Assembly: GCA_018221105.1 (NCBI GenBank)
Contig: JAAOYA010000001.1
Location: 114,812-178,811, forward strand
Reading direction: 5' to 3'
DNA length: 64,000 bases
Origin: Candidatus Woesearchaeota archaeon
GTDB taxonomy: Archaea > Nanobdellota > Nanobdellia > Woesearchaeales > JAAOYA01
Shown here: in pieces, positions 1 to 64,000 of the stretch
Layout: each line of letters starts with the position of its first letter
Position numbering within the stretch: position 1 is the stretch's first letter
Notes under the pieces: generated by a model
Seen by the model: only the letters and a program-made list of their open reading frames with translations
Told to the model about the DNA's origin: nothing
The model's database searches: none
Program-made: the position numbers and the translations under genes

Positions 1-392
1 ACTAAGTCTTCTTTTGGCAAACTGTTATTAAATGGCGGGCATATTAGATAAGTTGACAAAATCTTTTTTGGAAACTTATTTTCTGATAAGTACTTGGCCA
101 AAAAAATACCTCCGAGTGAGGAGCCGATTAAGATGACGTTATTGTCTAAATGTTTTGCATAGTTTTCAAAGTGAATCTTCCACTCTTCATACTTGGCATT
201 CTCTTTAAGCGGCATACGAGGGCGTATAATCTGAAAATCCTTGCCTAACTGTCTTGTTAGGTATTCATTGCTCCAATACTTTTTCTCTTCAAAACTTACT
301 TTTCTAGATTTTAAATATTTCAAAAAATCTTTTTTACTCTTAGAAGTAGTGCCGCCATGAATTATGATTACTTGAGTCTTTCTTTGTCCCAT
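1..392 (-). CDS. Alpha/beta hydrolase, C-terminus cut by window edge
   Basis: The reading frame is open from an ATG at 392 to the window edge, about 130 residues. It starts MGQRKTQVIIIHGGTT, a beta strand followed by the HGG oxyanion-type turn of alpha/beta hydrolases. The nucleophile elbow GSSLGG sits about 90 residues in and provides the candidate catalytic Ser. The length and spacing resemble small RBBP9/YdeN-like serine hydrolases, whose Asp and His would lie beyond the window. Substrate unknown. It is divergent from the radical SAM gene at 486, so the 93-bp gap probably holds both promoters. Confidence 0.7.
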   Translation of the reverse strand, partial: MGQRKTQVIIIHGGTTSKSKKDFLKYLKSRKVSFEEKKYWSNEYLTRQLGKDFQIIRPRMPLKENAKYEEWKIHFENYAKHLDNNVILIGSSLGGIFLAKYLSENKFPKKILSTYLICPPFNNSLPKEDL

Positions 393-485
393 ACGTAAAT
401 TAGTCACAAGAACATTTATTAAATTATCGAGAATCTACTTGGTAGCATGGAAAAACTTATATATTGTTGATACTACTCTGCAGTT

Positions 486-1667
486 ATGAAAATATTTCGA
501 GAAGAGCACTTTGGAGGAGTATTGTATGACACAGATACTCTTAGATTTGAGTTAGTTCCAAGTGTTCCTGACAATGTGGATATAACCTTAAAACAAAATA
601 AGCCCCCACTAAGAACTGATATTCCTTCAGCCCCAGTTAGAAGCTACTTTGAACTGACAAGGCAGTGCACTCAAAGTTGTAAACATTGTTTTGTATCTTC
701 TTCTCCTAAAGCTCCTATGGGCTTAGCAACCGATCAACTTGAAAAGATAATTGATGAGTTGACAAGTAGTAGGGTCATTGATGTAAGATTCACAGGAGGA
801 GAATTAACTACACGTCCTGATTGGTTCGAAGTATTATCTTATGCTAAAAACAACGGACTACAAATCTCGGTAAATACTAATGGTGTCTATAAAGACCAAG
901 ATGAAGTAGTCAAAAAGATGAAAGAATTAGACCCGAATCAAGTAACTATTAGTATTGATGGAAATTCAGGGCATCACAACTTTATGAGAGGACCACATTC
1001 CTATGAATCGGCAATCGACACTCTTAAAAAGATGTCATCCTTAGGAATAAAAACCCGAACAAATACAGTTTTAACAAAATTAAACGTAGGCGATATTCCT
1101 CAAATCATCGAAGAAGTTTCTCCATACGTAGCTGAAATGAATTTCTTTCACATGAGACCAGTAGGAAGAGGAATAAATCAAAACAAGTTAAGCATGCAAT
1201 ATGATGACCATTTTGAATCAGCTAGAGATACAATTGCACTAAAAGAAAAATACCCTAATCTTAGCATAATGCACTTTGAACAATCTTATAGGGAAAGGGC
1301 TGTAAGTAAATCAGATGTGACTGTACTTGAAGATTCTTTATCTCATGGGACAACAACAATCAATATAGACTGTTTTGGCGGGGTTTGGCCAAATGGTTAC
1401 AATACTTACCAAGATGAAAGAATGTATTTGGGCAATTTATTAACTGAAACATTAGATTCGATTTGGAATGAAAATCAAACTCTTGATGCCATACGTGATT
1501 GGTTTAGGGCTATTCTAAAAAATTGTCAAGGGTGCGGCGAATATTTGCAGAAGTGCCCTGGGCTGAGTCCAGAAATGGAAATTGCGAACCAAAGTCATGG
1601 TATAAAAAATAATTTTTGTATTAGTGAAACTCCTATGCCTGTTTTGTTTGATAAAACTACAAAATGA
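486..1667 (+). CDS. Radical SAM/SPASM-type protein
   Basis: 393 aa. The N-terminal 50 residues carry an FGGVLYDTDTLRF segment like those in front of many SPASM maturases. The core has CTQSCKHC, the CxxxCxxC that binds the SAM-cleaving 4Fe-4S cluster (Cys61, 65, 68), followed by FTGGELT, the GGE SAM-binding motif. Late cysteines (CFGGVWPNG, then CQGCGEYLQKCPG) resemble an auxiliary-cluster SPASM domain as used in peptide or protein modification. The stop overlaps the start of the next gene by ATGA, implying translational coupling to the NDK-like protein. Substrate not deducible; no obvious precursor peptide nearby. Confidence 0.85.
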   Translation: MKIFREEHFGGVLYDTDTLRFELVPSVPDNVDITLKQNKPPLRTDIPSAPVRSYFELTRQCTQSCKHCFVSSSPKAPMGLATDQLEKIIDELTSSRVIDVRFTGGELTTRPDWFEVLSYAKNNGLQISVNTNGVYKDQDEVVKKMKELDPNQVTISIDGNSGHHNFMRGPHSYESAIDTLKKMSSLGIKTRTNTVLTKLNVGDIPQIIEEVSPYVAEMNFFHMRPVGRGINQNKLSMQYDDHFESARDTIALKEKYPNLSIMHFEQSYRERAVSKSDVTVLEDSLSHGTTTINIDCFGGVWPNGYNTYQDERMYLGNLLTETLDSIWNENQTLDAIRDWFRAILKNCQGCGEYLQKCPGLSPEMEIANQSHGIKNNFCISETPMPVLFDKTTK

Positions 1668-2083
1668 ACACTCAATTTATAATAAAACCTGATGCTTACA
1701 GAAGAAGAGATGAATTAATAGGCTTTATCCAAAACAGAGGATATTCAGTCTTTAGGGTTCAAGATTTCAAAATGATTCCTGAAATTTTTAATTCATTATA
1801 CAAGGGATTAATTCCAGAAACCATTATTAGCGGGGTTTTTGAGTATTTAACTGAAGATTTTTGTGTGAAAGTAGAATCTGATATCTCGATTAATAATTTA
1901 ATGGGGTTAAGCGGAACTAACACAGATCCTTTTTTTTGTTCGAAAGGCACTATCAGACGAGAATTCGGTGCAGGAAAAGGAGTTTCCAAATTAGGAGTCA
2001 GAGTAATTAGGAACGCAATTCACAGACCTAAGACCATCAATCAAAATAAAAGGGAAATAATATTATTAGAAGAACTCTTATGA
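1664..2083 (+). CDS. Nucleoside diphosphate kinase-like protein
   Basis: 139 aa, the usual NDK length. Recognisable NDK landmarks occur in order: an N-terminal IIKPDAYRR (compare KPDAVRR), SLY and FEYLTE in the middle, GTNTDP, GTIRREFG, then RNAIHRP where NDKs have the active-site NxxHGSD, and a final REIILLEEL. The His that is phosphorylated in NDK appears kept (IH), but the following Gly-Ser-Asp is replaced. It is therefore a divergent NDK-fold protein that may or may not be a kinase. It overlaps the radical SAM gene by 4 nt, so the two probably act together. Confidence 0.65.
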   Translation: MNTQFIIKPDAYRRRDELIGFIQNRGYSVFRVQDFKMIPEIFNSLYKGLIPETIISGVFEYLTEDFCVKVESDISINNLMGLSGTNTDPFFCSKGTIRREFGAGKGVSKLGVRVIRNAIHRPKTINQNKREIILLEELL

Positions 2084-2086
2084 TTC

Positions 2087-2542
2087 TTATCTTTTTGTCA
2101 GGATTTTATATAGTGCTTTAAAGGCTTCTTTATTATCATTCCATTTAAGCATTTCAATTGCTTTATCAAAAGGAACCCATTGGAATTGTTCGTGCTCAAC
2201 ACAAATATTAGCATCTAGCTTTACTTTTACGTCTGGCTTGACCTCAAAGCCAAATACATATTCCGTTAATGGAGTGCTCTCTTTTCCTGTTAGATAATCA
2301 TTGTGCATGGTAAACTGATACACCTCTTCAATTACCTTAATCACTTTATCTTTAGATATACTTGTTTCTTCTTCTATTTCTCTATAGCACGCATCTAAAA
2401 GCGATTTATCATTTTGTTCAACACCGCCACAAGGAGGTTGCCAAAACGATCCTTTTTCAGGAACTCTCTTCAATAATAAAAATTCAAATTTTTCTTTCTT
2501 CCTAAAAACTATACATTCAACTTGTTTAGTTCGCATTTTCAA
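2087..2542 (-). CDS. Nudix hydrolase
   Basis: 151 aa. The Nudix box is readable as GGVEQ...YREIEEETSI around residues 39-61, keeping the REIEEE metal-binding core; the first Glu of the consensus is replaced by Lys and the EExG Gly by Thr. The preceding FWQPPCGG resembles dihydroneopterin triphosphate/dATP pyrophosphatase-like Nudix enzymes. Likely hydrolyses a nucleoside diphosphate-linked compound; exact substrate unknown. It converges on the NDK-like gene with only 3 nt between stops. Confidence 0.85.
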   Translation of the reverse strand: MKMRTKQVECIVFRKKEKFEFLLLKRVPEKGSFWQPPCGGVEQNDKSLLDACYREIEEETSISKDKVIKVIEEVYQFTMHNDYLTGKESTPLTEYVFGFEVKPDVKVKLDANICVEHEQFQWVPFDKAIEMLKWNDNKEAFKALYKILTKR

Positions 2543-2644
2543 AACCTATTAACTGCACTTGAGAAAAACCTAAATTGGTTTATAAACTTATTGATTATTT
2601 TTTACGAGTAATACGCTCCGGTATGGCTCGCATAGGATATTCAA

Positions 2645-3730
2645 TTATCTTAAAGCCCTGTTTATTGCACTCATAGTGAAATATCCAGCGTCTAATTTTT
2701 TTTGTATTTCTTTTAATTTTTCAAAATCAATTTGCAAGTTTTTAAAATCAACAGTTTCAATATCGCATAAATTGTCTATTGTGATTCCTATCTTATTTAA
2801 TTCTACAAATTCACCTATGTAAGTGTTTGAAGGAACAATTAGGGGTAGTAGTGATCTAATATACAGCGAACATTTATGCGGGGCAATCATTCTATAATAG
2901 TCTTTTTGGAGTGGATTAAATTCATCCCACAATAGTCCAAAGTCATTGTTTTCATTTAAAATTTGAGGTAATATATTAGGGTTTACAGAACCGTTATAAG
3001 TTATATCGCTGCGTTGATAAAAATCTCTAGGAAAATCTGAACCATACACATTATAATTCAGGTTAGGATTTTTTGGAAGTTCAGAATAGAGCATGTCCAA
3101 TAATTTTTTTTTGGAAATGCCTAAATATCCTGCAAACGCTATATTGCTTGTTTTACCATTTCTCAATTTTGGTACAAAAGGAAGTCCTTTATAATCGAAA
3201 ATATTTAAGGAGAACATTTTCTTATGAGGTATATTAAAGTAAGATGATAAATAATCAATCATTGGCACGCTATGCGCAATTATAGAATCGGATTCCAGCA
3301 TCAACTTTAGTTCTAAGTCATATGTTTCAGTTAGTTGACTGTTGCTTGGAGATTTCCCAAATATTGAGGATTGAATGGATTTAATGTCATGTACTAAAGT
3401 GATTTTATGATCTGAAATTTTGTGTATTAATTCTAGTGCTTTGAAGGGAATATCAGAACTATTTCGGGTTACATTAATGACTGGTTTTAACGGGTACTGA
3501 AGAATTGTTCCAAATAGTTTTTTCCCCTCTCTTGAAATTTGTTGATGAACTTTCAAATCTTTTTCTAACTGTTCTAATTTATCATGCTTAATGTGAATAG
3601 TTTGCACTCCTTGACTTTCAAGAAATTCTCGAATATCTCTACGAACTTTTGGGGCGGCATAATTTTTTCTAGGCAAGTCAGACCAAAAAGTTATTAAATA
3701 ATAATCTCTGGCATCAATAGTATCTGTCAT
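2645..3730 (-). CDS. Glycosyltransferase, Gtf3/galactofuranosyltransferase-like
   Basis: 361 aa. The C-terminal half matches the GT-B layout of Gtf3/beta-1,6-galactofuranosyltransferase-like enzymes: NIAFAGYLG opens the nucleotide-sugar domain, FGLLWDE and PHKCSLYIRSLLPLIVPS form the donor-binding segment, and a FVELNKIGITID strand-helix follows. No signal peptide is seen, so it should act at the cytoplasmic face. Probably adds a hexose to a glycan or glycoconjugate. It stands alone, without a sugar-biosynthesis cluster. Confidence 0.7.
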   Translation of the reverse strand: MTDTIDARDYYLITFWSDLPRKNYAAPKVRRDIREFLESQGVQTIHIKHDKLEQLEKDLKVHQQISREGKKLFGTILQYPLKPVINVTRNSSDIPFKALELIHKISDHKITLVHDIKSIQSSIFGKSPSNSQLTETYDLELKLMLESDSIIAHSVPMIDYLSSYFNIPHKKMFSLNIFDYKGLPFVPKLRNGKTSNIAFAGYLGISKKKLLDMLYSELPKNPNLNYNVYGSDFPRDFYQRSDITYNGSVNPNILPQILNENNDFGLLWDEFNPLQKDYYRMIAPHKCSLYIRSLLPLIVPSNTYIGEFVELNKIGITIDNLCDIETVDFKNLQIDFEKLKEIQKKLDAGYFTMSAINRALR

Positions 3731-3835
3731 TACTCAGTGGAAGTTATTTTGAGTATATAAAGGTTTTATAAACTATCGTTAAGGTCGTCTTTGTTCATTA
3801 AATTTTTGGCAAGAGGTAATGTGTCGTACTTAGAA

Positions 3836-4318
3836 TTATAAGTTGGTTTTAAGTTTTTTAAATATGTTTTTTCGGTACCATAACAGTTCTAGATTTTCTG
3901 TTATTTTTTCTTTTTTTGTTAGAATAAAACCTTTTGTTTTGAATATTTGATTGTTTTGCATGAATTCGAAAGTGTCAGCGATAATTTCTCGTATTTTTCT
4001 TTTTTTACATTCTTCTGTAAACTGTTTCAAAAGTGCTTTTTTTGCAGTTATATCATTACCTGAAAGATAGTGTATCATTACAACACTATCACTTTTTTGA
4101 TATCCAACAATAAAATTTGTTATTACATTATTATTTACTGCTACAAAACCTATCAAATTAGTGTTTTCAAACTCTTTTAAAATTTTTTTTTTGCTAGCGT
4201 GCTCTTTAAACTTTTCAATCATCTCTTTTGGAAAAAGAGGATTAGGTTTTTCTAAATCCGTAAGCATTAACTCAGATATAACGCTTGCATCATCCTTTGA
4301 AGCTGTTATGATTTTCAT
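3836..4318 (-). CDS. GNAT-like acetyltransferase
   Basis: 160 aa. Predicted GNAT order: MKIITASKDDASVISELM (strand 1/helix 1), a central NLIGFVAVNNNVITNFIVGY hairpin, VVMIHYLSG, a long Lys-rich helix, IREIIADT, then NNQIFKTKGF, the typical late GNAT N-x-x-x-x-x-x-x-GF element. The canonical Q/RxxGxG/A acetyl-CoA loop is weak. Its start lies inside the end of the upstream metallopeptidase-like gene (29-nt overlap), indicating co-translation. Confidence 0.5.
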   Translation of the reverse strand: MKIITASKDDASVISELMLTDLEKPNPLFPKEMIEKFKEHASKKKILKEFENTNLIGFVAVNNNVITNFIVGYQKSDSVVMIHYLSGNDITAKKALLKQFTEECKKRKIREIIADTFEFMQNNQIFKTKGFILTKKEKITENLELLWYRKNIFKKLKTNL

Positions 4319-5054
4319 GTTGTTTTATTGTTTTGTATGATTGTTTTAGGAATTGTTCAAAGTTTTGATTGTTTTTTTGTGATTGAGTGTATAAGTCACT
4401 AAAATATTCTAGAATTGTTCTCCTTCTAACTTTTATTTTCTGGTGTTCTTGATAACCTTTTTCTTTTGCTCGTAAAATCTTAAAAAACTTTGAAGTGTTT
4501 AACAAGACTACTGCTAGTATCTCGCTTAAATGCCATATTATGTGCGGACCATCAAAGCTTTTCTCACTATGACGAGGGAAAACTTCTTTCCATTTTTTAA
4601 AATAATAAAAATGCAGCACTTCATGAGCAATAGCAAGCTTGGCATAACGATTGTTATACTGGTATGATACTGCAAAATCTTTTTTTTGCAAGTCTCGAGG
4701 ACAAATTGGCGATATTGTAACATAAGCGGTAAGCTTAAAACTGGCTTTTTTTAACTCGAGAATTTTTTTAAGAAGTTGCTCGTATTCGTTGTTTATTTTT
4801 TCCCAAGCACCTCTTAACTCTTTTTTTCTTTTTTCAAGCTTTTTATTATTATTTTTGTGATACTGTTGTACATATTCTTGAATTACTTGTAACTTGTCCT
4901 TTCTGGTCTTGACTTTTTCTAGTTCTTTTTTCAATATTGGGTGACAATCAAAGACATAACCGCTCCAATCCCAATCACCTCTACCCGGCAGAGCAAACCT
5001 TTGTAATGTTTCGATATCATATTTTTTAGATATTTTGAATTTAATATTTAGCAT
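4290..5054 (-). CDS. HExxH putative metallopeptidase
   Basis: 254 aa, not matched to a named family. The clear signature is AIAHEVLHFYYF near residues 142-153, a HExxH zinc site, followed about 35 residues later by HLSEILAVVLLN, which supplies the third ligand Glu of a gluzincin-like arrangement. The N-terminal part is a Lys/Glu-rich predicted coiled coil. No signal peptide, so intracellular. The next gene, a GNAT-like protein, overlaps it by 29 nt. Confidence 0.55.
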   Translation of the reverse strand: MLNIKFKISKKYDIETLQRFALPGRGDWDWSGYVFDCHPILKKELEKVKTRKDKLQVIQEYVQQYHKNNNKKLEKRKKELRGAWEKINNEYEQLLKKILELKKASFKLTAYVTISPICPRDLQKKDFAVSYQYNNRYAKLAIAHEVLHFYYFKKWKEVFPRHSEKSFDGPHIIWHLSEILAVVLLNTSKFFKILRAKEKGYQEHQKIKVRRRTILEYFSDLYTQSQKNNQNFEQFLKQSYKTIKQHENHNSFKG

Positions 5055-5135
5055 AATGCCTTTTTTCTTTTGTGTTTTATATTGTTTATGGAAATTTAGA
5101 GATTAAAAAAGAGAAACAACTATACTATTCTCATA

Positions 5136-5981
5136 TCACATGTCTTCTAGTATTGGCTTGTCTGTTAGAAATTCGCTTTCAAGACCGAGCTTGCTAAAGT
5201 ATTCGCACATCTCAATACAAGCAAATTTTTCTGTAGAATAATGTGTACCGCCAAGAATATTGATGCCGTGTTTTTTTGCATACTTGTGAGCTTTACTAGC
5301 GTGGTCATTATGGATTGATACTCCGACAATAAAAGTGTTAACACCTTCTCGTACCATTTCTTCTAACAAATTAATTTCGTTACCGCCGCCCGCGATAACA
5401 GCTATCTTGCTTGGTTTTTCTGATCCGTAAGCGTAAAGTTTAGCCTGGTGACCTAAAACTTTTTCAAATTGTTTTTTTAATTCGCCAACAGACTCTAGTT
5501 CTGTTGTGCTTATAACACCACACAATGCCCCGAAATATTCGCCAAAAGATTTCTCAACAGTCAAGCCTATTTTTTCTGCGAGAGTGACGCTTGTTGCGTA
5601 AGGACTATAATTATCTAATGGAACGTGCAAATTATAAATGCTGATTTGGCGTTCTTGAAACTGTTTTAACAGTTTAACATCCATGTTTTCAAAAACTTTT
5701 GGAGCGTTGCGAATATCCCAAATACAAGGGTGATGCACGAAAAGCATAACATTAGATTCTTCACTATCAAGAATTTTTTGCATTAATTGATTTGATGGAA
5801 AGACCGCGGTGTAAACCTTGTCAATCTCTTCTGTGTTATCGCACACTATGCCCATTGAGCGTTTTTTAAAGTTTTCACTAAGAAAATTCTTAATAGGCTC
5901 CATGTACTGCGCCCACTTATCGCTCATCTCTGGAGTGATAAAATCTTTTTCTAATTGCTCGTAAAGCTTTATTGCTTTCAT
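5136..5981 (-). CDS. Nif3/YbgI-like dinuclear metal protein
   Basis: 281 aa from the ATG at 5981 (MKAIKLYEQLEKDF). A longer in-frame start at 6137 would run over the proS start and is disfavoured. Nif3 family (called GTP cyclohydrolase 1 type 2 in databases) signatures: FVHHPCIWD, NLHVPLDN, VIAGGG and the C-terminal GTHYSTEKFA, which together contribute the His/Asp/Glu ligands of the two-metal centre. Biochemical role in the family is unsettled. Divergent from proS. Confidence 0.88.
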   Translation of the reverse strand: MKAIKLYEQLEKDFITPEMSDKWAQYMEPIKNFLSENFKKRSMGIVCDNTEEIDKVYTAVFPSNQLMQKILDSEESNVMLFVHHPCIWDIRNAPKVFENMDVKLLKQFQERQISIYNLHVPLDNYSPYATSVTLAEKIGLTVEKSFGEYFGALCGVISTTELESVGELKKQFEKVLGHQAKLYAYGSEKPSKIAVIAGGGNEINLLEEMVREGVNTFIVGVSIHNDHASKAHKYAKKHGINILGGTHYSTEKFACIEMCEYFSKLGLESEFLTDKPILEDM

Positions 5982-6056
5982 GCAAGAAAAGATAAAACAG
6001 TTATATTTAATTGTTTTTAGTAATCTTTTTAAATTACTCCTGGGTATGATGTTATT

Positions 6057-7508
6057 ATGACGAAAAAAGAAAAGCAGCAAGGCATCACAGTCAAGAAATT
6101 TGATGATTTTGGCGAGTGGTATACTCAGGTTATTCAAAAGGCGGAGCTTATAGAGTATACTGACGTGAGTGGTTGTATTGTTTTTAGGCCTTATTCTTAT
6201 GCTATTTGGGAGAAATTACAAGCTAACATTGATAAATTAATCAAGAATCGTGGAGTGCAAAACGCTTATTTTCCATTGTTCATCCCAGAAAAACTTTTAG
6301 TTAAGGAGTCCGAGCATGTTGAAGGGTTTAGTCCTGAAGTGGCGTGGGTGACACACGCTGGTAACACGAAACTTACAGAACGCCTAGCTATAAGACCAAC
6401 AAGTGAGACAATTATGTATGATTCTTATAAAAAGTGGATTCGGTCACATCGGGATTTACCACTAAAAATAAACCAGTGGTGCTCGGTAGTGCGTTGGGAG
6501 TTTAAACACCCAATACCATTTTTGAGAACAAGGGAGTTTTTGTGGCAGGAAGGACACACAGCTTTTGCTACAAAAAAAGAGGCTGATGAGGAAGCTATGG
6601 ACATATTAGTAAACGTTTATAACAGCACATTAAAAGATATGTTGGCATTACCGACTATTATAGGCACAAAGTCAGAAAAAGAAAAGTTCGCAGGAGCAGA
6701 GTACTCTTTAAGCGCTGAGCTTTTCTTGCCAAACAATAAAGCAATACAAGGTTGTACTAGTCATCACTTAAGTCAGAACTTTTCAAAACCCTTCAACTTA
6801 CAATTTATTGACGAGAACGAAAAAAAACAGTTTGTTTACCAAAACAGTTGGGGGTTTAGCACTAGAACAATAGGAATTGCAATAATGGTACATTCTGATG
6901 ATAAAGGATTAGTGTTGCCGCCAAAAATTGCTCCAATACAAGCAGTCATTATACCAATACTTTTTGACAAAACAAAAAATGCAGTTTTAAAAGAAGCAAA
7001 AAAGGTTGTTCAATCACTAAAAGGCATTAGTGTGCACTTAGACGATCGCGAGGAGTATCGTCCTGGTTGGAAGTATAATGAGTGGGAATTAAAAGGAGTG
7101 CCCCTAAGAGTAGAGTTCGGGCCAAAAGACATGGAGAAAAAACAAGCAATGATTGTAAGACGTGATACTGGCGAGAAAATTGTTGTAAAACTAAAAGACA
7201 TTAACAAAAAAGTTAACGAACTATTAGAAAAAATACAAGACAATTTATACACTAAAGCAAAAAAATTCTTAAACTCTTCGATAGATAAGGCAGATAATAA
7301 AAAAGATTTTTTAACAAAACTAAAGGCTGGAAAACTTGTGTTAGCACCATTTTGTAACACTGTAGATTGTGAAGATATACTAAAAGACGCCACCGGAGGT
7401 GCTAAGAGTATTAACACTCCTTTTGATAAAAAAGAATTAAAAAACACTAAATGCGTATTCTGTAATAAACCTGCAAAAGAATTATACTATTTTGCAAAGA
7501 GTTATTAG
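6057..7508 (+). CDS. proS: Prolyl-tRNA synthetase
   Basis: 483 aa, archaeal/eukaryotic-type ProRS without the bacterial editing insertion. Class II motifs: VVRWEFKH (motif 2) and GFSTRTIG (motif 3). After the anticodon-binding domain comes the C-terminal zinc-type module (CNTVDC and CVFC) ending YFAKSY, the terminal Tyr being characteristic of this type. A TTTTTAAATT box about 28 nt upstream suggests a leaderless message. First of three synthetase genes in this region (proS, cysS, serS). Confidence 0.97.
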   Translation: MTKKEKQQGITVKKFDDFGEWYTQVIQKAELIEYTDVSGCIVFRPYSYAIWEKLQANIDKLIKNRGVQNAYFPLFIPEKLLVKESEHVEGFSPEVAWVTHAGNTKLTERLAIRPTSETIMYDSYKKWIRSHRDLPLKINQWCSVVRWEFKHPIPFLRTREFLWQEGHTAFATKKEADEEAMDILVNVYNSTLKDMLALPTIIGTKSEKEKFAGAEYSLSAELFLPNNKAIQGCTSHHLSQNFSKPFNLQFIDENEKKQFVYQNSWGFSTRTIGIAIMVHSDDKGLVLPPKIAPIQAVIIPILFDKTKNAVLKEAKKVVQSLKGISVHLDDREEYRPGWKYNEWELKGVPLRVEFGPKDMEKKQAMIVRRDTGEKIVVKLKDINKKVNELLEKIQDNLYTKAKKFLNSSIDKADNKKDFLTKLKAGKLVLAPFCNTVDCEDILKDATGGAKSINTPFDKKELKNTKCVFCNKPAKELYYFAKSY

Positions 7509-7545
7509 TAACTTTTTTAAATTAGCCATTGATTAATGTTCTATT

Positions 7546-8961
7546 ATGAAATTGTATGATACTTTAGTTAGGAAAAAAGTTGAATTTAAACCATTAAAAG
7601 ATAATACTGTTAGGGTTTACACTTGTGGGCCGACAGTTTACGGGCCATTACACTTAGGCCATGTTAGAACAGCAGTAGCCTATGACTTCATGCTAGAGTA
7701 TTTTAGAACTTTCAAAAAATATAAGGTCTTGCACGTGATGAATATTACTGACGTTGGCCATATTGTTGGTGATGTTGATGATGGAGAGGATAAGATTGTC
7801 AAAGCTGCAAAACAACAAAAAATTCATCCAATGGAACTCGTGGATCATTATATTAAAGACGCTTTTGACGGTTATGACGCGCTAAAATGCAAAAGGCCAA
7901 ACATTGCGCCGCGCGCCACTGGCCACATTGTAGAAATACAGGATTGGACAAAAAAACTAATCGAAAAAGGTTACGCGTACGAGGTTGATGGTGACGTGTA
8001 CTTTGACGTTTCAAAAGCAAAAAATTATGGTAAACTATCAGGTCAAAAACTTGAAACATTAAAAGAAGCAGTCAGAATCGATCCAAACTCAAAAAAGCGC
8101 AGCTCAGTAGATTTCGCGCTTTGGAAAAAAGCAGAAGCACAACACATTCTCAAATGGAGCAGTCCTTGGGGTGAAGGTTATCCTGGATGGCATATTGAAT
8201 GCTCTGTTATGAGCAGTAAATACTTGTCAACACCTTTTGACATTCATGGTGGTGCCAGAGAATTATCATTTCCGCACCACGAGAATGAGATAGCACAATC
8301 AGAAGCCTACACTGGCAAAAAGTTCGTAAATCACTGGGTGCACACAGGATTATTACTGGTTAATGGCGAGAAAATGGCTAAGAGCGCTAACAATTTTATC
8401 ACAGTCGAAATTGCACTAAAAACTTATTCTCCAGAACAAATAAGGTGGTTTTTGATTAGCAGTCGTTACAATTCAGAAGTCGATTTTAGTGACAAACACT
8501 TAATAGCTGCCAAAACCAGCCTTGAGAGAATTAACAATTTCTTGTTTCACCTACAACAAGTAAAAACACTAAAAGAAAATAAAACTTTAACAAAACTATT
8601 GACCGATTTCACAAAAGGTTTTGAGGCTGCAATGGATGATGATTTGAACACTCCAATAGCCTTAAGCCAAATCTATGATTTTATTACAAAAGCTAACAAA
8701 CAAGAAATCGACAAGAAAAATCAAAAAAACATATTGGAATTTTTCAAAAAAATTGATAGTGTTTTCAAAGTTTTCACATTCGAGCAAACCATCACTGGCT
8801 CACTAACAGAGAAAGATATTGAAGTTTTAATAAAAAAACGCGCAGCACTAAAAAAAGTAAAAAACTGGTCTGCTGCTGACAAGATTCGCGACGAATTAAA
8901 AAGTCAAGGCGTTGAACTGTTAGACCAAAAGGACGGTAGCACAATCTATAAGAGAAGTTAA
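7546..8961 (+). CDS. cysS: Cysteinyl-tRNA synthetase
   Basis: 471 aa, full length for a class Ia CysRS. CGPTVYGPLHLGHVR contains the first zinc Cys and the HIGH element (HLGH); GWHIECS and HHENE supply further zinc ligands; GEKMAKSANNF is the KMSKS loop. The C-terminal helical anticodon-stem domain is present. Its last 4 nt overlap the stop of the convergent serS. Confidence 0.98.
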   Translation: MKLYDTLVRKKVEFKPLKDNTVRVYTCGPTVYGPLHLGHVRTAVAYDFMLEYFRTFKKYKVLHVMNITDVGHIVGDVDDGEDKIVKAAKQQKIHPMELVDHYIKDAFDGYDALKCKRPNIAPRATGHIVEIQDWTKKLIEKGYAYEVDGDVYFDVSKAKNYGKLSGQKLETLKEAVRIDPNSKKRSSVDFALWKKAEAQHILKWSSPWGEGYPGWHIECSVMSSKYLSTPFDIHGGARELSFPHHENEIAQSEAYTGKKFVNHWVHTGLLLVNGEKMAKSANNFITVEIALKTYSPEQIRWFLISSRYNSEVDFSDKHLIAAKTSLERINNFLFHLQQVKTLKENKTLTKLLTDFTKGFEAAMDDDLNTPIALSQIYDFITKANKQEIDKKNQKNILEFFKKIDSVFKVFTFEQTITGSLTEKDIEVLIKKRAALKKVKNWSAADKIRDELKSQGVELLDQKDGSTIYKRS

Positions 8962-10241
8962 TTCTTAACAGAAATTACTTTTTTATCCATCATGTAAGCT
9001 TGCAATGCTTTAGGAATCTTGATACTGCCATCTTTTTGCTGGTGTGTTTCCATTATTGCAACTATCGCTCTTGATGTTGCTATTGCTGTGTTGTTTAATG
9101 TGTGAGGGGTGTACTTCTCACCCTTTTTATTAATTGTGCGAATGCCTAGTTTTCTTGCCTGCGCACTAGTCAAGTTTGAACAACTACCAACTTCATAGTA
9201 TTCTTTTGTTATTGGACTGTAAGCTTCTACGTCTACTTGTTTGTGTTTTAATTCTCCTAAGTCTCCAGAGCACATCTCAAGTACTCTTGTTGGGACTTTT
9301 AGGTCTTTGAAAATATCAACTGTTATTTTTTTTAGTTTTTCAAAATATTTTTTTGACTCTTCTGGCTTGCAGATGACTATCATCTCGACTTTGTTGAACT
9401 GGTGGGTGCGATAAAGCCCTTTTTCTGTGATGCCGTGTGCTCCTGTTTCTTTTCTAAAGCACATTGAGTATGACGCGTTTAATATTGGCAATTGTTCTTC
9501 TTGTAGTATTGTGTCAATAAATCGTCCAATCAATGAATGTTCTGATGTGCCTATCAAGTACAAGTCTTCGCCTTCTATCTTGTAGATTTGATTCTCTTGA
9601 TCGTGCAAATCTGTCACGTTATTGATTACTTTTTGGCGTAGCATAAGAGGAGTCTCAATATAGGTAAAGCCTTCAGAGACCATTTTTTTAATAGAGTGTT
9701 GTATTAATGCCTGATTTAATAATGCTAAATCATTTTTTAAGTAATAGAATCCTTTGCCGCTAGTCTTAGCAGAATTTTCAAAGTCTAATTGTCCTAAAGC
9801 TTCGCCTAAAGCAATGTGGTGTTTTGGCGTAAATGAGAATTTTGGTATTTCACCGTGCTTTTCTCGTTGTTTATTGTGTGAGTCGTCAGGGCCTATCGGA
9901 ACTTTTTCTTCAATAATATTAGGTATTTGCGATAATAATTGTACTAGTTCAACTTGTAGTTTGTCAACGTCGCCTTGTAGTTTGTCAATCTTTTTAGGGA
10001 TGCTTTTAGCCTTCTCAATCAATGGTTTTAATGGTTTTTTTTCTTTTTTCGCAGTGTTAATTGCTGCGGAAACTTTGTTGCGATCAGCTTTTAAACTGTC
10101 AAGTTCGAACTTTTTTTTGCGCCACTCAACATCTAGTTTAGAAATTTTGTCAACCAATGGTAGTTTTTCTTTTTGGAATTTTTTCTTAATATTTTCTTTT
10201 ACAAGTTTTGGATTTTCGCGAATAAGTTTTATGTCAATCAT
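8958..10241 (-). CDS. serS: Seryl-tRNA synthetase
   Basis: 427 aa, the common (not methanogen-type) SerRS. Residues 1-110 form the Lys/Glu-rich antiparallel coiled-coil arm that grips the tRNA-Ser variable arm. The class II core follows, with CFRKETGAHG and GLYRTHQFNKVEM (motif 2) and SNLTSAQAR near motif 3. Convergent with cysS with a 4-nt overlap of the stop ends. Confidence 0.97.
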   Translation of the reverse strand: MIDIKLIRENPKLVKENIKKKFQKEKLPLVDKISKLDVEWRKKKFELDSLKADRNKVSAAINTAKKEKKPLKPLIEKAKSIPKKIDKLQGDVDKLQVELVQLLSQIPNIIEEKVPIGPDDSHNKQREKHGEIPKFSFTPKHHIALGEALGQLDFENSAKTSGKGFYYLKNDLALLNQALIQHSIKKMVSEGFTYIETPLMLRQKVINNVTDLHDQENQIYKIEGEDLYLIGTSEHSLIGRFIDTILQEEQLPILNASYSMCFRKETGAHGITEKGLYRTHQFNKVEMIVICKPEESKKYFEKLKKITVDIFKDLKVPTRVLEMCSGDLGELKHKQVDVEAYSPITKEYYEVGSCSNLTSAQARKLGIRTINKKGEKYTPHTLNNTAIATSRAIVAIMETHQQKDGSIKIPKALQAYMMDKKVISVKN

Positions 10242-10276
10242 AGTATAGTTAGAATTGGTCGATTATTTAAAGTTTT

Positions 10277-10822
10277 TTACTTTATTTTGATTGCCGCGTC
10301 TATTCCTATCATCAAGGCAGCAATTGATGATGCTAACAGTTTGCTTTTATTATTGGCTAGTTCTTCTAAGTGTCCTGTTCCTTCAAGCTCTGTTAATCTC
10401 TCTAAATTGATTTTGAACTCGTCTTGTATTGGCATTAATGCTTTGAAAGCTTGTATTTCTTCAACACTTAACGGCCTGCCTTCCAATAATGATGTTTTGC
10501 TGAAAACTTTTTTGATTGTTAGCAAGCGGTCTGTTATTATGTTGTTGCGACGGCGCAATTCTACAATGTAGCGGTGTAAGTGTTTTTTTACAGTTCTAGT
10601 ATGTAATGCTTTATTGATTGTTTTTTGAGCGTGTTTTAATAAGTGTATGAAAATTTTGGTTCTTGAAGGTGTTGTTTTGCTTCCAAGAATTGAGTTTTGT
10701 TGTGCGTTAAGACTTAGGTTGTCTAAGTTGTGCAAGTATCCTGTGTCAAACTCTGCAACTTTTAATATTGCTTCTTTAACGTGGACGTATTGGTTGCTTT
10801 TGAAATGCTCTAAAAATTTCAT
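10277..10822 (-). CDS. Hypothetical alpha-helical protein
   Basis: 181 aa from the ATG at 10822 (MKFLEHFKSNQYVHVK); an upstream in-frame start would cross into the divergent promoter region. Mostly helical and basic (repeated KKHLHRYIVELRRRN-like stretches), with a weakly hydrophobic last 25 residues (LLASSIAALMIGIDAAIKIK) that could be a membrane anchor. No recognised motif. It shares a 41-bp intergenic gap with the membrane protein gene at 10864. Confidence 0.6.
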   Translation of the reverse strand: MKFLEHFKSNQYVHVKEAILKVAEFDTGYLHNLDNLSLNAQQNSILGSKTTPSRTKIFIHLLKHAQKTINKALHTRTVKKHLHRYIVELRRRNNIITDRLLTIKKVFSKTSLLEGRPLSVEEIQAFKALMPIQDEFKINLERLTELEGTGHLEELANNKSKLLASSIAALMIGIDAAIKIK

Positions 10823-10863
10823 AACAAAACCTTTAAATACTGATGTTTTAAATACTTTTTGAT

Positions 10864-11646
10864 ATGTTAAAAGAGGCGACAAAAGCGTTTAACTTACTAA
10901 AAAGCAATCTCTTACAATGGGTTTTAGCGGGTCTTGGAGATTTTTTGTTCTTATTTTTTAGTGCTGTAACAACAAGTATTTTTTTTAGTTTGATGATTGA
11001 AAAACTTCGTGTTATTGTTGGCGTTTTTGAGACTATGCAAGTTCCTTCAACTGACGCGATGGCTGCAGAGTTTTCACAAATGATTGCTACTAATGCAGAG
11101 TTAGCTGTCGCGTACCAAAGTTTTTTGTGGTTGCTTGCAGGGTTAACGGTTTCACTGTTTATTTTATGTTTGGGTTTTAATGGCTTGGCATACTTTTACA
11201 CTTATAAACTGTCAAAATCGAAGATTTCACTAAAACAATTTTTTAAATTTTGGTTTTTGTACTCTGTTGTCTGGGCTTTAATTTTCACAGTATTGTTCGC
11301 TGTGATGCTTAATTTGATGTTTTACAACAGTTTGCTGCCTTTTAGCGTGTTAACTGATAATTTTATCGGAATTGTTTTTGTAATCATAGGATTGTTTTTT
11401 GGCTATCATATGTTTTACAGCTTTTTAGTGATGGATAACAAACAAAAGTTTTTAAGACGCTTAATATCTACGTACTCTTACAAAAAACTAGGGTCATTTA
11501 GTGTTTTTGTTTTGTTTATTGCATTGCTTTTCACAATTATTAGTTTTTTCGCTGATCCTTTTTTTGTTTTGTTTTTGACTGTTTTTGTTTACTCTCCAGT
11601 ATTACCTTTTATCAGAACAACAAGCAAGTTATTAACTACCGAGTAG
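10864..11646 (+). CDS. Multi-pass membrane protein, unknown
   Basis: 260 aa with about five to six hydrophobic segments, e.g. around residues 20-45, 80-110, 130-155, 165-190 and 210-250, separated by short Lys-rich loops. No catalytic motif or family signature recognised. Divergent from the small helical protein at 10277; a nucleotidyltransferase gene follows with its own promoter-like TTTATAAA. Confidence 0.7.
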   Translation: MLKEATKAFNLLKSNLLQWVLAGLGDFLFLFFSAVTTSIFFSLMIEKLRVIVGVFETMQVPSTDAMAAEFSQMIATNAELAVAYQSFLWLLAGLTVSLFILCLGFNGLAYFYTYKLSKSKISLKQFFKFWFLYSVVWALIFTVLFAVMLNLMFYNSLLPFSVLTDNFIGIVFVIIGLFFGYHMFYSFLVMDNKQKFLRRLISTYSYKKLGSFSVFVLFIALLFTIISFFADPFFVLFLTVFVYSPVLPFIRTTSKLLTTE

Positions 11647-11692
11647 TGACTATACGAAAGGTTTATAAATAATCGACCAATAACAACAAAAA

Positions 11693-13498
11693 ATGACAAA
11701 GAAAAAAACAGCCGATTTTAGTGTGCCAAAAGAACTAATAGACAAAACACCGGCTGACATGAAAACACTTCTTAATAACAATAAAGCAAGCCTACTAAAA
11801 TTTCAAAAAGAACTACTAATAAAATTTGACAAGTATGTGATGGGATTAACAGTATTAAAACCATCGAACGACGAAAAACTAAAAGGCAAAACACAAATCC
11901 TGGTGTTGGTTGATGATTCTGACTCAAAACAAATGAGCAAAATAGAACTAAAAGACAAGTTAACACTAATAACTAAAGAAATAGCGCAAAAAACTAACAA
12001 AAACTTTGTAGCAGAAACACTACTTTTAAGCGAATTATGGCAAAACTTTTACGACGCCAAACACGACAAAGCAAAACAATTAGCAGAGTCAGCAATATTT
12101 TATGACAGTGGAATGCTGCAAGCAATCAAAATAACAGAAATCCACAAGGAAATGGTACTAAAAAAATTCGAAAAATACATAGTATCATACGTACTAGCGG
12201 GAAGTCTTGTGCAAGGCAAGGCAACACCAACAAGCGACATTGACGTTTGGATAGTAATCGATGACACAGACGTCAAAAAAATGGGTCGCGCAGAACTAAA
12301 AGACAAACTACGCGCGATAATCATAGGTTACGGCCTAGACGCAGGCGACGCCACAGGAATAAAAAACAAACTAAACATCCAACCATACATACTAACAGAC
12401 TTTTGGGACTACCTAAAAGAAGCCAATCCGATAATTTTTACACTACTGCGCGACGGCGTACCATTATACGATCGTGGAATATTCATGCCATGGAAACAAC
12501 TACTGAAAATGGGGCGCATCAAACCATCACAAGAAGCCATCGACATGTTTATGAACACAGGAGAACAAATGCTCAAGCGAACAGAGTTCAAACTAAAAGA
12601 AATAGGACTAGAAGACTTCTTCTGGGCAACAAGCACACCAACACAAGCAGCAATAATGCTCTACGGTGTGGCGCCACCAGCACCATCAGAAATACCGCAA
12701 ATGATGAGAGAACTATTCGTAAAAAAAGAAAAGATATTCGAAGAAAAACACGTCAAAATACTAGAAAAAATCCTGAAAACACGCAAGAGCCTAGAGCACG
12801 GAACAAAAAAAGGCATCACAGGAAGCGAGGTCGACGGATTACTAAAAGACACAAAAGAATACCTAAAAAGCATAGAAAAACTATTCGAAAAAATTAACAA
12901 GAAAAAAGAAGCAGAACAAGTAAACCACATCTACGACAGTGCAATAACAACAGTGCGAGATTGTTTATTATTTGAAGGGGTAACACAAGTAAAAGACTCG
13001 GAAATACTAAACACTTTCAAGCAAGTACTAGTGAACAAAGGCCACGCACCACAAAAATATCACCGATTATTACAAACAATCATAACAGCAGAAAATCATT
13101 ACAAGCAAAACAAACTAACAAAAGCAGAAGTAGAAAAAACAAAAAAAATCTCAAGTGACTTCATGCGATTCATGATAGACTTATTACAACGCTTGCGCGG
13201 CAAAGAATTAAACAAAACAAAAATACGCTTCAAACACGGCAAAAAATACGGTGAATTAACACTATTAGGTGACACAGCATTCATCATACCAGACCTAGAC
13301 GCCACAAACCGTGAAATAATGATGGCAAAAGTTGACAAAACAGGAAAACTATCAACAACAAAAAAAAGCGATTATGAAGCACTAGAAAAAGCAATAGCAA
13401 CAGTCAAACTACCACAAAAAACCTTCATAAAACAACCAGTATTCGCAGACCTTGCAAAACTTTTCGGCAAAGACATAGAAATACTAGTATATTATTAA
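11693..13498 (+). CDS. Nucleotidyltransferase with decayed N-terminal duplicate
   Basis: 601 aa. Residues 158-280 form a polymerase-beta-type nucleotidyltransferase: LAGSLVQGKATPTSDIDVWI carries the GS and DxD metal-binding motif. Residues 44-140 look like a copy of the same domain: KFDKYVMG against KFEKYIVS, and VDDSDSKQMSKIELKDKL against IDDTDVKKMGRAELKDKL, but GS and DxD are gone from the first copy. The C-terminal half is helical and may be a HEPN-like or substrate domain. TTTATAAA lies about 25 nt before the ATG. Substrate unknown. Confidence 0.75.
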   Translation: MTKKKTADFSVPKELIDKTPADMKTLLNNNKASLLKFQKELLIKFDKYVMGLTVLKPSNDEKLKGKTQILVLVDDSDSKQMSKIELKDKLTLITKEIAQKTNKNFVAETLLLSELWQNFYDAKHDKAKQLAESAIFYDSGMLQAIKITEIHKEMVLKKFEKYIVSYVLAGSLVQGKATPTSDIDVWIVIDDTDVKKMGRAELKDKLRAIIIGYGLDAGDATGIKNKLNIQPYILTDFWDYLKEANPIIFTLLRDGVPLYDRGIFMPWKQLLKMGRIKPSQEAIDMFMNTGEQMLKRTEFKLKEIGLEDFFWATSTPTQAAIMLYGVAPPAPSEIPQMMRELFVKKEKIFEEKHVKILEKILKTRKSLEHGTKKGITGSEVDGLLKDTKEYLKSIEKLFEKINKKKEAEQVNHIYDSAITTVRDCLLFEGVTQVKDSEILNTFKQVLVNKGHAPQKYHRLLQTIITAENHYKQNKLTKAEVEKTKKISSDFMRFMIDLLQRLRGKELNKTKIRFKHGKKYGELTLLGDTAFIIPDLDATNREIMMAKVDKTGKLSTTKKSDYEALEKAIATVKLPQKTFIKQPVFADLAKLFGKDIEILVYY

Positions 13499-13501
13499 TT
13501 C

Positions 13502-14677
13502 TTACACATTAAGAGTTTGCCTTGCAAGATGCCGTCGCATTACGAGTTTAATAAGATCTTCTTGTGGTGTTTGAACCATCACAAAACCATGAGCTGGGTG
13601 ATCAGACGAAAGACCTTTTGAATTATAACAACCATGAATTATTGAACCGCTTTTAATTCCTGGAAAAGATATTTGGTTCTTTTGTGAGCTTTTTACTGCT
13701 TGTTGATATGTTTTTACAAAATCAAAGCTTTTTGATGTTAAAGTCCCTTCAAAAGTAGCATCGCCAACACAGTCAACAATTGTTCCTGAAACGTTTTGAC
13801 CATCTTGCTCTTCAATAAACAATTCAAAGTAACCTTTTGAAGGTGTTGAAACATCCCAAGTTCCAACAAAATCGGGCTCTTTAGCAAGAACTAGTCTATC
13901 ATTTTCTAAAAAAGTAACAGCTCTTTCTAAATTAGTGATATCTGAAAGAATGTTAGAGTCTAAAGTTCTATTCTCAAAAAACTGCAATCTATGATCATTA
14001 CCTATTTCAACATCTGCGTGATAACTATCAAAAACAATTCCTAAATCTTCTCTTAATCGTTCTCTATTACTATACCAGTAATCACTATGACCTCTGCCGA
14101 CAACTGCCACGTCAACCTTTTTTCCAATGATGTTTTTTAAAAGGGTAGCGTCACGCTCTAAAACATTAAACTTGTCAGCTTCAAGAATTAATCGGTAACT
14201 TGTATCAGAAGATTTTATTTTTTTAATATTGGATGCTAGTTTACTTTGATATCTAATGTTTTCATCATCTAATACTCTTTGTCTATTAAGTTTTACAAGC
14301 GCTTCATTAAACTTCAAGTATGGGTCGATGTCTTCTAAAAGAACAATTTCATGACCGCATTTAGCACAATGTTTCGCTATATCTTCAAAGTACCTTGCTG
14401 CAGCATCCATATAATAATCCTCTGCTTCTCCTATTAAAGTATAACTTCTTTGGCTTGTTAAATCGCGTTCCAACTCTATTAATAAAGCATTAAGATCGGC
14501 CTTTACAGCCCTAGAAACCCTATCATCTACTAATTCAATACCAACACGAGTCTTTGGAGGCAACTTTTCAAGACTTGACAACAAACCACTAGTAGGAACT
14601 GCTCGATAAACTCCTGCGTCCCATTCATGAAGCTTCAAGCTTGTATGCGAGTGATCAGCACCGTATAATAGAACCAT
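13502..14677 (-). CDS. TraB/PrgY-like protein with C-terminal beta domain
   Basis: 391 aa. The first 270 residues show the sparse marks of the TraB/PrgY (Tiki/GumN) superfamily: GADHSHTS near the start, VGIELVDDR about residue 45, and VAVVGRGHSDYW about residue 190, positions where the family keeps GxxH, E and a second GxxH. No membrane segments. The last 120 residues (from VGTWDVS) are strand-rich with repeating threonine/glycine turns, like a small barrel. The family assignment is a pattern match only and could be wrong. Confidence 0.45.
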   Translation of the reverse strand: MVLLYGADHSHTSLKLHEWDAGVYRAVPTSGLLSSLEKLPPKTRVGIELVDDRVSRAVKADLNALLIELERDLTSQRSYTLIGEAEDYYMDAAARYFEDIAKHCAKCGHEIVLLEDIDPYLKFNEALVKLNRQRVLDDENIRYQSKLASNIKKIKSSDTSYRLILEADKFNVLERDATLLKNIIGKKVDVAVVGRGHSDYWYSNRERLREDLGIVFDSYHADVEIGNDHRLQFFENRTLDSNILSDITNLERAVTFLENDRLVLAKEPDFVGTWDVSTPSKGYFELFIEEQDGQNVSGTIVDCVGDATFEGTLTSKSFDFVKTYQQAVKSSQKNQISFPGIKSGSIIHGCYNSKGLSSDHPAHGFVMVQTPQEDLIKLVMRRHLARQTLNV

Positions 14678-14766
14678 GTTCAGAACTAAAACAACTTATT
14701 TAAAAATATTCACATAAGCTTTTCGCCAATACTTTTTTAAATAAAAACTGATTTCCGTTTCTTACA

Positions 14767-15216
14767 ATGAGGAGTGGTTATAAGGTTTGTGATGTGATGA
14801 CAAAAAAGCCTGTTAGCATCAAGCCAGAAACAACACTATTGCAAGCAGCCAGAAAAATGGCAACTCAGCACGTTGGAAGTCTTCTAGTAAAAGACAATGG
14901 CAATCTAATAGGCATTATCACAGAGCAAGATATTGTTAGAAAAGCAATAGCAAAAGACATACACCATCGCGAATCAACAGTCGCTGACATTATGGAACAA
15001 TCACTTGTCACAATTAGTCCTGAAAAAGATTTGATTGACGCATTAAAACTTATGAATTCTCATAATATTCGACATGTTCCAGTGATGGATGATCAAACAA
15101 TGGTTGGATTTCTGACAAGCAAAGACATTTTGAAAGTTCAACCAGAACTTTTTGAAATACTTGCAGAAACAATTGAACTTCGAGAACTAGAAAGAAAACC
15201 TATTGATGAATTTTAA
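14767..15216 (+). CDS. CBS-domain pair protein
   Basis: 149 aa made up of two CBS domains: VMTKKPVSIKPETTLLQAA...IGIITEQDIVRKAI, then IMEQSLVTISPEKDLIDAL...VGFLTSKDILK. Stand-alone CBS pairs usually bind adenosine nucleotides and act as sensors. No fused effector domain. Its stop end overlaps that of the convergent TIM-barrel-like gene by 4 nt. Confidence 0.92.
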   Translation: MRSGYKVCDVMTKKPVSIKPETTLLQAARKMATQHVGSLLVKDNGNLIGIITEQDIVRKAIAKDIHHRESTVADIMEQSLVTISPEKDLIDALKLMNSHNIRHVPVMDDQTMVGFLTSKDILKVQPELFEILAETIELRELERKPIDEF

Positions 15217-16004
15217 TTTGTTAGAGCGATTGTAGACTCGTAAACGAACTTGCCTGTTTTATTAAAGGCCAAGCCTTTCTTATCAACCGTTCTAACTAGT
15301 GCTTGAATATCAAAACTAAAAGGTTCTTTGAATTCTTTTCTTATTGTAGAAATTACATGTCTTACATTATCAGCGCTCAAACCTCCAGCAACACCTAAAC
15401 GTGTTATTGGCATTGCTTGAGCAAGAGCGTGCAATAATTCTATTGCATGCTTGAGGCCTATTGCTTTACCTTCACCTCCTGAAGGATCTATTAACACGTA
15501 ACTGACAAAGCCATCATAAGGCTTTAGCATTGAAGCTAATTGTTCTGAATCATTCTCGTTTAAAACTTTTCTAGGAACTTGCAAAACTATTTCCAGATCA
15601 GAAAATTGTTCTTTTAACATTTCGACTTGTTCAATAGGTGCTAACCCGTCAAGTTGGTTTAATTGAACAGAACGACACAGTTCTCTTTCATACAATTGAT
15701 TAATATTGAAAACTTTTTTTAACTCTTCAAACAATTGATCATTATCAGGAGTGTAATAGTGCACCATTGGTAGAGTATTAGGTTCTAATAGCTCGCACAA
15801 GCCAGCAAGATTTTTTAGTGCGGGAGTTTTATGTCCTTCGCTTGTGATATCTGTAACCCTATTATTTGACACAATAAAACCGAACATTGGAAGGTACGAA
15901 ATGTGATTGTTTAGAAAACCATTTTTTTTGAATTGTTCTTGAACTTTTATTACTTCATCACTTGTTTTAAACCCGGTAATTCCAACATAAGGCTTGGCAA
16001 TCAT
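15213..16004 (-). CDS. TIM-barrel protein resembling phosphoribosylanthranilate isomerase
   Basis: 263 aa. Alternating strands and helices with YVGITGF at the start, VLIDPSGGEGKAIGL in the middle and RLGVAGGLSADNV late, positions where TrpF-like barrels keep D-x-x-G-G-G-x-G and the GGL phosphate-binding loop. No other trp genes are nearby, and the N-terminal catalytic Cys of TrpF is not seen, so a tryptophan role is unlikely. Best called a phosphosugar-binding barrel of unknown function. Confidence 0.5.
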   Translation of the reverse strand: MIAKPYVGITGFKTSDEVIKVQEQFKKNGFLNNHISYLPMFGFIVSNNRVTDITSEGHKTPALKNLAGLCELLEPNTLPMVHYYTPDNDQLFEELKKVFNINQLYERELCRSVQLNQLDGLAPIEQVEMLKEQFSDLEIVLQVPRKVLNENDSEQLASMLKPYDGFVSYVLIDPSGGEGKAIGLKHAIELLHALAQAMPITRLGVAGGLSADNVRHVISTIRKEFKEPFSFDIQALVRTVDKKGLAFNKTGKFVYESTIALTN

Positions 16005-16078
16005 AAAAGTTTTTAAGACAACTTATATAAAAAATCACTGCCAAAACTTTTATTAACAACTCATTAAACGAGTGTTAT

Positions 16079-17275
16079 ATGTTTGTAGAACTACTTGTAG
16101 CGATTCTTTTTGGAGTGTTTTGTGGCGTTATCACAGGCCTCACGCCTGGCATTCACGTAAACCTGGTCGCGCTTTTATTGTTTTCTTCTACTAGTTTGTT
16201 AGGAGTGTTGTTCGGCCCTTTAAGCATTGCTGTAGTTATTGTAAGTTGCGCTTTAACGCACTCGTTTTTGGATTTTATTCCAAGTATTTTTTTAGGCGCT
16301 CCAGACGCTGACACGGCATTAGGAGTGCTGCCAGGTCATAAAATGTTGTTAGAGGGCAGAGCTCAAGAAGCCATCACTTTGACTGTTATTGGAAGCCTGA
16401 CAGCTTTGATAGTTGCAGTATTATTAGTGCCAGTACTCATTCCTATTGTGCCAACACTCTATGAATTGTTGCAGCCTTTTATAGCGTATTTGTTAATAAT
16501 AGTAGTGCTTTTTTTGATTTTGCGCGATACTAACCCTTACTTTGCAGCGAGCGTTTTCATACTTGCTGGAGTATTAGGACTTGTAGTGCTAAACAATCAA
16601 ACAATAAAACAACCATTATTTCCACTACTATCAGGACTTTTTGGTATTAGCACATTACTGATAAGTCTAAATGATAATGTTAGCATTCCAAAACAAAAAA
16701 ACACAAAACCAAAACTTGAAAAAAAAGTTTATGCAAAAGCAATAGGCTCGGCAACACTTGCAGGATCGCTAGTAAGTTTTTTTCCAGGATTAGGTAGTGC
16801 TCAAGCCGCTGTTATCGGAGAGCAAATAAGTGGCAAATTAGGAGGTGAAGGGTTTTTAGTGATGGTTGGCGGCATAAACACTGTGAATTTCATAATAAGT
16901 TTGGTAACACTCTACACTTTAGAAAAAGCTCGCAATGGAGCAGTACTGGTTGTCAATAATTTGTTAACAATAGATTTTACTAGTTTGCTAGTGCTATTAT
17001 TTAGTATTATGATTGCTGGCGGGATAGCAGTTTTTCTAGCGTTTTACTTGTCAAAAAAGTTTTCTAAACTTGTCCAAATTGTCAATTATCAAAAATTAGT
17101 CATTAGCATAATAACATTAATCATAATATTATCGTTTGTTTTTTCAGGACTTATTGGTTTGCTAGTTTTGATAACTGCCACTGCTGTTGGAATACTGCCA
17201 GCAAAACTCAATGTTAGTAGAAGTCATTCAATGGCATGTCTTATAGTGCCAGTAATCATATACTTTTTGTTATAA
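16079..17275 (+). CDS. TctA-like membrane protein (archaeal DUF112 type)
   Basis: 398 aa with about ten transmembrane segments. The N-terminal GVITGLTPGIHVN and the mid-protein SFFPGLGSAQAA are the two paired loop signatures of the TctA/DUF112 superfamily, which transports carboxylates in bacteria. No periplasmic binding protein or TctB gene is adjacent, so this would be the stand-alone archaeal version with unknown substrate. Confidence 0.75.
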   Translation: MFVELLVAILFGVFCGVITGLTPGIHVNLVALLLFSSTSLLGVLFGPLSIAVVIVSCALTHSFLDFIPSIFLGAPDADTALGVLPGHKMLLEGRAQEAITLTVIGSLTALIVAVLLVPVLIPIVPTLYELLQPFIAYLLIIVVLFLILRDTNPYFAASVFILAGVLGLVVLNNQTIKQPLFPLLSGLFGISTLLISLNDNVSIPKQKNTKPKLEKKVYAKAIGSATLAGSLVSFFPGLGSAQAAVIGEQISGKLGGEGFLVMVGGINTVNFIISLVTLYTLEKARNGAVLVVNNLLTIDFTSLLVLLFSIMIAGGIAVFLAFYLSKKFSKLVQIVNYQKLVISIITLIIILSFVFSGLIGLLVLITATAVGILPAKLNVSRSHSMACLIVPVIIYFLL

Positions 17276-17280
17276 AAACC

Positions 17281-17288
17281 TTTATAAA
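17281..17288 (+). promoter_or_regulatory. TATA box of the eL33 gene
   Basis: TTTATAAA centred about 27 nt before the eL33 ATG at 17312, the usual archaeal distance from box A to the transcription start. The message would start at or next to the ATG (leaderless). Confidence 0.6.
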
Positions 17289-17311
17289 TAGGGGCGGGTT
17301 TCTCGCATGTT

Positions 17312-17569
17312 ATGCAAGGAACAATAGCGAGTTTTAGAGGCGGGCGCCACACACAATACAACAATCAAATGATTGTAATAGTTGATGGTGTTGACTCTAA
17401 AGATGAAGCACAAAAACTTGTTGGCAAAACAGTTACTTGGACAACTTCTACAGATAAAAAAATAAAAGGCCAAGTTAGAAGTGCGCACGGTAATAAAGGA
17501 GCTATTAGAGTACTATTTGAGACAGGAATGCCTGGACAATCAATAACAACAAAAGTAATTATTTCTTAA
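17312..17569 (+). CDS. rpl35ae: Ribosomal protein eL33 (L35Ae)
   Basis: 85 aa, full length. MQGTIASFRGGRHTQYNNQM, then GKTVTW, AHGNKGAIRVLFETGMPGQS match the archaeal/eukaryotic L35Ae large-subunit protein. Single-gene unit with a TATA box about 27 nt upstream and no Shine-Dalgarno, consistent with leaderless translation. Its stop end overlaps the convergent membrane gene by 4 nt. Confidence 0.95.
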   Translation: MQGTIASFRGGRHTQYNNQMIVIVDGVDSKDEAQKLVGKTVTWTTSTDKKIKGQVRSAHGNKGAIRVLFETGMPGQSITTKVIIS

Positions 17570-17910
17570 AAACTTTTAAAACCATAAAACATTGTGATTG
17601 CGCCAACAACAATAATTATTGCAGAGTAGATTGCTCCACTAGTTGGAATTGGCAAAGTCACAAAATTTGCAATAAAAGGCAGTAAACCACCAAGAAGTAT
17701 AAGCAACGCAAACATAATGGTCATAAATCGTTGAGTTCCAAAAACTTGATTGCTAAAACCATAAAATAAACTAACCGCTCCAATAGCAATAATAATCAAA
17801 TAATAAACCATTCCGCTTGTCGGAATTGGCAAACTTACAAAACCATCAACTAATGGCAGAACTCCTGCTAAAATAGTAAGCACTCCAACCAATGAAATAA
17901 AAATTTTCAT
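17566..17910 (-). CDS. Small membrane protein with internal duplication
   Basis: 114 aa, four hydrophobic segments. Two halves repeat: FVSLPIPTSGMVYYLIIIAI...FYGF near residues 24-52 and FVTLPIPTSGAIYSAIIIVV...FYGF near residues 85-111, each preceded by an L-rich segment ending in LLP/VLP. This is an in-frame tandem duplication of a two-helix unit. Function unknown. Confidence 0.7.
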   Translation of the reverse strand: MKIFISLVGVLTILAGVLPLVDGFVSLPIPTSGMVYYLIIIAIGAVSLFYGFSNQVFGTQRFMTIMFALLILLGGLLPFIANFVTLPIPTSGAIYSAIIIVVGAITMFYGFKSF

Positions 17911-18015
17911 AACAACAAAACTCTCAGTAGTACTATTTAAACTTATCGAAAAAAACTTTTTTTATTCACTAAACAATGGAAAAGTTTAAATATCAGCATG
18001 TGACAAATTAGAGTA

Positions 18016-19305
18016 ATGAAAAAGAATCACTTGATTGCATTTATTCTAATTGCTTCTATATTGATGATGCCTACAGCAATGGCTGCTGAAAGAGCAATGT
18101 TTGGCAGTATTCTAGACAGTGTTGTAGGGTTATTACAAAAAATTTTTAGTGCTGAAATAAAAATTCCTCATCCAGGTTACGATGCTGAAACCGTTGCGCT
18201 GTGGCAAGTGATAGCAGTATTTTTGTTGTTATTTTCTATAGTTTATGTTGTGACAGGCCAAGTGCCGCCTTTTAAAGGAACTAGTCATGCTGGAGCCAGA
18301 AAAGGTTTTGCTGTTGCTGTAGCGTTACTTGCACAGTTTGGATCACCTGTTACTGAGATGATTGCTGATTTGATTAGTGGAATGGCAGGTCTTGGTATAG
18401 TGTTAACTTTGGTGCTTGCAGTAATATTTGCATTTATTATTTTTAGCCGTGCCCTTGGCTTTGGTGCAAAAGTTAGTGCTAAAGGATTAAAGGATACTGC
18501 TGAGGGCATGAAAACCACTGCTGAAGCTATTGGCGTTGAGCGTGAAGCTCGCCAAATTCGGCGCCACGAGTATGAAAAAATTAAAGAGATAGGTGCTGAA
18601 AAGAAAGCTTTTGGCAAGCTTCGAAAGCTTGCGCGCAAAGAAATAAAATCTGATATGAAAGCTAAAGAGATACTGTTAAGAATTGATGAAGGAATTACTA
18701 ATGCTGAAAGAATTAGTGATGATGCACAAATGCAAAAAATTAAGAATAAATTGTTAAAAGAAGTGTCGCATTTGGTGCCGTTAGTTGGCACTGAAACTAA
18801 TGTAGAGAAAAAGAGGGCTGAACTCTTACAAAAAATTCAAGGCTTGAATCATCAAGATCTTACTCTTACACAAAGTGATACTCAATTATTGAATGATATT
18901 CATTCAAAAGTTCAAACGATGTACCAACAAAGCAACAAAAATTATGACCCGAATGCGGCCCATAATGAACAAGCCGCACAACGTATGCTCAAAACGATCA
19001 GAAATGCGGAAAGCAGTAAGCAACAATTGGCGCAAGAGCTTGCACAATTATCTACTCAAACAGCAAGTCTTGGAAGTGATTTGAAAGCGCATGTTGATGC
19101 ATTACAACAGAATTTGTATGAGTCTCAGACTTGGCCGCAAGCAAAGCGTGATGCTCAAGAAGCAGTAAATCTTATTAATAAGTCTGAAGAATACTTGAAA
19201 CAATTAGAAGGTATTCTTAATCAAGTTCAAAAGATTGAAAGTATTTTATTAAAATCTGTTAAACAACTTGCAAGTCAAGCTGGTTCTGGATTTGCGTCTA
19301 GTTAA
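18016..19305 (+). CDS. Membrane-anchored coiled-coil protein
   Basis: 429 aa. A signal peptide is evident (MKKNHLIAFILIASILMM, cleavage likely after AMA). Hydrophobic segments follow near residues 57-77 and 125-150. From residue about 160 to the end the protein is a long Ala/Glu/Lys/Gln-rich predicted coiled coil, probably cytoplasmic. No family recognised. A TATA-like TTTAAATA lies about 27 nt before the ATG. Confidence 0.7.
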   Translation: MKKNHLIAFILIASILMMPTAMAAERAMFGSILDSVVGLLQKIFSAEIKIPHPGYDAETVALWQVIAVFLLLFSIVYVVTGQVPPFKGTSHAGARKGFAVAVALLAQFGSPVTEMIADLISGMAGLGIVLTLVLAVIFAFIIFSRALGFGAKVSAKGLKDTAEGMKTTAEAIGVEREARQIRRHEYEKIKEIGAEKKAFGKLRKLARKEIKSDMKAKEILLRIDEGITNAERISDDAQMQKIKNKLLKEVSHLVPLVGTETNVEKKRAELLQKIQGLNHQDLTLTQSDTQLLNDIHSKVQTMYQQSNKNYDPNAAHNEQAAQRMLKTIRNAESSKQQLAQELAQLSTQTASLGSDLKAHVDALQQNLYESQTWPQAKRDAQEAVNLINKSEEYLKQLEGILNQVQKIESILLKSVKQLASQAGSGFASS

Positions 19306-19345
19306 TAGCGTAACTTTTATATACTCTCTTTCTTAAACTGTTTTT

Positions 19346-20041
19346 ATGAAGTATACTTTGACTCGTAAGGTTCGCAGCCCGACAATTATTTATGGTTTTC
19401 CTGGAACTGGACTTGTTGGCAGTATTGCTACAGAATTCTTAATTAGAGAATTAAAGATGGAGAAAGTGGGGCGCATCACAACAATAAAATTACCTCCTGT
19501 AGTGCCTATTCACGAGGGAGAAGTTGTTGAGCCAATGGGACTCTTTTTTTCAAAGAAATTCAATATTTTATTGTTTCACTTTGTCACAAACGTTACGGGG
19601 TTAGAGTGGCAGATTGCGGAAGTTATGAAAAAAATTGCTGAAGAAGTGAGAGCTACAGAGGTTATTGCTTTTGATGGCGTGCCATCACAGTCTGAGCAAC
19701 CACAAATTTATTATTTTTATGCTGGCAAAAAAAAGAAGTTGCCATTTAAATTACAACCTATGAAAGAAGGTCTTGTGATAGGGGTCACGGGAGCGTTACT
19801 TTTGATGTTAAAGAGGGATTTTTTGAGTGTGTTTGCAGAAACTCATCCAGGGTTGCCTGATAGTAAGGCAGCTGCTGAGCTAGTGAATTTTTTAAATGAT
19901 TACCTGAAGTTAAAGCTTGATTTGAAGCCTCTTTTAGAGCAGGCTGATAAGTTTGAAGCGAAGCTAAAAAAGCTTGTTGAGAGTAGTCAAAAAGCGGCTT
20001 CAGAGCAGGAGAAGAAGAAAACACTATCTTATGTTGGCTAA
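19346..20041 (+). CDS. PAC2-family protein (proteasome assembly chaperone-like)
   Basis: 231 aa. The N-terminal IYGFPGTGLVGSIAT and the following KLPPVVPIHEGEV are hallmark PAC2 segments (GFPGxGLVG), and VIGVTGALLLM lies in the second half. In archaea PAC2 homologues are widespread and linked to proteasome assembly by homology to eukaryotic PAC1/PAC2. The last 40 residues form a Lys/Glu/Ala-rich helix. Monocistronic, with a TTTATATA box upstream at about 19316. Confidence 0.88.
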   Translation: MKYTLTRKVRSPTIIYGFPGTGLVGSIATEFLIRELKMEKVGRITTIKLPPVVPIHEGEVVEPMGLFFSKKFNILLFHFVTNVTGLEWQIAEVMKKIAEEVRATEVIAFDGVPSQSEQPQIYYFYAGKKKKLPFKLQPMKEGLVIGVTGALLLMLKRDFLSVFAETHPGLPDSKAAAELVNFLNDYLKLKLDLKPLLEQADKFEAKLKKLVESSQKAASEQEKKKTLSYVG

Positions 20042-20168
20042 AAGTTTTAATCATTTCTTGAAAGTTTTTAGACGAGAGGTTTTTCTACAAAATATATATT
20101 GAAGTATATAAATATTTAAAAATAGCTTTATTGTTACTGAGTAGTAATTACAAACGAGGTACTATAAA

Positions 20169-20345
20169 ATGTTTGCAAAAAATAAAAAAATAAAAAAAGC
20201 ATTTAGTAAAGTTGCACAAGACGTAACAAGTTTAAACGATTGGGTTTACTTACTAGCACAAAAACACTCAGAATTACGTGTTGAAGTAGCAAAACTAAAA
20301 GACGAGATAACAGACCTAAAAGCAGAAAACTTACTAACAGTATAA
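20169..20345 (+). CDS. Small coiled-coil protein (58 aa)
   Basis: ATG at 20169, TAA at 20343-20345. It begins MFAKNKKIKKAFSKVAQD and ends with a heptad-like HSELRVEVAKLKDEITDLK helix. A strong Shine-Dalgarno GAGGT lies about 9 nt before the ATG, and TATATAAA-like sequence at about 20104-20111 supports a promoter. It is 10 nt upstream of the next small gene, which has its own GAGGTG. Likely a two-gene operon; function unknown. Confidence 0.65.
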   Translation: MFAKNKKIKKAFSKVAQDVTSLNDWVYLLAQKHSELRVEVAKLKDEITDLKAENLLTV

Positions 20346-20355
20346 GAGGTGCTTT

Positions 20356-20601
20356 ATGCTTGAAAAAAAATTTGAAGAATTTAAAAGAGGATATGATCAG
20401 GCAAAAGAACTTTTGATAAATATTTTTGAGTCTCAAGAACCAAAGTGTGATTTTCGCTCAGCAGTTCACAATACTAGAGCTCAAGGTCATCAAGCAGCAG
20501 CAACTATAATTGAAGATTTCGGACGAGATATTGCTTGGATCACGTACCATTTGAGACATCCAATAAAAACCTATAATTACAGAAGAAGCATAAACGAATA
20601 A
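20356..20601 (+). CDS. Hypothetical small protein (81 aa)
   Basis: 81 aa, helical, charged (MLEKKFEEFKRGYDQAKELL...), with one conspicuous central Cys. GAGGTG at 20346-20351 gives a clear Shine-Dalgarno. Second gene of the small operon begun at 20169. No recognised domain. Confidence 0.6.
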   Translation: MLEKKFEEFKRGYDQAKELLINIFESQEPKCDFRSAVHNTRAQGHQAAATIIEDFGRDIAWITYHLRHPIKTYNYRRSINE

Positions 20602-21103
20602 TTCTACCCTTTTTCCACACTAGTTCTGAGTGCAGGTATTATGCCTTACAAACACTATTAAACTATCAAAAAACAACACTTTTAGCATATCCTGTCATGA
20701 AACCAGGCCTAAACGTTTGAAACCCCTTAAACTATATTGTCGGAATTATTTCTTAATCTTCTATTGTTTTTTCGATCAGTAAAGTATGATGCCAAAAAAA
20801 GGCAATTTATAGCAAAATACTAATTCGGGATTTTATCGAAAAAAAATTTAACTAAAAAAATCAGAATTTTTTTGCTAATTTTTGATAGGCTAGCCACTGG
20901 TCAAAACACTTTGAGCGCTTTAATGAGCAAATAACACAGTATAACAAAAAACAATAATTTTTGCTGAAAAGTTTTAGTCTTTTTTTGTTTCACTGGTCAC
21001 TGGACAAACACGCGCGACAGTTATAAAGTTGTAGGCATTATACCTTAGTATAAACTTGGAAGATTCCAACGTTTGTAAAAATAATAATGTCGAGGTGTTT
21101 TCG
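20602..21103 (+). other. Gene-free AT-rich region with repeated CACTGGTCA
   Basis: The longest gene-free stretch in the window, about 500 bp. No ORF, tRNA or strong hairpin was seen. The nonamer CACTGGTCA occurs at 20895-20903 and 20991-20999, the second extended by a further CTGGAC. The second copy is about 25 bp upstream of TTATAAAG (21021-21028), the probable TATA box of the helix-turn-helix gene at 21104. Confidence 0.5.
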
Positions 21104-21586
21104 ATGAGAAAAAAGAACAAAATTGTATTACAAGATATTGAAGCGTCAATGAATCCGACATCGGTAGAGTTAGCGCAAGTAATACTTGCAAGAGCAGGTC
21201 TTGAGCCGCGCAAAGAGGGAAGTACTGAAAAGATGCATAAGATATTAATAGAGCTTTACGAGCGTGCAAAGACTGCTGGGCGTCAAAAACAGCCTGAAGC
21301 TGCTGTTATGACTGTTGAAGAGTTAGCTATTTTCGCAGGCATCACTCGCCAAACAATGTATGATTATCTAAAGCGTTGGCTTGCACTTAATTTGATAACA
21401 AAAACCAGCTACATTGTCAATACTAAGGTTATTATTGGTTATAAGCTCAATGGTGCGACGTTAGAGGCTGCTTTTGATCGTGCTCACGTGCAAGTTAACA
21501 ATATTATGGACTTGACTAAAAAGTATGTGACGCAATTACAACGCGTGATTAAGAACGAAAAAATTAGTGCTTCGCAGCAAAAATAA
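21104..21586 (+). CDS. Helix-turn-helix DNA-binding protein
   Basis: 160 aa from the ATG at 21104, chosen over the in-frame ATG at 21056 because GAGGTG lies 8 nt upstream. The central MTVEELAIFAGITRQTMYDYLKRW is a clear helix-turn-helix, followed by a winged-helix-like hairpin (LNLITKTSYIVN...VIIGYKL) and a C-terminal helix. The short leader and the CACTGGTCA repeats in front of its TATA box suggest regulated, possibly autoregulated, expression. Target genes unknown. Confidence 0.75.
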   Translation: MRKKNKIVLQDIEASMNPTSVELAQVILARAGLEPRKEGSTEKMHKILIELYERAKTAGRQKQPEAAVMTVEELAIFAGITRQTMYDYLKRWLALNLITKTSYIVNTKVIIGYKLNGATLEAAFDRAHVQVNNIMDLTKKYVTQLQRVIKNEKISASQQK

Positions 21587-21817
21587 CTTTTAATAATTGA
21601 TTGAAAGTTTTAAGCTATTACTTTTTGTTAAAACACCGACAAGCAATCAAATAATGACGACAACATTTGAAAAAATACATTCTAAATAGTAACTACACTA
21701 TTCGAGATTATATCGTAACAACTTTTGAAAAAGTAAGCGCTTCAATTATTTATTTTCAATATGGAAATAATATTGTTTTAGTAAACTTTACATATAACTT
21801 CTAAAGTCTATAAACTC

Positions 21818-22084
21818 ATGAGAAAGTACGACGTGCGATACTTATACGAAGCTTATGGTGCAGCGCAAACAGGCAATGAGGATATGCTATTAAGTTCTAT
21901 GAAACAATCATTTGCTCCACAAACACTTCCGAAAAAAGCTTGGAGGAAATTTGCAAAAGTAAGTGGCTTGCTAACAAGAGTTGCAAACGATGCAAAAGAA
22001 GGCATAACTGTAACAGTTACTAGTGAAGAATTCTATGACGCTATGAATGAATTAGAAAAAGCATTAAATAGTGCTGAAAAGTGA
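21818..22084 (+). CDS. Hypothetical protein (88 aa)
   Basis: 88 aa, helical, mixed charge (MRKYDVRYLYEAYGAAQTGN). No motif recognised. A TTACATATAA box about 28 nt upstream suggests leaderless transcription. The 230 bp before it contain no other gene. Confidence 0.5.
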   Translation: MRKYDVRYLYEAYGAAQTGNEDMLLSSMKQSFAPQTLPKKAWRKFAKVSGLLTRVANDAKEGITVTVTSEEFYDAMNELEKALNSAEK

Positions 22085-22090
22085 GCGATT

Positions 22091-22201
22091 TTAATACCAG
22101 TCTTTGTACTTGGCGGTTTTCTTCCAGTGTTTTCCATTATCGCTTAGTTCTATATCGAGGAACATACGATTATCTGTTTTACTACGTCTTCTTAGAGCCA
22201 T
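22091..22201 (-). CDS. Possible 36-aa basic protein
   Basis: Minus-strand ATG at 22201 to TAA at 22091. It starts MALRRRSKTDNRMF and ends KHWKKTAKYKDWY: strongly basic with two Trp and no low-complexity character. A TTTATATAGG box lies on the same strand at about 22262-22271, leaving a leader of about 40 nt that contains the hairpin GCCTT-TTC-AAGGC. A plus-strand reading of the same stretch gives only a Leu/Val/Arg-rich shadow. Confidence 0.35.
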   Translation of the reverse strand: MALRRRSKTDNRMFLDIELSDNGKHWKKTAKYKDWY

Positions 22202-22303
22202 TTTAGTCTATTACACCCCCATTAAAGCCTTGAAAAGGCAGGTTATTAGGTACGGGGTACTCCTATATAAAACTAACTGTTGTTAATGCACGAGAAATCC
22301 ACA

Positions 22304-22849
22304 CTAGTGTAGTTGATTCACTATCTTTTTAGCAATTGCAGGATCTAAACTTAAAACACTCTCGCGAGCTTGTTTTTGGCGAAAATCTTCAGAAATCTGC
22401 AAAAAAGCCTCGTGATGACGATACTCTTTGACTAATGGAATGGTTTTATTGATAAGATCAGTGACTAATCGCTTAACAGTCTCCTCGCCAAGCCCGGTAA
22501 CTCTAGCAATAGCACTATAACTAATTTTTTGCTCTGTAGAATACATTGCCAAAAAAACTTTTTGTTCATCAACAGACAATTTAATATCGCTATAATCTGG
22601 AGTGACTTTGAACTCGTGAGCAATAAGTTGTTTTAGAACATTTTGAATTTCATCAACACGTTCACCTAACTTGTCAAGCTTAGCGTCAATTTCGCACATG
22701 TGCTCATAATTAGAATGAATCTCATTAGTGTTCTCGTTAATGGCTTCTAAGTGATCTTCAAACTCTTCACGAACACTTTTGAAAGCACCCTCAACCTTTT
22801 TGTTCATTAGTGTAAGGTCTGTTAAAACTTTATTCTTATCAACTTTCAA
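22304..22849 (-). CDS. Coiled-coil helix-turn-helix protein
   Basis: 181 aa. Residues 1-75 form an acidic coiled coil (EFEDHLEAINENTNEIHSNY...KLDKLGERVDEI). The second half has a winged-helix region: EQKVFLAMYSTEQKISYSAI then ARVTGLGEETVKRLVTDLI, a good HTH. Likely a small transcription factor or chromatin-associated protein that oligomerises through the coiled coil. Confidence 0.65.
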   Translation of the reverse strand: MKVDKNKVLTDLTLMNKKVEGAFKSVREEFEDHLEAINENTNEIHSNYEHMCEIDAKLDKLGERVDEIQNVLKQLIAHEFKVTPDYSDIKLSVDEQKVFLAMYSTEQKISYSAIARVTGLGEETVKRLVTDLINKTIPLVKEYRHHEAFLQISEDFRQKQARESVLSLDPAIAKKIVNQLH

Positions 22850-22927
22850 TCAATTCATCCCCCGAAGAACAATTAATGCGATAAAGTCTTATTTAAATAT
22901 TATTGTTCTAGACATTATTGAAAAAAA

Positions 22928-23527
22928 TTAGCAAAACGATTCTAAACCCTCAAAAATCTTAGCTTGTGACTCGCCACTAGGACCTATGTATTGTTCTAGT
23001 TTATCGCCGTAATACTGTAATGTTTCTTTTGTTCTATACTTTGCAACATCATTTAATAATGTAACATAAGCTGGTGCTAAGGTTAGTGTGGCAATAACTG
23101 CTGCTATTTCAGGACCTACAAGGTATTGTAGGCCAAAATATGATAAAAAAGTAGCAGGCGCTAAAAGCGAAGCGTTCGGGATTGATTTAACACTAATAAA
23201 CTCTAATTCTTCTTTTATAAAACTAATATTTGCTTCTTTTCGACGATTACCCTCTAAAAAAAATGAGGTTGCGCCTCTTGCAGTGTGAAAACATATTCCT
23301 GAAAGTTTTGGTAATAAAAAAGTCTCAACAATATTTCCAGCATTACTTGACAAAAACTTTGCAGTGATTTCATCAAGTTCGTGCGCGACAATTGCTGCAC
23401 CAACAGTTTTTGCAATGAGTCCTGCGCTAACACTTGCGTTATAGTAAGGGTTTTCTTTAATCTCACACCATTTTCGAGCGAAAAAACTTTCTTTTGATTG
23501 CTCACACACACTATCTTCTAAATTCAT
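22928..23527 (-). CDS. Hypothetical membrane protein
   Basis: 199 aa with weak hydrophobic stretches around residues 30-50 and a stronger pair at 120-160 (ASLLAPATFLSYFGLQYL; AAVIATLTLAPAYVTLL). Cys residues near both ends. No family recognised. Confidence 0.5.
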   Translation of the reverse strand: MNLEDSVCEQSKESFFARKWCEIKENPYYNASVSAGLIAKTVGAAIVAHELDEITAKFLSSNAGNIVETFLLPKLSGICFHTARGATSFFLEGNRRKEANISFIKEELEFISVKSIPNASLLAPATFLSYFGLQYLVGPEIAAVIATLTLAPAYVTLLNDVAKYRTKETLQYYGDKLEQYIGPSGESQAKIFEGLESFC

Positions 23528-23581
23528 ATGTTTTTGACAAAACAGTTAAATATAAATTTTTCGACGAGAAAAAAGAGTAGG

Positions 23582-23592
23582 TTTTATAAATA
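23582..23592 (+). promoter_or_regulatory. TATA box of the eS6 gene
   Basis: TTTATAAATAA, unusual here because it lies about 85 nt from the ATG at 23671. Transcription should start near 23612, giving a leader of about 55-60 nt that spans the hairpin region at 23616-23656. Confidence 0.55.
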
Positions 23593-23615
23593 AAACAGGG
23601 TTTCCAGCCAATGCT

Positions 23616-23656
23616 GAGACACCTTTAAAGGTTGAACTATCAGGTTCTTAGGTCTC
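23616..23656 (+). promoter_or_regulatory. Structured 5' leader of eS6 mRNA
   Basis: GAGAC (23616-23620) pairs with GTCTC (23652-23656). Inside lies the palindrome ACCTTTAAAGGT (23621-23632). The closing strand directly abuts the GGGAGG Shine-Dalgarno (23657-23662). The arrangement could control access to the ribosome-binding site; whether a protein, metabolite or temperature is the signal cannot be told. Confidence 0.4.
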
Positions 23657-23670
23657 GGGAGGAAAAACAA

Positions 23671-24234
23671 ATGGAATTAAAAGTAGTATTAAATGATTCA
23701 AAAACAGGCAAGAGTTATCAAAAAGCACTTGATGATAACACATCAAAAAGTCTTCTAAACAAAAAAATTGGTGATACAATAAAAGGAGAACTAATAGATT
23801 TAACAGGCTACGAGTTCGAAATCACAGGCGGCAGTGATAGTAGTGGCTTTCCAATGCGAAAAGACGTCAAAGGATCAGCACGCAAAAGACTATTACTAAC
23901 AGCTGGAACTATAGGCTTTAAAAAAGGCAAACGCAAAGGCCTAAGACGGCGCCGAACAATAGCTGGCAACACAATACACGAAAAAATAGCACAAGTAAAC
24001 CTCAAAATCTTAAAGCATGGCAAAACACCATTAGACGTTCCAACAGAAGCACAAGCTCCTGCGCAAACAGAAGCCCCAACAGAAAAACCTGCAGAAGCAC
24101 CAAAAGTAGAAGAGAAAAAAGAAGCAGTAAAAGAAGAACCAAAAGAAGAAAAATCAGAACCTAAAACCGAAGAGAAGACTGCAAAAGAAAAGGAGTCTAA
24201 AGCAGAAGAAAAAGCAGAGGAGAAAAAAGAATAA
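23671..24234 (+). CDS. rps6e: Ribosomal protein eS6 with Lys/Glu-rich tail
   Basis: 187 aa from the ATG at 23671, chosen because GGGAGG is 8 nt upstream; an in-frame start at 23632 lies inside the leader structure. Residues 1-115 are canonical eS6 (KKIGDTIKGELIDLTGYEF, ITGGSDSSGFPMRKDVKG, RRRRTIAGNTI). Residues 125-187 are a low-complexity Ala/Pro/Glu/Lys tail, probably disordered and not needed for ribosome binding. Confidence 0.95.
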   Translation: MELKVVLNDSKTGKSYQKALDDNTSKSLLNKKIGDTIKGELIDLTGYEFEITGGSDSSGFPMRKDVKGSARKRLLLTAGTIGFKKGKRKGLRRRRTIAGNTIHEKIAQVNLKILKHGKTPLDVPTEAQAPAQTEAPTEKPAEAPKVEEKKEAVKEEPKEEKSEPKTEEKTAKEKESKAEEKAEEKKE

Positions 24235-24264
24235 TTTTTATATATTCTTTTTTTATCAACTAAC

Positions 24265-24822
24265 ATGCAATCAATTAGAGGATTTATCTATTTTAAGGAC
24301 AAAACTTATGACGAAGTGTTAACTACTTTTGAGGATTTTCAACTTGATTCTGTAAAACTTGCTTTTTTCAAATCATTAAACCATTATGGCACCAAGATAT
24401 TGCAACCGGGCGTTTTTATATCAGGAACAGTAAAAAAAGAGCATTCCTCAAAAGACATAGTGAATATTTTCAGAGCGCAAGCAGGTCTTGAAGAAAAAAC
24501 AGAAGCTTGCGATGTTTCAATAGAGTCAGAAGATACCATAAAAGAATTACAACAAGGACCTTTAAAAGGCCATTATACAGGCTTAAGAATCCTGCCACCA
24601 TACACTGTAGAACACATTTTTGAACTATCAAAACTCATCAGTAAAACAATTAACGCTCACAATGTCCTAGTAAGAAGTGTTGAATCAGAACTTGATGAAC
24701 CATCAATTTGTATTGATTTGATAACAAAAGAAGAATTCGAACAAAACAGAACACAAGTTGAAAAAATACTAAGTTCAGCAGGACTAAACATTGGAAAATA
24801 CATATTTCTTACGCTAGAGTAA
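24265..24822 (+). CDS. Hypothetical protein upstream of aIF2-gamma
   Basis: 185 aa, soluble, mixed alpha/beta (MQSIRGFIYFKDKTYDEVL). No domain recognised. TTTATATA at 24237-24244 lies 24 nt before the ATG, a clean leaderless arrangement. It sits between eS6 and aIF2-gamma on the same strand, which hints at translation but does not prove it. Confidence 0.6.
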   Translation: MQSIRGFIYFKDKTYDEVLTTFEDFQLDSVKLAFFKSLNHYGTKILQPGVFISGTVKKEHSSKDIVNIFRAQAGLEEKTEACDVSIESEDTIKELQQGPLKGHYTGLRILPPYTVEHIFELSKLISKTINAHNVLVRSVESELDEPSICIDLITKEEFEQNRTQVEKILSSAGLNIGKYIFLTLE

Positions 24823-24843
24823 ACACTGTTCTAACGCAATACT

Positions 24844-24851
24844 TTTATAAA
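24844..24851 (+). promoter_or_regulatory. TATA box of aIF2-gamma gene
   Basis: TTTATAAA whose centre is about 27 nt before the ATG at 24875. This spacing picks that ATG over the in-frame TTG (24866) and GTG (24872). Confidence 0.6.
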
Positions 24852-24874
24852 TACAGCACAATTCATTGGCGGTG

Positions 24875-26104
24875 ATGAAAGACACATTAACACAACCACA
24901 AATAAACATTGGCCTTGTAGGACACGTAGATCATGGCAAGACTACGCTAACACAATCATTAAGCGGCAAGTGGACTGATACACATTCTGAAGAATTAAAA
25001 CGTGGCATTACAATACGATTAGGCTATGCTGATACAATTATCAGGTATTGTAAAAAGTGCAAAGAGTACACTGTAAAAGAAAAATGTTCATCATGCAAAG
25101 GCACGTCAGTTGTTGTTAGAACAGTTAGTTTTGTTGACGCTCCAGGACACGAAAGCCTAATGGCTACAATGCTATCAGGAACAGCAATGATGGACGGAGC
25201 ACTACTACTAGTTGCTGCAAACGAGGATTGCCCACAACCACAAACACGAGAACATTTAATGGCATTAGAGATTAGCGGAATAAAAAACGTTATAATAGTA
25301 CAAAACAAAATCGATCTGGTAACACCAGAGCAAGCAAAAAAAAATTATGATCAAATAAAAAAATTCACCAAAGGCACAATAGCACAAGACTCGCCAATCA
25401 TTCCAATTTCTGCACAGCACAACGTTAACATAGACTTATTATTAGAGACTATTGAAAAAGTCATGCCAACACCAAAACGCAACCCAAAAGCCGAGACAAA
25501 ATTATTCGTTGCAAGAAGTTTCGATATTAATAAGCCAGGAAGCAAACCAAAAAGCTTTGTTGGAGGAGTGCTAGGTGGAGCTTTAGTGCAAGGAAAAATA
25601 AAAACAGGCGACACAATAGAAATAAGACCTGGCAGAAAAATAGAGCGCCAAGGAAAAACCTTTTACGAGCCACTAACAACCAAAATAGCAAGCATCAACA
25701 CAGGAGGCCAAACAGTAAAAGAAGCAATACCAGGGGGCAGTATAGGACTATTAACAACACTAGACCCTTCAATTGTAAAAAGTGACGCGTTAGTAGGCTC
25801 AGTAGTAGGCACTCCAGGAAAACTGCCGCCAGTACTATCAGAATTAACAGTCGAACCACACCTATTAGAAAGAGTCGTTGGAAGCAAAGAAGACCTTGAA
25901 GTAGAACCAATAAAAAAAGGCGAGCCATTAATGCTAAACATCAACAGTGCGGCAACAGTAGGAATAGTAGCAGAACTACAAAAAAACCTTTTCAAATGTC
26001 CCCTAAAAATACCGATATGCGCAAATTCTGGCGACAGAATAACAATTAGTCGACGCGTGGGAACACGATTCAGACTAATAGGTTATGGAATAATAAAAGA
26101 ATAA
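24875..26104 (+). CDS. eif2g: Translation initiation factor aIF2 gamma subunit
   Basis: 409 aa from the ATG at 24875. G1 motif GLVGHVDHGKTTLT, DAPGHE (G3), QNKIDLV (NKxD, G4) and an archaeal/eukaryotic zinc knuckle CKKCKEY...CSSCKG inside the G domain. Domains II and III follow at full length. Forms the GTPase core of the ternary complex that brings initiator Met-tRNA to the ribosome. Alpha and beta subunits are not in the window. Confidence 0.97.
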   Translation: MKDTLTQPQINIGLVGHVDHGKTTLTQSLSGKWTDTHSEELKRGITIRLGYADTIIRYCKKCKEYTVKEKCSSCKGTSVVVRTVSFVDAPGHESLMATMLSGTAMMDGALLLVAANEDCPQPQTREHLMALEISGIKNVIIVQNKIDLVTPEQAKKNYDQIKKFTKGTIAQDSPIIPISAQHNVNIDLLLETIEKVMPTPKRNPKAETKLFVARSFDINKPGSKPKSFVGGVLGGALVQGKIKTGDTIEIRPGRKIERQGKTFYEPLTTKIASINTGGQTVKEAIPGGSIGLLTTLDPSIVKSDALVGSVVGTPGKLPPVLSELTVEPHLLERVVGSKEDLEVEPIKKGEPLMLNINSAATVGIVAELQKNLFKCPLKIPICANSGDRITISRRVGTRFRLIGYGIIKE

Positions 26105-26139
26105 AACTTATATATAACTATTCTGTCGTAGTGATTACA

Positions 26140-26355
26140 ATGTTAGCTACTAAAAAAGACTTATTAAATCTAAACAAAAGCCTATCAAGAAGCTTTGCAC
26201 GCGTAAAGCGCGACATAGAAATCATCAAAGCAATGCAAGAACACCAAATGGCCTACAAAGCAGAAATCAAGTACTTACAAGATCAGATCTACAAATTAAA
26301 ACACGAACTATACCAAGAAATAACAAAAAAGAAAAAAACAGACAAGAAAAAATAG
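26140..26355 (+). CDS. Small coiled-coil protein (71 aa)
   Basis: 71 aa from the ATG at 26140; TTATATATAA about 26-30 nt upstream favours this over an in-frame ATG 9 nt earlier. Sequence is one long charged helix (VKRDIEIIKAMQEHQ...EIKYLQDQIYKLKHEL) ending in a Lys tail. Could bind nucleic acid or oligomerise; no family recognised. Confidence 0.55.
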   Translation: MLATKKDLLNLNKSLSRSFARVKRDIEIIKAMQEHQMAYKAEIKYLQDQIYKLKHELYQEITKKKKTDKKK

Positions 26356-26364
26356 GATTTTAAT

Positions 26365-26631
26365 ATGAGATTGCATAATGCTATCGGAACGGTTGTAGCA
26401 TCATATGATGAAACTAATTTAGTTTATGATGATGGGCTTACAGGAGAAATAAATTTTATAAAAGACTGGCACGGCAATATTTATGAAGTACATAGCGTTT
26501 TTAAAGGCGAAAAACTAAATGTAAGTTTTGTTGGAGAGTGGCGTCACGAGGGCTTAGAAAGAAAAGTTGGTGATAAATGGCTCACTCCTGAAAAGCACAG
26601 AGATATAATTGATACAATAAAAAGAGAATAA
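26365..26631 (+). CDS. Hypothetical protein (88 aa)
   Basis: 88 aa, strand-rich first half (NAIGTVVASYDETNLVYDDG), with GEKLNVSFVGEWRHEGLERK in the middle. The KxxVSF element and small size resemble an OB- or SH3-like barrel, but this is only a shape impression. Starts 9 nt after the preceding gene. Confidence 0.5.
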   Translation: MRLHNAIGTVVASYDETNLVYDDGLTGEINFIKDWHGNIYEVHSVFKGEKLNVSFVGEWRHEGLERKVGDKWLTPEKHRDIIDTIKRE

Positions 26632-26666
26632 CAAAAAAGAAAACAAAGAAAAAATAATTCTATAAA

Positions 26667-27188
26667 ATGGATGTTTACGAAAAAGCTCATGAAGTAATGT
26701 ATTCTATGCTAGACAGGCTTACATCATATTGTGGCCTTCAAGTGCCAGAAGAATTTCGTGGCGGGATAACAATGAAAGAAATTGAAGATTTCTATTTTCG
26801 CTACCAATTTAATTGGTGGCAAAAAAATCATCCATACCTAACAACAGATAAGATAAATGAAAAAGCCGAAGTCAGTACTAAAGAACGACTAGCGAACCAT
26901 AGAAGAAAAGCAAAATTTGAAACAGTACAAGAAGTAATCAATAGGCGAGAAAACGATTTTATATGCGAGTTTTTGGCAATGCTATTAGTACAAGAGCTTG
27001 AAGATGAAGGAATAGACTCAAGAGTGAGAAAACTAGCATTAGATCATTGTGTTATACTAGAGCAGAATGATGATTGGATGGTGCTTTCCCCAGGAGAAGA
27101 ATGGGGTTATAAAGTTATGAAGGAGTTAAGAATGGATACTTCACTTCTTGTTGGTAGAAGATTATTGGGTCCCTCGCCTGACGATTAA
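26667..27188 (+). CDS. Hypothetical protein (173 aa)
   Basis: 173 aa, soluble and helical, rich in Glu, Arg and Trp (FYFRYQFNWWQKNHPYL). No motif recognised. Same strand as its neighbours; 35 nt from the preceding gene. Confidence 0.5.
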   Translation: MDVYEKAHEVMYSMLDRLTSYCGLQVPEEFRGGITMKEIEDFYFRYQFNWWQKNHPYLTTDKINEKAEVSTKERLANHRRKAKFETVQEVINRRENDFICEFLAMLLVQELEDEGIDSRVRKLALDHCVILEQNDDWMVLSPGEEWGYKVMKELRMDTSLLVGRRLLGPSPDD

Positions 27189-27226
27189 CCATCAAATTTA
27201 AAAACCTTCAGAACATTTCTTTTTTT

Positions 27227-27814
27227 ATGAGCAGGCTAGTAGCACACGCAACACTAATAACAGAAAAACTTCTTTTGCCAAAAAAAACAGTCAACAAACT
27301 ATTAGGTTTGATGGGAGAACTAAAAGAGCGCAATATTTTAGAGTACGGTTGCAACGTTGGAACACTAACATTAGAATTAGCAAGAAAAACAGGTCCTAAA
27401 GGGCACGTTTATGCAACAGAACTTTTCGAGGCAGACATAAAACTATTAAAAAAAAGATTAAAAAAGCATAACTTAGACAATGTTACAATAATACAAGACG
27501 AAAATCACCGCCATCAAGTAAGCCCAAAAGTGCCAAAAGTGGACATTGTAGTAAGCGCAGGAATGTTAAGCTACACTCATAACATAAAAAAAGTATTAAA
27601 AGAGCTAAATGATCGCTTGATTATTGGTGGCAAAATAGTAGCATTAGAATACGATAACTTTTACGGTTTTGTCGACAATGAATACTGGCTAAAATACAAC
27701 ACTACAATAGAACAAACATTCTACAAAGCTGGTTTTGATGTTAGTGTAGAGCGCTCTCACGGACCACTATGGCAATATATTTTTATTTACGGGAAAAAAG
27801 TTCGCAATGTCTAA
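27227..27814 (+). CDS. Class I SAM-dependent methyltransferase
   Basis: 195 aa. Motif I is NILEYGCNVGTLTLELA, where the ExG/CxxG SAM-binding loop follows a beta strand. HVYATELFEADIKLLKK supplies the acidic residue of motif II, and VDIVVSAGMLSY is motif IV. No target-recognition domain. Substrate unknown; could be a small molecule or RNA. TTTAAAAA about 28 nt upstream. Confidence 0.8.
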   Translation: MSRLVAHATLITEKLLLPKKTVNKLLGLMGELKERNILEYGCNVGTLTLELARKTGPKGHVYATELFEADIKLLKKRLKKHNLDNVTIIQDENHRHQVSPKVPKVDIVVSAGMLSYTHNIKKVLKELNDRLIIGGKIVALEYDNFYGFVDNEYWLKYNTTIEQTFYKAGFDVSVERSHGPLWQYIFIYGKKVRNV

Positions 27815-28086
27815 ACTGCACTAATTATTAATTCGTCATCGTTTTGTTCTATTATTATTTGCGACAAATTATTAATCACTAAATCGTTGCCTACTAACAA
27901 GTATTGAACATTCAAATTTTTTAATAATATTTTTGATATGTTTTCAAACTCTAAAATTTTATCTGCGGCTTTAGAATTATATTGAGGGTTATTAGCATCG
28001 TACAACGCTACTAGCGCATTATAGATTTCCTCGCCTGTTTTTTTGCGACTTACAATTATGCTTTTTGTTTTATATTCTGCTCCCAT
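27811..28086 (-). CDS. Hypothetical protein (91 aa)
   Basis: 91 aa from the ATG at 28086 (MGAEYKTKSIIVSRKK), selected because TTTATAAA lies about 26 nt upstream on the minus strand. Alternating strand/helix character, ending with a QNDDELIISAV strand. Its stop end overlaps the convergent methyltransferase by 4 nt. Confidence 0.5.
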   Translation of the reverse strand: MGAEYKTKSIIVSRKKTGEEIYNALVALYDANNPQYNSKAADKILEFENISKILLKNLNVQYLLVGNDLVINNLSQIIIEQNDDELIISAV

Positions 28087-28121
28087 AAAACCTAAAAAAG
28101 AAACCAAATTTATAAAACTTA

Positions 28122-28592
28122 CTATATACCTGAGTGTACTCTAAAAGAATGCCAAGTTCTTTTTAAAGCTTGTATGGATTCTACTGGCTTTGTTCTGTAT
28201 AATTCACGACCTTTGTATATGTTACGACCTACATCACCTTTACCTTCATCACTCCCTATTGAACGATCCATATCAGTTAAAGTAGCAATGTGCAAGCTTA
28301 ACCTTTGCCAAAATTCATTGTTTTCTAGTTTTTCTTTTAGTTCATTTCTTAGATTTCCTCTTTGCAAGCTTTCTTTTGTCGTCCAATAATCATAAAAATG
28401 TTTGATTCTCCTATTTCTTCTCCAAGAATATGACTCGTCAGCCAATAACATGAAAATGTCAATATCTGATTTTTCAGGATTCCACTTACCATTTTGATAA
28501 CTACCAAATACTCTTACCTCTAAAAGTGAAGGAATTTCGCTAATGGCGATACTGGTAAGCTTTTCAAGATTTTGTTCTATTTGCTGGAGCAT
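28122..28592 (-). CDS. Polymerase-beta-type nucleotidyltransferase
   Basis: 156 aa. EVRVFGSYQNGKWNPEKSDI followed by DIF has the GS and DxD motif of minimal nucleotidyltransferases. A helical C-terminal half follows. Such proteins are often MNT toxin/antitoxin parts, but no HEPN partner with RxxxxH is adjacent, so a toxin-antitoxin call is not made. TTTTTAAATAA about 25 nt upstream of the start. Confidence 0.75.
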   Translation of the reverse strand: MLQQIEQNLEKLTSIAISEIPSLLEVRVFGSYQNGKWNPEKSDIDIFMLLADESYSWRRNRRIKHFYDYWTTKESLQRGNLRNELKEKLENNEFWQRLSLHIATLTDMDRSIGSDEGKGDVGRNIYKGRELYRTKPVESIQALKRTWHSFRVHSGI

Positions 28593-28631
28593 TTAACGAT
28601 AGAAATTAAGTTATTTAAAAATATTATAGAT

Positions 28632-29231
28632 TTAGCGTGAGCTGTCAGCTTGTCGTTCTAGTTCGTTCTTTTTGGCAATTGCTACTGAATTAGCGCTTTT
28701 TTGATAAGCGTTGATTATCTCGTCTGCTAGTGCTGCTTCTGCTGATTTTTTTTTGGCAAAGCTTTTCTGATAACTTCCTTGTGTCATAAACTTTAATACT
28801 ATATCGACGCGTCTTTGAGGTGCGCACTCTACAGCTTTTGGATAACGTGCTCCACCGTACTCTATTGTTATTATTTCTTCTCGCGGTGCTGCGTTCTCAA
28901 TTGCTTTTACGAACACTTCAATAGGATTCTTTTTTGTTCTATCTTGTATTATTTCAAAAGTTTTCTTTACAAGAGTGTAAACTTTTTGGCTTTTTCCAGT
29001 GTTATGACCTGAACTTAAAAAGTGTTTTTTTGATTTGTGCCCTGGAACCATTAAACGATTAATTAATCTTTCAACTATGAAAACTCTTGATTTGTGGAAT
29101 CTGTTTCCAGCGTAGCGAGCGCCTGTTTTTGGCACTATGCGAGGGGTTAAAGTGATATAATTTTTTAGTCCTGGGTCGTCAACTTTGATTGTTGAGGTGT
29201 CCCACTTGTTAAAAGCTAGTATTTGGCTCAT
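28632..29231 (-). CDS. rps7: Ribosomal protein uS7
   Basis: 199 aa, archaeal length with an N-terminal extension. [38 protein letters not shown] and [16 protein letters not shown] are conserved uS7 elements for 16S rRNA 3'-domain assembly. Last gene of the RNA polymerase/ribosomal operon; its start overlaps the uS12 stop by 4 nt. EF-2/EF-1A, which often follow in archaea, are not here. Confidence 0.95.
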
Positions 29232-29665
29232 TTTCTAGCTTTCTCCAATTTACCGCCTAGTAGCGCGTTTAATGATTGATCGTTAACTTTTATTACGTGC
29301 CAGCGTACTCCTGAAAGGTCTCCTTTTGAGCGTCCCATTTTGCCGCCAATACACTCTATTAGCACTTCGTCGTGCTCATCAATAAGTTTTGAAGCGCCGT
29401 CTCCTGGGCAAAAAGCTGTTACTTGCTTGCCATTCTTGATTAATTGTACTCTAACGCATTTTCTCATTGCACTGTTTGGTTGTTTAGCTTCTAATTGTAC
29501 TTTTTCGAGTACTATTCCTTTAGCCATTGAAGAGCCGCGCAATGGATCACTTTTTCTTTTCAAATCAAAGACTTTTCTCTTGTATACACTGCTAGCAAGG
29601 CGACTTTTTTTGCGCCTAGCGCGAAGTTTTGCTCCTGCGTTAATACCACTTGCTTTTTTACTCAT
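29228..29665 (-). CDS. rps12: Ribosomal protein uS12
   Basis: 145 aa. [20 protein letters not shown] contains the invariant PNSA loop of the decoding centre, followed by FCPGDGA and [20 protein letters not shown]. Start overlaps the nusA stop by 4 nt. Confidence 0.97.
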
Positions 29666-30081
29666 TTTACTTTAAGCTCTCCTAAAGGATAATATCTTTT
29701 TATTATTGCTTCAATATTGCGTAAATTTTGAGCGTTTCGACCGATTAAAATGCCGCGACTTTTGCTGTCAACAGCCACAATTTCGATAATTTCATCGTCT
29801 AAACGTTCTATTGAACTGATTTTTGTTGGAAATGTCGTGTTTTTTAAAAAGCTTTCTATATCGGTTGCGAATTCTATGATTCGAATTTTTCTTTTTAATG
29901 ATTCTTCAAGCTTTTTTACATTGACTGCTTTTTTGCCGATTGCTTTTAATATTTCTCCAGGCATTACAATGAACACTAACTTGTCAAATTTGTCTTCAAA
30001 ACAATCTTTTAATCGTGTACGAGTAAGTTTTTCAAAGTGCTTCATAGCGCTTAGAATTTGTCCATCGTACTTTATTCTCAT
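29662..30081 (-). CDS. nusA: NusA-like KH-domain transcription factor
   Basis: 139 aa, the archaeal NusA form consisting only of two KH domains (no S1 or N-terminal polymerase-binding domain). [20 protein letters not shown] is KH1 (GxxG as GKKA) and [14 protein letters not shown] in KH2 carries GRNA. Operon position between eL30 and uS12 is the usual archaeal one. Confidence 0.93.
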
Positions 30082-30082
30082 C

Positions 30083-30349
30083 TTATTTTAAAAGTCCTAA
30101 AATTGAGATGTTGAAAGATTTTTTGCACACTGCTCCTAGTTCATCACTGTCAACATTTAATTGTTCTACACTGGTGTTTGTTAGTTTTGCTGCAGCCTCA
30201 ATTTCACTAATAACATTTTTTGGAGCGTTTCGTGACAAAAATACTTTAGAAAGTTTTGATAATCGTAAGTTTTTGATTGTCGAATCTGTTCCAATAACTA
30301 GTTTTTTTGTTTTCAAATTCTTTTTGATTTCTTCTATCACTTTGTTCAC
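30083..30349 (-). CDS. rpl30e: Ribosomal protein eL30
   Basis: 88 aa, L7Ae/L30e fold: LVIGTDSTIKNLRLSKLSKV, VFLSRNAPKN and DSDELGAVCKKSF, ending ISILGLLK. Lies one nt after the rpoA2 stop region, in the conserved rpoA2-rpl30e-nusA order. Confidence 0.93.
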   Translation of the reverse strand: MNKVIEEIKKNLKTKKLVIGTDSTIKNLRLSKLSKVFLSRNAPKNVISEIEAAAKLTNTSVEQLNVDSDELGAVCKKSFNISILGLLK

Positions 30350-30350
30350 C

Positions 30351-31481
30351 TTATTTTGTTGATAGTTTAGGCATTCCAGTGCCTGTTGGTATTGGCTGGT
30401 TTATCATAACATTTTCTACAACACTATTAAGATAGTCTTCTTCACCTGTTAGTGCTGCTGAAATTAAGTGTTTTATTGGCGTTTCAAAAGAAGCTCTTGC
30501 TAGAACACTAGCTTTTTCGCTTACGATACCGTAGCGTGTTATTCCTTTAATGCCTCCTGTGACGCACATCATGTCAGCCACTAGTACTATGTGGCGCTCG
30601 TCAATTGTTAATCCTTGAGCGTTAATAACTTTAAAAACTTCGTTCATTACTGCTGTTCTGGCAGCTTCAATTCCAAGGTTTTCTGCAATTTCATAAATAT
30701 CATTAGAAACAGTCCTTGTCTCATCAACAAATTCTAGTTCTAACACTTCTTTTAGTTTACTACCAGCAGTCATTATGACAAATTCTTCGTCGCGTTTTAC
30801 TGGTAAAACGTGAGTGACACCTTTTAATCCGCTCATGTGAATTTTTTTAAGTTTTTCTTTAAGTTTATACAAGTCATTTAGATTGCTTTCCTTGCTTGAA
30901 GGTGCGAGTGTTATTAGCGAACCATCAATTTTGACGTTGACACCTTTTAATCCTTTTTCTAAGATTTTCTTAAGTTGTGCTTGTGCTAAACCATGATCAT
31001 CTAGTTTAGCGCTTAAAATTTCAACTTCTATTTTACCATTCATCAAATCAGTGTTGACTTCTTTGATTATGTCTTGCAGTGTTGATTGTTTGATCAGTAA
31101 TGCTAGTTTTCTGATGTCTTTTCCTTTATTGTAAGGTGCTTTTAGGTAAACATCCATCATTGGAGTTGCAATGTTTTTTCTGCCATCAAAAACTTCTATG
31201 ATTCTTGGCAGGCCAGTGGTAACGTTCATTTCACTGACTCCTGCAAAGTGAAATGTGTTTAATGTCATTTGTGTTCCAGGTTCTCCTATACTTTCAGCAG
31301 CTATTATTCCGACTGCTTCTCCTGGAGCTACTTGTGCGTCAAGGTATTCTTGTAGTGTTGTTTCAAAGATTTTTTTAGCTCTTGTTTTGTTAATTTTTTG
31401 AGCTGTTAGTTTATCTTTTAACTCGCCAAGTAGTTTTACTGGCAGTTTGCCTGTGTATTCTTTTACTAAACTTTCGACCAT
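30351..31481 (-). CDS. rpoA2: DNA-directed RNA polymerase subunit A''
   Basis: 376 aa, C-terminal part of the largest subunit. [20 protein letters not shown] and LNTFHFAGV are the trigger-loop region; the jaw follows, and [20 protein letters not shown] begins the last conserved block. Split from A' as in most archaea, 11 nt downstream of rpoA1. Confidence 0.97.
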
Positions 31482-31492
31482 TATATTACCTT

Positions 31493-34063
31493 TTATTGTG
31501 TTGATTTTATTATTTCGTCAACGTTTATGACTCCACCTTCACTTTTTGAAACGTCAACACCGTCGCCACCATACTTAAATTGTACTATTTTGTTATTCGC
31601 GTCACGCACTGTGTGATCATAATTGACTTTTAAGTCTTGCAGGGCGTTTGCAAGTCTCCTATAAAGATATCCTGATTTTGGAGTTCTAAGTGCTGTGTCC
31701 ATCAGGGAATCACGACCAGTCATTGCACCAAAGAAGAATTCTGCTGGGGCAAGACCTTTTTTAAAATTATTTTTGATAAAACCTCTGGCATCAGGTGTTA
31801 AATCATTTTCTTTAAAGTGCGATAGTGTTCTGTTCTTGTAACCTTTACCAATTCGACCACCGCTTAGGGCTTGTTGTCCTACGCACGCTGCCATTTGCGC
31901 AAGGTTTATGATGTTTCCGCGAGCACCACTTTTCACCATTACCATTGAAGGACTTGTTTGATTTGCGTTTTGTGCTACTACTCGTCCGGTGTTGTCACGT
32001 GCTTTGTTTAATAATTCTAGGATTCTTAACTCTAGTGTTTCCATTGCTGTTTTTCCTGGAAGCACTTCTAGTGTTCCTTCATGGAATTTTTTGATAAAGT
32101 CTTTACTGTCTACTTGTGCTTGTGCTAGTATTTGACTGATTTCTTCTTCTGCTTTTTGAGGCAGGTCAGTATCGGCAAGGCCTATGGTGAAACCTTTTCT
32201 AAGAAGTATTTCTATTCCCAGGCGGTATAATTGGCCAAGTGTCAGTATTGTTTTGTCTTCACCATATTTTTTAATTAGCATTCGAAGTAGTAGCCCGCTG
32301 CCTTCTCCAAGGTTTGCCTTATCTAAAATACCTTTTATTAGCTTGCCATTTTTTATTATTACTTCGTTACCATCACGACTTTTGCCTGTAAAATTAAAGT
32401 CTTTTTCAAACAAACAACTTATTAGTTCTTTACCTGTTACAATATCCTTTTTTGGCAGTCTGCTAAAATCGTCAACTCCTATATTGTATAATATGTCTGA
32501 TGCTTCTTTGTGAGAAAATTCCAGTTGGCTTGTAAGCAAATAATTTCCTGATAGTGCGTCTTGATTGCAACCAATAATTGATAGTCCATAGCGTGGACTG
32601 ATTAGTTGTGTTTGCACTTGCATTAATATTTCTGCCTCAGCTCTCGCTTCTTCTGTTTGTGGGATGTGAAGGTTCATTTCATCACCATCAAAATCTGCGT
32701 TGTAAGGCGCACAAACTGCAGGATTTAATCTTAGTGTCTTGCCAGGTAATACTCTGACGCGATGACACATCATGCTCATACGGTGCAGTGATGGTTGACG
32801 GTTAAACAGTGCGATGTCGCCATCAAGTAAGTGCCTCTCAACACTGTAACCAGGCTCTATTTCTTCAAGTAATTGTTCTTTTGTTTCATCAGTTATTTTC
32901 TTTTTCTTCTCGTCAGGTCTGATTATATAGTTTGCTCCAGGGTATTCTTTTGGACCATTTTTAACATATTCTTTTACGTGTTTGATGTTCCACTCTGTGA
33001 TTTTTTCTGGAACTGTAAGTTTCATTGCGGTAATAAGAGGCACTCCAACTTCATAAATTTCTAGCATCGGGTCTGGGCTGATAACTGTTCGAGCGCTAAA
33101 ATTAGTACGTTTTCCAGCAAGATTATGCCTGATACGCCCCTCTTTGCTTTTGATTCGTTCAGTAATAGTTTTTAATGGTTGGCCGCTACGATGCCTTGCT
33201 GGCGGCAATTGTGGAACAGCATTGTCAAAAAACGTGGTGACGTGATATTGTAGTAAATCCCACAAGTCTTCAACAATTATTTCTGGCGCACCAGCATTAA
33301 TATTTTCAAATAATCGTTGGTTGATTCGTACAATATCTCCTAGTTTGTGTGTTAGATCGTCTTCTGAGCGCTCACCACTCTCTAAAGTGATTGACGGGCG
33401 CATTGTAACTGGAGGTATTGCTAATAGTGTTAATATCATCCATTCAGGTCTTGCGTGTTCAGGGTTTAAGCCAAATAATTGGATGTCATCATCTGAAATT
33501 TTTTCTAATCTTGTCCTAATCTCTATTGGCGATAATCTTTTTTCGCCTTCAAAATAGGTTGTTGGTTTTTCAATAGTGATTTTTTCTTGTTTTGCATTAC
33601 AATGAGGGCATTTTGTCGTGCTTTTCATGCCATCGACCAGTCCTTTGGTTCTTTTTGTTCTACCAGTTGTTGTTGTTTCTTCATCGCCTTCTTCAATACT
33701 GGTTATGATATTTTTAAGTTTTGAAGCTTCAACCATTGGTTTTGTGCATTCGTTGCAAATGCTTCGTAAAATATTCAGTATTAGTGGTGCGTATTTAATG
33801 TGCATTATTGGGCGTGCTAGTTCTATGTGGCCAAAGTGTCCTGTGCACTCTTTTAGTTTTGAGCCGCAAGTTTTACATTTTATTGCAGGGTCGATGACTC
33901 CCATTCTAATGTCCATTAACCCGCCGTCTACAGGGTAGCCTTCTTTGTCGTATAATTCTGGCGTGACTACTTTAATACTGCTCATTTGCTTGATCATTTT
34001 TGGGCTTAACATTCCAAAAATAATGCTTTTGACTTCCCGAAATACATATTGTTGTTCTACCAT
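31493..34063 (-). CDS. rpoA1: DNA-directed RNA polymerase subunit A'
   Basis: 856 aa. [20 protein letters not shown] is the N-terminal zinc/clamp element, [20 protein letters not shown] is the switch-2 region, and [13 protein letters not shown] provides the three catalytic Asp residues that hold Mg2+. No intein interrupts NADFDGD. Three nt separate it from rpoB1. Confidence 0.98.
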
Positions 34064-34066
34064 TTT

Positions 34067-35869
34067 CTAATATTTATCCTTCAATACAATTTTTGGCAGT
34101 ATGCCTAGACTTTTAAACTCATCAAGTATTAATTTGAACGCATAGCTCATGTCTATGTTGCTAATTTCTGAGTTGTCACCGCACACCGGGCAAAAACTTT
34201 TCTTTTTAAACTCGTTGTAAACTCCTATTAAACCGCAAGTTTCACAAACTGGAACTGTTGCTTTATCACTGTCAAAGCGCTCTTTTAATAATAGGCTTGT
34301 GCCATGAGCTACAAAGGTATCTTTTTCCATCTCTCCAAGTCTCAAACCTCCTTCTTTTGCACGGCCTTCTGTTGGTTGGCGCGTTAGTAGTTGTATTGGA
34401 CCTCTTGCTCTTGAGTGGATGCGGTTTGCCACCATGTGTTTTAGTTTTAAATAGTACATTGAGCCAATGAATATTTTGGCTTCTAATTGCTGACCTGTTT
34501 GACCGTTGTATAATGTTTCTGTGCCATTTTCTCTAAAGCCCAGACCCAGTAATTCTTGGCGTAATTCTTTTTCTGGTTCTGCGTCAAAAGTGGTTCCATT
34601 AATGTATCGTCCTGCCATAGCGCCTGTTTTTCCAGCTACTAATTCTATTAAGTGATTCATTGTCATCCTTGATGGAATACCGTGCGGGCTAAACAGTAAG
34701 TCTGGCGTGATGCCGTTTGTTGAAAAAGGCATGTCAGAGTGTGGGACTATCAGTCCAATTACTCCTTTTTGTCCGTAACGACTGATGAACTTGTCACCAA
34801 TTTCAGGAGTTCTTTCCTCACGCATTTTAACGTGTAATAATTTATTGCCTTCTTCATTTTCAGTAAGTAGTACAAAATCGACTGTTCCACCATCACCGTG
34901 ACTGATGTTAATAGAGCTTTCACGTCTAAAATTAGTCATTAGGTTATAATCGTCCATTGATGATAAGAATCTTGGAGGGCTTGTTTTTCCTATTACAACA
35001 TCTCCTTCTTTTACTCTGGCTTCAGGATATACTATTCCATCGTCTTCTAAGAATTTGTAATCTTCTTCTGAGCGGTAGCCTTTGACATCTTTATCAGGCA
35101 GTCCAATCTCATCTGTTAGTCCTCCTGCATAACGTAATTCTTCAGCACTGTTTGGCCTATAATAAAAGCTTCGCCCTAATCCTCGCTCAATACTGCCTTT
35201 ATTGATGACTATTGCATCTTCCATGTTATAGCCTTTATAGGATAGTACTGCCACTATAATGTTCTGGCCTGATGGGTGTTTATCATAATCGCTTAACTCG
35301 TGCATTAACGTGTTAACTATTGGTTTTTGAGCGTTAACTAATAAGTTAACGTCCATGTCCATTCTTACTGAATAATTAGCAGCGTAAAATCCTAGTGCTT
35401 GTTTTTGGTTTTTAGAACCTTGTAATAATCGCACTCCATGACTAAAATTGCCGTAAGGTAGTAGTGCTGTTGTTATTCCAACAAGTCCTAATGGTGTGAT
35501 TTCAAGGTGTGTGTGCTCTGGTGTTAACTCTTCTTCTAAAAATGCCACTAGTGCATTTTCTTCTTCTGCAGCGTCTAAATACTCGATAACTCCTTGTTTT
35601 AATAAATCGTCCCAGCTAAGCTCGTTTTTCTCGACTTGTTTTTTTAGTATTTCATCAAATAATGGTTTGCCATCTTTGACAACTATTAATGGTCTGCGAG
35701 CACGCCACTTGGTGTTTTCAATATAAACTGTGTCTAATGGTTTGTCATAGTAAACGTTTACGTTGTTTGTAACATTATTTTTTCGGCGTTCGTCCTTGAT
35801 TGCTTGTATAAAAGATTGCCAATTATCTGTTTCTCCAACGTGTTGACTGTTTAAAAAGACTTCACTCAT
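34067..35869 (-). CDS. rpoB1: DNA-directed RNA polymerase subunit B' (C-terminal half of beta)
   Basis: 600 aa. GQNIIVAVLSYKGYNMEDAI, GDKFISRYGQKGVIGLI, PHGIPSRMT and the C-terminal zinc ribbon CETCGLIG...FCPVCGD are beta-subunit hybrid-binding and clamp elements. Split from rpoB2; stop and start share one A (TAATG), so the halves are translated together. Confidence 0.97.
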   Translation of the reverse strand: MSEVFLNSQHVGETDNWQSFIQAIKDERRKNNVTNNVNVYYDKPLDTVYIENTKWRARRPLIVVKDGKPLFDEILKKQVEKNELSWDDLLKQGVIEYLDAAEEENALVAFLEEELTPEHTHLEITPLGLVGITTALLPYGNFSHGVRLLQGSKNQKQALGFYAANYSVRMDMDVNLLVNAQKPIVNTLMHELSDYDKHPSGQNIIVAVLSYKGYNMEDAIVINKGSIERGLGRSFYYRPNSAEELRYAGGLTDEIGLPDKDVKGYRSEEDYKFLEDDGIVYPEARVKEGDVVIGKTSPPRFLSSMDDYNLMTNFRRESSINISHGDGGTVDFVLLTENEEGNKLLHVKMREERTPEIGDKFISRYGQKGVIGLIVPHSDMPFSTNGITPDLLFSPHGIPSRMTMNHLIELVAGKTGAMAGRYINGTTFDAEPEKELRQELLGLGFRENGTETLYNGQTGQQLEAKIFIGSMYYLKLKHMVANRIHSRARGPIQLLTRQPTEGRAKEGGLRLGEMEKDTFVAHGTSLLLKERFDSDKATVPVCETCGLIGVYNEFKKKSFCPVCGDNSEISNIDMSYAFKLILDEFKSLGILPKIVLKDKY

Positions 35870-37356
35870 TATTTCACCTTTGGCTGTTTTAGCCCTGCTG
35901 TTTTTAAGATTTTCAGTAATTGTTCGTTGTCTTCATCACGACTAACGTTTACGAATAATGCCATGTTTTTCCTAAGTCCAATGTTGGTTCCTTCTGGCGT
36001 TTCAATAGGGCACAATCGTCCTAAGTGTGTAGGGTGTAATGCTCTTGCGGCAAAATTTTCCTGAGAGCTTGATAATGGGCTGACAATTCTTTGCAAGTGG
36101 CTTAACATGTCTAAATGGTTTAATCGTTGTATTCTTTGACTTATTCCTTTTCGTCCGCCAACCCAATTGCCTGTTGCCATACTGCTGTAAATTCTTTGTG
36201 TTAGTAAATTATCTCGTATTGTAACTCTAATTGATGGAAATTTTCCACGTTTTACAATGCGCTGAAAGTTGTATAACATGTCACCAATTAATACTTTCAT
36301 GTTGACTCGCAGTAAGTCTGCCAGCAAGTCTCCTGCTAGTTTTAATCTTTTGTTCTTGTAATGATCTTTATCATCTAATTCTATTTGACCGTTTGATGCC
36401 ATAATGAATTTTTTTAGCATTTTGCAAAGATTACGAGCTTTTTCTAAATTGTCTTTTTCATCATCGCCAATGTGTGGCATGAAATAACGGGTTAATATTT
36501 CTTTTACTCGTTCTATTCTAATCTCGCGTGTTTGAGCAATACCAGTTTTTCTTGCAACACTGTCTAGCGCGTCATCTAATGTTTTGATATCTGTAAACTC
36601 GTACAAGTTCAAAAGCACTTCATCAAATTGTTGGTCGCTAATAGTCTTCATTATTTCTTCATCTTTTAGCATTCCTAAAGCTTTCAAAACAACAATTACT
36701 GGAACTCTTTTAACGCGAGTAAATGTAATGTAATATATGCCATCTTTTAATCGCTCCATTGTGTGAGGAATCTTATAAGAGCCTTTTTCACTGAATAGTT
36801 TTGCAATAAACTCGCTAATGCCGACAGTTTGGCGCTCTACTAATACTTGGTTTGGTGCTAAGTCTTCAATTGTGATTAATGCTTTTTCAGAACCATTAAT
36901 TACAAAATAGCCTCCAGTGTCATCAGGGTCCTCACCTTTTTTTATTAGTTCTTCACGATTAAGACCGTTAAGGTGACAGTGGTTGCTTTTAAGCATTATT
37001 GGAAGCATACCGATCTGTGTTTCAAAATTTTCTCGTTGCACGCCATTGATATGCGCACTAACTGATAAGTAAACAGGAGCGGCATAACTGATTTTTCTAA
37101 GTCTTGCTTCTACTGGATAAATAGGTCTTCTTGAACCGTCAGCTTCTGTGATTTCTGGTTTTCCAACTCTAATCTTGTCAAATTTTATTTTAAACTCTTC
37201 AACATTATGAGGGATAATTGTAGGTTCGATATTTCCTAACTCATCAACAATTTGTTGTAATTCTTTTTCTAGAAAATTATTAAACGAGATAATACTACTA
37301 TTGACTTGTGAGTGTTCTTGAAAATATTTTTTAACTAACACATCATTTCTTCTCAT
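35869..37356 (-). CDS. rpoB2: DNA-directed RNA polymerase subunit B'' (N-terminal half of beta)
   Basis: 495 aa: protrusion, lobe and fork. GGYFVINGSEKALITIEDLA, HPTHLGRLCPIETPEGTNIG and GLRKNMAL are conserved beta blocks. Starts within the last 4 nt of rpoH. The B'/B'' split occurs in several archaeal groups. Confidence 0.97.
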   Translation of the reverse strand: MRRNDVLVKKYFQEHSQVNSSIISFNNFLEKELQQIVDELGNIEPTIIPHNVEEFKIKFDKIRVGKPEITEADGSRRPIYPVEARLRKISYAAPVYLSVSAHINGVQRENFETQIGMLPIMLKSNHCHLNGLNREELIKKGEDPDDTGGYFVINGSEKALITIEDLAPNQVLVERQTVGISEFIAKLFSEKGSYKIPHTMERLKDGIYYITFTRVKRVPVIVVLKALGMLKDEEIMKTISDQQFDEVLLNLYEFTDIKTLDDALDSVARKTGIAQTREIRIERVKEILTRYFMPHIGDDEKDNLEKARNLCKMLKKFIMASNGQIELDDKDHYKNKRLKLAGDLLADLLRVNMKVLIGDMLYNFQRIVKRGKFPSIRVTIRDNLLTQRIYSSMATGNWVGGRKGISQRIQRLNHLDMLSHLQRIVSPLSSSQENFAARALHPTHLGRLCPIETPEGTNIGLRKNMALFVNVSRDEDNEQLLKILKTAGLKQPKVK

Positions 37357-37586
37357 TGTACACCCCTAAAATACTCGCTTTTTCCTGCTGTTGGACTGTC
37401 ACGATCAATTTTTACAACATCGCCCTTTACAAGTTTTAAATGAGTTATTGCTGGATCGCTAGCTAGAATTATTGGCAAATCATTAAAATTGATGTTATGC
37501 TTGTCAAAAAGCTTTTTTTGCTCTGCTTCACTGAGCTTTGAGTGCTTCGGCACTAATATGTGTTTTGTTGGATCAACTTTTGGCAA
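37353..37586 (-). CDS. rpoH: DNA-directed RNA polymerase subunit H
   Basis: 77 aa from a TTG start (PKVDPTKHILVPKHSKL follows), with GAGGG about 9 nt upstream. LPIILASDPA and VKGDVVKIDRDSPTAG match archaeal subunit H/Rpb5 C-terminal domain. First gene of the polymerase operon, downstream of tRNA-Lys on the same strand. Confidence 0.95.
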   Translation of the reverse strand: MPKVDPTKHILVPKHSKLSEAEQKKLFDKHNINFNDLPIILASDPAITHLKLVKGDVVKIDRDSPTAGKSEYFRGVQ

Positions 37587-37618
37587 CTTAACAATCCCTC
37601 TGAATACTTTTTTTTTAA

Positions 37619-37714
37619 TGGGCCGGACGAGGTTCGAACTCGCGACCGCCCGATTTCATCAGCGACCAAAATCGCTTAAAAGTCGGGTGCTCTACCAGGC
37701 TGAGCTACCGGCCC
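37619..37714 (-). tRNA. tRNA-Lys (TTT) with 22-nt intron
   Basis: Acceptor GGGCCGG pairs perfectly with CCGGCCC; discriminator A at 37619; no encoded CCA. Anticodon loop CTTTTAA (anticodon TTT at 37680-37678) between stems CCCGA and TCGGG. An intron of 22 nt (37676-37655) follows position 37; it carries a GCGA-TTTTGG-TCGC hairpin. The bulge-helix-bulge is slightly relaxed (one U-U mismatch in the central helix as I pair it). Confidence 0.9.
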
Positions 37715-37725
37715 AGGACTTTAAA

Positions 37726-37817
37726 CGCCCTGGCCGGGATTTGAACCCGGGTCGGAGCCTATCCGTCCGAAAACGGTCGACAGGGCTCCATGATAGGCCA
37801 GGCTACACTACCAGGGC
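37726..37817 (-). tRNA. tRNA-Asp (GTC) with 17-nt intron
   Basis: Acceptor GCCCTGG/CCAGGGC, discriminator G, D-arm GTGTAGCC..ATCAT typical of archaeal tRNA-Asp. Anticodon loop CTGTCGA between GAGCC and GGCTC. The intron (37777-37761, 17 nt) sits after position 37: CTGT pairs with ACGG as the 4-bp central helix, bulges are C-G-A and A-T-A, and the intron closes as CCG-TTTT-CGG. This is a near-canonical bulge-helix-bulge in a very short intron. Confidence 0.92.
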
Positions 37818-37828
37818 AGCGTTTTGTT

Positions 37829-37958
37829 AGTGAAACAGCATAGTTTTGTGTGGTGGCGATATGTTGTTGTGGTTTAGAACTGTTTCACTTTATAACCTGG
37901 CATTTTGTCTTTGTTTATAAACTTATTGATTGTATTCGACAGAAAACTTCCAGGTTAT
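37829..37958. other. Two adjacent inverted repeats, possible structured RNA
   Basis: AGTGAAACAG (37829-37838) is the exact reverse complement of CTGTTTCACT (37880-37889), a 10-bp stem with a 41-nt loop. Immediately next, ATAACCTGG (37892-37900) matches CCAGGTTAT (37950-37958), a 9-bp stem. Both lie just upstream of tRNA-Asp. Minus-strand TATA-like boxes (TTTATAAA near 37916; TTATAAAG near 37886) could drive a transcript through the first stem into the tRNA. The short plus-strand ORF across this region looks like a shadow. Confidence 0.35.
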
Positions 37959-38011
37959 TAATATACTTTTCGGTTTTTAACCTATACTTAATGATATTTT
38001 CTTATCTGATG

Positions 38012-38281
38012 TTAAATTTGTTGTTTATCTTCTTTTTCGTAGAGTATTTCGTTTACAAGCTTTCCTAATTCTCGCCAGGTAGGCGGACATTCAGTAATAA
38101 TTGCATCCCATAAAATCATTATTTTAAAGGAGCCATGCGTTTTTGCAGACCAAGTTAGTCTAAAGGATTCCGCATGTTTACCATAGCCTAGACTTATTTC
38201 GTTATTTTTAGAATCATAAAAAAATGTTAGCTGGGGCTTACGGGTTTCTTCAATCCTAGGCCCCGAGTACACGGGAGTCAT
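38012..38281 (-). CDS. Hypothetical protein (89 aa)
   Basis: 89 aa, strand-rich (PQLTFFYDSKNNEISLGYG), then a WDAIITECPPTWRELGKLV segment. No recognised domain. Divergent from the UDG-like gene at 38354. Confidence 0.5.
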   Translation of the reverse strand: MTPVYSGPRIEETRKPQLTFFYDSKNNEISLGYGKHAESFRLTWSAKTHGSFKIMILWDAIITECPPTWRELGKLVNEILYEKEDKQQI

Positions 38282-38326
38282 TTTGCTAAGGTTATTGTGT
38301 CTTAAATTTAAAGTTTGCGCTAGATT

Positions 38327-38334
38327 TTTATATA
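38327..38334 (+). promoter_or_regulatory. TATA box of UDG-like gene
   Basis: TTTATATA-like box about 24 nt before the ATG at 38354; used to prefer that start over the in-frame TTG at 38342. Confidence 0.5.
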
Positions 38335-38353
38335 AGATTCTTTGTCGTTTTGC

Positions 38354-38917
38354 ATGGTATTAAACACTAAGTGTGAGAATCCTTGCGTTGATGCACTCCA
38401 TTATTGTGAGAGTTATGCTGGTGTTAACGCTGACAAAACAGGTTTGTTGTTTGTTCTTAACAGGCCAGATAAAAGGATTTTGCAACCAAGCTTGCTCGAA
38501 AATGATAGTTGGATTAATATTTTGATGCGCTCACAAACAGGCAAAATACTTTTTGAACTATTAGATCATTCTAACTTGACACTTGATGATGTGATATTAA
38601 CTAATGCTTTCAAATGCACCCTGCCTGGTGATCGCGAGCCAAAAAAACACGAATACCAAAATTGTGTTGAAGTTTTAGAGAAACAAATAGAACAGATCGA
38701 TCCTAAAAAGGTCATTCTGATGGGTCGATTGGCATACGAAGCACTGTTCAAAACTAATCTTAACGGTCAACGTTTTGATACAGAATTGGTAGGCAGCAGC
38801 ACAACTTACGATGGAATTCTAACACTGATAACGCATCATCCTGGCAGGATATGGAGAATGCCTCCTGAAGAAAGACTTCCTCATTATGAGCGGGTAAAAC
38901 AATTCTTAGAATATTAA
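38354..38917 (+). CDS. Uracil-DNA glycosylase superfamily protein
   Basis: 187 aa. The UDG-fold pattern is LLFVLNRPD (active-site loop region), DDVILTNAFKCTLPGDREP, a C-containing helix, KKVILMGRLAYEALF and the C-terminal LITHHPGRIW (family 4/5 have H-P-S in this place). N-terminal cysteines (KCENPC, YC) recall the Fe-S Cys of thermophilic family 4 enzymes. The catalytic acid expected in the first loop is not obvious (NRPD), so glycosylase activity is unproven. Confidence 0.7.
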   Translation: MVLNTKCENPCVDALHYCESYAGVNADKTGLLFVLNRPDKRILQPSLLENDSWINILMRSQTGKILFELLDHSNLTLDDVILTNAFKCTLPGDREPKKHEYQNCVEVLEKQIEQIDPKKVILMGRLAYEALFKTNLNGQRFDTELVGSSTTYDGILTLITHHPGRIWRMPPEERLPHYERVKQFLEY

Positions 38918-38918
38918 G

Positions 38919-39045
38919 TCCCCCCACCGAGATTTGAACTCGGGACCTTTCGGTTTCAGCTGACAACACTTCATCAAAAGCAGTTAGTGCTTGTTTTCTG
39001 CGTTGTTTCTACAGCCGAACGCTCTAGCCACTGAGCTATGGGGGG
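38919..39045 (-). tRNA. tRNA-Tyr (GTA) with 54-nt intron
   Basis: Acceptor CCCCCCA/TGGGGGG with the C1-G72 pair characteristic of archaeal tRNA-Tyr; discriminator A. D-arm GCTCAGTGGCTAGAGC. Anticodon loop CTGTAGA in stem TTCGG/CCGAA. The intron (39008-38955, 54 nt) follows position 37 and can fold with GCAG/CTGC and ACAAC/GTTGT stems. The central 4-bp helix of the bulge-helix-bulge has one mismatch as paired here. Confidence 0.92.
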
Positions 39046-39091
39046 ATTGATAACTGTAAGAATTTGATGATATTTAATAAGTTTTCGAAAA

Positions 39092-40567
39092 CTAAGTTAT
39101 TTTTTCAGAAGGCTCGATTTCTGGCAGTTCAGGCGTCTTAATCGATAATTTATTACTTGATGTCGAGCTTTTGCTATTGTCAAAGAAAAAAGTCATGCGT
39201 GTAGGTTCAATGTCTAAGCTTCCAACAATGTCTAATTTGCTTTTAATACGATAAATTATTAATCTTTCCTCGTGAGCTTCAACTTTGGGTATTTTCCATT
39301 CAATAAATGTTTTGTTTGCTTTTTTACCAACTCTTGACGGGCGTAGCGTTCCTTCAACATATTCTTGCACTACATCTACCACTCTTGGTAATTGTTCTAT
39401 TACTACTACATTGTCTAATTCTTTTGGAGTACGATTTTTAAGGTTTAACAATATTTTTGCTTCGTGAAATCCTCCTGTGTCAACGTCAACAAATTGTGCT
39501 TTTTTAGTGACTATTATTGGGCTTCTAAACATGTAATAGCCTGTGACTGTTAAAATAATGATTAATAATATGTAAATTGGAAGTCTATAATTAGTAGTTA
39601 TTGTTATAGTGATTTGTTCTCCTGGAGCTAATGTTAATTGCATTACTTTGTTGCGAACACCGCTAATTCTGATAACTTCACTTTTATAATCAACATTTGT
39701 TATAAGATCTTTAAAAAATCCTAATGGTATCACAAGATTTTCTGTTTTTTCTATGTTGCCATCATTTTCTAAATTTATTATGGTTGTGGGTTTTAAGAAC
39801 TTATCAATCAACTCGTCAGTTTTTAAAAATGTGCTGAACTGTCCTATTTCATAATTCTTTTTTTCAAAAGTGATAATTTTTGAACCTTTTGCAACAGCTA
39901 ATAATAAACTGTCTTTTCCTGGTGGAGTGGTGGATGCTAACTCTTGTTCAAAAGTTAGTGATTGTTTGCCAAGAGGCGTCAAAGTTATTCTTTTCTCGGC
40001 TTCAAAATATGAACTTTTAATTTTCACTGTGACATTTTCAATTCTTTCAACTTTATTATTTTGTAAGTTAACATTAATAGTGAGTGGAATTCTAGGGTCT
40101 ACTATTTGAGGGACATCTAAAAAAACAGTCACGTTTTCTGCCTTTTTTGGAATGACTGTGATCTCAAAAATTCTGCTCAGAATTTGTTCAGTCGTTGAAC
40201 TTCTAAAATCGATTCTTATACTGTAAGTTCCTAACGTTATCGCTTCAGAGCTTTTAATCATTAATTTTAATTGTGCGCTGCTGCCAGCACTAACTGGCAC
40301 TCCTGTTGTATAATAGGTTAGGGGGTTTGTTAGAACACTCCAGCCTAAATCACGAGGCGGCACTATAGTGTAAGTATCTCGACTGTTTAAATTGTTTGAT
40401 ATTTTAACATTAAAAGCTGCTTGTTCACCAGGGCTTATCACGTTATCGACTGGTGATTGTTCAACATTGAAGTCCACTGGTGTAATTTCAAAGCCTATCT
40501 CTTTCGCTCCAAAGGCGCTTACAGCTAAAAAAATTGTTAATAGTGCTATCAATATTACTTTTTTCAT
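39092..40567 (-). CDS. Secreted/membrane protein with Ig-like domains
   Basis: 491 aa from the ATG at 40567 (MKKVILIALLTIFLAVSAFG signal peptide), with GGTGGT 9 nt upstream. Two or three extracellular Ig-like (NEW3/CARDB-type) domains: ISPGEQAAFNVKISN, DPRIPLTINVNLQNNKVE. A transmembrane helix at about 330-350 (LPIYILLIIILTVTGYYMF), then a DUF11-like intracellular or re-entrant strand domain (NRTPKELDNVVVIEQLP). Probably a cell-envelope scaffold. Confidence 0.7.
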   Translation of the reverse strand: MKKVILIALLTIFLAVSAFGAKEIGFEITPVDFNVEQSPVDNVISPGEQAAFNVKISNNLNSRDTYTIVPPRDLGWSVLTNPLTYYTTGVPVSAGSSAQLKLMIKSSEAITLGTYSIRIDFRSSTTEQILSRIFEITVIPKKAENVTVFLDVPQIVDPRIPLTINVNLQNNKVERIENVTVKIKSSYFEAEKRITLTPLGKQSLTFEQELASTTPPGKDSLLLAVAKGSKIITFEKKNYEIGQFSTFLKTDELIDKFLKPTTIINLENDGNIEKTENLVIPLGFFKDLITNVDYKSEVIRISGVRNKVMQLTLAPGEQITITITTNYRLPIYILLIIILTVTGYYMFRSPIIVTKKAQFVDVDTGGFHEAKILLNLKNRTPKELDNVVVIEQLPRVVDVVQEYVEGTLRPSRVGKKANKTFIEWKIPKVEAHEERLIIYRIKSKLDIVGSLDIEPTRMTFFFDNSKSSTSSNKLSIKTPELPEIEPSEKIT

Positions 40568-40658
40568 GTAGTTTACCACCACTTTACAATGATAGACACT
40601 ACTATTTAAATATTTCTAAAACCAATAATTTAAAAATAGTGCTTGTTTTATAGAGGCT

Positions 40659-41048
40659 ATGTTTCGTGTGACTTTAATAAAATCTCGCAGGCCAACAAGT
40701 GCCAACATAAATGAACAATTGCGATATTTTGGTCATTCACTGGGACTTTTAGGAGAGCGTGACAAGGACAAGAGTTGTTTTAGATTGTTTATCGAACTTT
40801 TCAAAAGCACAAAACAAGAACCTTTTAGAACAAGTGATGAACTGGCAAATAGTCTTAATCTGACACGAGCTACAGTAATCCATCACTTATCAAAACTGAT
40901 GGATTCGGGACTGGTAGTGCAAGAGCGCAACAAGTATTGTTTGCGCGAGGAGAGTTTGACAGCGCTTGTTGAAGGATTGGAAAGAGATTTAACAAAAACA
41001 CTTGGCGAGCTTAAAGAGTTAGCAAAACATATTGACAGAACACTATAA
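40659..41048 (+). CDS. ArsR-like winged-helix regulator
   Basis: 129 aa. FRTSDELANSLNLTRATVIH with HLSKLMDSGLVVQERNKYCL form the HTH and wing; a C-terminal helix probably dimerises. Ends one nt before the DUF1385 gene, so it may regulate or be co-expressed with it. Confidence 0.8.
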   Translation: MFRVTLIKSRRPTSANINEQLRYFGHSLGLLGERDKDKSCFRLFIELFKSTKQEPFRTSDELANSLNLTRATVIHHLSKLMDSGLVVQERNKYCLREESLTALVEGLERDLTKTLGELKELAKHIDRTL

Positions 41049-41049
41049 A

Positions 41050-41895
41050 ATGGCACATGACGTTGGCGGACAAGCAATAATTGAAGGTGTGATGATAAAA
41101 ACACCAACTAATTACACTATTAGTGTTAGAAAACCGAAAGGCAATATTAAAACAATAAAAAAAAAGTATAAAAGCATCACAGAGCGAAAACCATTTCTGA
41201 AAAAACCATTCATTAGAGGATTATTTGTACTGTTTGAAAACTTGTTCATAGGAGTAAAAGCACTAACAATCAGCGCAAATGAAAGCATGGACGAAGAGAC
41301 AGAACAGTTCAGTGTTTGGGAGTTGATATTGACCATTAGTATTGCGGTAGCAGCAACAATACTATTGTTTGTTGTACTGCCATTTTTTATAGCAAAACTA
41401 TTTGCGAGCAACGGAGTATTATTCAATGCAATAGATAGTGTTGTCAGAGTGTTAGTTTTCATAGTATATATATTGGCGATTACGATGTTGCAAGATGTTA
41501 GGAGATTATTTATGTATCACGGTGCAGAACACAAAGCAATAAATTGTTATGAGCACAACTTACCATTAACACTTGCTAACACTAAAAAGTTCACAACAGT
41601 ACACCAGCGTTGTGGCACAAGCTTTCTTTTACTATTTGTGATACTTTCAATAATCATTTACTCTCTTATCCTGACTGAAGCCTGGTATTGGAACTTACTA
41701 TCAAGAATTTTATTATTACCTGTCATTGCAGGAGTCGCTTACGAGTTTTTAAAGTTTAGCGCTAGAAACAAGAGCAAAATAATTTATTACATTTCAATGC
41801 CTGGCTTGTGGTTGCAAAAACTTACAACTCGCCAGCCAACAGACGATCAAGTAATTGTAGCATTAACAGCATTAAAAACAGCAATAAAAAAATAA
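41050..41895 (+). CDS. DUF1385 membrane protein
   Basis: 281 aa from the ATG at 41050. VGGQAIIEGVMIKTP at the start and MYHGAEHKAINCYEHNLPLT in the second half are the two invariant DUF1385 blocks; both contain polar His/Glu residues suggestive of metal binding. Four hydrophobic segments lie around residues 90-120, 125-150, 195-215 and 220-240. Function of the family unknown. Confidence 0.88.
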   Translation: MAHDVGGQAIIEGVMIKTPTNYTISVRKPKGNIKTIKKKYKSITERKPFLKKPFIRGLFVLFENLFIGVKALTISANESMDEETEQFSVWELILTISIAVAATILLFVVLPFFIAKLFASNGVLFNAIDSVVRVLVFIVYILAITMLQDVRRLFMYHGAEHKAINCYEHNLPLTLANTKKFTTVHQRCGTSFLLLFVILSIIIYSLILTEAWYWNLLSRILLLPVIAGVAYEFLKFSARNKSKIIYYISMPGLWLQKLTTRQPTDDQVIVALTALKTAIKK

Positions 41896-41896
41896 A

Positions 41897-42883
41897 TTAT
41901 TTTAGATATTCTTCTTTAGCTTTCTCTAATCGCTTTGTGTGATTTTTAAGCCTAGAAATTTTTTGTTCCAATAATTGTGCAAGATCTATCGCACCATCTT
42001 TTTGCACGTCATCAAAGTATGTTCGCACACCATCAACAGTAAGTATTGCAAAATCCAACCCCTCGCAAAAAATACTCTTCTCATTAGCATGTAATATTGC
42101 GCCTCTTACTGCTTCAACAGCTTCATCAAGGGTTATCGGACGATTTACAAAACTTTCAATATCATCAATTGGTGACTGTGTACCGAACTTTTCTCTTAAA
42201 TGTTCAAGAGCAAAATTCTTGCCGGCACCATTTGCAGAGTATTCAGCTCTGTGAATTGTTCCAGTAACAGACACTTCGCCAAGTTGTGGTTGAGCAATCC
42301 CTCCAGGGCGCATCACAAGCCCATACAAGTATTCGCACAGTTCTGTGTTAAAATTGCGATCCCAAAGAGTATAAGAGTTTTGCCCAACACTAAAATCTTT
42401 TTTTTGTACAACTTGCAAGTCAACCATTCGCTTCAATTCAGGTACTAACTGGTCGCTTAAGCGTTGCGGCAAATCAAATGAAGAGCGGTAATCATTAATC
42501 AATCGTTTCATTGTTTCTTCATCAGGAGTTTCTACAGGAAAAAACAGTTTTTTTAGGTATTCATCATCAGCTAGGAAATCTTTAGGGCATAATAATAACT
42601 GACTTATTTTTTTGTGCGATTCATTATCAGTACCTGTTTGGGCCAGAATTGCCGGCAAGCCATGACTAATCTGTAGTTTTCTTCCAAGTGAGGTTTTCGC
42701 TTTGTCAAAACCATGTTTTTTAGCAAACCATAATATATCATCAATACCGAAGTCAGCATCATCATACACTAAATATTGTAGAATTCCGGCAATACTAGAA
42801 TATCCTTGTATTTGTAGCCTATCAGTACCTATAACTACTGCTCTTGGTTCTGTGTTGGTTTCAACGCCTACTATAACTGTCAT
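41897..42883 (-). CDS. Proteasome-fold Ntn hydrolase, divergent
   Basis: 328 aa, longer than a 20S beta subunit (about 200). It starts MTVIVGVETN...VVIGTDRLQ, i.e. after Met removal a Thr1 with the catalytic Asp near position 20. GRKLQISHGLPAILAQTG fits the Lys33 segment, YSANGAGKNFALEHLREKF the Ser129 region, and EGLDFAILTVDG the Asp166 region. About 36 residues are inserted between the Asp and Lys strands, and another block is inserted in the middle. No propeptide. Could be an HslV/Anbu-like or dedicated hydrolase. Confidence 0.6.
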   Translation of the reverse strand: MTVIVGVETNTEPRAVVIGTDRLQIQGYSSIAGILQYLVYDDADFGIDDILWFAKKHGFDKAKTSLGRKLQISHGLPAILAQTGTDNESHKKISQLLLCPKDFLADDEYLKKLFFPVETPDEETMKRLINDYRSSFDLPQRLSDQLVPELKRMVDLQVVQKKDFSVGQNSYTLWDRNFNTELCEYLYGLVMRPGGIAQPQLGEVSVTGTIHRAEYSANGAGKNFALEHLREKFGTQSPIDDIESFVNRPITLDEAVEAVRGAILHANEKSIFCEGLDFAILTVDGVRTYFDDVQKDGAIDLAQLLEQKISRLKNHTKRLEKAKEEYLK

Positions 42884-42915
42884 AAACGTTGAAGAAAAAA
42901 TTTATATAAAAAACT

Positions 42916-43344
42916 TTAGTGTAGTTCGTCGTCTACATTGCTTGTTTTTGGCCCAACAGGGCTTTCACGGTGGATGCTTGCAAAACTTGGTGTTACAACA
43001 ATCCAATCATCGCCAAAACCTGCAATGTCGCCTTCAACAGCGTCAGTTGTTTTCTTTATTTTGTTAATGGCACGTTTTAATTCTACCAAGTCTTGTTCTT
43101 TTAATGGTCGAATGTTCACGAGCGCTATTGTGTAACCTTCGCGCAAAGCATTGATCACAATTTTGCTATCATCATAATCGTTTAGCACGAATGGTCGAAC
43201 AATAATCTTAGAATCTGATAATCCTTCATTTTGAGTGTCTATTTCAACATATTTTTCTTGATCGTCAGCTGTCAAGTCAAATTCATCTTTTTTTGTAAAT
43301 GGTTTTGTTATTTTTTCCTTTAATTTTAAAAAAGCTCCCTTCAT
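42916..43344 (-). CDS. sepF: Cell division protein SepF
   Basis: 142 aa from the ATG at 43344, with GGAGG 8 nt upstream. The N-terminal MKGAFLKLKEKITKPF is a basic amphipathic membrane-binding helix; a linker leads to the SepF domain DDSKIVINALREGYTIALVN...LKRAINKIKKTTDAVEGDIA...WIVVTPS. In archaea SepF anchors FtsZ to the membrane. FtsZ is not in the window. Confidence 0.9.
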   Translation of the reverse strand: MKGAFLKLKEKITKPFTKKDEFDLTADDQEKYVEIDTQNEGLSDSKIIVRPFVLNDYDDSKIVINALREGYTIALVNIRPLKEQDLVELKRAINKIKKTTDAVEGDIAGFGDDWIVVTPSFASIHRESPVGPKTSNVDDELH

Positions 43345-43458
43345 AGTAGTTGCCTCCAATTGTAGAGTGTATTGATTTGTCAGTACTCCAACCTATATAA
43401 ATATTTTGTTTTTTTGCCAGCGCAAAACTTATTAAGAAGTTAGCACAAACGCCTACAA

Positions 43459-44721
43459 ATGCAACGTTTAAAGACGATAACACTGATTGTGATGGTTTTA
43501 GTGCTTGCTTTTAGCGCGCAAGCAGGTCTTATAGAACAATATGATTACACAATTAACAATTCTTTAATTGATAGTGTTGAATGTCAAAAAACAGCTAGTG
43601 ACACTATAAACGTTCAAATAAACACAATAGAACAACTAGACGCTACCGTAACATTGTTTAGTATTAATAGCATTCTAGAACAAACTGTTAGCTTACAAGC
43701 AGGAGAGAATAATGTGTTATTTGATGTTGGTTTTTGTTCTTCAGAGCAAGACTTTGCTGTGCAAGTATCAAGTAATGATGTTATATTGTTTGAAAAACTT
43801 GATGTTTGCACAGTAAGTTTAGAGCAAAAAGTGTTTGTTGACAAAATAGTATTGTCAAATGTTGATGGTCTTGTAGCAAACACTACAATAACACTACTCG
43901 TTAATTCGCCAAAAAAACAAACAATCAACTCAATATTATACGTTGGCACTGTGCCAGTGCGACAAACGCTTGATTTAGAACAAGGAACTAACAATATATT
44001 ATTCAATATTGACGCTGCCACACTAGCAAGAGCGCAAGAACTAATAATTACTGGAATAGAATTAGACAATACCTATGTTGAATTAAACAAGAAATTAGGT
44101 TTCAATCATGAAGACTTATCATATTATCAATTGAAAAACTATCAGTCTAGTATCCTAAATAATCAATTACAAATTTCTGTTGATACTGTAGTGTTAGAGC
44201 CTGCAACTTACACAGTAGAACTGTTCTTATATGATATATTCGACCAATTTATCGCAAGTAAAATAATAACAACCAATATCGAAACTGATAAACAATTAAA
44301 CTTTCAATTCGAAAATACCGCTTTCGAAGACGAATTAATAACGGGTCCCTACACTGTTAAACTAGCACGCTTGACAAAAAATGATATTATATTATTAGAT
44401 CAAACCAACATTTTTACCACTGCACTTTTCAAGCCTATACTAACAGCCCAACAAAACGCTAGTATTGGTTCTTCAAGCACTACTTCTTTTAGCTCACCAA
44501 CAATAACGCTACAACAACCAATAGAAGCTGTTGAGCAAGCACCAAACAAAACAATCAACCGAAAGTACGTATCATTTGAGCAAACACAGAAAACACAATA
44601 CAATATCACGACAAAAACTGTAAAAACTGATTATGATATTACAAGCATCACGCTAGGAATAATGCTATTAATAGGGGTTCTTGTTGCAGGAATACTATTG
44701 TATTCATTCTTGCTAGAATAA
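43459..44721 (+). CDS. Secreted cell-surface protein with C-terminal anchor
   Basis: 420 aa. N-terminal signal peptide (MQRLKTITLIVMVLVLAFS, cleavage after AQA), a strand-rich extracellular part containing several Cys and Asn/Thr-rich repeats of Ig-like type, a Ser/Thr-rich stretch around 335-360, and a single C-terminal membrane helix (SITLGIMLLIGVLVAGILL). Likely a surface-anchored structural protein. No enzymatic motif. Confidence 0.7.
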   Translation: MQRLKTITLIVMVLVLAFSAQAGLIEQYDYTINNSLIDSVECQKTASDTINVQINTIEQLDATVTLFSINSILEQTVSLQAGENNVLFDVGFCSSEQDFAVQVSSNDVILFEKLDVCTVSLEQKVFVDKIVLSNVDGLVANTTITLLVNSPKKQTINSILYVGTVPVRQTLDLEQGTNNILFNIDAATLARAQELIITGIELDNTYVELNKKLGFNHEDLSYYQLKNYQSSILNNQLQISVDTVVLEPATYTVELFLYDIFDQFIASKIITTNIETDKQLNFQFENTAFEDELITGPYTVKLARLTKNDIILLDQTNIFTTALFKPILTAQQNASIGSSSTTSFSSPTITLQQPIEAVEQAPNKTINRKYVSFEQTQKTQYNITTKTVKTDYDITSITLGIMLLIGVLVAGILLYSFLLE

Positions 44722-44758
44722 CAAAAAATTTAATAATACCTCAACTAATAATCATGTC

Positions 44759-44941
44759 ATGCCAGAGCAACCATACATTATTAGAGAGCCCTCAGCAGAA
44801 GACTTAGCTCCAACAGAAGAAGAAAAAGCATTCATTGAAGGGTTACTACTATGGGAAGAAAGTTCTGAAAGAGATGTTGCCAGGTGGATTGACGAATTTA
44901 ACATACGAGACCACAAGCGAATGAAAAGAATCTACAAATAA
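44759..44941 (+). CDS. Hypothetical acidic small protein (60 aa)
   Basis: 60 aa, strongly acidic in the first half (MPEQPYIIREPSAEDLAPTE) with a Trp-rich WEESSERDVARWIDEFN helix and a basic tail. No family recognised. Lies 33 nt upstream of cbf5. Confidence 0.5.
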   Translation: MPEQPYIIREPSAEDLAPTEEEKAFIEGLLLWEESSERDVARWIDEFNIRDHKRMKRIYK

Positions 44942-44973
44942 TTATTTAAATAAACAACAGTTTCGCAAATTCT

Positions 44974-45960
44974 ATGACAATGTTACCTTTTGAAAAAATC
45001 AAACGCGAAGTGTTAGTGCGCAAACCAGCTAAAACTAGTAGTGCGCATGGCGTTGACCCTTTTAATAGGCCTGTTGAACAATTAATCAATTATGGCGTTG
45101 TAAACATTGACAAGCCAAAAGGCCCGACAAGCCATCAAGTTAGTGATTACACTAAAAAAATTTTAGGATTAAAAAAAGCAGGCCATTCAGGAACATTAGA
45201 CCCTAATGTTACAGGAGTACTAGCTATAGCATTAGGTGATGCTACAAGAGTCGTACAACTGTTACTTACTGCTGGAAAAGAATATGTATGCTTGATGCAC
45301 TTGCACAAACCAGTGCAGGAAGCTAAAATCAGAAGTGTTTTTGACGAGTTCACTGGAAACATATTGCAATTACCTCCTATAAAAAGCGCTGTAAAAAGGC
45401 AATGGCGCAATAGAAAAGTCTACTATAGTAAAATAATTGATGTAATAGAACAAGATGTGTTGTTTAAGGTTGGAACGCAAGCAGGAACATATATTCGTAA
45501 ACTAGTCCATGACATGGGACAAAAACTAGGCGTTGGAGCTCACATGGCAGAACTACGAAGGACGAAAGCAGGACCCTTCAACGAAGATACAATTGTAACA
45601 CTTCAAGATTTAAGCGATGCATACCATTACTATAAAACAGAAAATAATGAAAAATTAATTCGCAAAATTGTACAACCAGTAGAAGCTGCCATTGAGCACA
45701 TACCGAAAGTATGGGTTTTAGACAGCACTGTTGACACGTTGTGCCATGGTGCAAGCCTAAAAGCGCCAGGCATCTCGAAAGTCGAGACTGAAATAGCCAT
45801 TGACGAAGAAGTAGCAGTGTTAACACTCAAAGGAGAACTAGTAGGTTATGGCATTGCAAAAATGACCAGCAAAGAGTTACAGACTAGCGAGCGCGGAATA
45901 GCAGTCAAAGTTAGCAAAGTTTTTATGAAGCCAGGCACTTACCCAAAAATAGAAAAATGA
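44974..45960 (+). CDS. cbf5: Cbf5 tRNA/rRNA pseudouridine synthase
   Basis: 328 aa. NIDKPKGPTSHQVSDY and GHSGTLDPNVTGVLAIALGD, the latter holding the catalytic Asp; TYIRKLVHDMG and VGAHMAELRRTKAGPF follow; the C-terminal PUA domain ends with ISKVETEIAIDEEVAVLTLKG-like strands. Catalytic subunit of H/ACA ribonucleoproteins; Gar1, Nop10 and L7Ae are not in the window. A second in-frame ATG lies 6 nt after the first. Confidence 0.95.
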   Translation: MTMLPFEKIKREVLVRKPAKTSSAHGVDPFNRPVEQLINYGVVNIDKPKGPTSHQVSDYTKKILGLKKAGHSGTLDPNVTGVLAIALGDATRVVQLLLTAGKEYVCLMHLHKPVQEAKIRSVFDEFTGNILQLPPIKSAVKRQWRNRKVYYSKIIDVIEQDVLFKVGTQAGTYIRKLVHDMGQKLGVGAHMAELRRTKAGPFNEDTIVTLQDLSDAYHYYKTENNEKLIRKIVQPVEAAIEHIPKVWVLDSTVDTLCHGASLKAPGISKVETEIAIDEEVAVLTLKGELVGYGIAKMTSKELQTSERGIAVKVSKVFMKPGTYPKIEK

Positions 45961-46194
45961 TTATCGAGTAATATATTCTATAACAGAAAAAATTCCAGAG
46001 CCTACCATAGATTGGTATGCTAGAACTGTTCCGGCTGATAGTTCATTGATAATGCTGTTTTTTGAGCCTAATCTTTTAATAAAATGTCGTTGTCCAACAA
46101 CAGGCACTGTCATCAACACAAGACTAAGATAATTATTATGTTGTTTTTTTGATTCTTCTAAAAGAACATTTTCTAAAACTAATTCTTCTTCCAT
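45961..46194 (-). CDS. Hypothetical protein (77 aa)
   Basis: 77 aa, mildly hydrophobic (YLSLVLMTVPVVGQRHFIKRL; VLAYQSMVGSGIFSVIEYI), possibly a peripheral membrane protein. Its last nt abuts the cbf5 stop. Same strand as the hydrogenase operon but downstream of hydA. Confidence 0.45.
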   Translation of the reverse strand: MEEELVLENVLLEESKKQHNNYLSLVLMTVPVVGQRHFIKRLGSKNSIINELSAGTVLAYQSMVGSGIFSVIEYITR

Positions 46195-46225
46195 AATGCA
46201 AGAAAATAAATGTTATATAAAAAGT

Positions 46226-47536
46226 TTATACCCAGTTGACTTTTAGAAAGTGTGTTGAACAACTAAAGCACGGGTCATAACTTCTGATAAGCTTTTCTAT
46301 TTCTAGTACTAGTTTGTCATTGGACATTTTTTGTTGTGCTAGTAAGAATTCTACGTAGCCTTTGATGTCTTGTTCCATATTGCTAAGATTTTGCGCTGTT
46401 GGTGTTATAATGTTAGCGCGGATAACACGACCTTCTCGATCGAATTCGTACTCGTGAAATAATAGTCCGCGTGGCGCTTCAGTCACTGCGATGCCGTGGC
46501 CGGCTTTTACATTGACTTCTGGCAGTCCTTCAAATATGAAATCGTTCTCACTTAATAGTAATATGGCTCTTTCAATCCAATGTACAAGTTCTAGTGCTTG
46601 TGCGTAATTATTAATGAAAGGATTTTGTGATGGTATAGCGTGCTTTCCCTTAAGCAAAATTTTCTTTGCTGTAGGACTTAAAGCGTCAAGGTTTGTGTTT
46701 AATCGTGAAAGTGCTCCTACCATATATTCTTTTCCTTGTTTTGTTGCAAACTTGCTTGTGGCGTAAGGTTCTAATCGTTCTGTAACATAATCATTATAGT
46801 TTTCTTGAGGGCTACTGTGACCCCAATCACTTACTATTGTGCCTTCTAACAAACTGATTTTTTTGTCTTGGTATAATGCCATATGTTCGCACTCGCGCTC
46901 AAAAGCAGGATATTCAATTTTTGAAAATAGTTCTGCTGTTTTGATGGCTTGTGGTAGGGCTTCTTTTAAATTATCTAAGAGCATTTTTTTCTCGTCTTTA
47001 TCAGGTACTTTTGTAAATCCTCCAACTATGCATGTTACAGGGTGCATTTCTCGCCCACCAATTGTTTCTGCCATTACATTTCCTACTTTCATAAGCTGTA
47101 ATGCTCTATTGACTTCTGTTTTGTACTTTGCGGCCATTGCAATGGCGCTTTCAAAGCCAAGGTAGTCTGGCAGCGCTAAAAAGTATAAGTGTGTGGCATG
47201 ACTTCTGACGCGCTCAGCAATCGATAATAGTTCTCGCAGGATTTGTGTTTGTTCACTGACTGGCACGTCCATTGCCCGTTCTATTGCTTTTAAGCATGTC
47301 ATGTTGTGTGCTACCGAGCATATGCCGCAAATTCTGGAAGTTATCTCATTAATTTCATCGTATAATCTGTCACGAACTAATCCTTCAAAATAGCGTGCGC
47401 CTTCAATCGCGTTTAATCGACAAACTTTTACTTTGCCATTAACTATTTTCAAGTCTAGCGCTCCGTGACCTTCTACTTTACACAAGTGGTTGAGAGTGAT
47501 TTTTTTGGATTGTTTGAGAGTTTTTTTCTTTGCCAT
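46226..47536 (-). CDS. hydA: [NiFe] sulfhydrogenase alpha (large) subunit
   Basis: 436 aa. N-terminal RICGICSVAHNMTC is the L1 CxxC and C-terminal DPCFSCSTH the L2 CxxC, together four Ni/Fe-binding cysteines. The protein ends 7 residues after the conserved His (FLKVNWV), the peptide a maturation protease must remove; a candidate is encoded at 50930. Group 3b by partner genes (B, G, D). Catalyses H2 turnover with NADP(H) and possibly polysulfide, by family knowledge. Last gene of the operon. Confidence 0.96.
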   Translation of the reverse strand: MAKKKTLKQSKKITLNHLCKVEGHGALDLKIVNGKVKVCRLNAIEGARYFEGLVRDRLYDEINEITSRICGICSVAHNMTCLKAIERAMDVPVSEQTQILRELLSIAERVRSHATHLYFLALPDYLGFESAIAMAAKYKTEVNRALQLMKVGNVMAETIGGREMHPVTCIVGGFTKVPDKDEKKMLLDNLKEALPQAIKTAELFSKIEYPAFERECEHMALYQDKKISLLEGTIVSDWGHSSPQENYNDYVTERLEPYATSKFATKQGKEYMVGALSRLNTNLDALSPTAKKILLKGKHAIPSQNPFINNYAQALELVHWIERAILLLSENDFIFEGLPEVNVKAGHGIAVTEAPRGLLFHEYEFDREGRVIRANIITPTAQNLSNMEQDIKGYVEFLLAQQKMSNDKLVLEIEKLIRSYDPCFSCSTHFLKVNWV

Positions 47537-47537
47537 T

Positions 47538-48374
47538 TTATTCTCCTAAGTGTTTGTCTTTGATGCCGTGCATGTCATAACAACAGTGTGCTTCGTCGTG
47601 GTGCTCGCGGCTTTCAGGTGTGTCGATGAGTTTTTCAAATGCTAGTCCTGCGTATTTGTTTAATCGTTCTTTTGCTAGTTCTACACTAATACCTTTTTCT
47701 AATAATAAGTCAAAGTATGATTGTATGTTGGCGTCAGGTATTGGTCCGCGACAGCCTGTGCACGAGTGATTGACGCTTGGGCATAGTGCTTCACACCCAC
47801 CGTTGATTACTGGTCCCATGCATTCGCGTCCAAGTTCTAGCAAGCAATTGTTTTCTTTTAGGCTGCACTCGTGACATACTGGGTTTGGATTTTCGCGAAT
47901 TTTTTTGCCAAGCAGCACGTCTTTTAATATTGTTGTTATTTCATCGCGGTTTGGCGGGCAACCAACTATTTTAGCGTCAACAGTGACGTGCTCTGTCAGT
48001 GGTGTTGGTTTAACACTTTTGAGATGGTTTGTTTTTGCGTATGGACTGTGCACTATTTTATCATCAATAAAGTTTTTGATTGCTGGAGTGCAACCGTGAC
48101 TTGCACAAGCTCCTAGGGCGATTAAAACTTTGCTTTTCTTGCGCCACTCCACTAGTTTTTTTTTATCGTTTTGGTTTGCCACTAGTCCTTCGACAAACAA
48201 TATATCATAAGGCCCGTCAGAATTCTTGCTTTTTATCATTGGAGCGGCCACTAAATCAATAACTCCTAAGATGTCTAATAGTATGTCGCGTATAAAATAG
48301 ATTGTTAATTGGCAGCCGGCGCAACCAGTGATGCTTTGAATTCCTACTTTATACTTTTTCATTTTACTCGTCAA
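47538..48374 (-). CDS. hydD: Sulfhydrogenase delta (small) subunit
   Basis: 278 aa. TGCAGCQLTIYF carries the proximal-cluster CxxC; GACASHGC, GCPPNRDE, CHECSLKENNCLL and NGGCEALCPSVNHSCTGCRG provide the rest of the three Fe-S clusters. No Tat signal, so cytoplasmic, as expected for group 3b. One nt separates it from hydA. Confidence 0.95.
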   Translation of the reverse strand: MTSKMKKYKVGIQSITGCAGCQLTIYFIRDILLDILGVIDLVAAPMIKSKNSDGPYDILFVEGLVANQNDKKKLVEWRKKSKVLIALGACASHGCTPAIKNFIDDKIVHSPYAKTNHLKSVKPTPLTEHVTVDAKIVGCPPNRDEITTILKDVLLGKKIRENPNPVCHECSLKENNCLLELGRECMGPVINGGCEALCPSVNHSCTGCRGPIPDANIQSYFDLLLEKGISVELAKERLNKYAGLAFEKLIDTPESREHHDEAHCCYDMHGIKDKHLGE

Positions 48375-49158
48375 TTATATGCTTTATTTTGTCATAGCGA
48401 AACACTGGACCGTCACAACACACATACTTTTCTTGTACCATGCAATGGCCGCATTTGCCTGTGCCGCATTTCATGTGGCGCTCTAGCGAAACATACAATT
48501 GGTCTTCGTTAAAACCCTTAGTTTTTAGTACTTCTATGCACTTGTTGATCATCACTGGCGGTCCGCACAACGCTACAATTTTTTGTTTGTTGTCAATTGT
48601 TGATTTTTCTAATAATTGTGGCACAAATCCTACAGGACCATTCCAACCTTTTTCTTTCTTGTCAACTGTTAAGTTTACCTTGCACTCTTTTTGCCACTCT
48701 TTAATGTCTTGTTTCATCAAAATATCTTTTGGGCAGCGAAAACCAAAAAAGAATTCTAATCCTTTATATTTTTCAGGGTTTGCTTGCACGTATTTTGCAA
48801 CACCCCTAACTGGAGCTACTCCTGTGCCGCCCCCAATGATTATTACTTGATTATTTTCAAACCATTGCATAGGATAACCTGTGCCGTAAGGTCCTCGCAA
48901 GTGCAATTTGTCACCTTTGTTTAATTTGCAAAGAGCTTTTGTCACGTCTCCAACATCTCGAATTAACATTTCTAAATAATCGTCCTCGAACGACGCAACA
49001 CTTATTGGAGCTTCACCTATCGCTGGCGCCCAAACTTGAAAGAATTGTCCTGGCAAATACTTCAATCCAGGAGTTTTTAATCGAAATAAGTAAATACCTT
49101 CACATTCTTTTTGTTTACTTTCTATAACGTATGGTTTTGTCTCTAGTGTTTTTGTCAT
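48364..49158 (-). CDS. hydG: Sulfhydrogenase gamma subunit (FAD/NAD(P)-binding)
   Basis: 264 aa, ferredoxin-NADP reductase-like. LPGQFFQVWAP and GEAPISVAS are in the FAD domain; IIGGGTGVAPVRGVAKYV is the pyridine-nucleotide domain; the C-terminus has a 2Fe-2S cluster motif CGTGKCGHCMVQEKYVCCDG. Passes electrons between hydrogenase and NADP(H). Overlaps hydD by 11 nt. Confidence 0.95.
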   Translation of the reverse strand: MTKTLETKPYVIESKQKECEGIYLFRLKTPGLKYLPGQFFQVWAPAIGEAPISVASFEDDYLEMLIRDVGDVTKALCKLNKGDKLHLRGPYGTGYPMQWFENNQVIIIGGGTGVAPVRGVAKYVQANPEKYKGLEFFFGFRCPKDILMKQDIKEWQKECKVNLTVDKKEKGWNGPVGFVPQLLEKSTIDNKQKIVALCGPPVMINKCIEVLKTKGFNEDQLYVSLERHMKCGTGKCGHCMVQEKYVCCDGPVFRYDKIKHIIDE

Positions 49159-50093
49159 TTTAGTTCATTGATTGTTTTTGGCCAGTCAATAGTTTTAGGA
49201 CAGTGCTTTATGCAACGACCACAACCGGTGCACATGTGAGAGCCGTATTTTTCGGCAAAGTATTGTATTTTGTGAAACACGAAATGTCTAAAACGATTAA
49301 ATCGTGCTTCTCGAAACACGTGACCTCCTGCAACTGTTGTGAAATTTTTAAGTTGACACGAATCCCATTTTCTGACTCGCTCACCATTTTTTAGTGTTAT
49401 ATCAACAACGTCAGTGACATCAAAACATAAACAATTAGGGCATACCATTGAGCAGCGTGAACAACTAAGACAATTTTGTCTGTCTTTGTGCCAGTGCTTC
49501 TCATCAAGATAGGCTCTGATGTTGTGTTTGTTTAGCGCTCTAGTGCTTGGATAAATATCTGGCAAAGTCTCTTGCGCATCTTTTAAGTTTTTAACTAGTC
49601 GCTGTCCTTTCTCAGTTCCAATATCAACATAAAAATAGTCTCCTTTATCGACAAATAACAAATCATAGTGTCCAATGTCGTTCATGCTTTTGCAAAAAGC
49701 ATACTCGTTGCAAGATTCACTGCAAGCTAAAGCCATCAAAACAGTATTTTCACGTCGTGTTTTATAGTCCTCGTCAGGGTAATCGTTGAGGTACAATTGA
49801 TCTGTTTTTAACAAACTATTAGTATCACAAAGTCGCGCACCAAAAATAACAGTTTTTTTAGGCGTCTCAACTCCTAACAATTTGGCACCCTTAAATTTTA
49901 GTATAGGATTTTTTGGCGGCACAAAAAACTTTTTAATTCCAAAAGTTGGATTGCCCTCAAAACAGATTTCTCCAGCATCTTCTATTTCTTGAAATCGCAA
50001 CATGTCAGTAATAACAGGCCCTACTAGAATTCCGCCTTTAGAAGAATTTTTTAGAAATTTATCTAAACCCTCTTTTTCCAACCTCTTTCCCAT
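49155..50093 (-). CDS. hydB: Sulfhydrogenase beta (iron-sulfur) subunit
   Basis: 312 aa from the ATG at 50093; an in-frame start 48 nt earlier would overlap the TTTAAATA box about 25 nt upstream. Two 4Fe-4S ferredoxin motifs: CLSCSRCSMVCPNC around residue 210 and CTGCGRCIKHCPK near the C-terminus, plus further Cys (ACSESCNEYAFC) about residue 125. First gene of the B-G-D-A operon; stop overlaps hydG by ATGA. Confidence 0.94.
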   Translation of the reverse strand: MGKRLEKEGLDKFLKNSSKGGILVGPVITDMLRFQEIEDAGEICFEGNPTFGIKKFFVPPKNPILKFKGAKLLGVETPKKTVIFGARLCDTNSLLKTDQLYLNDYPDEDYKTRRENTVLMALACSESCNEYAFCKSMNDIGHYDLLFVDKGDYFYVDIGTEKGQRLVKNLKDAQETLPDIYPSTRALNKHNIRAYLDEKHWHKDRQNCLSCSRCSMVCPNCLCFDVTDVVDITLKNGERVRKWDSCQLKNFTTVAGGHVFREARFNRFRHFVFHKIQYFAEKYGSHMCTGCGRCIKHCPKTIDWPKTINELK

Positions 50094-50180
50094 GACGATA
50101 AAAAATACAATAGAGGTATTTAAAGGTTTGCAAAACAACATTGCACAATATTATTATATAACTTTTTTATTCTGGTATCG

Positions 50181-50933
50181 ATGAAAGTCGAAAGTGTTGA
50201 TGATTCATTTAGTACTACTTTTTCCCTGAGTCCTGAGGAACAACAGCTGTACCAACAATTTAGGCAAAAACATGACAATTATGTTTCTGGCTTTGAAAAT
50301 TTTGTAGAGGATGAAAAAGAAAAAAAACAAATAGAAATAGAACAAGACTTTGCAAAACTGATCAGACCTTACTTTAAACAACATGGTTTGAAGATAGTAA
50401 CAGTATTTCCATCTTTTAGTATTGATAGGCTAGTAAGTGTTAATACGCCGGCATACCGTTTATTTGATGACGACGAACCTTTTGACATAGGATACAAAGT
50501 TAGTTTCATGTTTAATACTTCCGCGGAGCGCTTAAAATGTCACGGCCAACTATACAGAAAAAGTAAGAATCCCAGAGAGAAAGACGAGGATCCAGTAATA
50601 AAAGACATATTAACTAAAATCTACAATGAAAAACAACAAGACGGACTAACAAATCCAAAACTGTCTGTCGAAGGTATTATGAGTTTTGCATCAACAGATT
50701 TTGCAGTACCTTTAATGCAAATGATTAAAACTTTTTTATCACGTTTAGGAAAAGATTCAATCAAAGAACTAGAAGTACTTTACTGGGAATGGCTAGCTAG
50801 GTGGGCACAGGATAAACGTGACGGCCTTGAGAGTGTTCAACAAAGAGTTTTCAAAAAAGCATATGATAACATGCTAGAGTTAGAATTGAAAAGTGTTGGA
50901 TTGTTAGAACACAAGTTAAACGTTGTGATTTAG
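50181..50933 (+). CDS. Hypothetical protein between hydrogenase and maturation genes
   Basis: 250 aa, soluble, helical, with acidic N-terminus (MKVESVDDSFSTTFSLSPEE). No motif recognised. It is transcribed opposite to the hydrogenase genes and its stop end overlaps the protease gene by 4 nt, so it may be unrelated to hydrogenase. Confidence 0.55.
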   Translation: MKVESVDDSFSTTFSLSPEEQQLYQQFRQKHDNYVSGFENFVEDEKEKKQIEIEQDFAKLIRPYFKQHGLKIVTVFPSFSIDRLVSVNTPAYRLFDDDEPFDIGYKVSFMFNTSAERLKCHGQLYRKSKNPREKDEDPVIKDILTKIYNEKQQDGLTNPKLSVEGIMSFASTDFAVPLMQMIKTFLSRLGKDSIKELEVLYWEWLARWAQDKRDGLESVQQRVFKKAYDNMLELELKSVGLLEHKLNVVI

Positions 50934-51316
50934 ACTATTGCTTCGAGCAGTATTTTTGTCTCTTCAACTGCTTTTTTTGTTTCATACTCTAATGGTATTG
51001 CGATGATTAATATTTTTTCTAGTTTGTCTAATTGTTTTAATAGTTTTAGAAAATAGTTAAGATCAAAATCGTGCAGTGATATAACGTTGTCTTGTACTAG
51101 TCTGTCGGGGTCGCGCAGACCGATGACTTTTTTTACACCTTTTGCAACGTCTAAAATTATTAGTTCTTTGTCCGCGTGCTCTAATATTTGTGAAGGATTG
51201 TCACAAAAAACAAAATCTAGACTAGACATGTTTTCTTTTTGAAGTTTTTTTGCTACTTTAATTGCTAAACTATCAATTTTGATGTACGGATTGCCAAACA
51301 CAAGAACTTTAGTCAT
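50930..51316 (-). CDS. hycI: Hydrogenase maturation protease (HycI/HybD-like)
   Basis: 128 aa. KVLVFGNPYIKIDSLA opens the fold, ELIILDVAKGV carries the second metal acid, and VISLHDFDLNYFL the His ligand. The first Ni-binding Glu/Asp of the GNxxxxDDG motif is represented by Asp in KIDSLA. It would remove the C-terminal peptide of hydA after nickel insertion. Last of three coupled genes downstream of hypA/hypC (overlap 4 nt). Confidence 0.78.
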   Translation of the reverse strand: MTKVLVFGNPYIKIDSLAIKVAKKLQKENMSSLDFVFCDNPSQILEHADKELIILDVAKGVKKVIGLRDPDRLVQDNVISLHDFDLNYFLKLLKQLDKLEKILIIAIPLEYETKKAVEETKILLEAIV

Positions 51317-51819
51317 TTTAGAACTCTTACTGCGCTTTGATTGTGATAGTGTATTTTATCGCCAGTTTTTGCTGGTACAAAACCAAAAACTGTTTCTTCA
51401 CTTTCTAGTATTTTGTACGCTGATAGTTTTACTCCTAGTGTTTCAGTTTGTATTATTTCTTTTACTGTGCCTTCATGTACTTGACACCAATTTACTTGAG
51501 CTGGTTGTATGACGCCTTTGTCACGACGTTTTTCTAAATCCATAACATGACGGTGCAAAAAATAGTGATCAATGTTTTCTTTTGTAAAATACTTGTCTGG
51601 ATCTTGACTGTTGGCTTGTTCTTTTAAATTGTTCATAGCGTTTGGTGTTAGGCCAAGCATTAACTCTTTGACTAATGGTTCATTGTTGATGTATGATACT
51701 AATAATTGTTTTCTTGGGCCTTGCTGCCAATCAGCTCTCAAGCAACCGAACAAGTATCTAAAATAAAGTCTTTCTGGCATGTCATCAATTATTCTTTCCA
51801 ATTCACTCACCTTTTTCAC
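51313..51819 (-). CDS. Hypothetical protein in hydrogenase maturation operon
   Basis: 168 aa, not recognised. N-terminal helical part (FRYLFGCLRADWQQGPRKQLL), a small C-terminal beta region (WCQVHEGTVKEIIQT...FVPAKTGDKIHYHNQSAVRVL) of roughly 50 residues. Stop and start overlap its neighbours by 4 nt on both sides (protease and HypC), so it is tightly coupled to maturation. Confidence 0.6.
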   Translation of the reverse strand: MKKVSELERIIDDMPERLYFRYLFGCLRADWQQGPRKQLLVSYINNEPLVKELMLGLTPNAMNNLKEQANSQDPDKYFTKENIDHYFLHRHVMDLEKRRDKGVIQPAQVNWCQVHEGTVKEIIQTETLGVKLSAYKILESEETVFGFVPAKTGDKIHYHNQSAVRVLK

Positions 51820-52022
51820 ATCTGTTTTGCAGTATTAATAGATTCTAATGCTGTTGTTTCATCAATTTTTTTCATTATAAATCCTGCTTGGCATATTACA
51901 TAATCACCAATTTTAATCTCTGGCATTAATTGTGTGCTTGCTGTGCGCTGTTCTACTTCGTAATCAATAGTGGCGTTCTCACCTTCTATTTTTATTATTT
52001 TTCCTGGTATTGCTAGGCACAT
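51816..52022 (-). CDS. hypC: Hydrogenase maturation chaperone HypC
   Basis: 68 aa, full length. MCLAIPGKI begins with the catalytic Cys2 of the HypC/HupF family, which carries the Fe(CN)2CO precursor with HypD. A short beta barrel follows (IGDYVICQAGFIMKKID). Coupled by overlap to the 168-aa protein. Confidence 0.93.
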   Translation of the reverse strand: MCLAIPGKIIKIEGENATIDYEVEQRTASTQLMPEIKIGDYVICQAGFIMKKIDETTALESINTAKQM

Positions 52023-52023
52023 T

Positions 52024-52347
52024 TTATTCTACTTCTACTTCTTTTAATAGTATTTGATTGCCATCAATGATTTTTGGCATTTTTGTGTTGCATACTGGGC
52101 ATTCGTAATCAATGCTTTCATGGTATCGTTTGTTAATTGTTGGTTTTCCTTTGTGGCCGCATGCGCAGTCTATGATGCCATCTTTGGTTATTATGTCTAC
52201 GTGCCAGTCTGTCATTTTTTCTAGTGTTTCGCGCAAGTGCGCTTCGTCAATGTTTGCTAGTTCTCCAAGCTCTATTAGTGCGTGCTTTACCACTCCGTGC
52301 TGGTTGGCAACTTGTATTATTTGCTGGGCAATTATTTGGTCATGCAT
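52024..52347 (-). CDS. hypA: Nickel insertion protein HypA
   Basis: 107 aa. MHDQIIAQQIIQVA has the N-terminal His2 nickel ligand; CACGHKGK and CPVCNTKMP form the zinc site. The LIELGEL element is also typical. Works with HypB in nickel delivery; HypB, HypD, HypE and HypF are not in this window. First gene of the maturation operon. Confidence 0.9.
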   Translation of the reverse strand: MHDQIIAQQIIQVANQHGVVKHALIELGELANIDEAHLRETLEKMTDWHVDIITKDGIIDCACGHKGKPTINKRYHESIDYECPVCNTKMPKIIDGNQILLKEVEVE

Positions 52348-52392
52348 AATCGTGCAATACTTTGATTGTTTTTAAAATTAACTCAAAGCTAA

Positions 52393-52737
52393 CTAATCCA
52401 GTGTTATTGAGTCTGCTATTATTTCTTTTTCACCTTGGTATTCTGTTAGTGTTCCAATGACTGTTATTTTATCTCCAGGCATTAAACGATTAATAGTTTC
52501 GTCTTTGAATGCGACGACTTTTACTGTTTTGTCTTGCTCAACAGTCAAAAATAATACTTTACCAGTGTCTGAGACTTCTATGACAGTTCCAACAAAACTT
52601 ACGGTTTCGTCAACACTAACATCTTCTACGAATTGATTAAGTGGCAGTTGGGAGTTAGCGGTAAGAAAGAACAATCCTATAACTCCTATGCTTGATACTA
52701 TAAAGGCAATTTTTAACAAAAATTTTTCGTCCATCAA
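52393..52737 (-). CDS. Membrane-anchored OB-fold protein
   Basis: 114 aa. One N-terminal membrane helix ([20 protein letters not shown]), then an OB-fold: [55 protein letters not shown], as in tRNA-anticodon-binding-type or NucB-like nucleic-acid OB domains. The OB domain is probably extracytoplasmic if the helix is an uncleaved signal anchor. Role unknown. Confidence 0.7.
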
Positions 52738-52797
52738 AAAAATAATATAATGTGTTACTTAAAAAGTTTTATATATACTACGGCCATGTTTGACTGT

Positions 52798-54654
52798 ATG
52801 GTATTGAAATATGAGACTACAAAAGATCTTAAAATATCAAAAAATATTGTTGATCAAGTCATAGGCCAGGATGAAGCAGTTAAAGTCATAAAAAAAGCAT
52901 CACAGCAACGACGCCATGTATTACTTATAGGTGAGCCTGGAACTGGAAAAAGCATGCTTGGGCTTGCTGTAGCTGAGCTTTTGCCAAAAGAAAAACTTGT
53001 TGATATTGTTTCTTTTCCAAATCCTAATGATGAGAATCAACCATTAATACGCACGTTGCCTGCAGGTCAAGGCCGTAGTCTTGTTGCTAAAATGCAATTG
53101 CAATCGAATGCGTTGTTTAAGAATCAAACCATTTTCTTACTGATTTTTGTTATTGCATTGTCTTTGCTGCCGTACTATTTTTGGAAAACAGGACAAATAT
53201 CTGATGTTATTTTTGCTGCTAGCATGCTCACAACAACAATTTTTATTATTGGAATGATGCTTTTTATCAGTGTCGGGCGCAAAACAGGCACCAAAGTGAA
53301 AGTTCCAAAAGTAATAGTTGATAATTTTGGCAAAAAACAAGCACAGTTTATGGATGCTACGGGAGCTCATGCTGGAGCACTGCTTGGTGATGTGCTGCAC
53401 GATCCTTTTCAAAGCGGTGGTCTTGGAACGCCAGCACACGAGCGAGTGGTTGCTGGAATGATTCACAAGTCTAACATGGGAGTGTTGTTTATTGATGAGA
53501 TTAGCACTTTGCAGCCTGCAACACAACAAGAATTGTTAACTTCACTTCAAGAAAAAAAGTTTTCAATAACAGGGCAGTCAGAGCGCAGTGCTGGTGCGAT
53601 GGTTCGCACAGAGCCTGTACCTTGTAATTTTGTAATGGTGGCGGCTGGCAATCTTGAAACAATAAAACACATGCACCCAGCTCTAAGATCGCGTCTTAGG
53701 GGTTATGGTTATGAAGTTTACATGAATGTCACAATGAAAGATACTACAGATAATCGCGATAAACTAGCATTTTTTATCGCTCAAGAGGTTCAACGTGACG
53801 GTAGCATTCCACACTTTACTAAAAAAGCAGTAGAAATAATTATTGAAGAAGCGCGCAAGCGTGCTGGGCGCAAAGGACACTTAACACTTCGACTTCGCGA
53901 ACTAGGAGGTCTTATAAGAGCAGCAGGCGACGTTGCTAAAGAACAAAACGCTAAATTAGTAGAGCCTAAACACATAGCAGAAGCAAAAACCATAGCAAGA
54001 CCGTTAGAGCAACAACTTTCTGATAAGTATATAGAGCAAAAAAAAGAATATGAAGTGATAGTTGTTAGTGGCAAACAAGTAGGGCGTGTCAATGGCTTGG
54101 CAGTGCTAGGGGCAGAAGGAGCTTATTCTGGAATACTATTACCAATTGAATCTGCAGTCACTCCTGGCGGTAAAGAAAAAGGCATTCAAGCAACAGGAAA
54201 ACTAGGAGAGATTGCAAAAGAAGCAATCATTAACGTTAGCGCTATAATAAAAAAGTTTTTCGGCCTTGACATTAAAGAAAAGTATGATATTTACGTGCAA
54301 TTTTTGCAAACTCACGAAGGTGTTGAGGGCGATTCAGCATCAATTGCTGTTGCGACAACAGTCATCAGCGCACTAAAAAATATTCCTATAAAACAAGATG
54401 TTGCAATGACAGGAAGCCTGTCTGTTCGTGGAGAAGTACTGCCTATTGGAGGCGTGACTTACAAAATAGAAGCTGCAATTGATGCTGGAATTAAAAAAGT
54501 TATTGTTCCAAAATCTAATATGCAAGATATTGTGATATCTTCTGAAAAATTAAAAAATATAAAAATTGTTCCTGTAGAGACTATACAGCAAGTTTTAAAA
54601 GAAGCGCTTGATTGGACTGGCCAGAAAGCGCTGCTAAAAAAAATCACTAGTTAG
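52798..54654 (+). CDS. lonB: Membrane-bound LonB protease
   Basis: 618 aa from the ATG at 52798, chosen because TTTATATATA centres 26 nt upstream. AAA+ domain: [13 protein letters not shown] (Walker A), GVLFIDEIS (Walker B). Two membrane helices are inserted between them, near residues 115-135 and 140-160 (archaeal LonB layout). The C-terminal protease domain has [10 protein letters not shown] with the catalytic Ser and a conserved Lys in [10 protein letters not shown]. Main membrane-associated ATP-dependent protease of archaea. Confidence 0.96.
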
Positions 54655-54656
54655 AA

Positions 54657-54848
54657 TTAGTCTTTTGTTACGTTTACTGCTTTTGGACCGCGGTCGCCTT
54701 CTTCAACATCGAAACTTACTGAATCGTTTTCGGCTAGTGAAACACCTTCTGCAAGGCCGGTTGTGTGAACAAAATATTCATTCCCGTCTTCACCACTGAT
54801 AAAGCCGAAACCTTTTGCTTCGTTGAAAAACTTTACTGTTCCTTTCAT
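54657..54848 (-). CDS. cspA: Cold-shock-domain protein (CspA type)
   Basis: 63 aa. KGTVKFFNEAKGFGFISGED contains RNP1 (KGFGFI) and YFVHTTGL is RNP2-like (VH). Bacterial-type cold-shock domain, present only patchily in archaea. GAGGT lies 6 nt upstream; its ATG overlaps the stop of a 44-aa zinc-ribbon ORF (ATGA), so the two are coupled. Confidence 0.95.
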   Translation of the reverse strand: MKGTVKFFNEAKGFGFISGEDGNEYFVHTTGLAEGVSLAENDSVSFDVEEGDRGPKAVNVTKD

Positions 54849-54979
54849 TTTTTTACCTCATTAGTTTTGTTGATTTTTTTTTGGCAAGTACTACAATAAT
54901 TTAGTTTTGATTCGCCTCTTGGTATGACGAATCGTGCTTTGCAAATTCTGCAATACTTGACAATATTATAATCAACCAC
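54845..54979 (-). CDS. Tiny zinc-ribbon protein coupled to cspA
   Basis: 44 aa from a GTG at 54979, ending TGA at 54845, which overlaps the cspA ATG (ATGA). Residues YCRICKARF and YCSTCQ give two CxxC pairs, a zinc ribbon. TTTTAAAA about 26 nt before the GTG makes a leaderless start plausible. The csp Shine-Dalgarno lies inside its last codons. Confidence 0.55.
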   Translation of the reverse strand: MVDYNIVKYCRICKARFVIPRGESKLNYCSTCQKKINKTNEVKK

Positions 54980-55059
54980 TATGATAGAAATAATTACTAG
55001 TTTTTAAAACCTCGCATTTTTTTAACAAATTATAAATAGTTTTAGCGCATTATACTGTT

Positions 55060-55293
55060 ATGACTTATGAACGTTATGTTAGGACAACAATTATGTATGG
55101 CGTTATAGCTTTGATTGGTTTTTTTGGCTTTTTGTATTTTGCTTTTACTAATGATTGGTTTTTAGCAGTTATAAGTCTTGCAATGCTTATAGTGTCTCTT
55201 GATAACTTTTTTTGCGGCACTAGATTGTCTGGCGCTACTGGTAAAACTTGCAATCATTATGTTATGCCGCCATTTCTAAAAAAGAAGAAATAA
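55060..55293 (+). CDS. Small membrane protein (DUF2892-like)
   Basis: 77 aa with two hydrophobic helices (YGVIALIGFFGFLYFAF; FLAVISLAMLIVSLDNFF), then a loop with CG and CNHY. The pattern resembles the inner-membrane DUF2892/YgaP-type protein, but the match is loose. TTATAAATA about 24 nt upstream. Confidence 0.5.
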   Translation: MTYERYVRTTIMYGVIALIGFFGFLYFAFTNDWFLAVISLAMLIVSLDNFFCGTRLSGATGKTCNHYVMPPFLKKKK

Positions 55294-55300
55294 TGATTAT

Positions 55301-56386
55301 TCAATGTTCATATAATTCACGATAATGCTCGCCGCGTAACAGTTCGTAAACTTCTAATGCGCTTGGCAGATCACTTTTAGATTGTGGAATTGTTGGCTTG
55401 TCTAATTCTTCTAGCAATGGCTTCAATTGATTTCTATAAGAACTTGTGAAAACTATTCCTTTATCTGCTTGGCCATTTGAAGAGTTTATTAAAGCGTTGT
55501 ATATGCAAAAATCGTCCTTACAGCCTGATAAGCAAGTTTCTGTCGGACATTTTTTTTCACTCATTGACATCCTGTTTTTAGCAATATAAACTTCTTCACT
55601 ATTTTGCTCGAAGTGTTGTTTTATGAACTTATTCTTTATTGCTCTTCCCAAGAAATGTCTTATACAACTTCTAAACAGAATTGTTTCATTATCGCTTAAT
55701 TGTTCTAAAGTCCAATCGATTTGAGGTATTGCTTCTTGAGTTACAAAAAACGGCAATCCGTTACCTATTGATAGATGATCGTAAGGCATTATTTTTTGAT
55801 AATTATCATTGGTTATGCCTCCGCAAACAACAACATGGGTTGTAGTATCACGACTTCTAAAATCTTCTAATAATTCTTCAATTGCTCTAAACTCTTTTTG
55901 ATCTTTTAAAGTGTGACCCCCGCAACGTGTTGGATCTTCAAGCATCACGGTTTGAACTTTATAGCGTTTTATTGCAATGTTGACAGCTTTATTAGAAAGT
56001 CCTAATTTTGGAATCACATCTTTTGAAAAAGCTCCGCTTTTCTTGGCAGCTAATAATTCAGTATCAAGACCTGCAGCCATTATCATTCCGTCAACAATAT
56101 CGCTTTTATTAACAACTTGTGTTAGTTCAGAGTAATTGTCTGCTGGCACCATGATATTAACATATAATAATCCTGTGCCTTTACGATTGCCTTGCCCGTC
56201 AAACATTACGTTGCGCGCTATTTCTATTTCGTCAGTTAATTCTTGAGAATTTAATGCTGCAGCTCCAATGACGCCAACTCCTCCAAGGGTTTTGTCATCG
56301 CCTGTCGAAGCAATAGTTCCTGCTAATAATCCGCCTGCAATTTTTACTGCCGCTCCGTTTTGTACTAGTCGACCATCAAATGACAT
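55301..56386 (-). CDS. NPD-like FMN-binding TIM-barrel protein
   Basis: 361 aa. VKIAGGLLAGTIAS and GGVGVIGAAALNSQEL at the start, LLYVNIMVP, VVVCGGI and SIGNGLPF are the strand-end loops of the nitronate monooxygenase/IMPDH-type barrel. After it comes a Cys-rich patch, CPTETCLSGCKDDFC, which may bind a metal cluster, then a conserved tail. Likely an FMN oxidoreductase; substrate unknown. Confidence 0.6.
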   Translation of the reverse strand: MSFDGRLVQNGAAVKIAGGLLAGTIASTGDDKTLGGVGVIGAAALNSQELTDEIEIARNVMFDGQGNRKGTGLLYVNIMVPADNYSELTQVVNKSDIVDGMIMAAGLDTELLAAKKSGAFSKDVIPKLGLSNKAVNIAIKRYKVQTVMLEDPTRCGGHTLKDQKEFRAIEELLEDFRSRDTTTHVVVCGGITNDNYQKIMPYDHLSIGNGLPFFVTQEAIPQIDWTLEQLSDNETILFRSCIRHFLGRAIKNKFIKQHFEQNSEEVYIAKNRMSMSEKKCPTETCLSGCKDDFCIYNALINSSNGQADKGIVFTSSYRNQLKPLLEELDKPTIPQSKSDLPSALEVYELLRGEHYRELYEH

Positions 56387-56432
56387 ATAATGTTTAACTA
56401 ACTACTACTATAAAATAATTTAGAAAAATAAA

Positions 56433-56855
56433 CTAGTTTATTTCAACTAGTGTTAATTTAAAATTAAGTGTTTTTCCAGCCATCGGATGGTTTAAGTCAA
56501 TTGTTGCTTCTTTTTCGTCCATCTCGCTGATTTGCACTGGCACTTGTTGTCCTGTTGGCAGTGTTGCACCAAGCATCGAGCCGACTTTTGCCTCAGCAGG
56601 TATTTGTTCTCTTGGAATTTTTTGTACAAGTGTTGGATTGTGATCTCCGTACGCATCTTTAGGTTCTAACTTAATGGTTTTTTCTTCGCCTTTTTTCATT
56701 TCTTTTATGGCGTTTTCAAAACCTGGTATTACTTGTTTTGAACCAATTTCAAATTGTAATGGTTGACCGTGTTTTTTTGAGGAGTCAAAGACTTCTCCAT
56801 TATCAAACGTGCCCTCATATTCGACTGTTACTTTATCACCGTTTTTTAAACTCAT
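56433..56855 (-). CDS. FKBP-type peptidyl-prolyl isomerase (SlyD-like)
   Basis: 140 aa from the ATG at 56855 with AGGAG about 8 nt upstream. KVTVEYEGTFDNGEVFDSS, PGFENAIKEMKKGEEKTI form the FKBP halves, with an inserted-in-flap chaperone domain between them (about residues 70-115), and the end LNHPMAGKTLNFKLTLVEI is SlyD-like. A folding catalyst in the cytoplasm. No His-rich metal tail. Confidence 0.93.
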   Translation of the reverse strand: MSLKNGDKVTVEYEGTFDNGEVFDSSKKHGQPLQFEIGSKQVIPGFENAIKEMKKGEEKTIKLEPKDAYGDHNPTLVQKIPREQIPAEAKVGSMLGATLPTGQQVPVQISEMDEKEATIDLNHPMAGKTLNFKLTLVEIN

Positions 56856-56997
56856 AAATATCAACTCCTAAATTTTAAGAATTAAAAAATAGCGCATTTT
56901 ATTTAAGTGTTTGGGTTTTTTCCGTCGAGAAGGTTTCTTTTACTTTGTAGTTGTTAAGCAATATTTATATATTATGAGCGCTTTTTTAACTTTTAAT

Positions 56998-57111
56998 ATG
57001 GACGCTGCAGTTAGTATGACTAGGTGCCCATTGTGCAACAGTGCCGAGACATCGCTTGTCGGCGCTGATATATTTTGTCGAGAATGCAGAAACATAATAA
57101 CACCACAATAA
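56998..57111 (+). CDS. Tiny zinc-ribbon protein (37 aa)
   Basis: 37 aa from the ATG at 56998, about 30 nt after TTTATATA (56964-56971). MTRCPLCNS and FCRECRN are two CxxC pairs. A longer in-frame reading from 56911 exists but begins before the TATA box and is disfavoured. Probably binds zinc and perhaps nucleic acid. Confidence 0.5.
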   Translation: MDAAVSMTRCPLCNSAETSLVGADIFCRECRNIITPQ

Positions 57112-57164
57112 ACTGGCACCATTAAAAGTATTTAAGCGATTAAGTCTAGGCAGGCCTATTTGCT

Positions 57165-58148
57165 TTAGCGCCAATTGACTGTTATGTCGTCAGTTCTAAG
57201 GTAAGGTTTAATACTTGCTTTTTCTATTTTCATGCTTTTCTTTGATGTGTTGTACTCTAATAGTCCTTGCCAGGCTATCATTGCAGCATTATCTATTAAG
57301 AACTCATTAGCAGGCACGAAAAGTTTTGCCCCTCGTTCTTTGCACATTATCCTGCACATTTCTTGCAATCGTTTATTGCAAGCCACACCACCACCTAAAA
57401 GCAGTTCTGCTTTGTCTGTGTGGGCTATTGCGCGCTCTGAGACTTCTACTAGCATTGCAAAAATTGTTTCTTGAACACTAAAACACAAGTCTTCTGTTGT
57501 GTGTTTACCTGTTTTAATTTTTGTTTTTAGATTAGTTAGTAATCCTCCAAATCCAACATCCATTCCTTTGACAATGTAAGGTAAATCGATTAAATTATTG
57601 CCTTTTTTGGCTAGAGCTTCTATTTTTGGCCCTGCTGGAAAACCAAGCCCTAAAGCTCTTCCAAAACTGTCAAGAAAGTTTCCAACGCCAATATCTAGTG
57701 TTTCACCAAAAACACGATATTTTTGTCCTTGGTAAGCTATTACTTGAGTGTTCGCACCACTAGCATAAAGCATTACAGGATCTTTTGTGCCGGTTAGCAT
57801 TCTGCCAATCTCTAAATGTGCAATGCAATGATTCACACCCACTAATGGTTTGTTTAATTGGATTGCGAGCGAGCGAGCGACCATGGCCCCAACTCTTAAC
57901 ATGTGACCAATTCCAGGGCTCTCAGAGTATACAATCAAGTCAACATTGGATAATTTAACATTGGCTTTTTGTAAAGCTTTAAGCAATACTGTATCAACAT
58001 TTTTGATGTGATGTTCAACAACTTTGTAAGGTATCATGCCCCCGGTTGTTGTAGAATAAGTTACTCGCTCATTTGATAAAATTCTTTTATCATCAATTAC
58101 TGCAATACCGAAAGTGTGCGCTGTGCTCTCAATTCCTAATACTATCAT
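57165..58148 (-). CDS. kae1: Kae1 (tRNA N6-threonylcarbamoyladenosine synthesis)
   Basis: 327 aa. MIVLGIESTAHTFGIAV at the N-terminus, GVNHCIAHLEIGRM with the metal-binding HxxxH, SGANTQVI and GGGVACN loops of the ASKHA fold. Transfers threonylcarbamoyl to A37 of ANN-decoding tRNAs, as part of KEOPS. The Bud32 kinase fusion seen in some archaea is absent; KEOPS partners are not in the window. Confidence 0.96.
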   Translation of the reverse strand: MIVLGIESTAHTFGIAVIDDKRILSNERVTYSTTTGGMIPYKVVEHHIKNVDTVLLKALQKANVKLSNVDLIVYSESPGIGHMLRVGAMVARSLAIQLNKPLVGVNHCIAHLEIGRMLTGTKDPVMLYASGANTQVIAYQGQKYRVFGETLDIGVGNFLDSFGRALGLGFPAGPKIEALAKKGNNLIDLPYIVKGMDVGFGGLLTNLKTKIKTGKHTTEDLCFSVQETIFAMLVEVSERAIAHTDKAELLLGGGVACNKRLQEMCRIMCKERGAKLFVPANEFLIDNAAMIAWQGLLEYNTSKKSMKIEKASIKPYLRTDDITVNWR

Positions 58149-58190
58149 TGACGTGCTAAGTTTTAAATAATATTAAAAGCTTGCTAAATC

Positions 58191-60107
58191 ATGGACGTCG
58201 AACAATTAATAAAAAAAGTTAAAGCTTATAACAGAAAAGCAAAGTTTGATTTGATCAGAAAAGCATATCTTACTGCTTTTAGAGTTCATTCTAAACAAAA
58301 ACGTGTCAGTGGAGAACCGTTTATAATTCACCCTCTTGAAACTGCAATGATACTCGCGGGACTTCACAGTGACAGCGCGACAATTGCTGCTGCATTACTT
58401 CATGATTGTCTTGAAGATGGCAGTTTAACTCTTAACCAATTAACAACTGATTTTGGCGAAGAAATAGCTCATTTAGTAGAAGGCGTTACAAAAATCAAGG
58501 ATATGGGAGCGGACCTTCCAACAAACAAAGCTGAAACAATAAGAAAAATAATTTTAGCATCAATCAAAGATGTTAGGGTTCTTTTGATAAAACTTGCTGA
58601 TCGATTGCACAATATGAGAACACTAAAAAGTTTCAAACCAGAAAAACAGCAAAGAATAGCTCGAGAAACAATCGATATTTACGCGCAAATCGCTCACAAG
58701 TTAGGAATTAATAGCATAAAACAAGAACTTGAAGATTTAAGCATGCGATACTTATGGCCTGAAGTATACCAAGATTTTAAGATGCGCATCAATAAGAAAC
58801 GCGAAGAGCGAGAAGAAGAAGTACAACAAATCATTAAACATTTAGACGCTGCGCTTAGAAAAAAAGGTGTCAAAGCAAAAATTTATGGTCGTGCTAAAGG
58901 GTTTTATGCTATTTTTAAAAAAATGATGAAAAAAAGAGTGGAGTTTAATGAAATATTTGATATTACTGCCCTAAGACTTATTGCAAAAACAATTCCTGAT
59001 TGCTACACTGCACTAGGAGTAGTTCATCAAATGTGGAAGCCTATGCCTGGAAAATTTAAAGATTATATTGCAGTGCCAAAAAGTAATGGTTATCAATCAC
59101 TGCACACAGTAGTAGTTGGTAAAGGATCAAAAATTCACGAAGTACAGATTAGAACAGAAGAAATGGATAGGATGGCTGAAGATGGTGTGGCTGCACACTG
59201 GCGCTACAAAGAAGTAGCGCGTGACAAGTACTTTGAGCGAAAAATTAATTGGATTAAACAAGTTCTTGATTGGAAACAACAATCTGAAAGCGCGCAAGAG
59301 TTCATCGACACATTAAAAGTTGACTTGTTTAAAGACGAAATAGTAGTTTTTACGCCAAAAGGCGATCCTGTTTCACTACCTGAAAAGTCTACACCAATAG
59401 ATTTCGCGTACGAGGTGCACACTGAAGTTGGCAATAAGGCAGCAAAAGCAATGGTCAACAATAAATTAGTACCTCTTGATACAATATTAAAAAGTGGCGA
59501 TATAGTGCAGATTTTGACGGCGAAAAACGCTAAGCCTTCACGCCAATGGCTAAAATTTGTTGTGACAAACCTCGCACGCTCCAAGATACGCTCAAAACTT
59601 GGAATAACAACAGATTATGACCCTAAAAAAGCACGTTCAAAAAAACAAGCTGTTAGTACTGGAGCAGAATTATTGAACAATTTAGTTTTTGAGGGTAAAC
59701 AATCACTTTTGAAACTTTCAAAGTGTTGCAGCCCACAATACGGTGATAAAATAATGGCTTTTAAAACAAAAGATGGCAAAATAACAGTCCATAAAGCTAG
59801 TTGTCCAAATATTCACGCCCTAAAATCAACACGAGAAGTTCCAGTAGCTTGGAAGCTTGACGAACAAACAGGAACAGTCTACGAAGTGCTAGTAAGCGTT
59901 GATGATCGTATTGGAATGCTTGCGGACTTATTAAACATTATTTCAAGTCATAACATCAATGTTTTAGAGCTTAAGACCAAGACTCGTAAAAAAAGTATTA
60001 CTAACACTTTCAAGCTAGAATTACAAAAATTTCATGAAATACGAGACTTGCTAAAAGACTTGAAAAGAATTCGTAACGTGTTAGGTGTTGAAGCAAAAAA
60101 ATTATAA
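58191..60107 (+). CDS. Long RelA/SpoT homologue, (p)ppGpp hydrolase-synthetase
   Basis: 638 aa with all domains of a bacterial long RSH. HD hydrolase: H47, LLHDCLEDG (H71, D72, E75, D76) and DRLHN (N141). Synthetase: GRAKGFYAIFKKM, GKFKDYIAVPKSNGYQSLHT, EVQIRTEEMD; KFKD fits the bifunctional RxKD class. Then TGS (about 380-445), a zinc-finger-type region with SKCCSPQYGDKIMAF and VHKASCPN, and an ACT domain (about 565-638). Every hydrolase and synthetase motif I looked for is intact. Confidence 0.93.
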   Translation: MDVEQLIKKVKAYNRKAKFDLIRKAYLTAFRVHSKQKRVSGEPFIIHPLETAMILAGLHSDSATIAAALLHDCLEDGSLTLNQLTTDFGEEIAHLVEGVTKIKDMGADLPTNKAETIRKIILASIKDVRVLLIKLADRLHNMRTLKSFKPEKQQRIARETIDIYAQIAHKLGINSIKQELEDLSMRYLWPEVYQDFKMRINKKREEREEEVQQIIKHLDAALRKKGVKAKIYGRAKGFYAIFKKMMKKRVEFNEIFDITALRLIAKTIPDCYTALGVVHQMWKPMPGKFKDYIAVPKSNGYQSLHTVVVGKGSKIHEVQIRTEEMDRMAEDGVAAHWRYKEVARDKYFERKINWIKQVLDWKQQSESAQEFIDTLKVDLFKDEIVVFTPKGDPVSLPEKSTPIDFAYEVHTEVGNKAAKAMVNNKLVPLDTILKSGDIVQILTAKNAKPSRQWLKFVVTNLARSKIRSKLGITTDYDPKKARSKKQAVSTGAELLNNLVFEGKQSLLKLSKCCSPQYGDKIMAFKTKDGKITVHKASCPNIHALKSTREVPVAWKLDEQTGTVYEVLVSVDDRIGMLADLLNIISSHNINVLELKTKTRKKSITNTFKLELQKFHEIRDLLKDLKRIRNVLGVEAKKL

Positions 60108-60186
60108 TATGATATGTGCGCCGCTGGTTTAAATGTTTTTTCGTTTTCAAAAAAGTTTTTAAAGGATAAAATAAGTTTGTAGTTTA

Positions 60187-61254
60187 ATGGTTAACAACCA
60201 CATCAAAAAAAGGGGCAAAAAACATGGGTTGCCGCCAGGGACGCTGATCCATGTTGGAGAGAAAAAATCTGAAAAAGTAAAGCTTACTTTAGTAGATTAT
60301 AATGAAAAAATATTCAAAGAGTTCAACCCTGAGCGCGTCGAAGAATGTTTCACTTACAAAAATAAAAAAACAGTCACATGGGTTAATGTTGATGGATTGC
60401 ACGATGTTAAAACTATTGAAAAAATAGGTGAGTGTTTCCAATTACACCCTCTGGTTCTCGAAGACTTATTAAACACTGATCAAAGGCCAAAAGTTGAAGA
60501 TTATGGCGATTACCTATTTTTTGTATTAAAACTGTTCTATCATGATGAAGACGAAAAAGAAATTATTGTAGAGCAAGTCAGCATTGTGCTTGGAGAAGAT
60601 TTTGTCATAAGCTTTCAAGAACAACCAAGCGATGTTTTTAACAATTTAAAAGATCGCATTAGCCAATCAAAGGGACGTATTAGAAAAGCAGGGGCAGATT
60701 ATTTAGTGTACTCTTTACTGGACACTATTGTGGATCATTATTTTCTAGTTTTAGAAAAAGTTGGAGAACAATTAGGTGTTGTTGAAGAAAGACTAACGCG
60801 CGATCCAACGCCTAAAGCGTTGAAAGTTTTACAAAGTTTAAAGCGAGACATGATATTTTTGCGAAAAGCAATCTGGCCAGTTAGAGAAGTTATCGCTGGC
60901 TTTGAGCGCGCAACAGAAAAACTACTCAAAAAAAGTACAGGATTATACTTGCGCGATGTTCACGACCACACAGTACAAGTCATTGATACAATAGAGACTT
61001 TTCGCGATATGATTGGCGGAATGCAAGATATTTACCTTTCAAGTCTTAGTCATAAAATGAACGAAGTGATGAAAGTATTAACAGCTATATCAACAATTTT
61101 TATTCCCTTAACACTTATAGCCAGCATTTACGGAATGAATTTTAAGTACATGCCAGAACTAAACTGGCGTTACGGCTACATAGGAGTCATGAGTTTCATG
61201 CTAGTCATAGGATTGTTGCTAGCATATTATTTTAAGAAAAAAGAGTGGTTATGA
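60187..61254 (+). CDS. corA: CorA-family Mg2+ transporter
   Basis: 355 aa. A cytoplasmic N-terminal domain with long helices, then two C-terminal membrane helices separated by the GMN signature in SIYGMNFKYMPE (TM1 about 295-315, TM2 about 330-350). Ends KKKEWL. Forms pentameric Mg2+/Co2+ channels by family knowledge. Confidence 0.95.
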   Translation: MVNNHIKKRGKKHGLPPGTLIHVGEKKSEKVKLTLVDYNEKIFKEFNPERVEECFTYKNKKTVTWVNVDGLHDVKTIEKIGECFQLHPLVLEDLLNTDQRPKVEDYGDYLFFVLKLFYHDEDEKEIIVEQVSIVLGEDFVISFQEQPSDVFNNLKDRISQSKGRIRKAGADYLVYSLLDTIVDHYFLVLEKVGEQLGVVEERLTRDPTPKALKVLQSLKRDMIFLRKAIWPVREVIAGFERATEKLLKKSTGLYLRDVHDHTVQVIDTIETFRDMIGGMQDIYLSSLSHKMNEVMKVLTAISTIFIPLTLIASIYGMNFKYMPELNWRYGYIGVMSFMLVIGLLLAYYFKKKEWL

Positions 61255-61260
61255 ACTTTA

Positions 61261-61635
61261 CTACATATTTTCTATAGATGATCTTTCTGGTTTACATTCT
61301 GGCGATAACCCATAAACTGGTGATCCCGCATTAGGATCGGTTACTAATCTGTTTAGTCCATTAACAGCATCAGAAATAGCTTCCATCGCGCTTGCAGTCC
61401 TTTCATCATAATGCCTTTGGACAACTAGTTTTTCTTCAGGAGTCTCTAGCGTGAAAGTCACACAATAACTTTCTGAAAGAACCTGGCTTTGTATAGTGAA
61501 AGTTTTTATTGGATTATTGTTCATGATTCTGTCTGAGCTAGTGTGAGCTAATTTTTCTATGTCTGATCCGCTAATCCAATACCCGCAAACCTCTGCTAAT
61601 TCTTTTGCAGTTTCTACACTACTTACGTGTTTCAT
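61261..61635 (-). CDS. Hypothetical protein (124 aa)
   Basis: 124 aa, soluble, mixed. MKHVSSVETAKELAEVCGYW begins with a helix; a strand region follows and a Pro/Ser-rich C-terminal tail (PECKPERSSIENM). No motif recognised. Convergent with corA. Confidence 0.5.
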   Translation of the reverse strand: MKHVSSVETAKELAEVCGYWISGSDIEKLAHTSSDRIMNNNPIKTFTIQSQVLSESYCVTFTLETPEEKLVVQRHYDERTASAMEAISDAVNGLNRLVTDPNAGSPVYGLSPECKPERSSIENM

Positions 61636-61687
61636 GTTTGCTTTTATTAGAAGTTATATAAAAACCTTTTTGATAAAAAAAGAAAAT

Positions 61688-61765
61688 TTATTTCTTTGTA
61701 GCGCCGTAAATCATGTACAAAGCTGAAAGTCTTACAAGTGCATAAACAAGTTTTTCAACAATCAT
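61688..61765 (-). CDS. Possible 25-aa hydrophobic peptide
   Basis: ATG at 61765 to TAA at 61688: MIVEKLVYALVRLSALYMIY followed by GATKK. One membrane-spanning helix with a basic end. It directly follows the paralogue pair on the same strand (16 nt gap). No Shine-Dalgarno seen, so the call is weak. Confidence 0.25.
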   Translation of the reverse strand: MIVEKLVYALVRLSALYMIYGATKK

Positions 61766-61780
61766 TGACCAACCAAACAA

Positions 61781-62299
61781 TTAATTATTACTCGCATAAC
61801 TTGTTTTTTGCAAGTTTAGAAAACTCTTAACACAATCATGTAATTCTTTAAAATCTTTTTCTATGACATGCTCGTATTTTGCAGTGTAGAACTTGTAGAC
61901 AAACTTGTCAACAAACAATCTTACTAGAAACATCCAAGGTTTTCCTTCCCAACGATCCTCATAATCAGTAATAAGCGAGGCCATTAGTTTTAGTGTTATA
62001 CTGCCCTTGCTAAGTTTTGTTTTATGGCCGTCAAGCTCAATGACTTCTTCTGTAATGTTTGCTGCTTTAAATGTTATTTCAATAACACTTTTTGCATAAT
62101 CAGTTAATGGTTTAGGAACTTCAATTTTTAAGTTAATAGTTTTGCCATGCTCTTCTGCAATCTCTTCATGCTTTTTTTCTTCACCATAATAACCTTTATC
62201 ATAAATCCAGTCATTGACAACTTTAAAGAGGTCTTGCAAGTTAAACAAACCTTCAAAACTAACAGTTTTTTCGTCAACAACAATTGTTTTTTCAGCCAT
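61781..62299 (-). CDS. Unknown protein, paralogue of the gene upstream
   Basis: 172 aa. Shares an ordered series of features with the gene at 62292: F-x-x-x-D-L near the start (FNLQDLFKVVNDWIYDKGYY), a middle LTDYAKSVIEITFK, an ELDGHKTKLSKGSITLKL block and TDYEDRW. Best explained as a tandem duplicate. No catalytic motif, no membrane segment. Start overlaps the upstream gene by 8 nt. Confidence 0.6.
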   Translation of the reverse strand: MAEKTIVVDEKTVSFEGLFNLQDLFKVVNDWIYDKGYYGEEKKHEEIAEEHGKTINLKIEVPKPLTDYAKSVIEITFKAANITEEVIELDGHKTKLSKGSITLKLMASLITDYEDRWEGKPWMFLVRLFVDKFVYKFYTAKYEHVIEKDFKELHDCVKSFLNLQKTSYASNN

Positions 62300-62768
62300 T
62301 TTTTAGTCCCATACCGATTTTTGTCTCTATTACTTTTTTTAAATCATTAGTTTCAATCCACAAATTAGTCCAATCTTCTTCATCTAATTTCTTTTTTAAC
62401 AATTTATTATCTATAAACTTTTTTAATTTTTGCAATTTTTCACTTTTATCAAACCTTCCTTGATAGTCAGTTTCAACATTATAAGTTAATTTTATTTTAG
62501 CGCGAGCCTGCTGCATAGTAGTTTTCTTGCCGTCCTTTACAACGTCAACATTTTTAATATCTAAAATGAACATGTCAAGACCGATAACGAATCGTACGTA
62601 TTCACTGACTTTTTTCACAGGCGCCATAGAAATATTAATTTCATTACCTTTATTCTTATAATTTTTTTCAATAAAACGATACTTTTTGGCTTCAAACCAG
62701 TTTTTAACACTATTGTATAAATCATTATAATCGAAAACTCCAACACGTTTAATCCAATACGAAGGCAT
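62292..62768 (-). CDS. Unknown protein, first of a paralogous pair
   Basis: 158 aa. FDYNDLYNSVKNWFEAKKYR, VSEYVRFVIGLDM, VVKDGKKTTMQQARAKIKL and TDYQGRFD align in order with the paralogue at 61781. TTTAAATAC at about 62791-62799 lies some 26 nt before the ATG. Function unknown. Confidence 0.6.
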   Translation of the reverse strand: MPSYWIKRVGVFDYNDLYNSVKNWFEAKKYRFIEKNYKNKGNEINISMAPVKKVSEYVRFVIGLDMFILDIKNVDVVKDGKKTTMQQARAKIKLTYNVETDYQGRFDKSEKLQKLKKFIDNKLLKKKLDEEDWTNLWIETNDLKKVIETKIGMGLKNG

Positions 62769-62813
62769 AATATATACTTTGTCGTGTTACGTATTTAAAG
62801 GTTTCGTGCAAAC

Positions 62814-62824
62814 CTTTTTAAATA
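62814..62824 (+). promoter_or_regulatory. Promoter of tRNA-Leu
   Basis: TTTTTAAATA box about 28 nt before the tRNA 5' end at 62849. It lies only 15-20 bp from the divergent box of the gene at 62768. Confidence 0.5.
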
Positions 62825-62848
62825 TGGCAAAATCACCACAATAATAAT

Positions 62849-63000
62849 GTGGGGGTAGCAAAGTCTGGCCAAACGCGCAGGACTTAAGAATAAACCACTT
62901 GTTGGGATATCCTGTTCCTTAGTGGATCCGCGGGTTCGAATCTATGACGGCTGGCCGGCATGGCCAGGAGCGTCAAGCGAATGTCCCGTCCCCCACACCA
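62849..63000 (+). tRNA. tRNA-Leu (TAA) with two introns
   Basis: Acceptor GTGGGGG/CCCCCAC with discriminator A at 62997 and encoded CCA (62998-63000). Long variable arm, type II tRNA. Anticodon loop CTTAAGA in stem CAGGA/TCCTG, anticodon TAA. Intron 1 (62889-62908, 20 nt) follows position 37; central helix CTTA/TGGG. Intron 2 (62941-62983, 43 nt) interrupts the T-loop. Joined mature RNA is 86 nt without CCA and folds as a complete tRNA-Leu. Confidence 0.92.
62941..62983 (+). other. T-loop intron of tRNA-Leu (position 59/60)
   Basis: Removal joins TTCGAA (62935-62940) to T (62984) and CCCGT, restoring loop TTCGAAT and stem GCGGG/CCCGT (one G-U). The bulge-helix-bulge is canonical: central helix TTCG/CGAA (exon with intron 3' end), 5' bulge AAT cut AA^T, 3' bulge TGT cut TG^T. 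The intron interior is stabilised by GACG/CGTC and CTGGCC/GGCCAG stems. Confidence 0.85.
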
Positions 63001-63006
63001 CTTTTT
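63001..63006 (+). terminator. Poly-T after tRNA-Leu
   Basis: CTTTTT directly after the encoded CCA, the usual archaeal T-tract terminator. The next gene starts only 4 nt further on, so read-through is possible. Confidence 0.4.
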
Positions 63007-63009
63007 AAA

Positions 63010-64000
63010 ATGAGCAAAGTAGCCATTGTAAAATGTTATGATTACGACCAAGTAATGGTCGATCACGCAATAAAAAAAGCAATAGCATTCTTAGGCGGTA
63101 TTGAACATTTTGTAAAAAAAGATTTTCAAGTTCTAATAAAACCAAACATGCTTAGCGCAAAAGAAGCAACTTTTGGCATTAATACTAATCCTGCAGTATT
63201 GAAAGCTGTTGTTAAACTAGTACAAACTGCTGGCGGCATTGCTTTTATTGGCGATAGTTCTGCCTTTAGCAAACAAGAAAAAGCTTACGCGAAAAGCGGG
63301 TTTGCAGATGTTGCAAAAGAAACAGGAGCAAAACTAGTAACATTTATTGCTAAAAAATTCGACAATCTTGACGGAGTAGTCAGCAAGTCATTTGAGCTAC
63401 ACAAAGACGTTTTCGAGTACGACTTGATTATTAACTTGCCTAAATTGAAGACTCACATGCTAACAGATTATACTGGAGCAGTCAAAAACTTGTATGGATT
63501 GATGCCTGGCTTGAAAAAAAGCAATTATCACCTGCGATTTAAAGATAAGTTAGTGTTCACACAAATGCTGGTGGATTTATATCTTATGATAACGCCAGAA
63601 TTAAACATTATGGACGCTATAATTTCAATGGAAGGTGAAGGGCCAGCATCGGGAGACTTAAAAAAAACTAATTTAATACTTGCCTCGCCTGACGCACTAT
63701 GTCTTGATTTAATAGCAACAAAAATCGTTGGATTAGAAAACACTCCTTTGCACACTGTTGCAAAAGAACGTAAGTTAATTTCTGATGTGCAAGTAGTAGG
63801 AGAAAAATTAGACTCTGTGCTAGTCAAAGATTTTAAAAAACCTACAGGTTACAAACCTTCAATTTTACAAGACATTGCAAGCAAAGTATTTACTTTAAAC
63901 CCTTACTTGATTAAAAAGAATTGTATTAGTTGCGCAGGGTGCGAGACTGTTTGCCCAACAAAACCAAAAACCATTAAGATGGAAAAAGATGATAGTGGTA
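63010..64000 (+). CDS. DUF362 domain protein with 4Fe-4S motif, cut by window end
   Basis: About 330 residues visible, open to the edge. MSKVAIVKCYDYDQVMVDHA, LIKPNMLSAKEATFGINTNP, LIINLPKLKTHMLTDYTGAV with KNLYGLMPG, and SMEGEGPASGD are DUF362 blocks. At the end CISCAGCETVC-P is one ferredoxin-type 4Fe-4S motif; a second may follow outside. Probably an Fe-S protein of electron transfer or cluster handling; the family's reaction is not established. Confidence 0.85.
   Translation, partial: MSKVAIVKCYDYDQVMVDHAIKKAIAFLGGIEHFVKKDFQVLIKPNMLSAKEATFGINTNPAVLKAVVKLVQTAGGIAFIGDSSAFSKQEKAYAKSGFADVAKETGAKLVTFIAKKFDNLDGVVSKSFELHKDVFEYDLIINLPKLKTHMLTDYTGAVKNLYGLMPGLKKSNYHLRFKDKLVFTQMLVDLYLMITPELNIMDAIISMEGEGPASGDLKKTNLILASPDALCLDLIATKIVGLENTPLHTVAKERKLISDVQVVGEKLDSVLVKDFKKPTGYKPSILQDIASKVFTLNPYLIKKNCISCAGCETVCPTKPKTIKMEKDDSG

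What the first reader, a model, noticed from the sequence alone, without database searches (positions are those of the whole stretch)
58191..60107. Full-length bacterial-type RelA/SpoT in an archaeon
The HD, synthetase, TGS, Cys-rich and ACT domains occur in order with hydrolase (HD..ED, N) and synthetase (KFKD, YQSLH, EVQIRT) motifs intact. Archaea are generally regarded as lacking a classical long RSH and stringent response. The neighbours (kae1, corA) are chromosomal and archaeal, arguing against contamination. It suggests acquired (p)ppGpp signalling.
Basis: partly seen in the sequence, partly recalled or inferred. Interest (0 to 1): 0.65.

Follow-up and report, generated by a model that had tools for sequence, protein, structure and literature searches.

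The report
Archaeal Rel stringent-response enzyme, shortened
A small archaeon carries an apparently working two-way enzyme for the bacterial starvation signal (p)ppGpp; it is no contaminant or oddity but one of a large archaeal family, already reported in outline in 2021, whose sampled members all lack one regulatory domain that the bacterial versions have.

Summary
Window 58191-60107 (+) encodes a 638-aa long RelA/SpoT homologue (RSH) with HD, synthetase, TGS, Cys-rich (CC/ZFD) and ACT domains in order. Every catalytic residue checked is present, so it is of the bifunctional Rel type.

It is truly archaeal. It shares a contig with an archaeal 16S/23S operon and, in the window, archaeal RNA polymerase genes. 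It stands head-to-head with kae1, as in 12 other genomes of 7 families.

It is not exceptional. About 121 of 371 genomes of the phylum carry a long RSH, and a 2021 comparative study (PMC8407392) already reported RelA/SpoT in 41.7% of Woesearchaeota, 69% of Diapherotrites and others, inferred to come from bacteria.

New here, as far as the searched literature shows: all 90 archaeal proteins examined lack the core of the helical (HEL/AH) domain between TGS and the Cys-rich domain (TGS-His to Cys spacing 92-109 residues, against 158-192 in 20 bacterial ones). They form one clade against the bacteria sampled (100/99 support). A subclade lost the hydrolase site, paralleling bacterial RelA.

Best mechanism: starvation-triggered (p)ppGpp synthesis on the archaeal ribosome, with hydrolysis otherwise. 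Enzyme activity is inferred, not shown.

The parts
58191..60107 (+). rel: long RelA/SpoT homologue, 638 aa, bifunctional (p)ppGpp synthetase/hydrolase type, lacking the helical-domain core
   Evidence: ORF; Pfam/NCBIfam; PDB sequence matches to Rel/RelA; AlphaFold model, pLDDT 86.9, matching Rel/RelA/SpoT structures
58272..58709 (+). HD (ppGpp hydrolase) domain, aa 28-173; R38, H47, H71, D72, E75, D76, D137 and N141 all present
   Evidence: Pfam HD_4; residue table
58887..59213 (+). Synthetase domain, aa 233-341; R234, K236, D257, KFKD 288-291, K297, Y301, H305, E317, Q319 and R321 all present
   Evidence: Pfam RelA_SpoT; residue table
59340..59519 (+). TGS domain, aa 384-443, with the tRNA-CCA-reading histidine (H410)
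   Evidence: Pfam TGS; H410 is invariant in all 20 bacterial and all archaeal rows
59520..59723 (+). Short linker, aa 444-511, where bacterial Rel has the helical (HEL/AH) domain; the domain core is missing
   Evidence: Alignment spans; TGS-His to CC-Cys spacing; low-confidence segment 479-489 in the model
59724..59804 (+). Cys-rich domain (CC/ZFD/RIS) core, aa 512-538: C512, C513, H534, C538
   Evidence: Residue table
59889..60092 (+). ACT/RRM domain, aa 567-634
   Evidence: Pfam ACT_4
58149..58190 (.). 42-bp divergent intergenic region with an A/T-rich, TATA-like block about 58161-58178 that could serve both genes (inference from sequence only)
   Evidence: Sequence
57165..58148 (-). kae1 (archaeal tRNA t6A enzyme), divergent neighbour of rel, an arrangement conserved in 12 related genomes
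   Evidence: TIGR03722 arch_KAE1 440 bits, cut-off 375; synteny
60187..61254 (+). corA, Mg2+ transporter, downstream neighbour; not found beside rel in the related loci
   Evidence: TIGR00383 324.5 bits; neighbour search

Best explanation
The gene encodes a bifunctional Rel stringent factor native to this DPANN-type archaeon. Shown: all catalytic residues checked in both enzyme domains, the tRNA-CCA histidine of TGS and the ribosome-docking cysteines are present; the family persists across the phylum; all sampled archaeal members lack the helical-domain core. Inferred: a bacterial Rel was acquired once, before the sampled orders of this class diverged, and lost the helical domain then or in the donor. 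[quoted passage not shown] the synthetase then makes (p)ppGpp from GTP/GDP and ATP. Off the ribosome the HD domain removes it. Because the helical domain that contacts the tRNA D-stem is missing, tRNA reading would rest on TGS and a short linker. Targets are likely GTP-binding translation factors and purine enzymes rather than the bacterial RNA-polymerase route.
For: Domains and family score. Intact catalytic, TGS and CC residues. AlphaFold model matches Rel/RelA/SpoT structures. Archaeal 16S/23S on the contig and archaeal RNAP in the window. Presence in about 121 of 371 genomes. One archaeal clade, 100/99. TGS-His to CC-Cys spacing 92-109 in 90 archaeal rows against 158-192 in 20 bacterial. 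Conserved kae1-rel divergence. Domain roles on the ribosome are from PMC7058999 and PMC4974054. No second RSH domain was found in this genome, so one protein must do both reactions.
Against: No archaeon has been shown to make (p)ppGpp; measurements in Haloferax and Sulfolobus found none, but these lack RSH genes (PMC8646023). The helical domain contacts A-site tRNA in E. coli RelA (PMC4974054) and supports the hydrolase state in SpoT (PMC9974481), so its loss could alter or abolish ribosome control. The donor and the point of domain loss are unresolved, because bacterial sampling missed Patescibacteria, Chloroflexota, Cyanobacteria and others.
Confidence: 0.62

Rival explanations
1. It is an active Rel, but ribosome sensing was lost with the helical domain; (p)ppGpp levels are set by other inputs (ligands of the ACT domain, partner proteins), as in SpoT-like enzymes.
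For: Helical core missing in all 90 archaeal rows. A. baumannii SpoT is ribosome-independent (PMC9974481). Partner-protein control is known for Rel (DarB; abstract of PMC9848473).
Against: The TGS CCA-reading histidine and the Cys-rich motif, whose known roles are on the ribosome, are kept almost without exception in the archaeal rows.
Confidence: 0.27
2. It is a bacterial contaminant or chimeric contig.
For: The protein family is bacterial in origin.
Against: Archaeal 16S/23S on the same contig; archaeal rpoA1/rpoB in the window; conserved kae1 synteny in 12 other assemblies; nearest relatives are archaeal at 50-54% identity; no GC break; 0.2% contamination estimate.
Confidence: 0.01
3. It is a recent, isolated transfer from a bacterium into this one archaeal lineage.
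For: Patchy presence across the phylum: about a third of genomes.
Against: The window protein lies deep inside an archaeal clade, shares the helical-domain loss with it, and shares kae1 synteny across families.
Confidence: 0.02
4. The enzyme acts mainly on another substrate pair (for example making pppApp, or as an effector towards a host cell) and not in a starvation response.
For: DPANN archaea are mostly thought to be host-dependent, and Methylobacterium RSH makes pppApp as well as ppGpp (title of PMC6491832).
Against: Rel catalytic residues and nearly the full set of Rel regulatory modules are kept. Secretion signals were not searched for.
Confidence: 0.08

Closest known systems
Bifunctional Rel of Bacillus subtilis / Staphylococcus aureus / Thermus thermophilus (PDB 6yxa, 7oiw, 6s2t)
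   Same: HD, synthetase and TGS domains at about 42-48% identity; the same catalytic residues; basic RXKD-type motif (here KFKD)
   Different: Lacks the helical-domain core; about 100 aa shorter than most bacterial proteins sampled; encoded by an archaeon
RelA/SpoT of DPANN archaea reported in mSystems 2021 (PMC8407392)
   Same: Same kind of gene in the same kind of organism; origin from Bacteria inferred there too
   Different: The text read there gives presence percentages and inferred origin only; it does not describe the domain loss, the kae1 pairing or the hydrolase-dead branch
E. coli RelA (PDB 5iqr, 5kpv)
   Same: Best Foldseek hit; TGS, Cys-rich and ACT modules for ribosome-based sensing
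   Different: RelA has a dead hydrolase, an EXDD-type motif and a helical domain; the window protein has an intact hydrolase and no helical core
Acinetobacter baumannii SpoT (PDB 7qpr)
   Same: Full-length fold match; HD kept
   Different: SpoT there is hydrolase-only and has the helical domain (PMC9974481); the window synthetase motifs are intact

Membership tests
Long RSH (Rel/RelA/SpoT) | HD and synthetase domains in one chain, in that order | tested here: met
   Pfam HD_4 and RelA_SpoT; TIGR00691 682.8 bits over cut-off 499.2. Atkinson 2011 defines long RSHs as SYNTH plus HD with or without further C-terminal domains (PMC3153485).
Long RSH, canonical four-domain C-terminus | C-terminal TGS, helical, Cys-rich (CC/ZFD) and ACT/RRM domains | tested here: not met
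   TGS, CC and ACT are present; the helical-domain core is absent. Membership in long RSH stands under the Atkinson definition; only the canonical C-terminus fails.
Bifunctional Rel subgroup | Intact hydrolase residues (R, H, HDxxED, D, N) | tested here: met
   R38, H47, H71, D72, E75, D76, D137, N141
Bifunctional Rel subgroup | Intact synthetase residues with basic RXKD-type motif | tested here: met
   R234, K236, D257, KFKD, K297, Y301, H305, E317, Q319, R321
Bifunctional Rel subgroup | Measured (p)ppGpp synthesis and hydrolysis | not testable with these tools
   Needs purified protein
Ribosome-dependent stringent factor | TGS histidine reading the CCA end and conserved Cys pair for the A-site finger | tested here: met
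   H410, C512, C513; roles from PMC7058999
Ribosome-dependent stringent factor | Activation by starved ribosomes | not testable with these tools
   Needs archaeal ribosome assay
Archaeal (DPANN) RelA/SpoT of PMC8407392 | Archaeal host genome and membership in the archaeal clade | tested here: met
   Archaeal SSU on same contig; archaeal clade 100/99. The DPANN/Woesearchaeota name itself is inference, as genomes here are unnamed.

The most novel reading that the evidence does not exclude
A large archaeal lineage runs a real stringent response with its own Rel architecture. Rel without the helical domain senses deacylated tRNA on archaeal ribosomes, and the family has split again into bifunctional Rel and hydrolase-dead, RelA-like synthetases, independently of the RelA/SpoT split in proteobacteria.
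Probability: 0.4. Interest if true: 0.75.

Novelty: new variant of a known kind. Interest (0 to 1): 0.42.

Why it matters
(p)ppGpp has been looked for in several archaea and not found (PMC8646023). If the enzymes of this family work, the stringent response exists in a whole archaeal radiation, must act without bacterial RNA-polymerase contacts, and works with a Rel that dispenses with a domain thought to help read tRNA. That makes both the existence of archaeal (p)ppGpp and the need for the helical domain directly testable with one recombinant protein.

Tried and rejected
Contamination/chimera: rejected by the archaeal rRNA operon, archaeal RNAP and conserved synteny.

Single-protein scan of genome contigs found only 5 relatives, mostly proteobacterial, and no named archaeon. 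Single-protein viral-contig scan found nothing. Alignment-based viral scan found 26 loci, nearly all with normal helical spacing where the region is complete; one (L162, seemingly Bacteroidota-associated) also lacks the domain but has a degenerate synthetase, so the loss is not unique to archaea.

Centring genome search on a bacterial locus was not possible, so Patescibacteria, Chloroflexota, Cyanobacteria and other possible donors were not sampled. The donor is therefore not named.

AU test on the 110-row tree did not finish. The quick 110-row tree left one long-branch archaeal row (L070) beside the bacteria; the careful 46-row tree put it with the archaea. The tree columns over the missing domain were left out, so the domain loss is independent support.

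Full report
WHAT IS THERE. The ORF at 58191..60107 (+) is 638 aa. Pfam gives HD_4, RelA_SpoT, TGS and ACT_4 in that order; NCBIfam places it in TIGR00691 spoT_relA at 682.8 bits, cut-off 499.2. The best PDB matches by sequence are long Rel proteins (8fr8, 6yxa of B. subtilis, 7oiw of S. aureus), down to E = 5.5e-146. This is far beyond chance.

CATALYTIC STATE. On an alignment of the window protein, 89 archaeal and 20 bacterial relatives, the window protein has every hydrolase residue checked (R38, H47, H71, D72, E75, D76, D137, N141) and every synthetase residue checked (R234, K236, D257, KFKD, K297, Y301, H305, E317, Q319, R321), the TGS histidine H410, and the Cys-rich residues C512, C513, H534 and C538. 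The KFKD motif is the basic RXKD type found here in bacterial bifunctional Rel, not the EXDD type seen in Alteromonas RelA. The AlphaFold model has mean pLDDT 86.9; the two catalytic domains and the C-terminal modules are well predicted, while their mutual placement is not (pTM 0.56). Foldseek finds RelA, Rel and SpoT structures as the top hits.

HOST AND CONTAMINATION. The genome is 1.15 Mb in 11 contigs, 92% complete, 0.2% contamination. The same contig carries, about 35 kb from rel, a 16S gene that fits the archaeal SSU model at 1458.7 bits (the archaeal model wins over the rest of its clan) next to an archaeal LSU gene. The window has archaeal RNA polymerase A' and split B''/B' genes above curated cut-offs, and kae1 next door is the archaeal form. 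GC is even across the region.

IT IS WIDESPREAD. In 371 genomes of the phylum, about 121 (counted by hand from the table, E below about 1e-55) carry a long RSH; the closest are 50-54% identical to the window protein. In 12 loci from 7 family groups kae1 stands upstream of rel in the opposite direction, as in the window (in one there is room for another gene between them, and one kae1 is partial). The corA neighbour is not conserved. So the locus is old and chromosomal.

ONE CLADE AND ONE DOMAIN LOSS. In a careful maximum-likelihood tree of 46 proteins, with the columns over the missing domain left out, the 29 archaeal proteins are one side of a branch with support 100/99. The larger quick tree agrees except for one long-branch archaeal row. 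Independently, the spacing from the TGS histidine to the first Cys of the Cys-rich domain is 92-109 residues in all 90 archaeal proteins and 158-192 in all 20 bacterial ones. The missing part is the core of the helical domain (HEL, or AH). In E. [quoted passage not shown] In A. baumannii SpoT it gives additional support, via the Core, to the hydrolase conformation (PMC9974481). One 'viral' contig (L162) that looks Bacteroidota-associated lacks it too, with a degenerate synthetase, so the loss can happen independently. Whether it happened in the archaeal ancestor or in an unsampled bacterial donor is open.

A RELA-LIKE BRANCH IN ARCHAEA. In 30 of 90 archaeal proteins the hydrolase residues are degraded while a basic-type synthetase motif remains; most form one subclade (families f10, f35, f80, f64, f6, f7) in which D of HDxxED is mostly G. 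Two further rows with lost hydrolase residues have other synthetase motifs. One genome, G054, has both an intact copy, with a partial kae1 upstream, and a degraded copy near glycolytic genes. About 12 of 46 genomes, chosen as carriers of a degraded-type Rel, encode a separate small HD protein over the family cut-off, against 3 to 5 of 60 with mostly intact Rel; all six genomes of genus g183 do (my counts, not corrected for relatedness). Twenty intact-hydrolase proteins carry an acidic residue in the RXKD position, so the bacterial link between EXDD and a dead hydrolase does not hold here. The window protein belongs to the intact, basic-motif group.

MECHANISM. Shown: gene, motifs, family, host. 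From published work on bacterial proteins: TGS reads the CCA end of deacylated A-site tRNA through its histidine, and the Cys-rich and ACT domains hold the A-site finger (PMC7058999). Inferred: the archaeal protein does the same on archaeal ribosomes, with a short linker instead of the helical domain, and hydrolyses (p)ppGpp when not bound. As no other RSH domain was found in the genome (the genome is 92% complete), both activities would come from this protein. The target side is unknown; GTP-binding translation factors and purine enzymes are my guess from general knowledge.

KNOWN OR NEW. Atkinson et al. 2011 found only small RSHs in archaea and listed long RSHs as lacking there (PMC3153485). 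I found no text describing the family-wide domain loss, the kae1 pairing or the RelA-like branch, but only open-licence papers were searched. (p)ppGpp was not found in Haloferax or Sulfolobus, which have no RSH (PMC8646023); nothing found in the searches tests an RSH-bearing archaeon.

VERDICT. Observation confirmed; interpretation partly supported: real, archaeal, bacterial in origin, but common in its phylum and published. The added value is the shared architecture variant and the test case it offers.

Noticed in passing
L062-L096 (e.g. L077:3486-5414, L082:3513-5459, L091:3543-5453): A subclade of archaeal Rel has lost the hydrolase site (HDxxED degraded, mostly HG) but kept the synthetase residues: an apparent RelA-like specialisation independent of proteobacterial RelA. 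Most of these genomes show no separate small alarmone hydrolase, so how they remove (p)ppGpp is unexplained.
   Followed up: partly
G054 (L056 and L082): One genome carries both an intact bifunctional Rel (with a partial kae1 upstream) and a hydrolase-dead Rel near GAPDH and enolase, resembling the SpoT/RelA pair of gammaproteobacteria.
   Followed up: partly
Genomes G292, G216, G295, G224, G153, G251 (genus group g183): All six genomes of this genus with a strongly degraded Rel hydrolase domain also encode a separate small HD_4 protein of 182-206 aa, a candidate compensating small alarmone hydrolase.
   Followed up: partly
families f4, f65, f76 (e.g. L026, L044, L063): Rel proteins with intact hydrolase but an acidic (EFDD/RFDD-like) synthetase motif, a combination that breaks the bacterial pairing of EXDD with dead hydrolase.
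   Followed up: no
L162:3908-5785 (+): A contig in the viral collection, by content Bacteroidota-like, encodes a 625-aa long RSH that also lacks the helical domain, with intact hydrolase and degenerate synthetase motifs: an independent loss.
   Followed up: partly
window 55301-56386 (-): 361-aa protein that looks like a TIM-barrel nitronate-monooxygenase type by eye but has no Pfam or NCBIfam hit at the thresholds used.
   Followed up: no
window 37618-37818 (-): ARAGORN reports a tRNA-Leu with anticodon AAG (unusual in archaea) and a neighbouring tRNA with a four-base anticodon call; probably prediction artefacts or intron-bearing tRNAs.
   Followed up: no
window 46226-50138 (-): Genes resembling sulfhydrogenase/sulfite reductase subunits (HydA/HydB-like, below curated cut-offs), suggesting a soluble NiFe hydrogenase in this small genome.
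   Followed up: no
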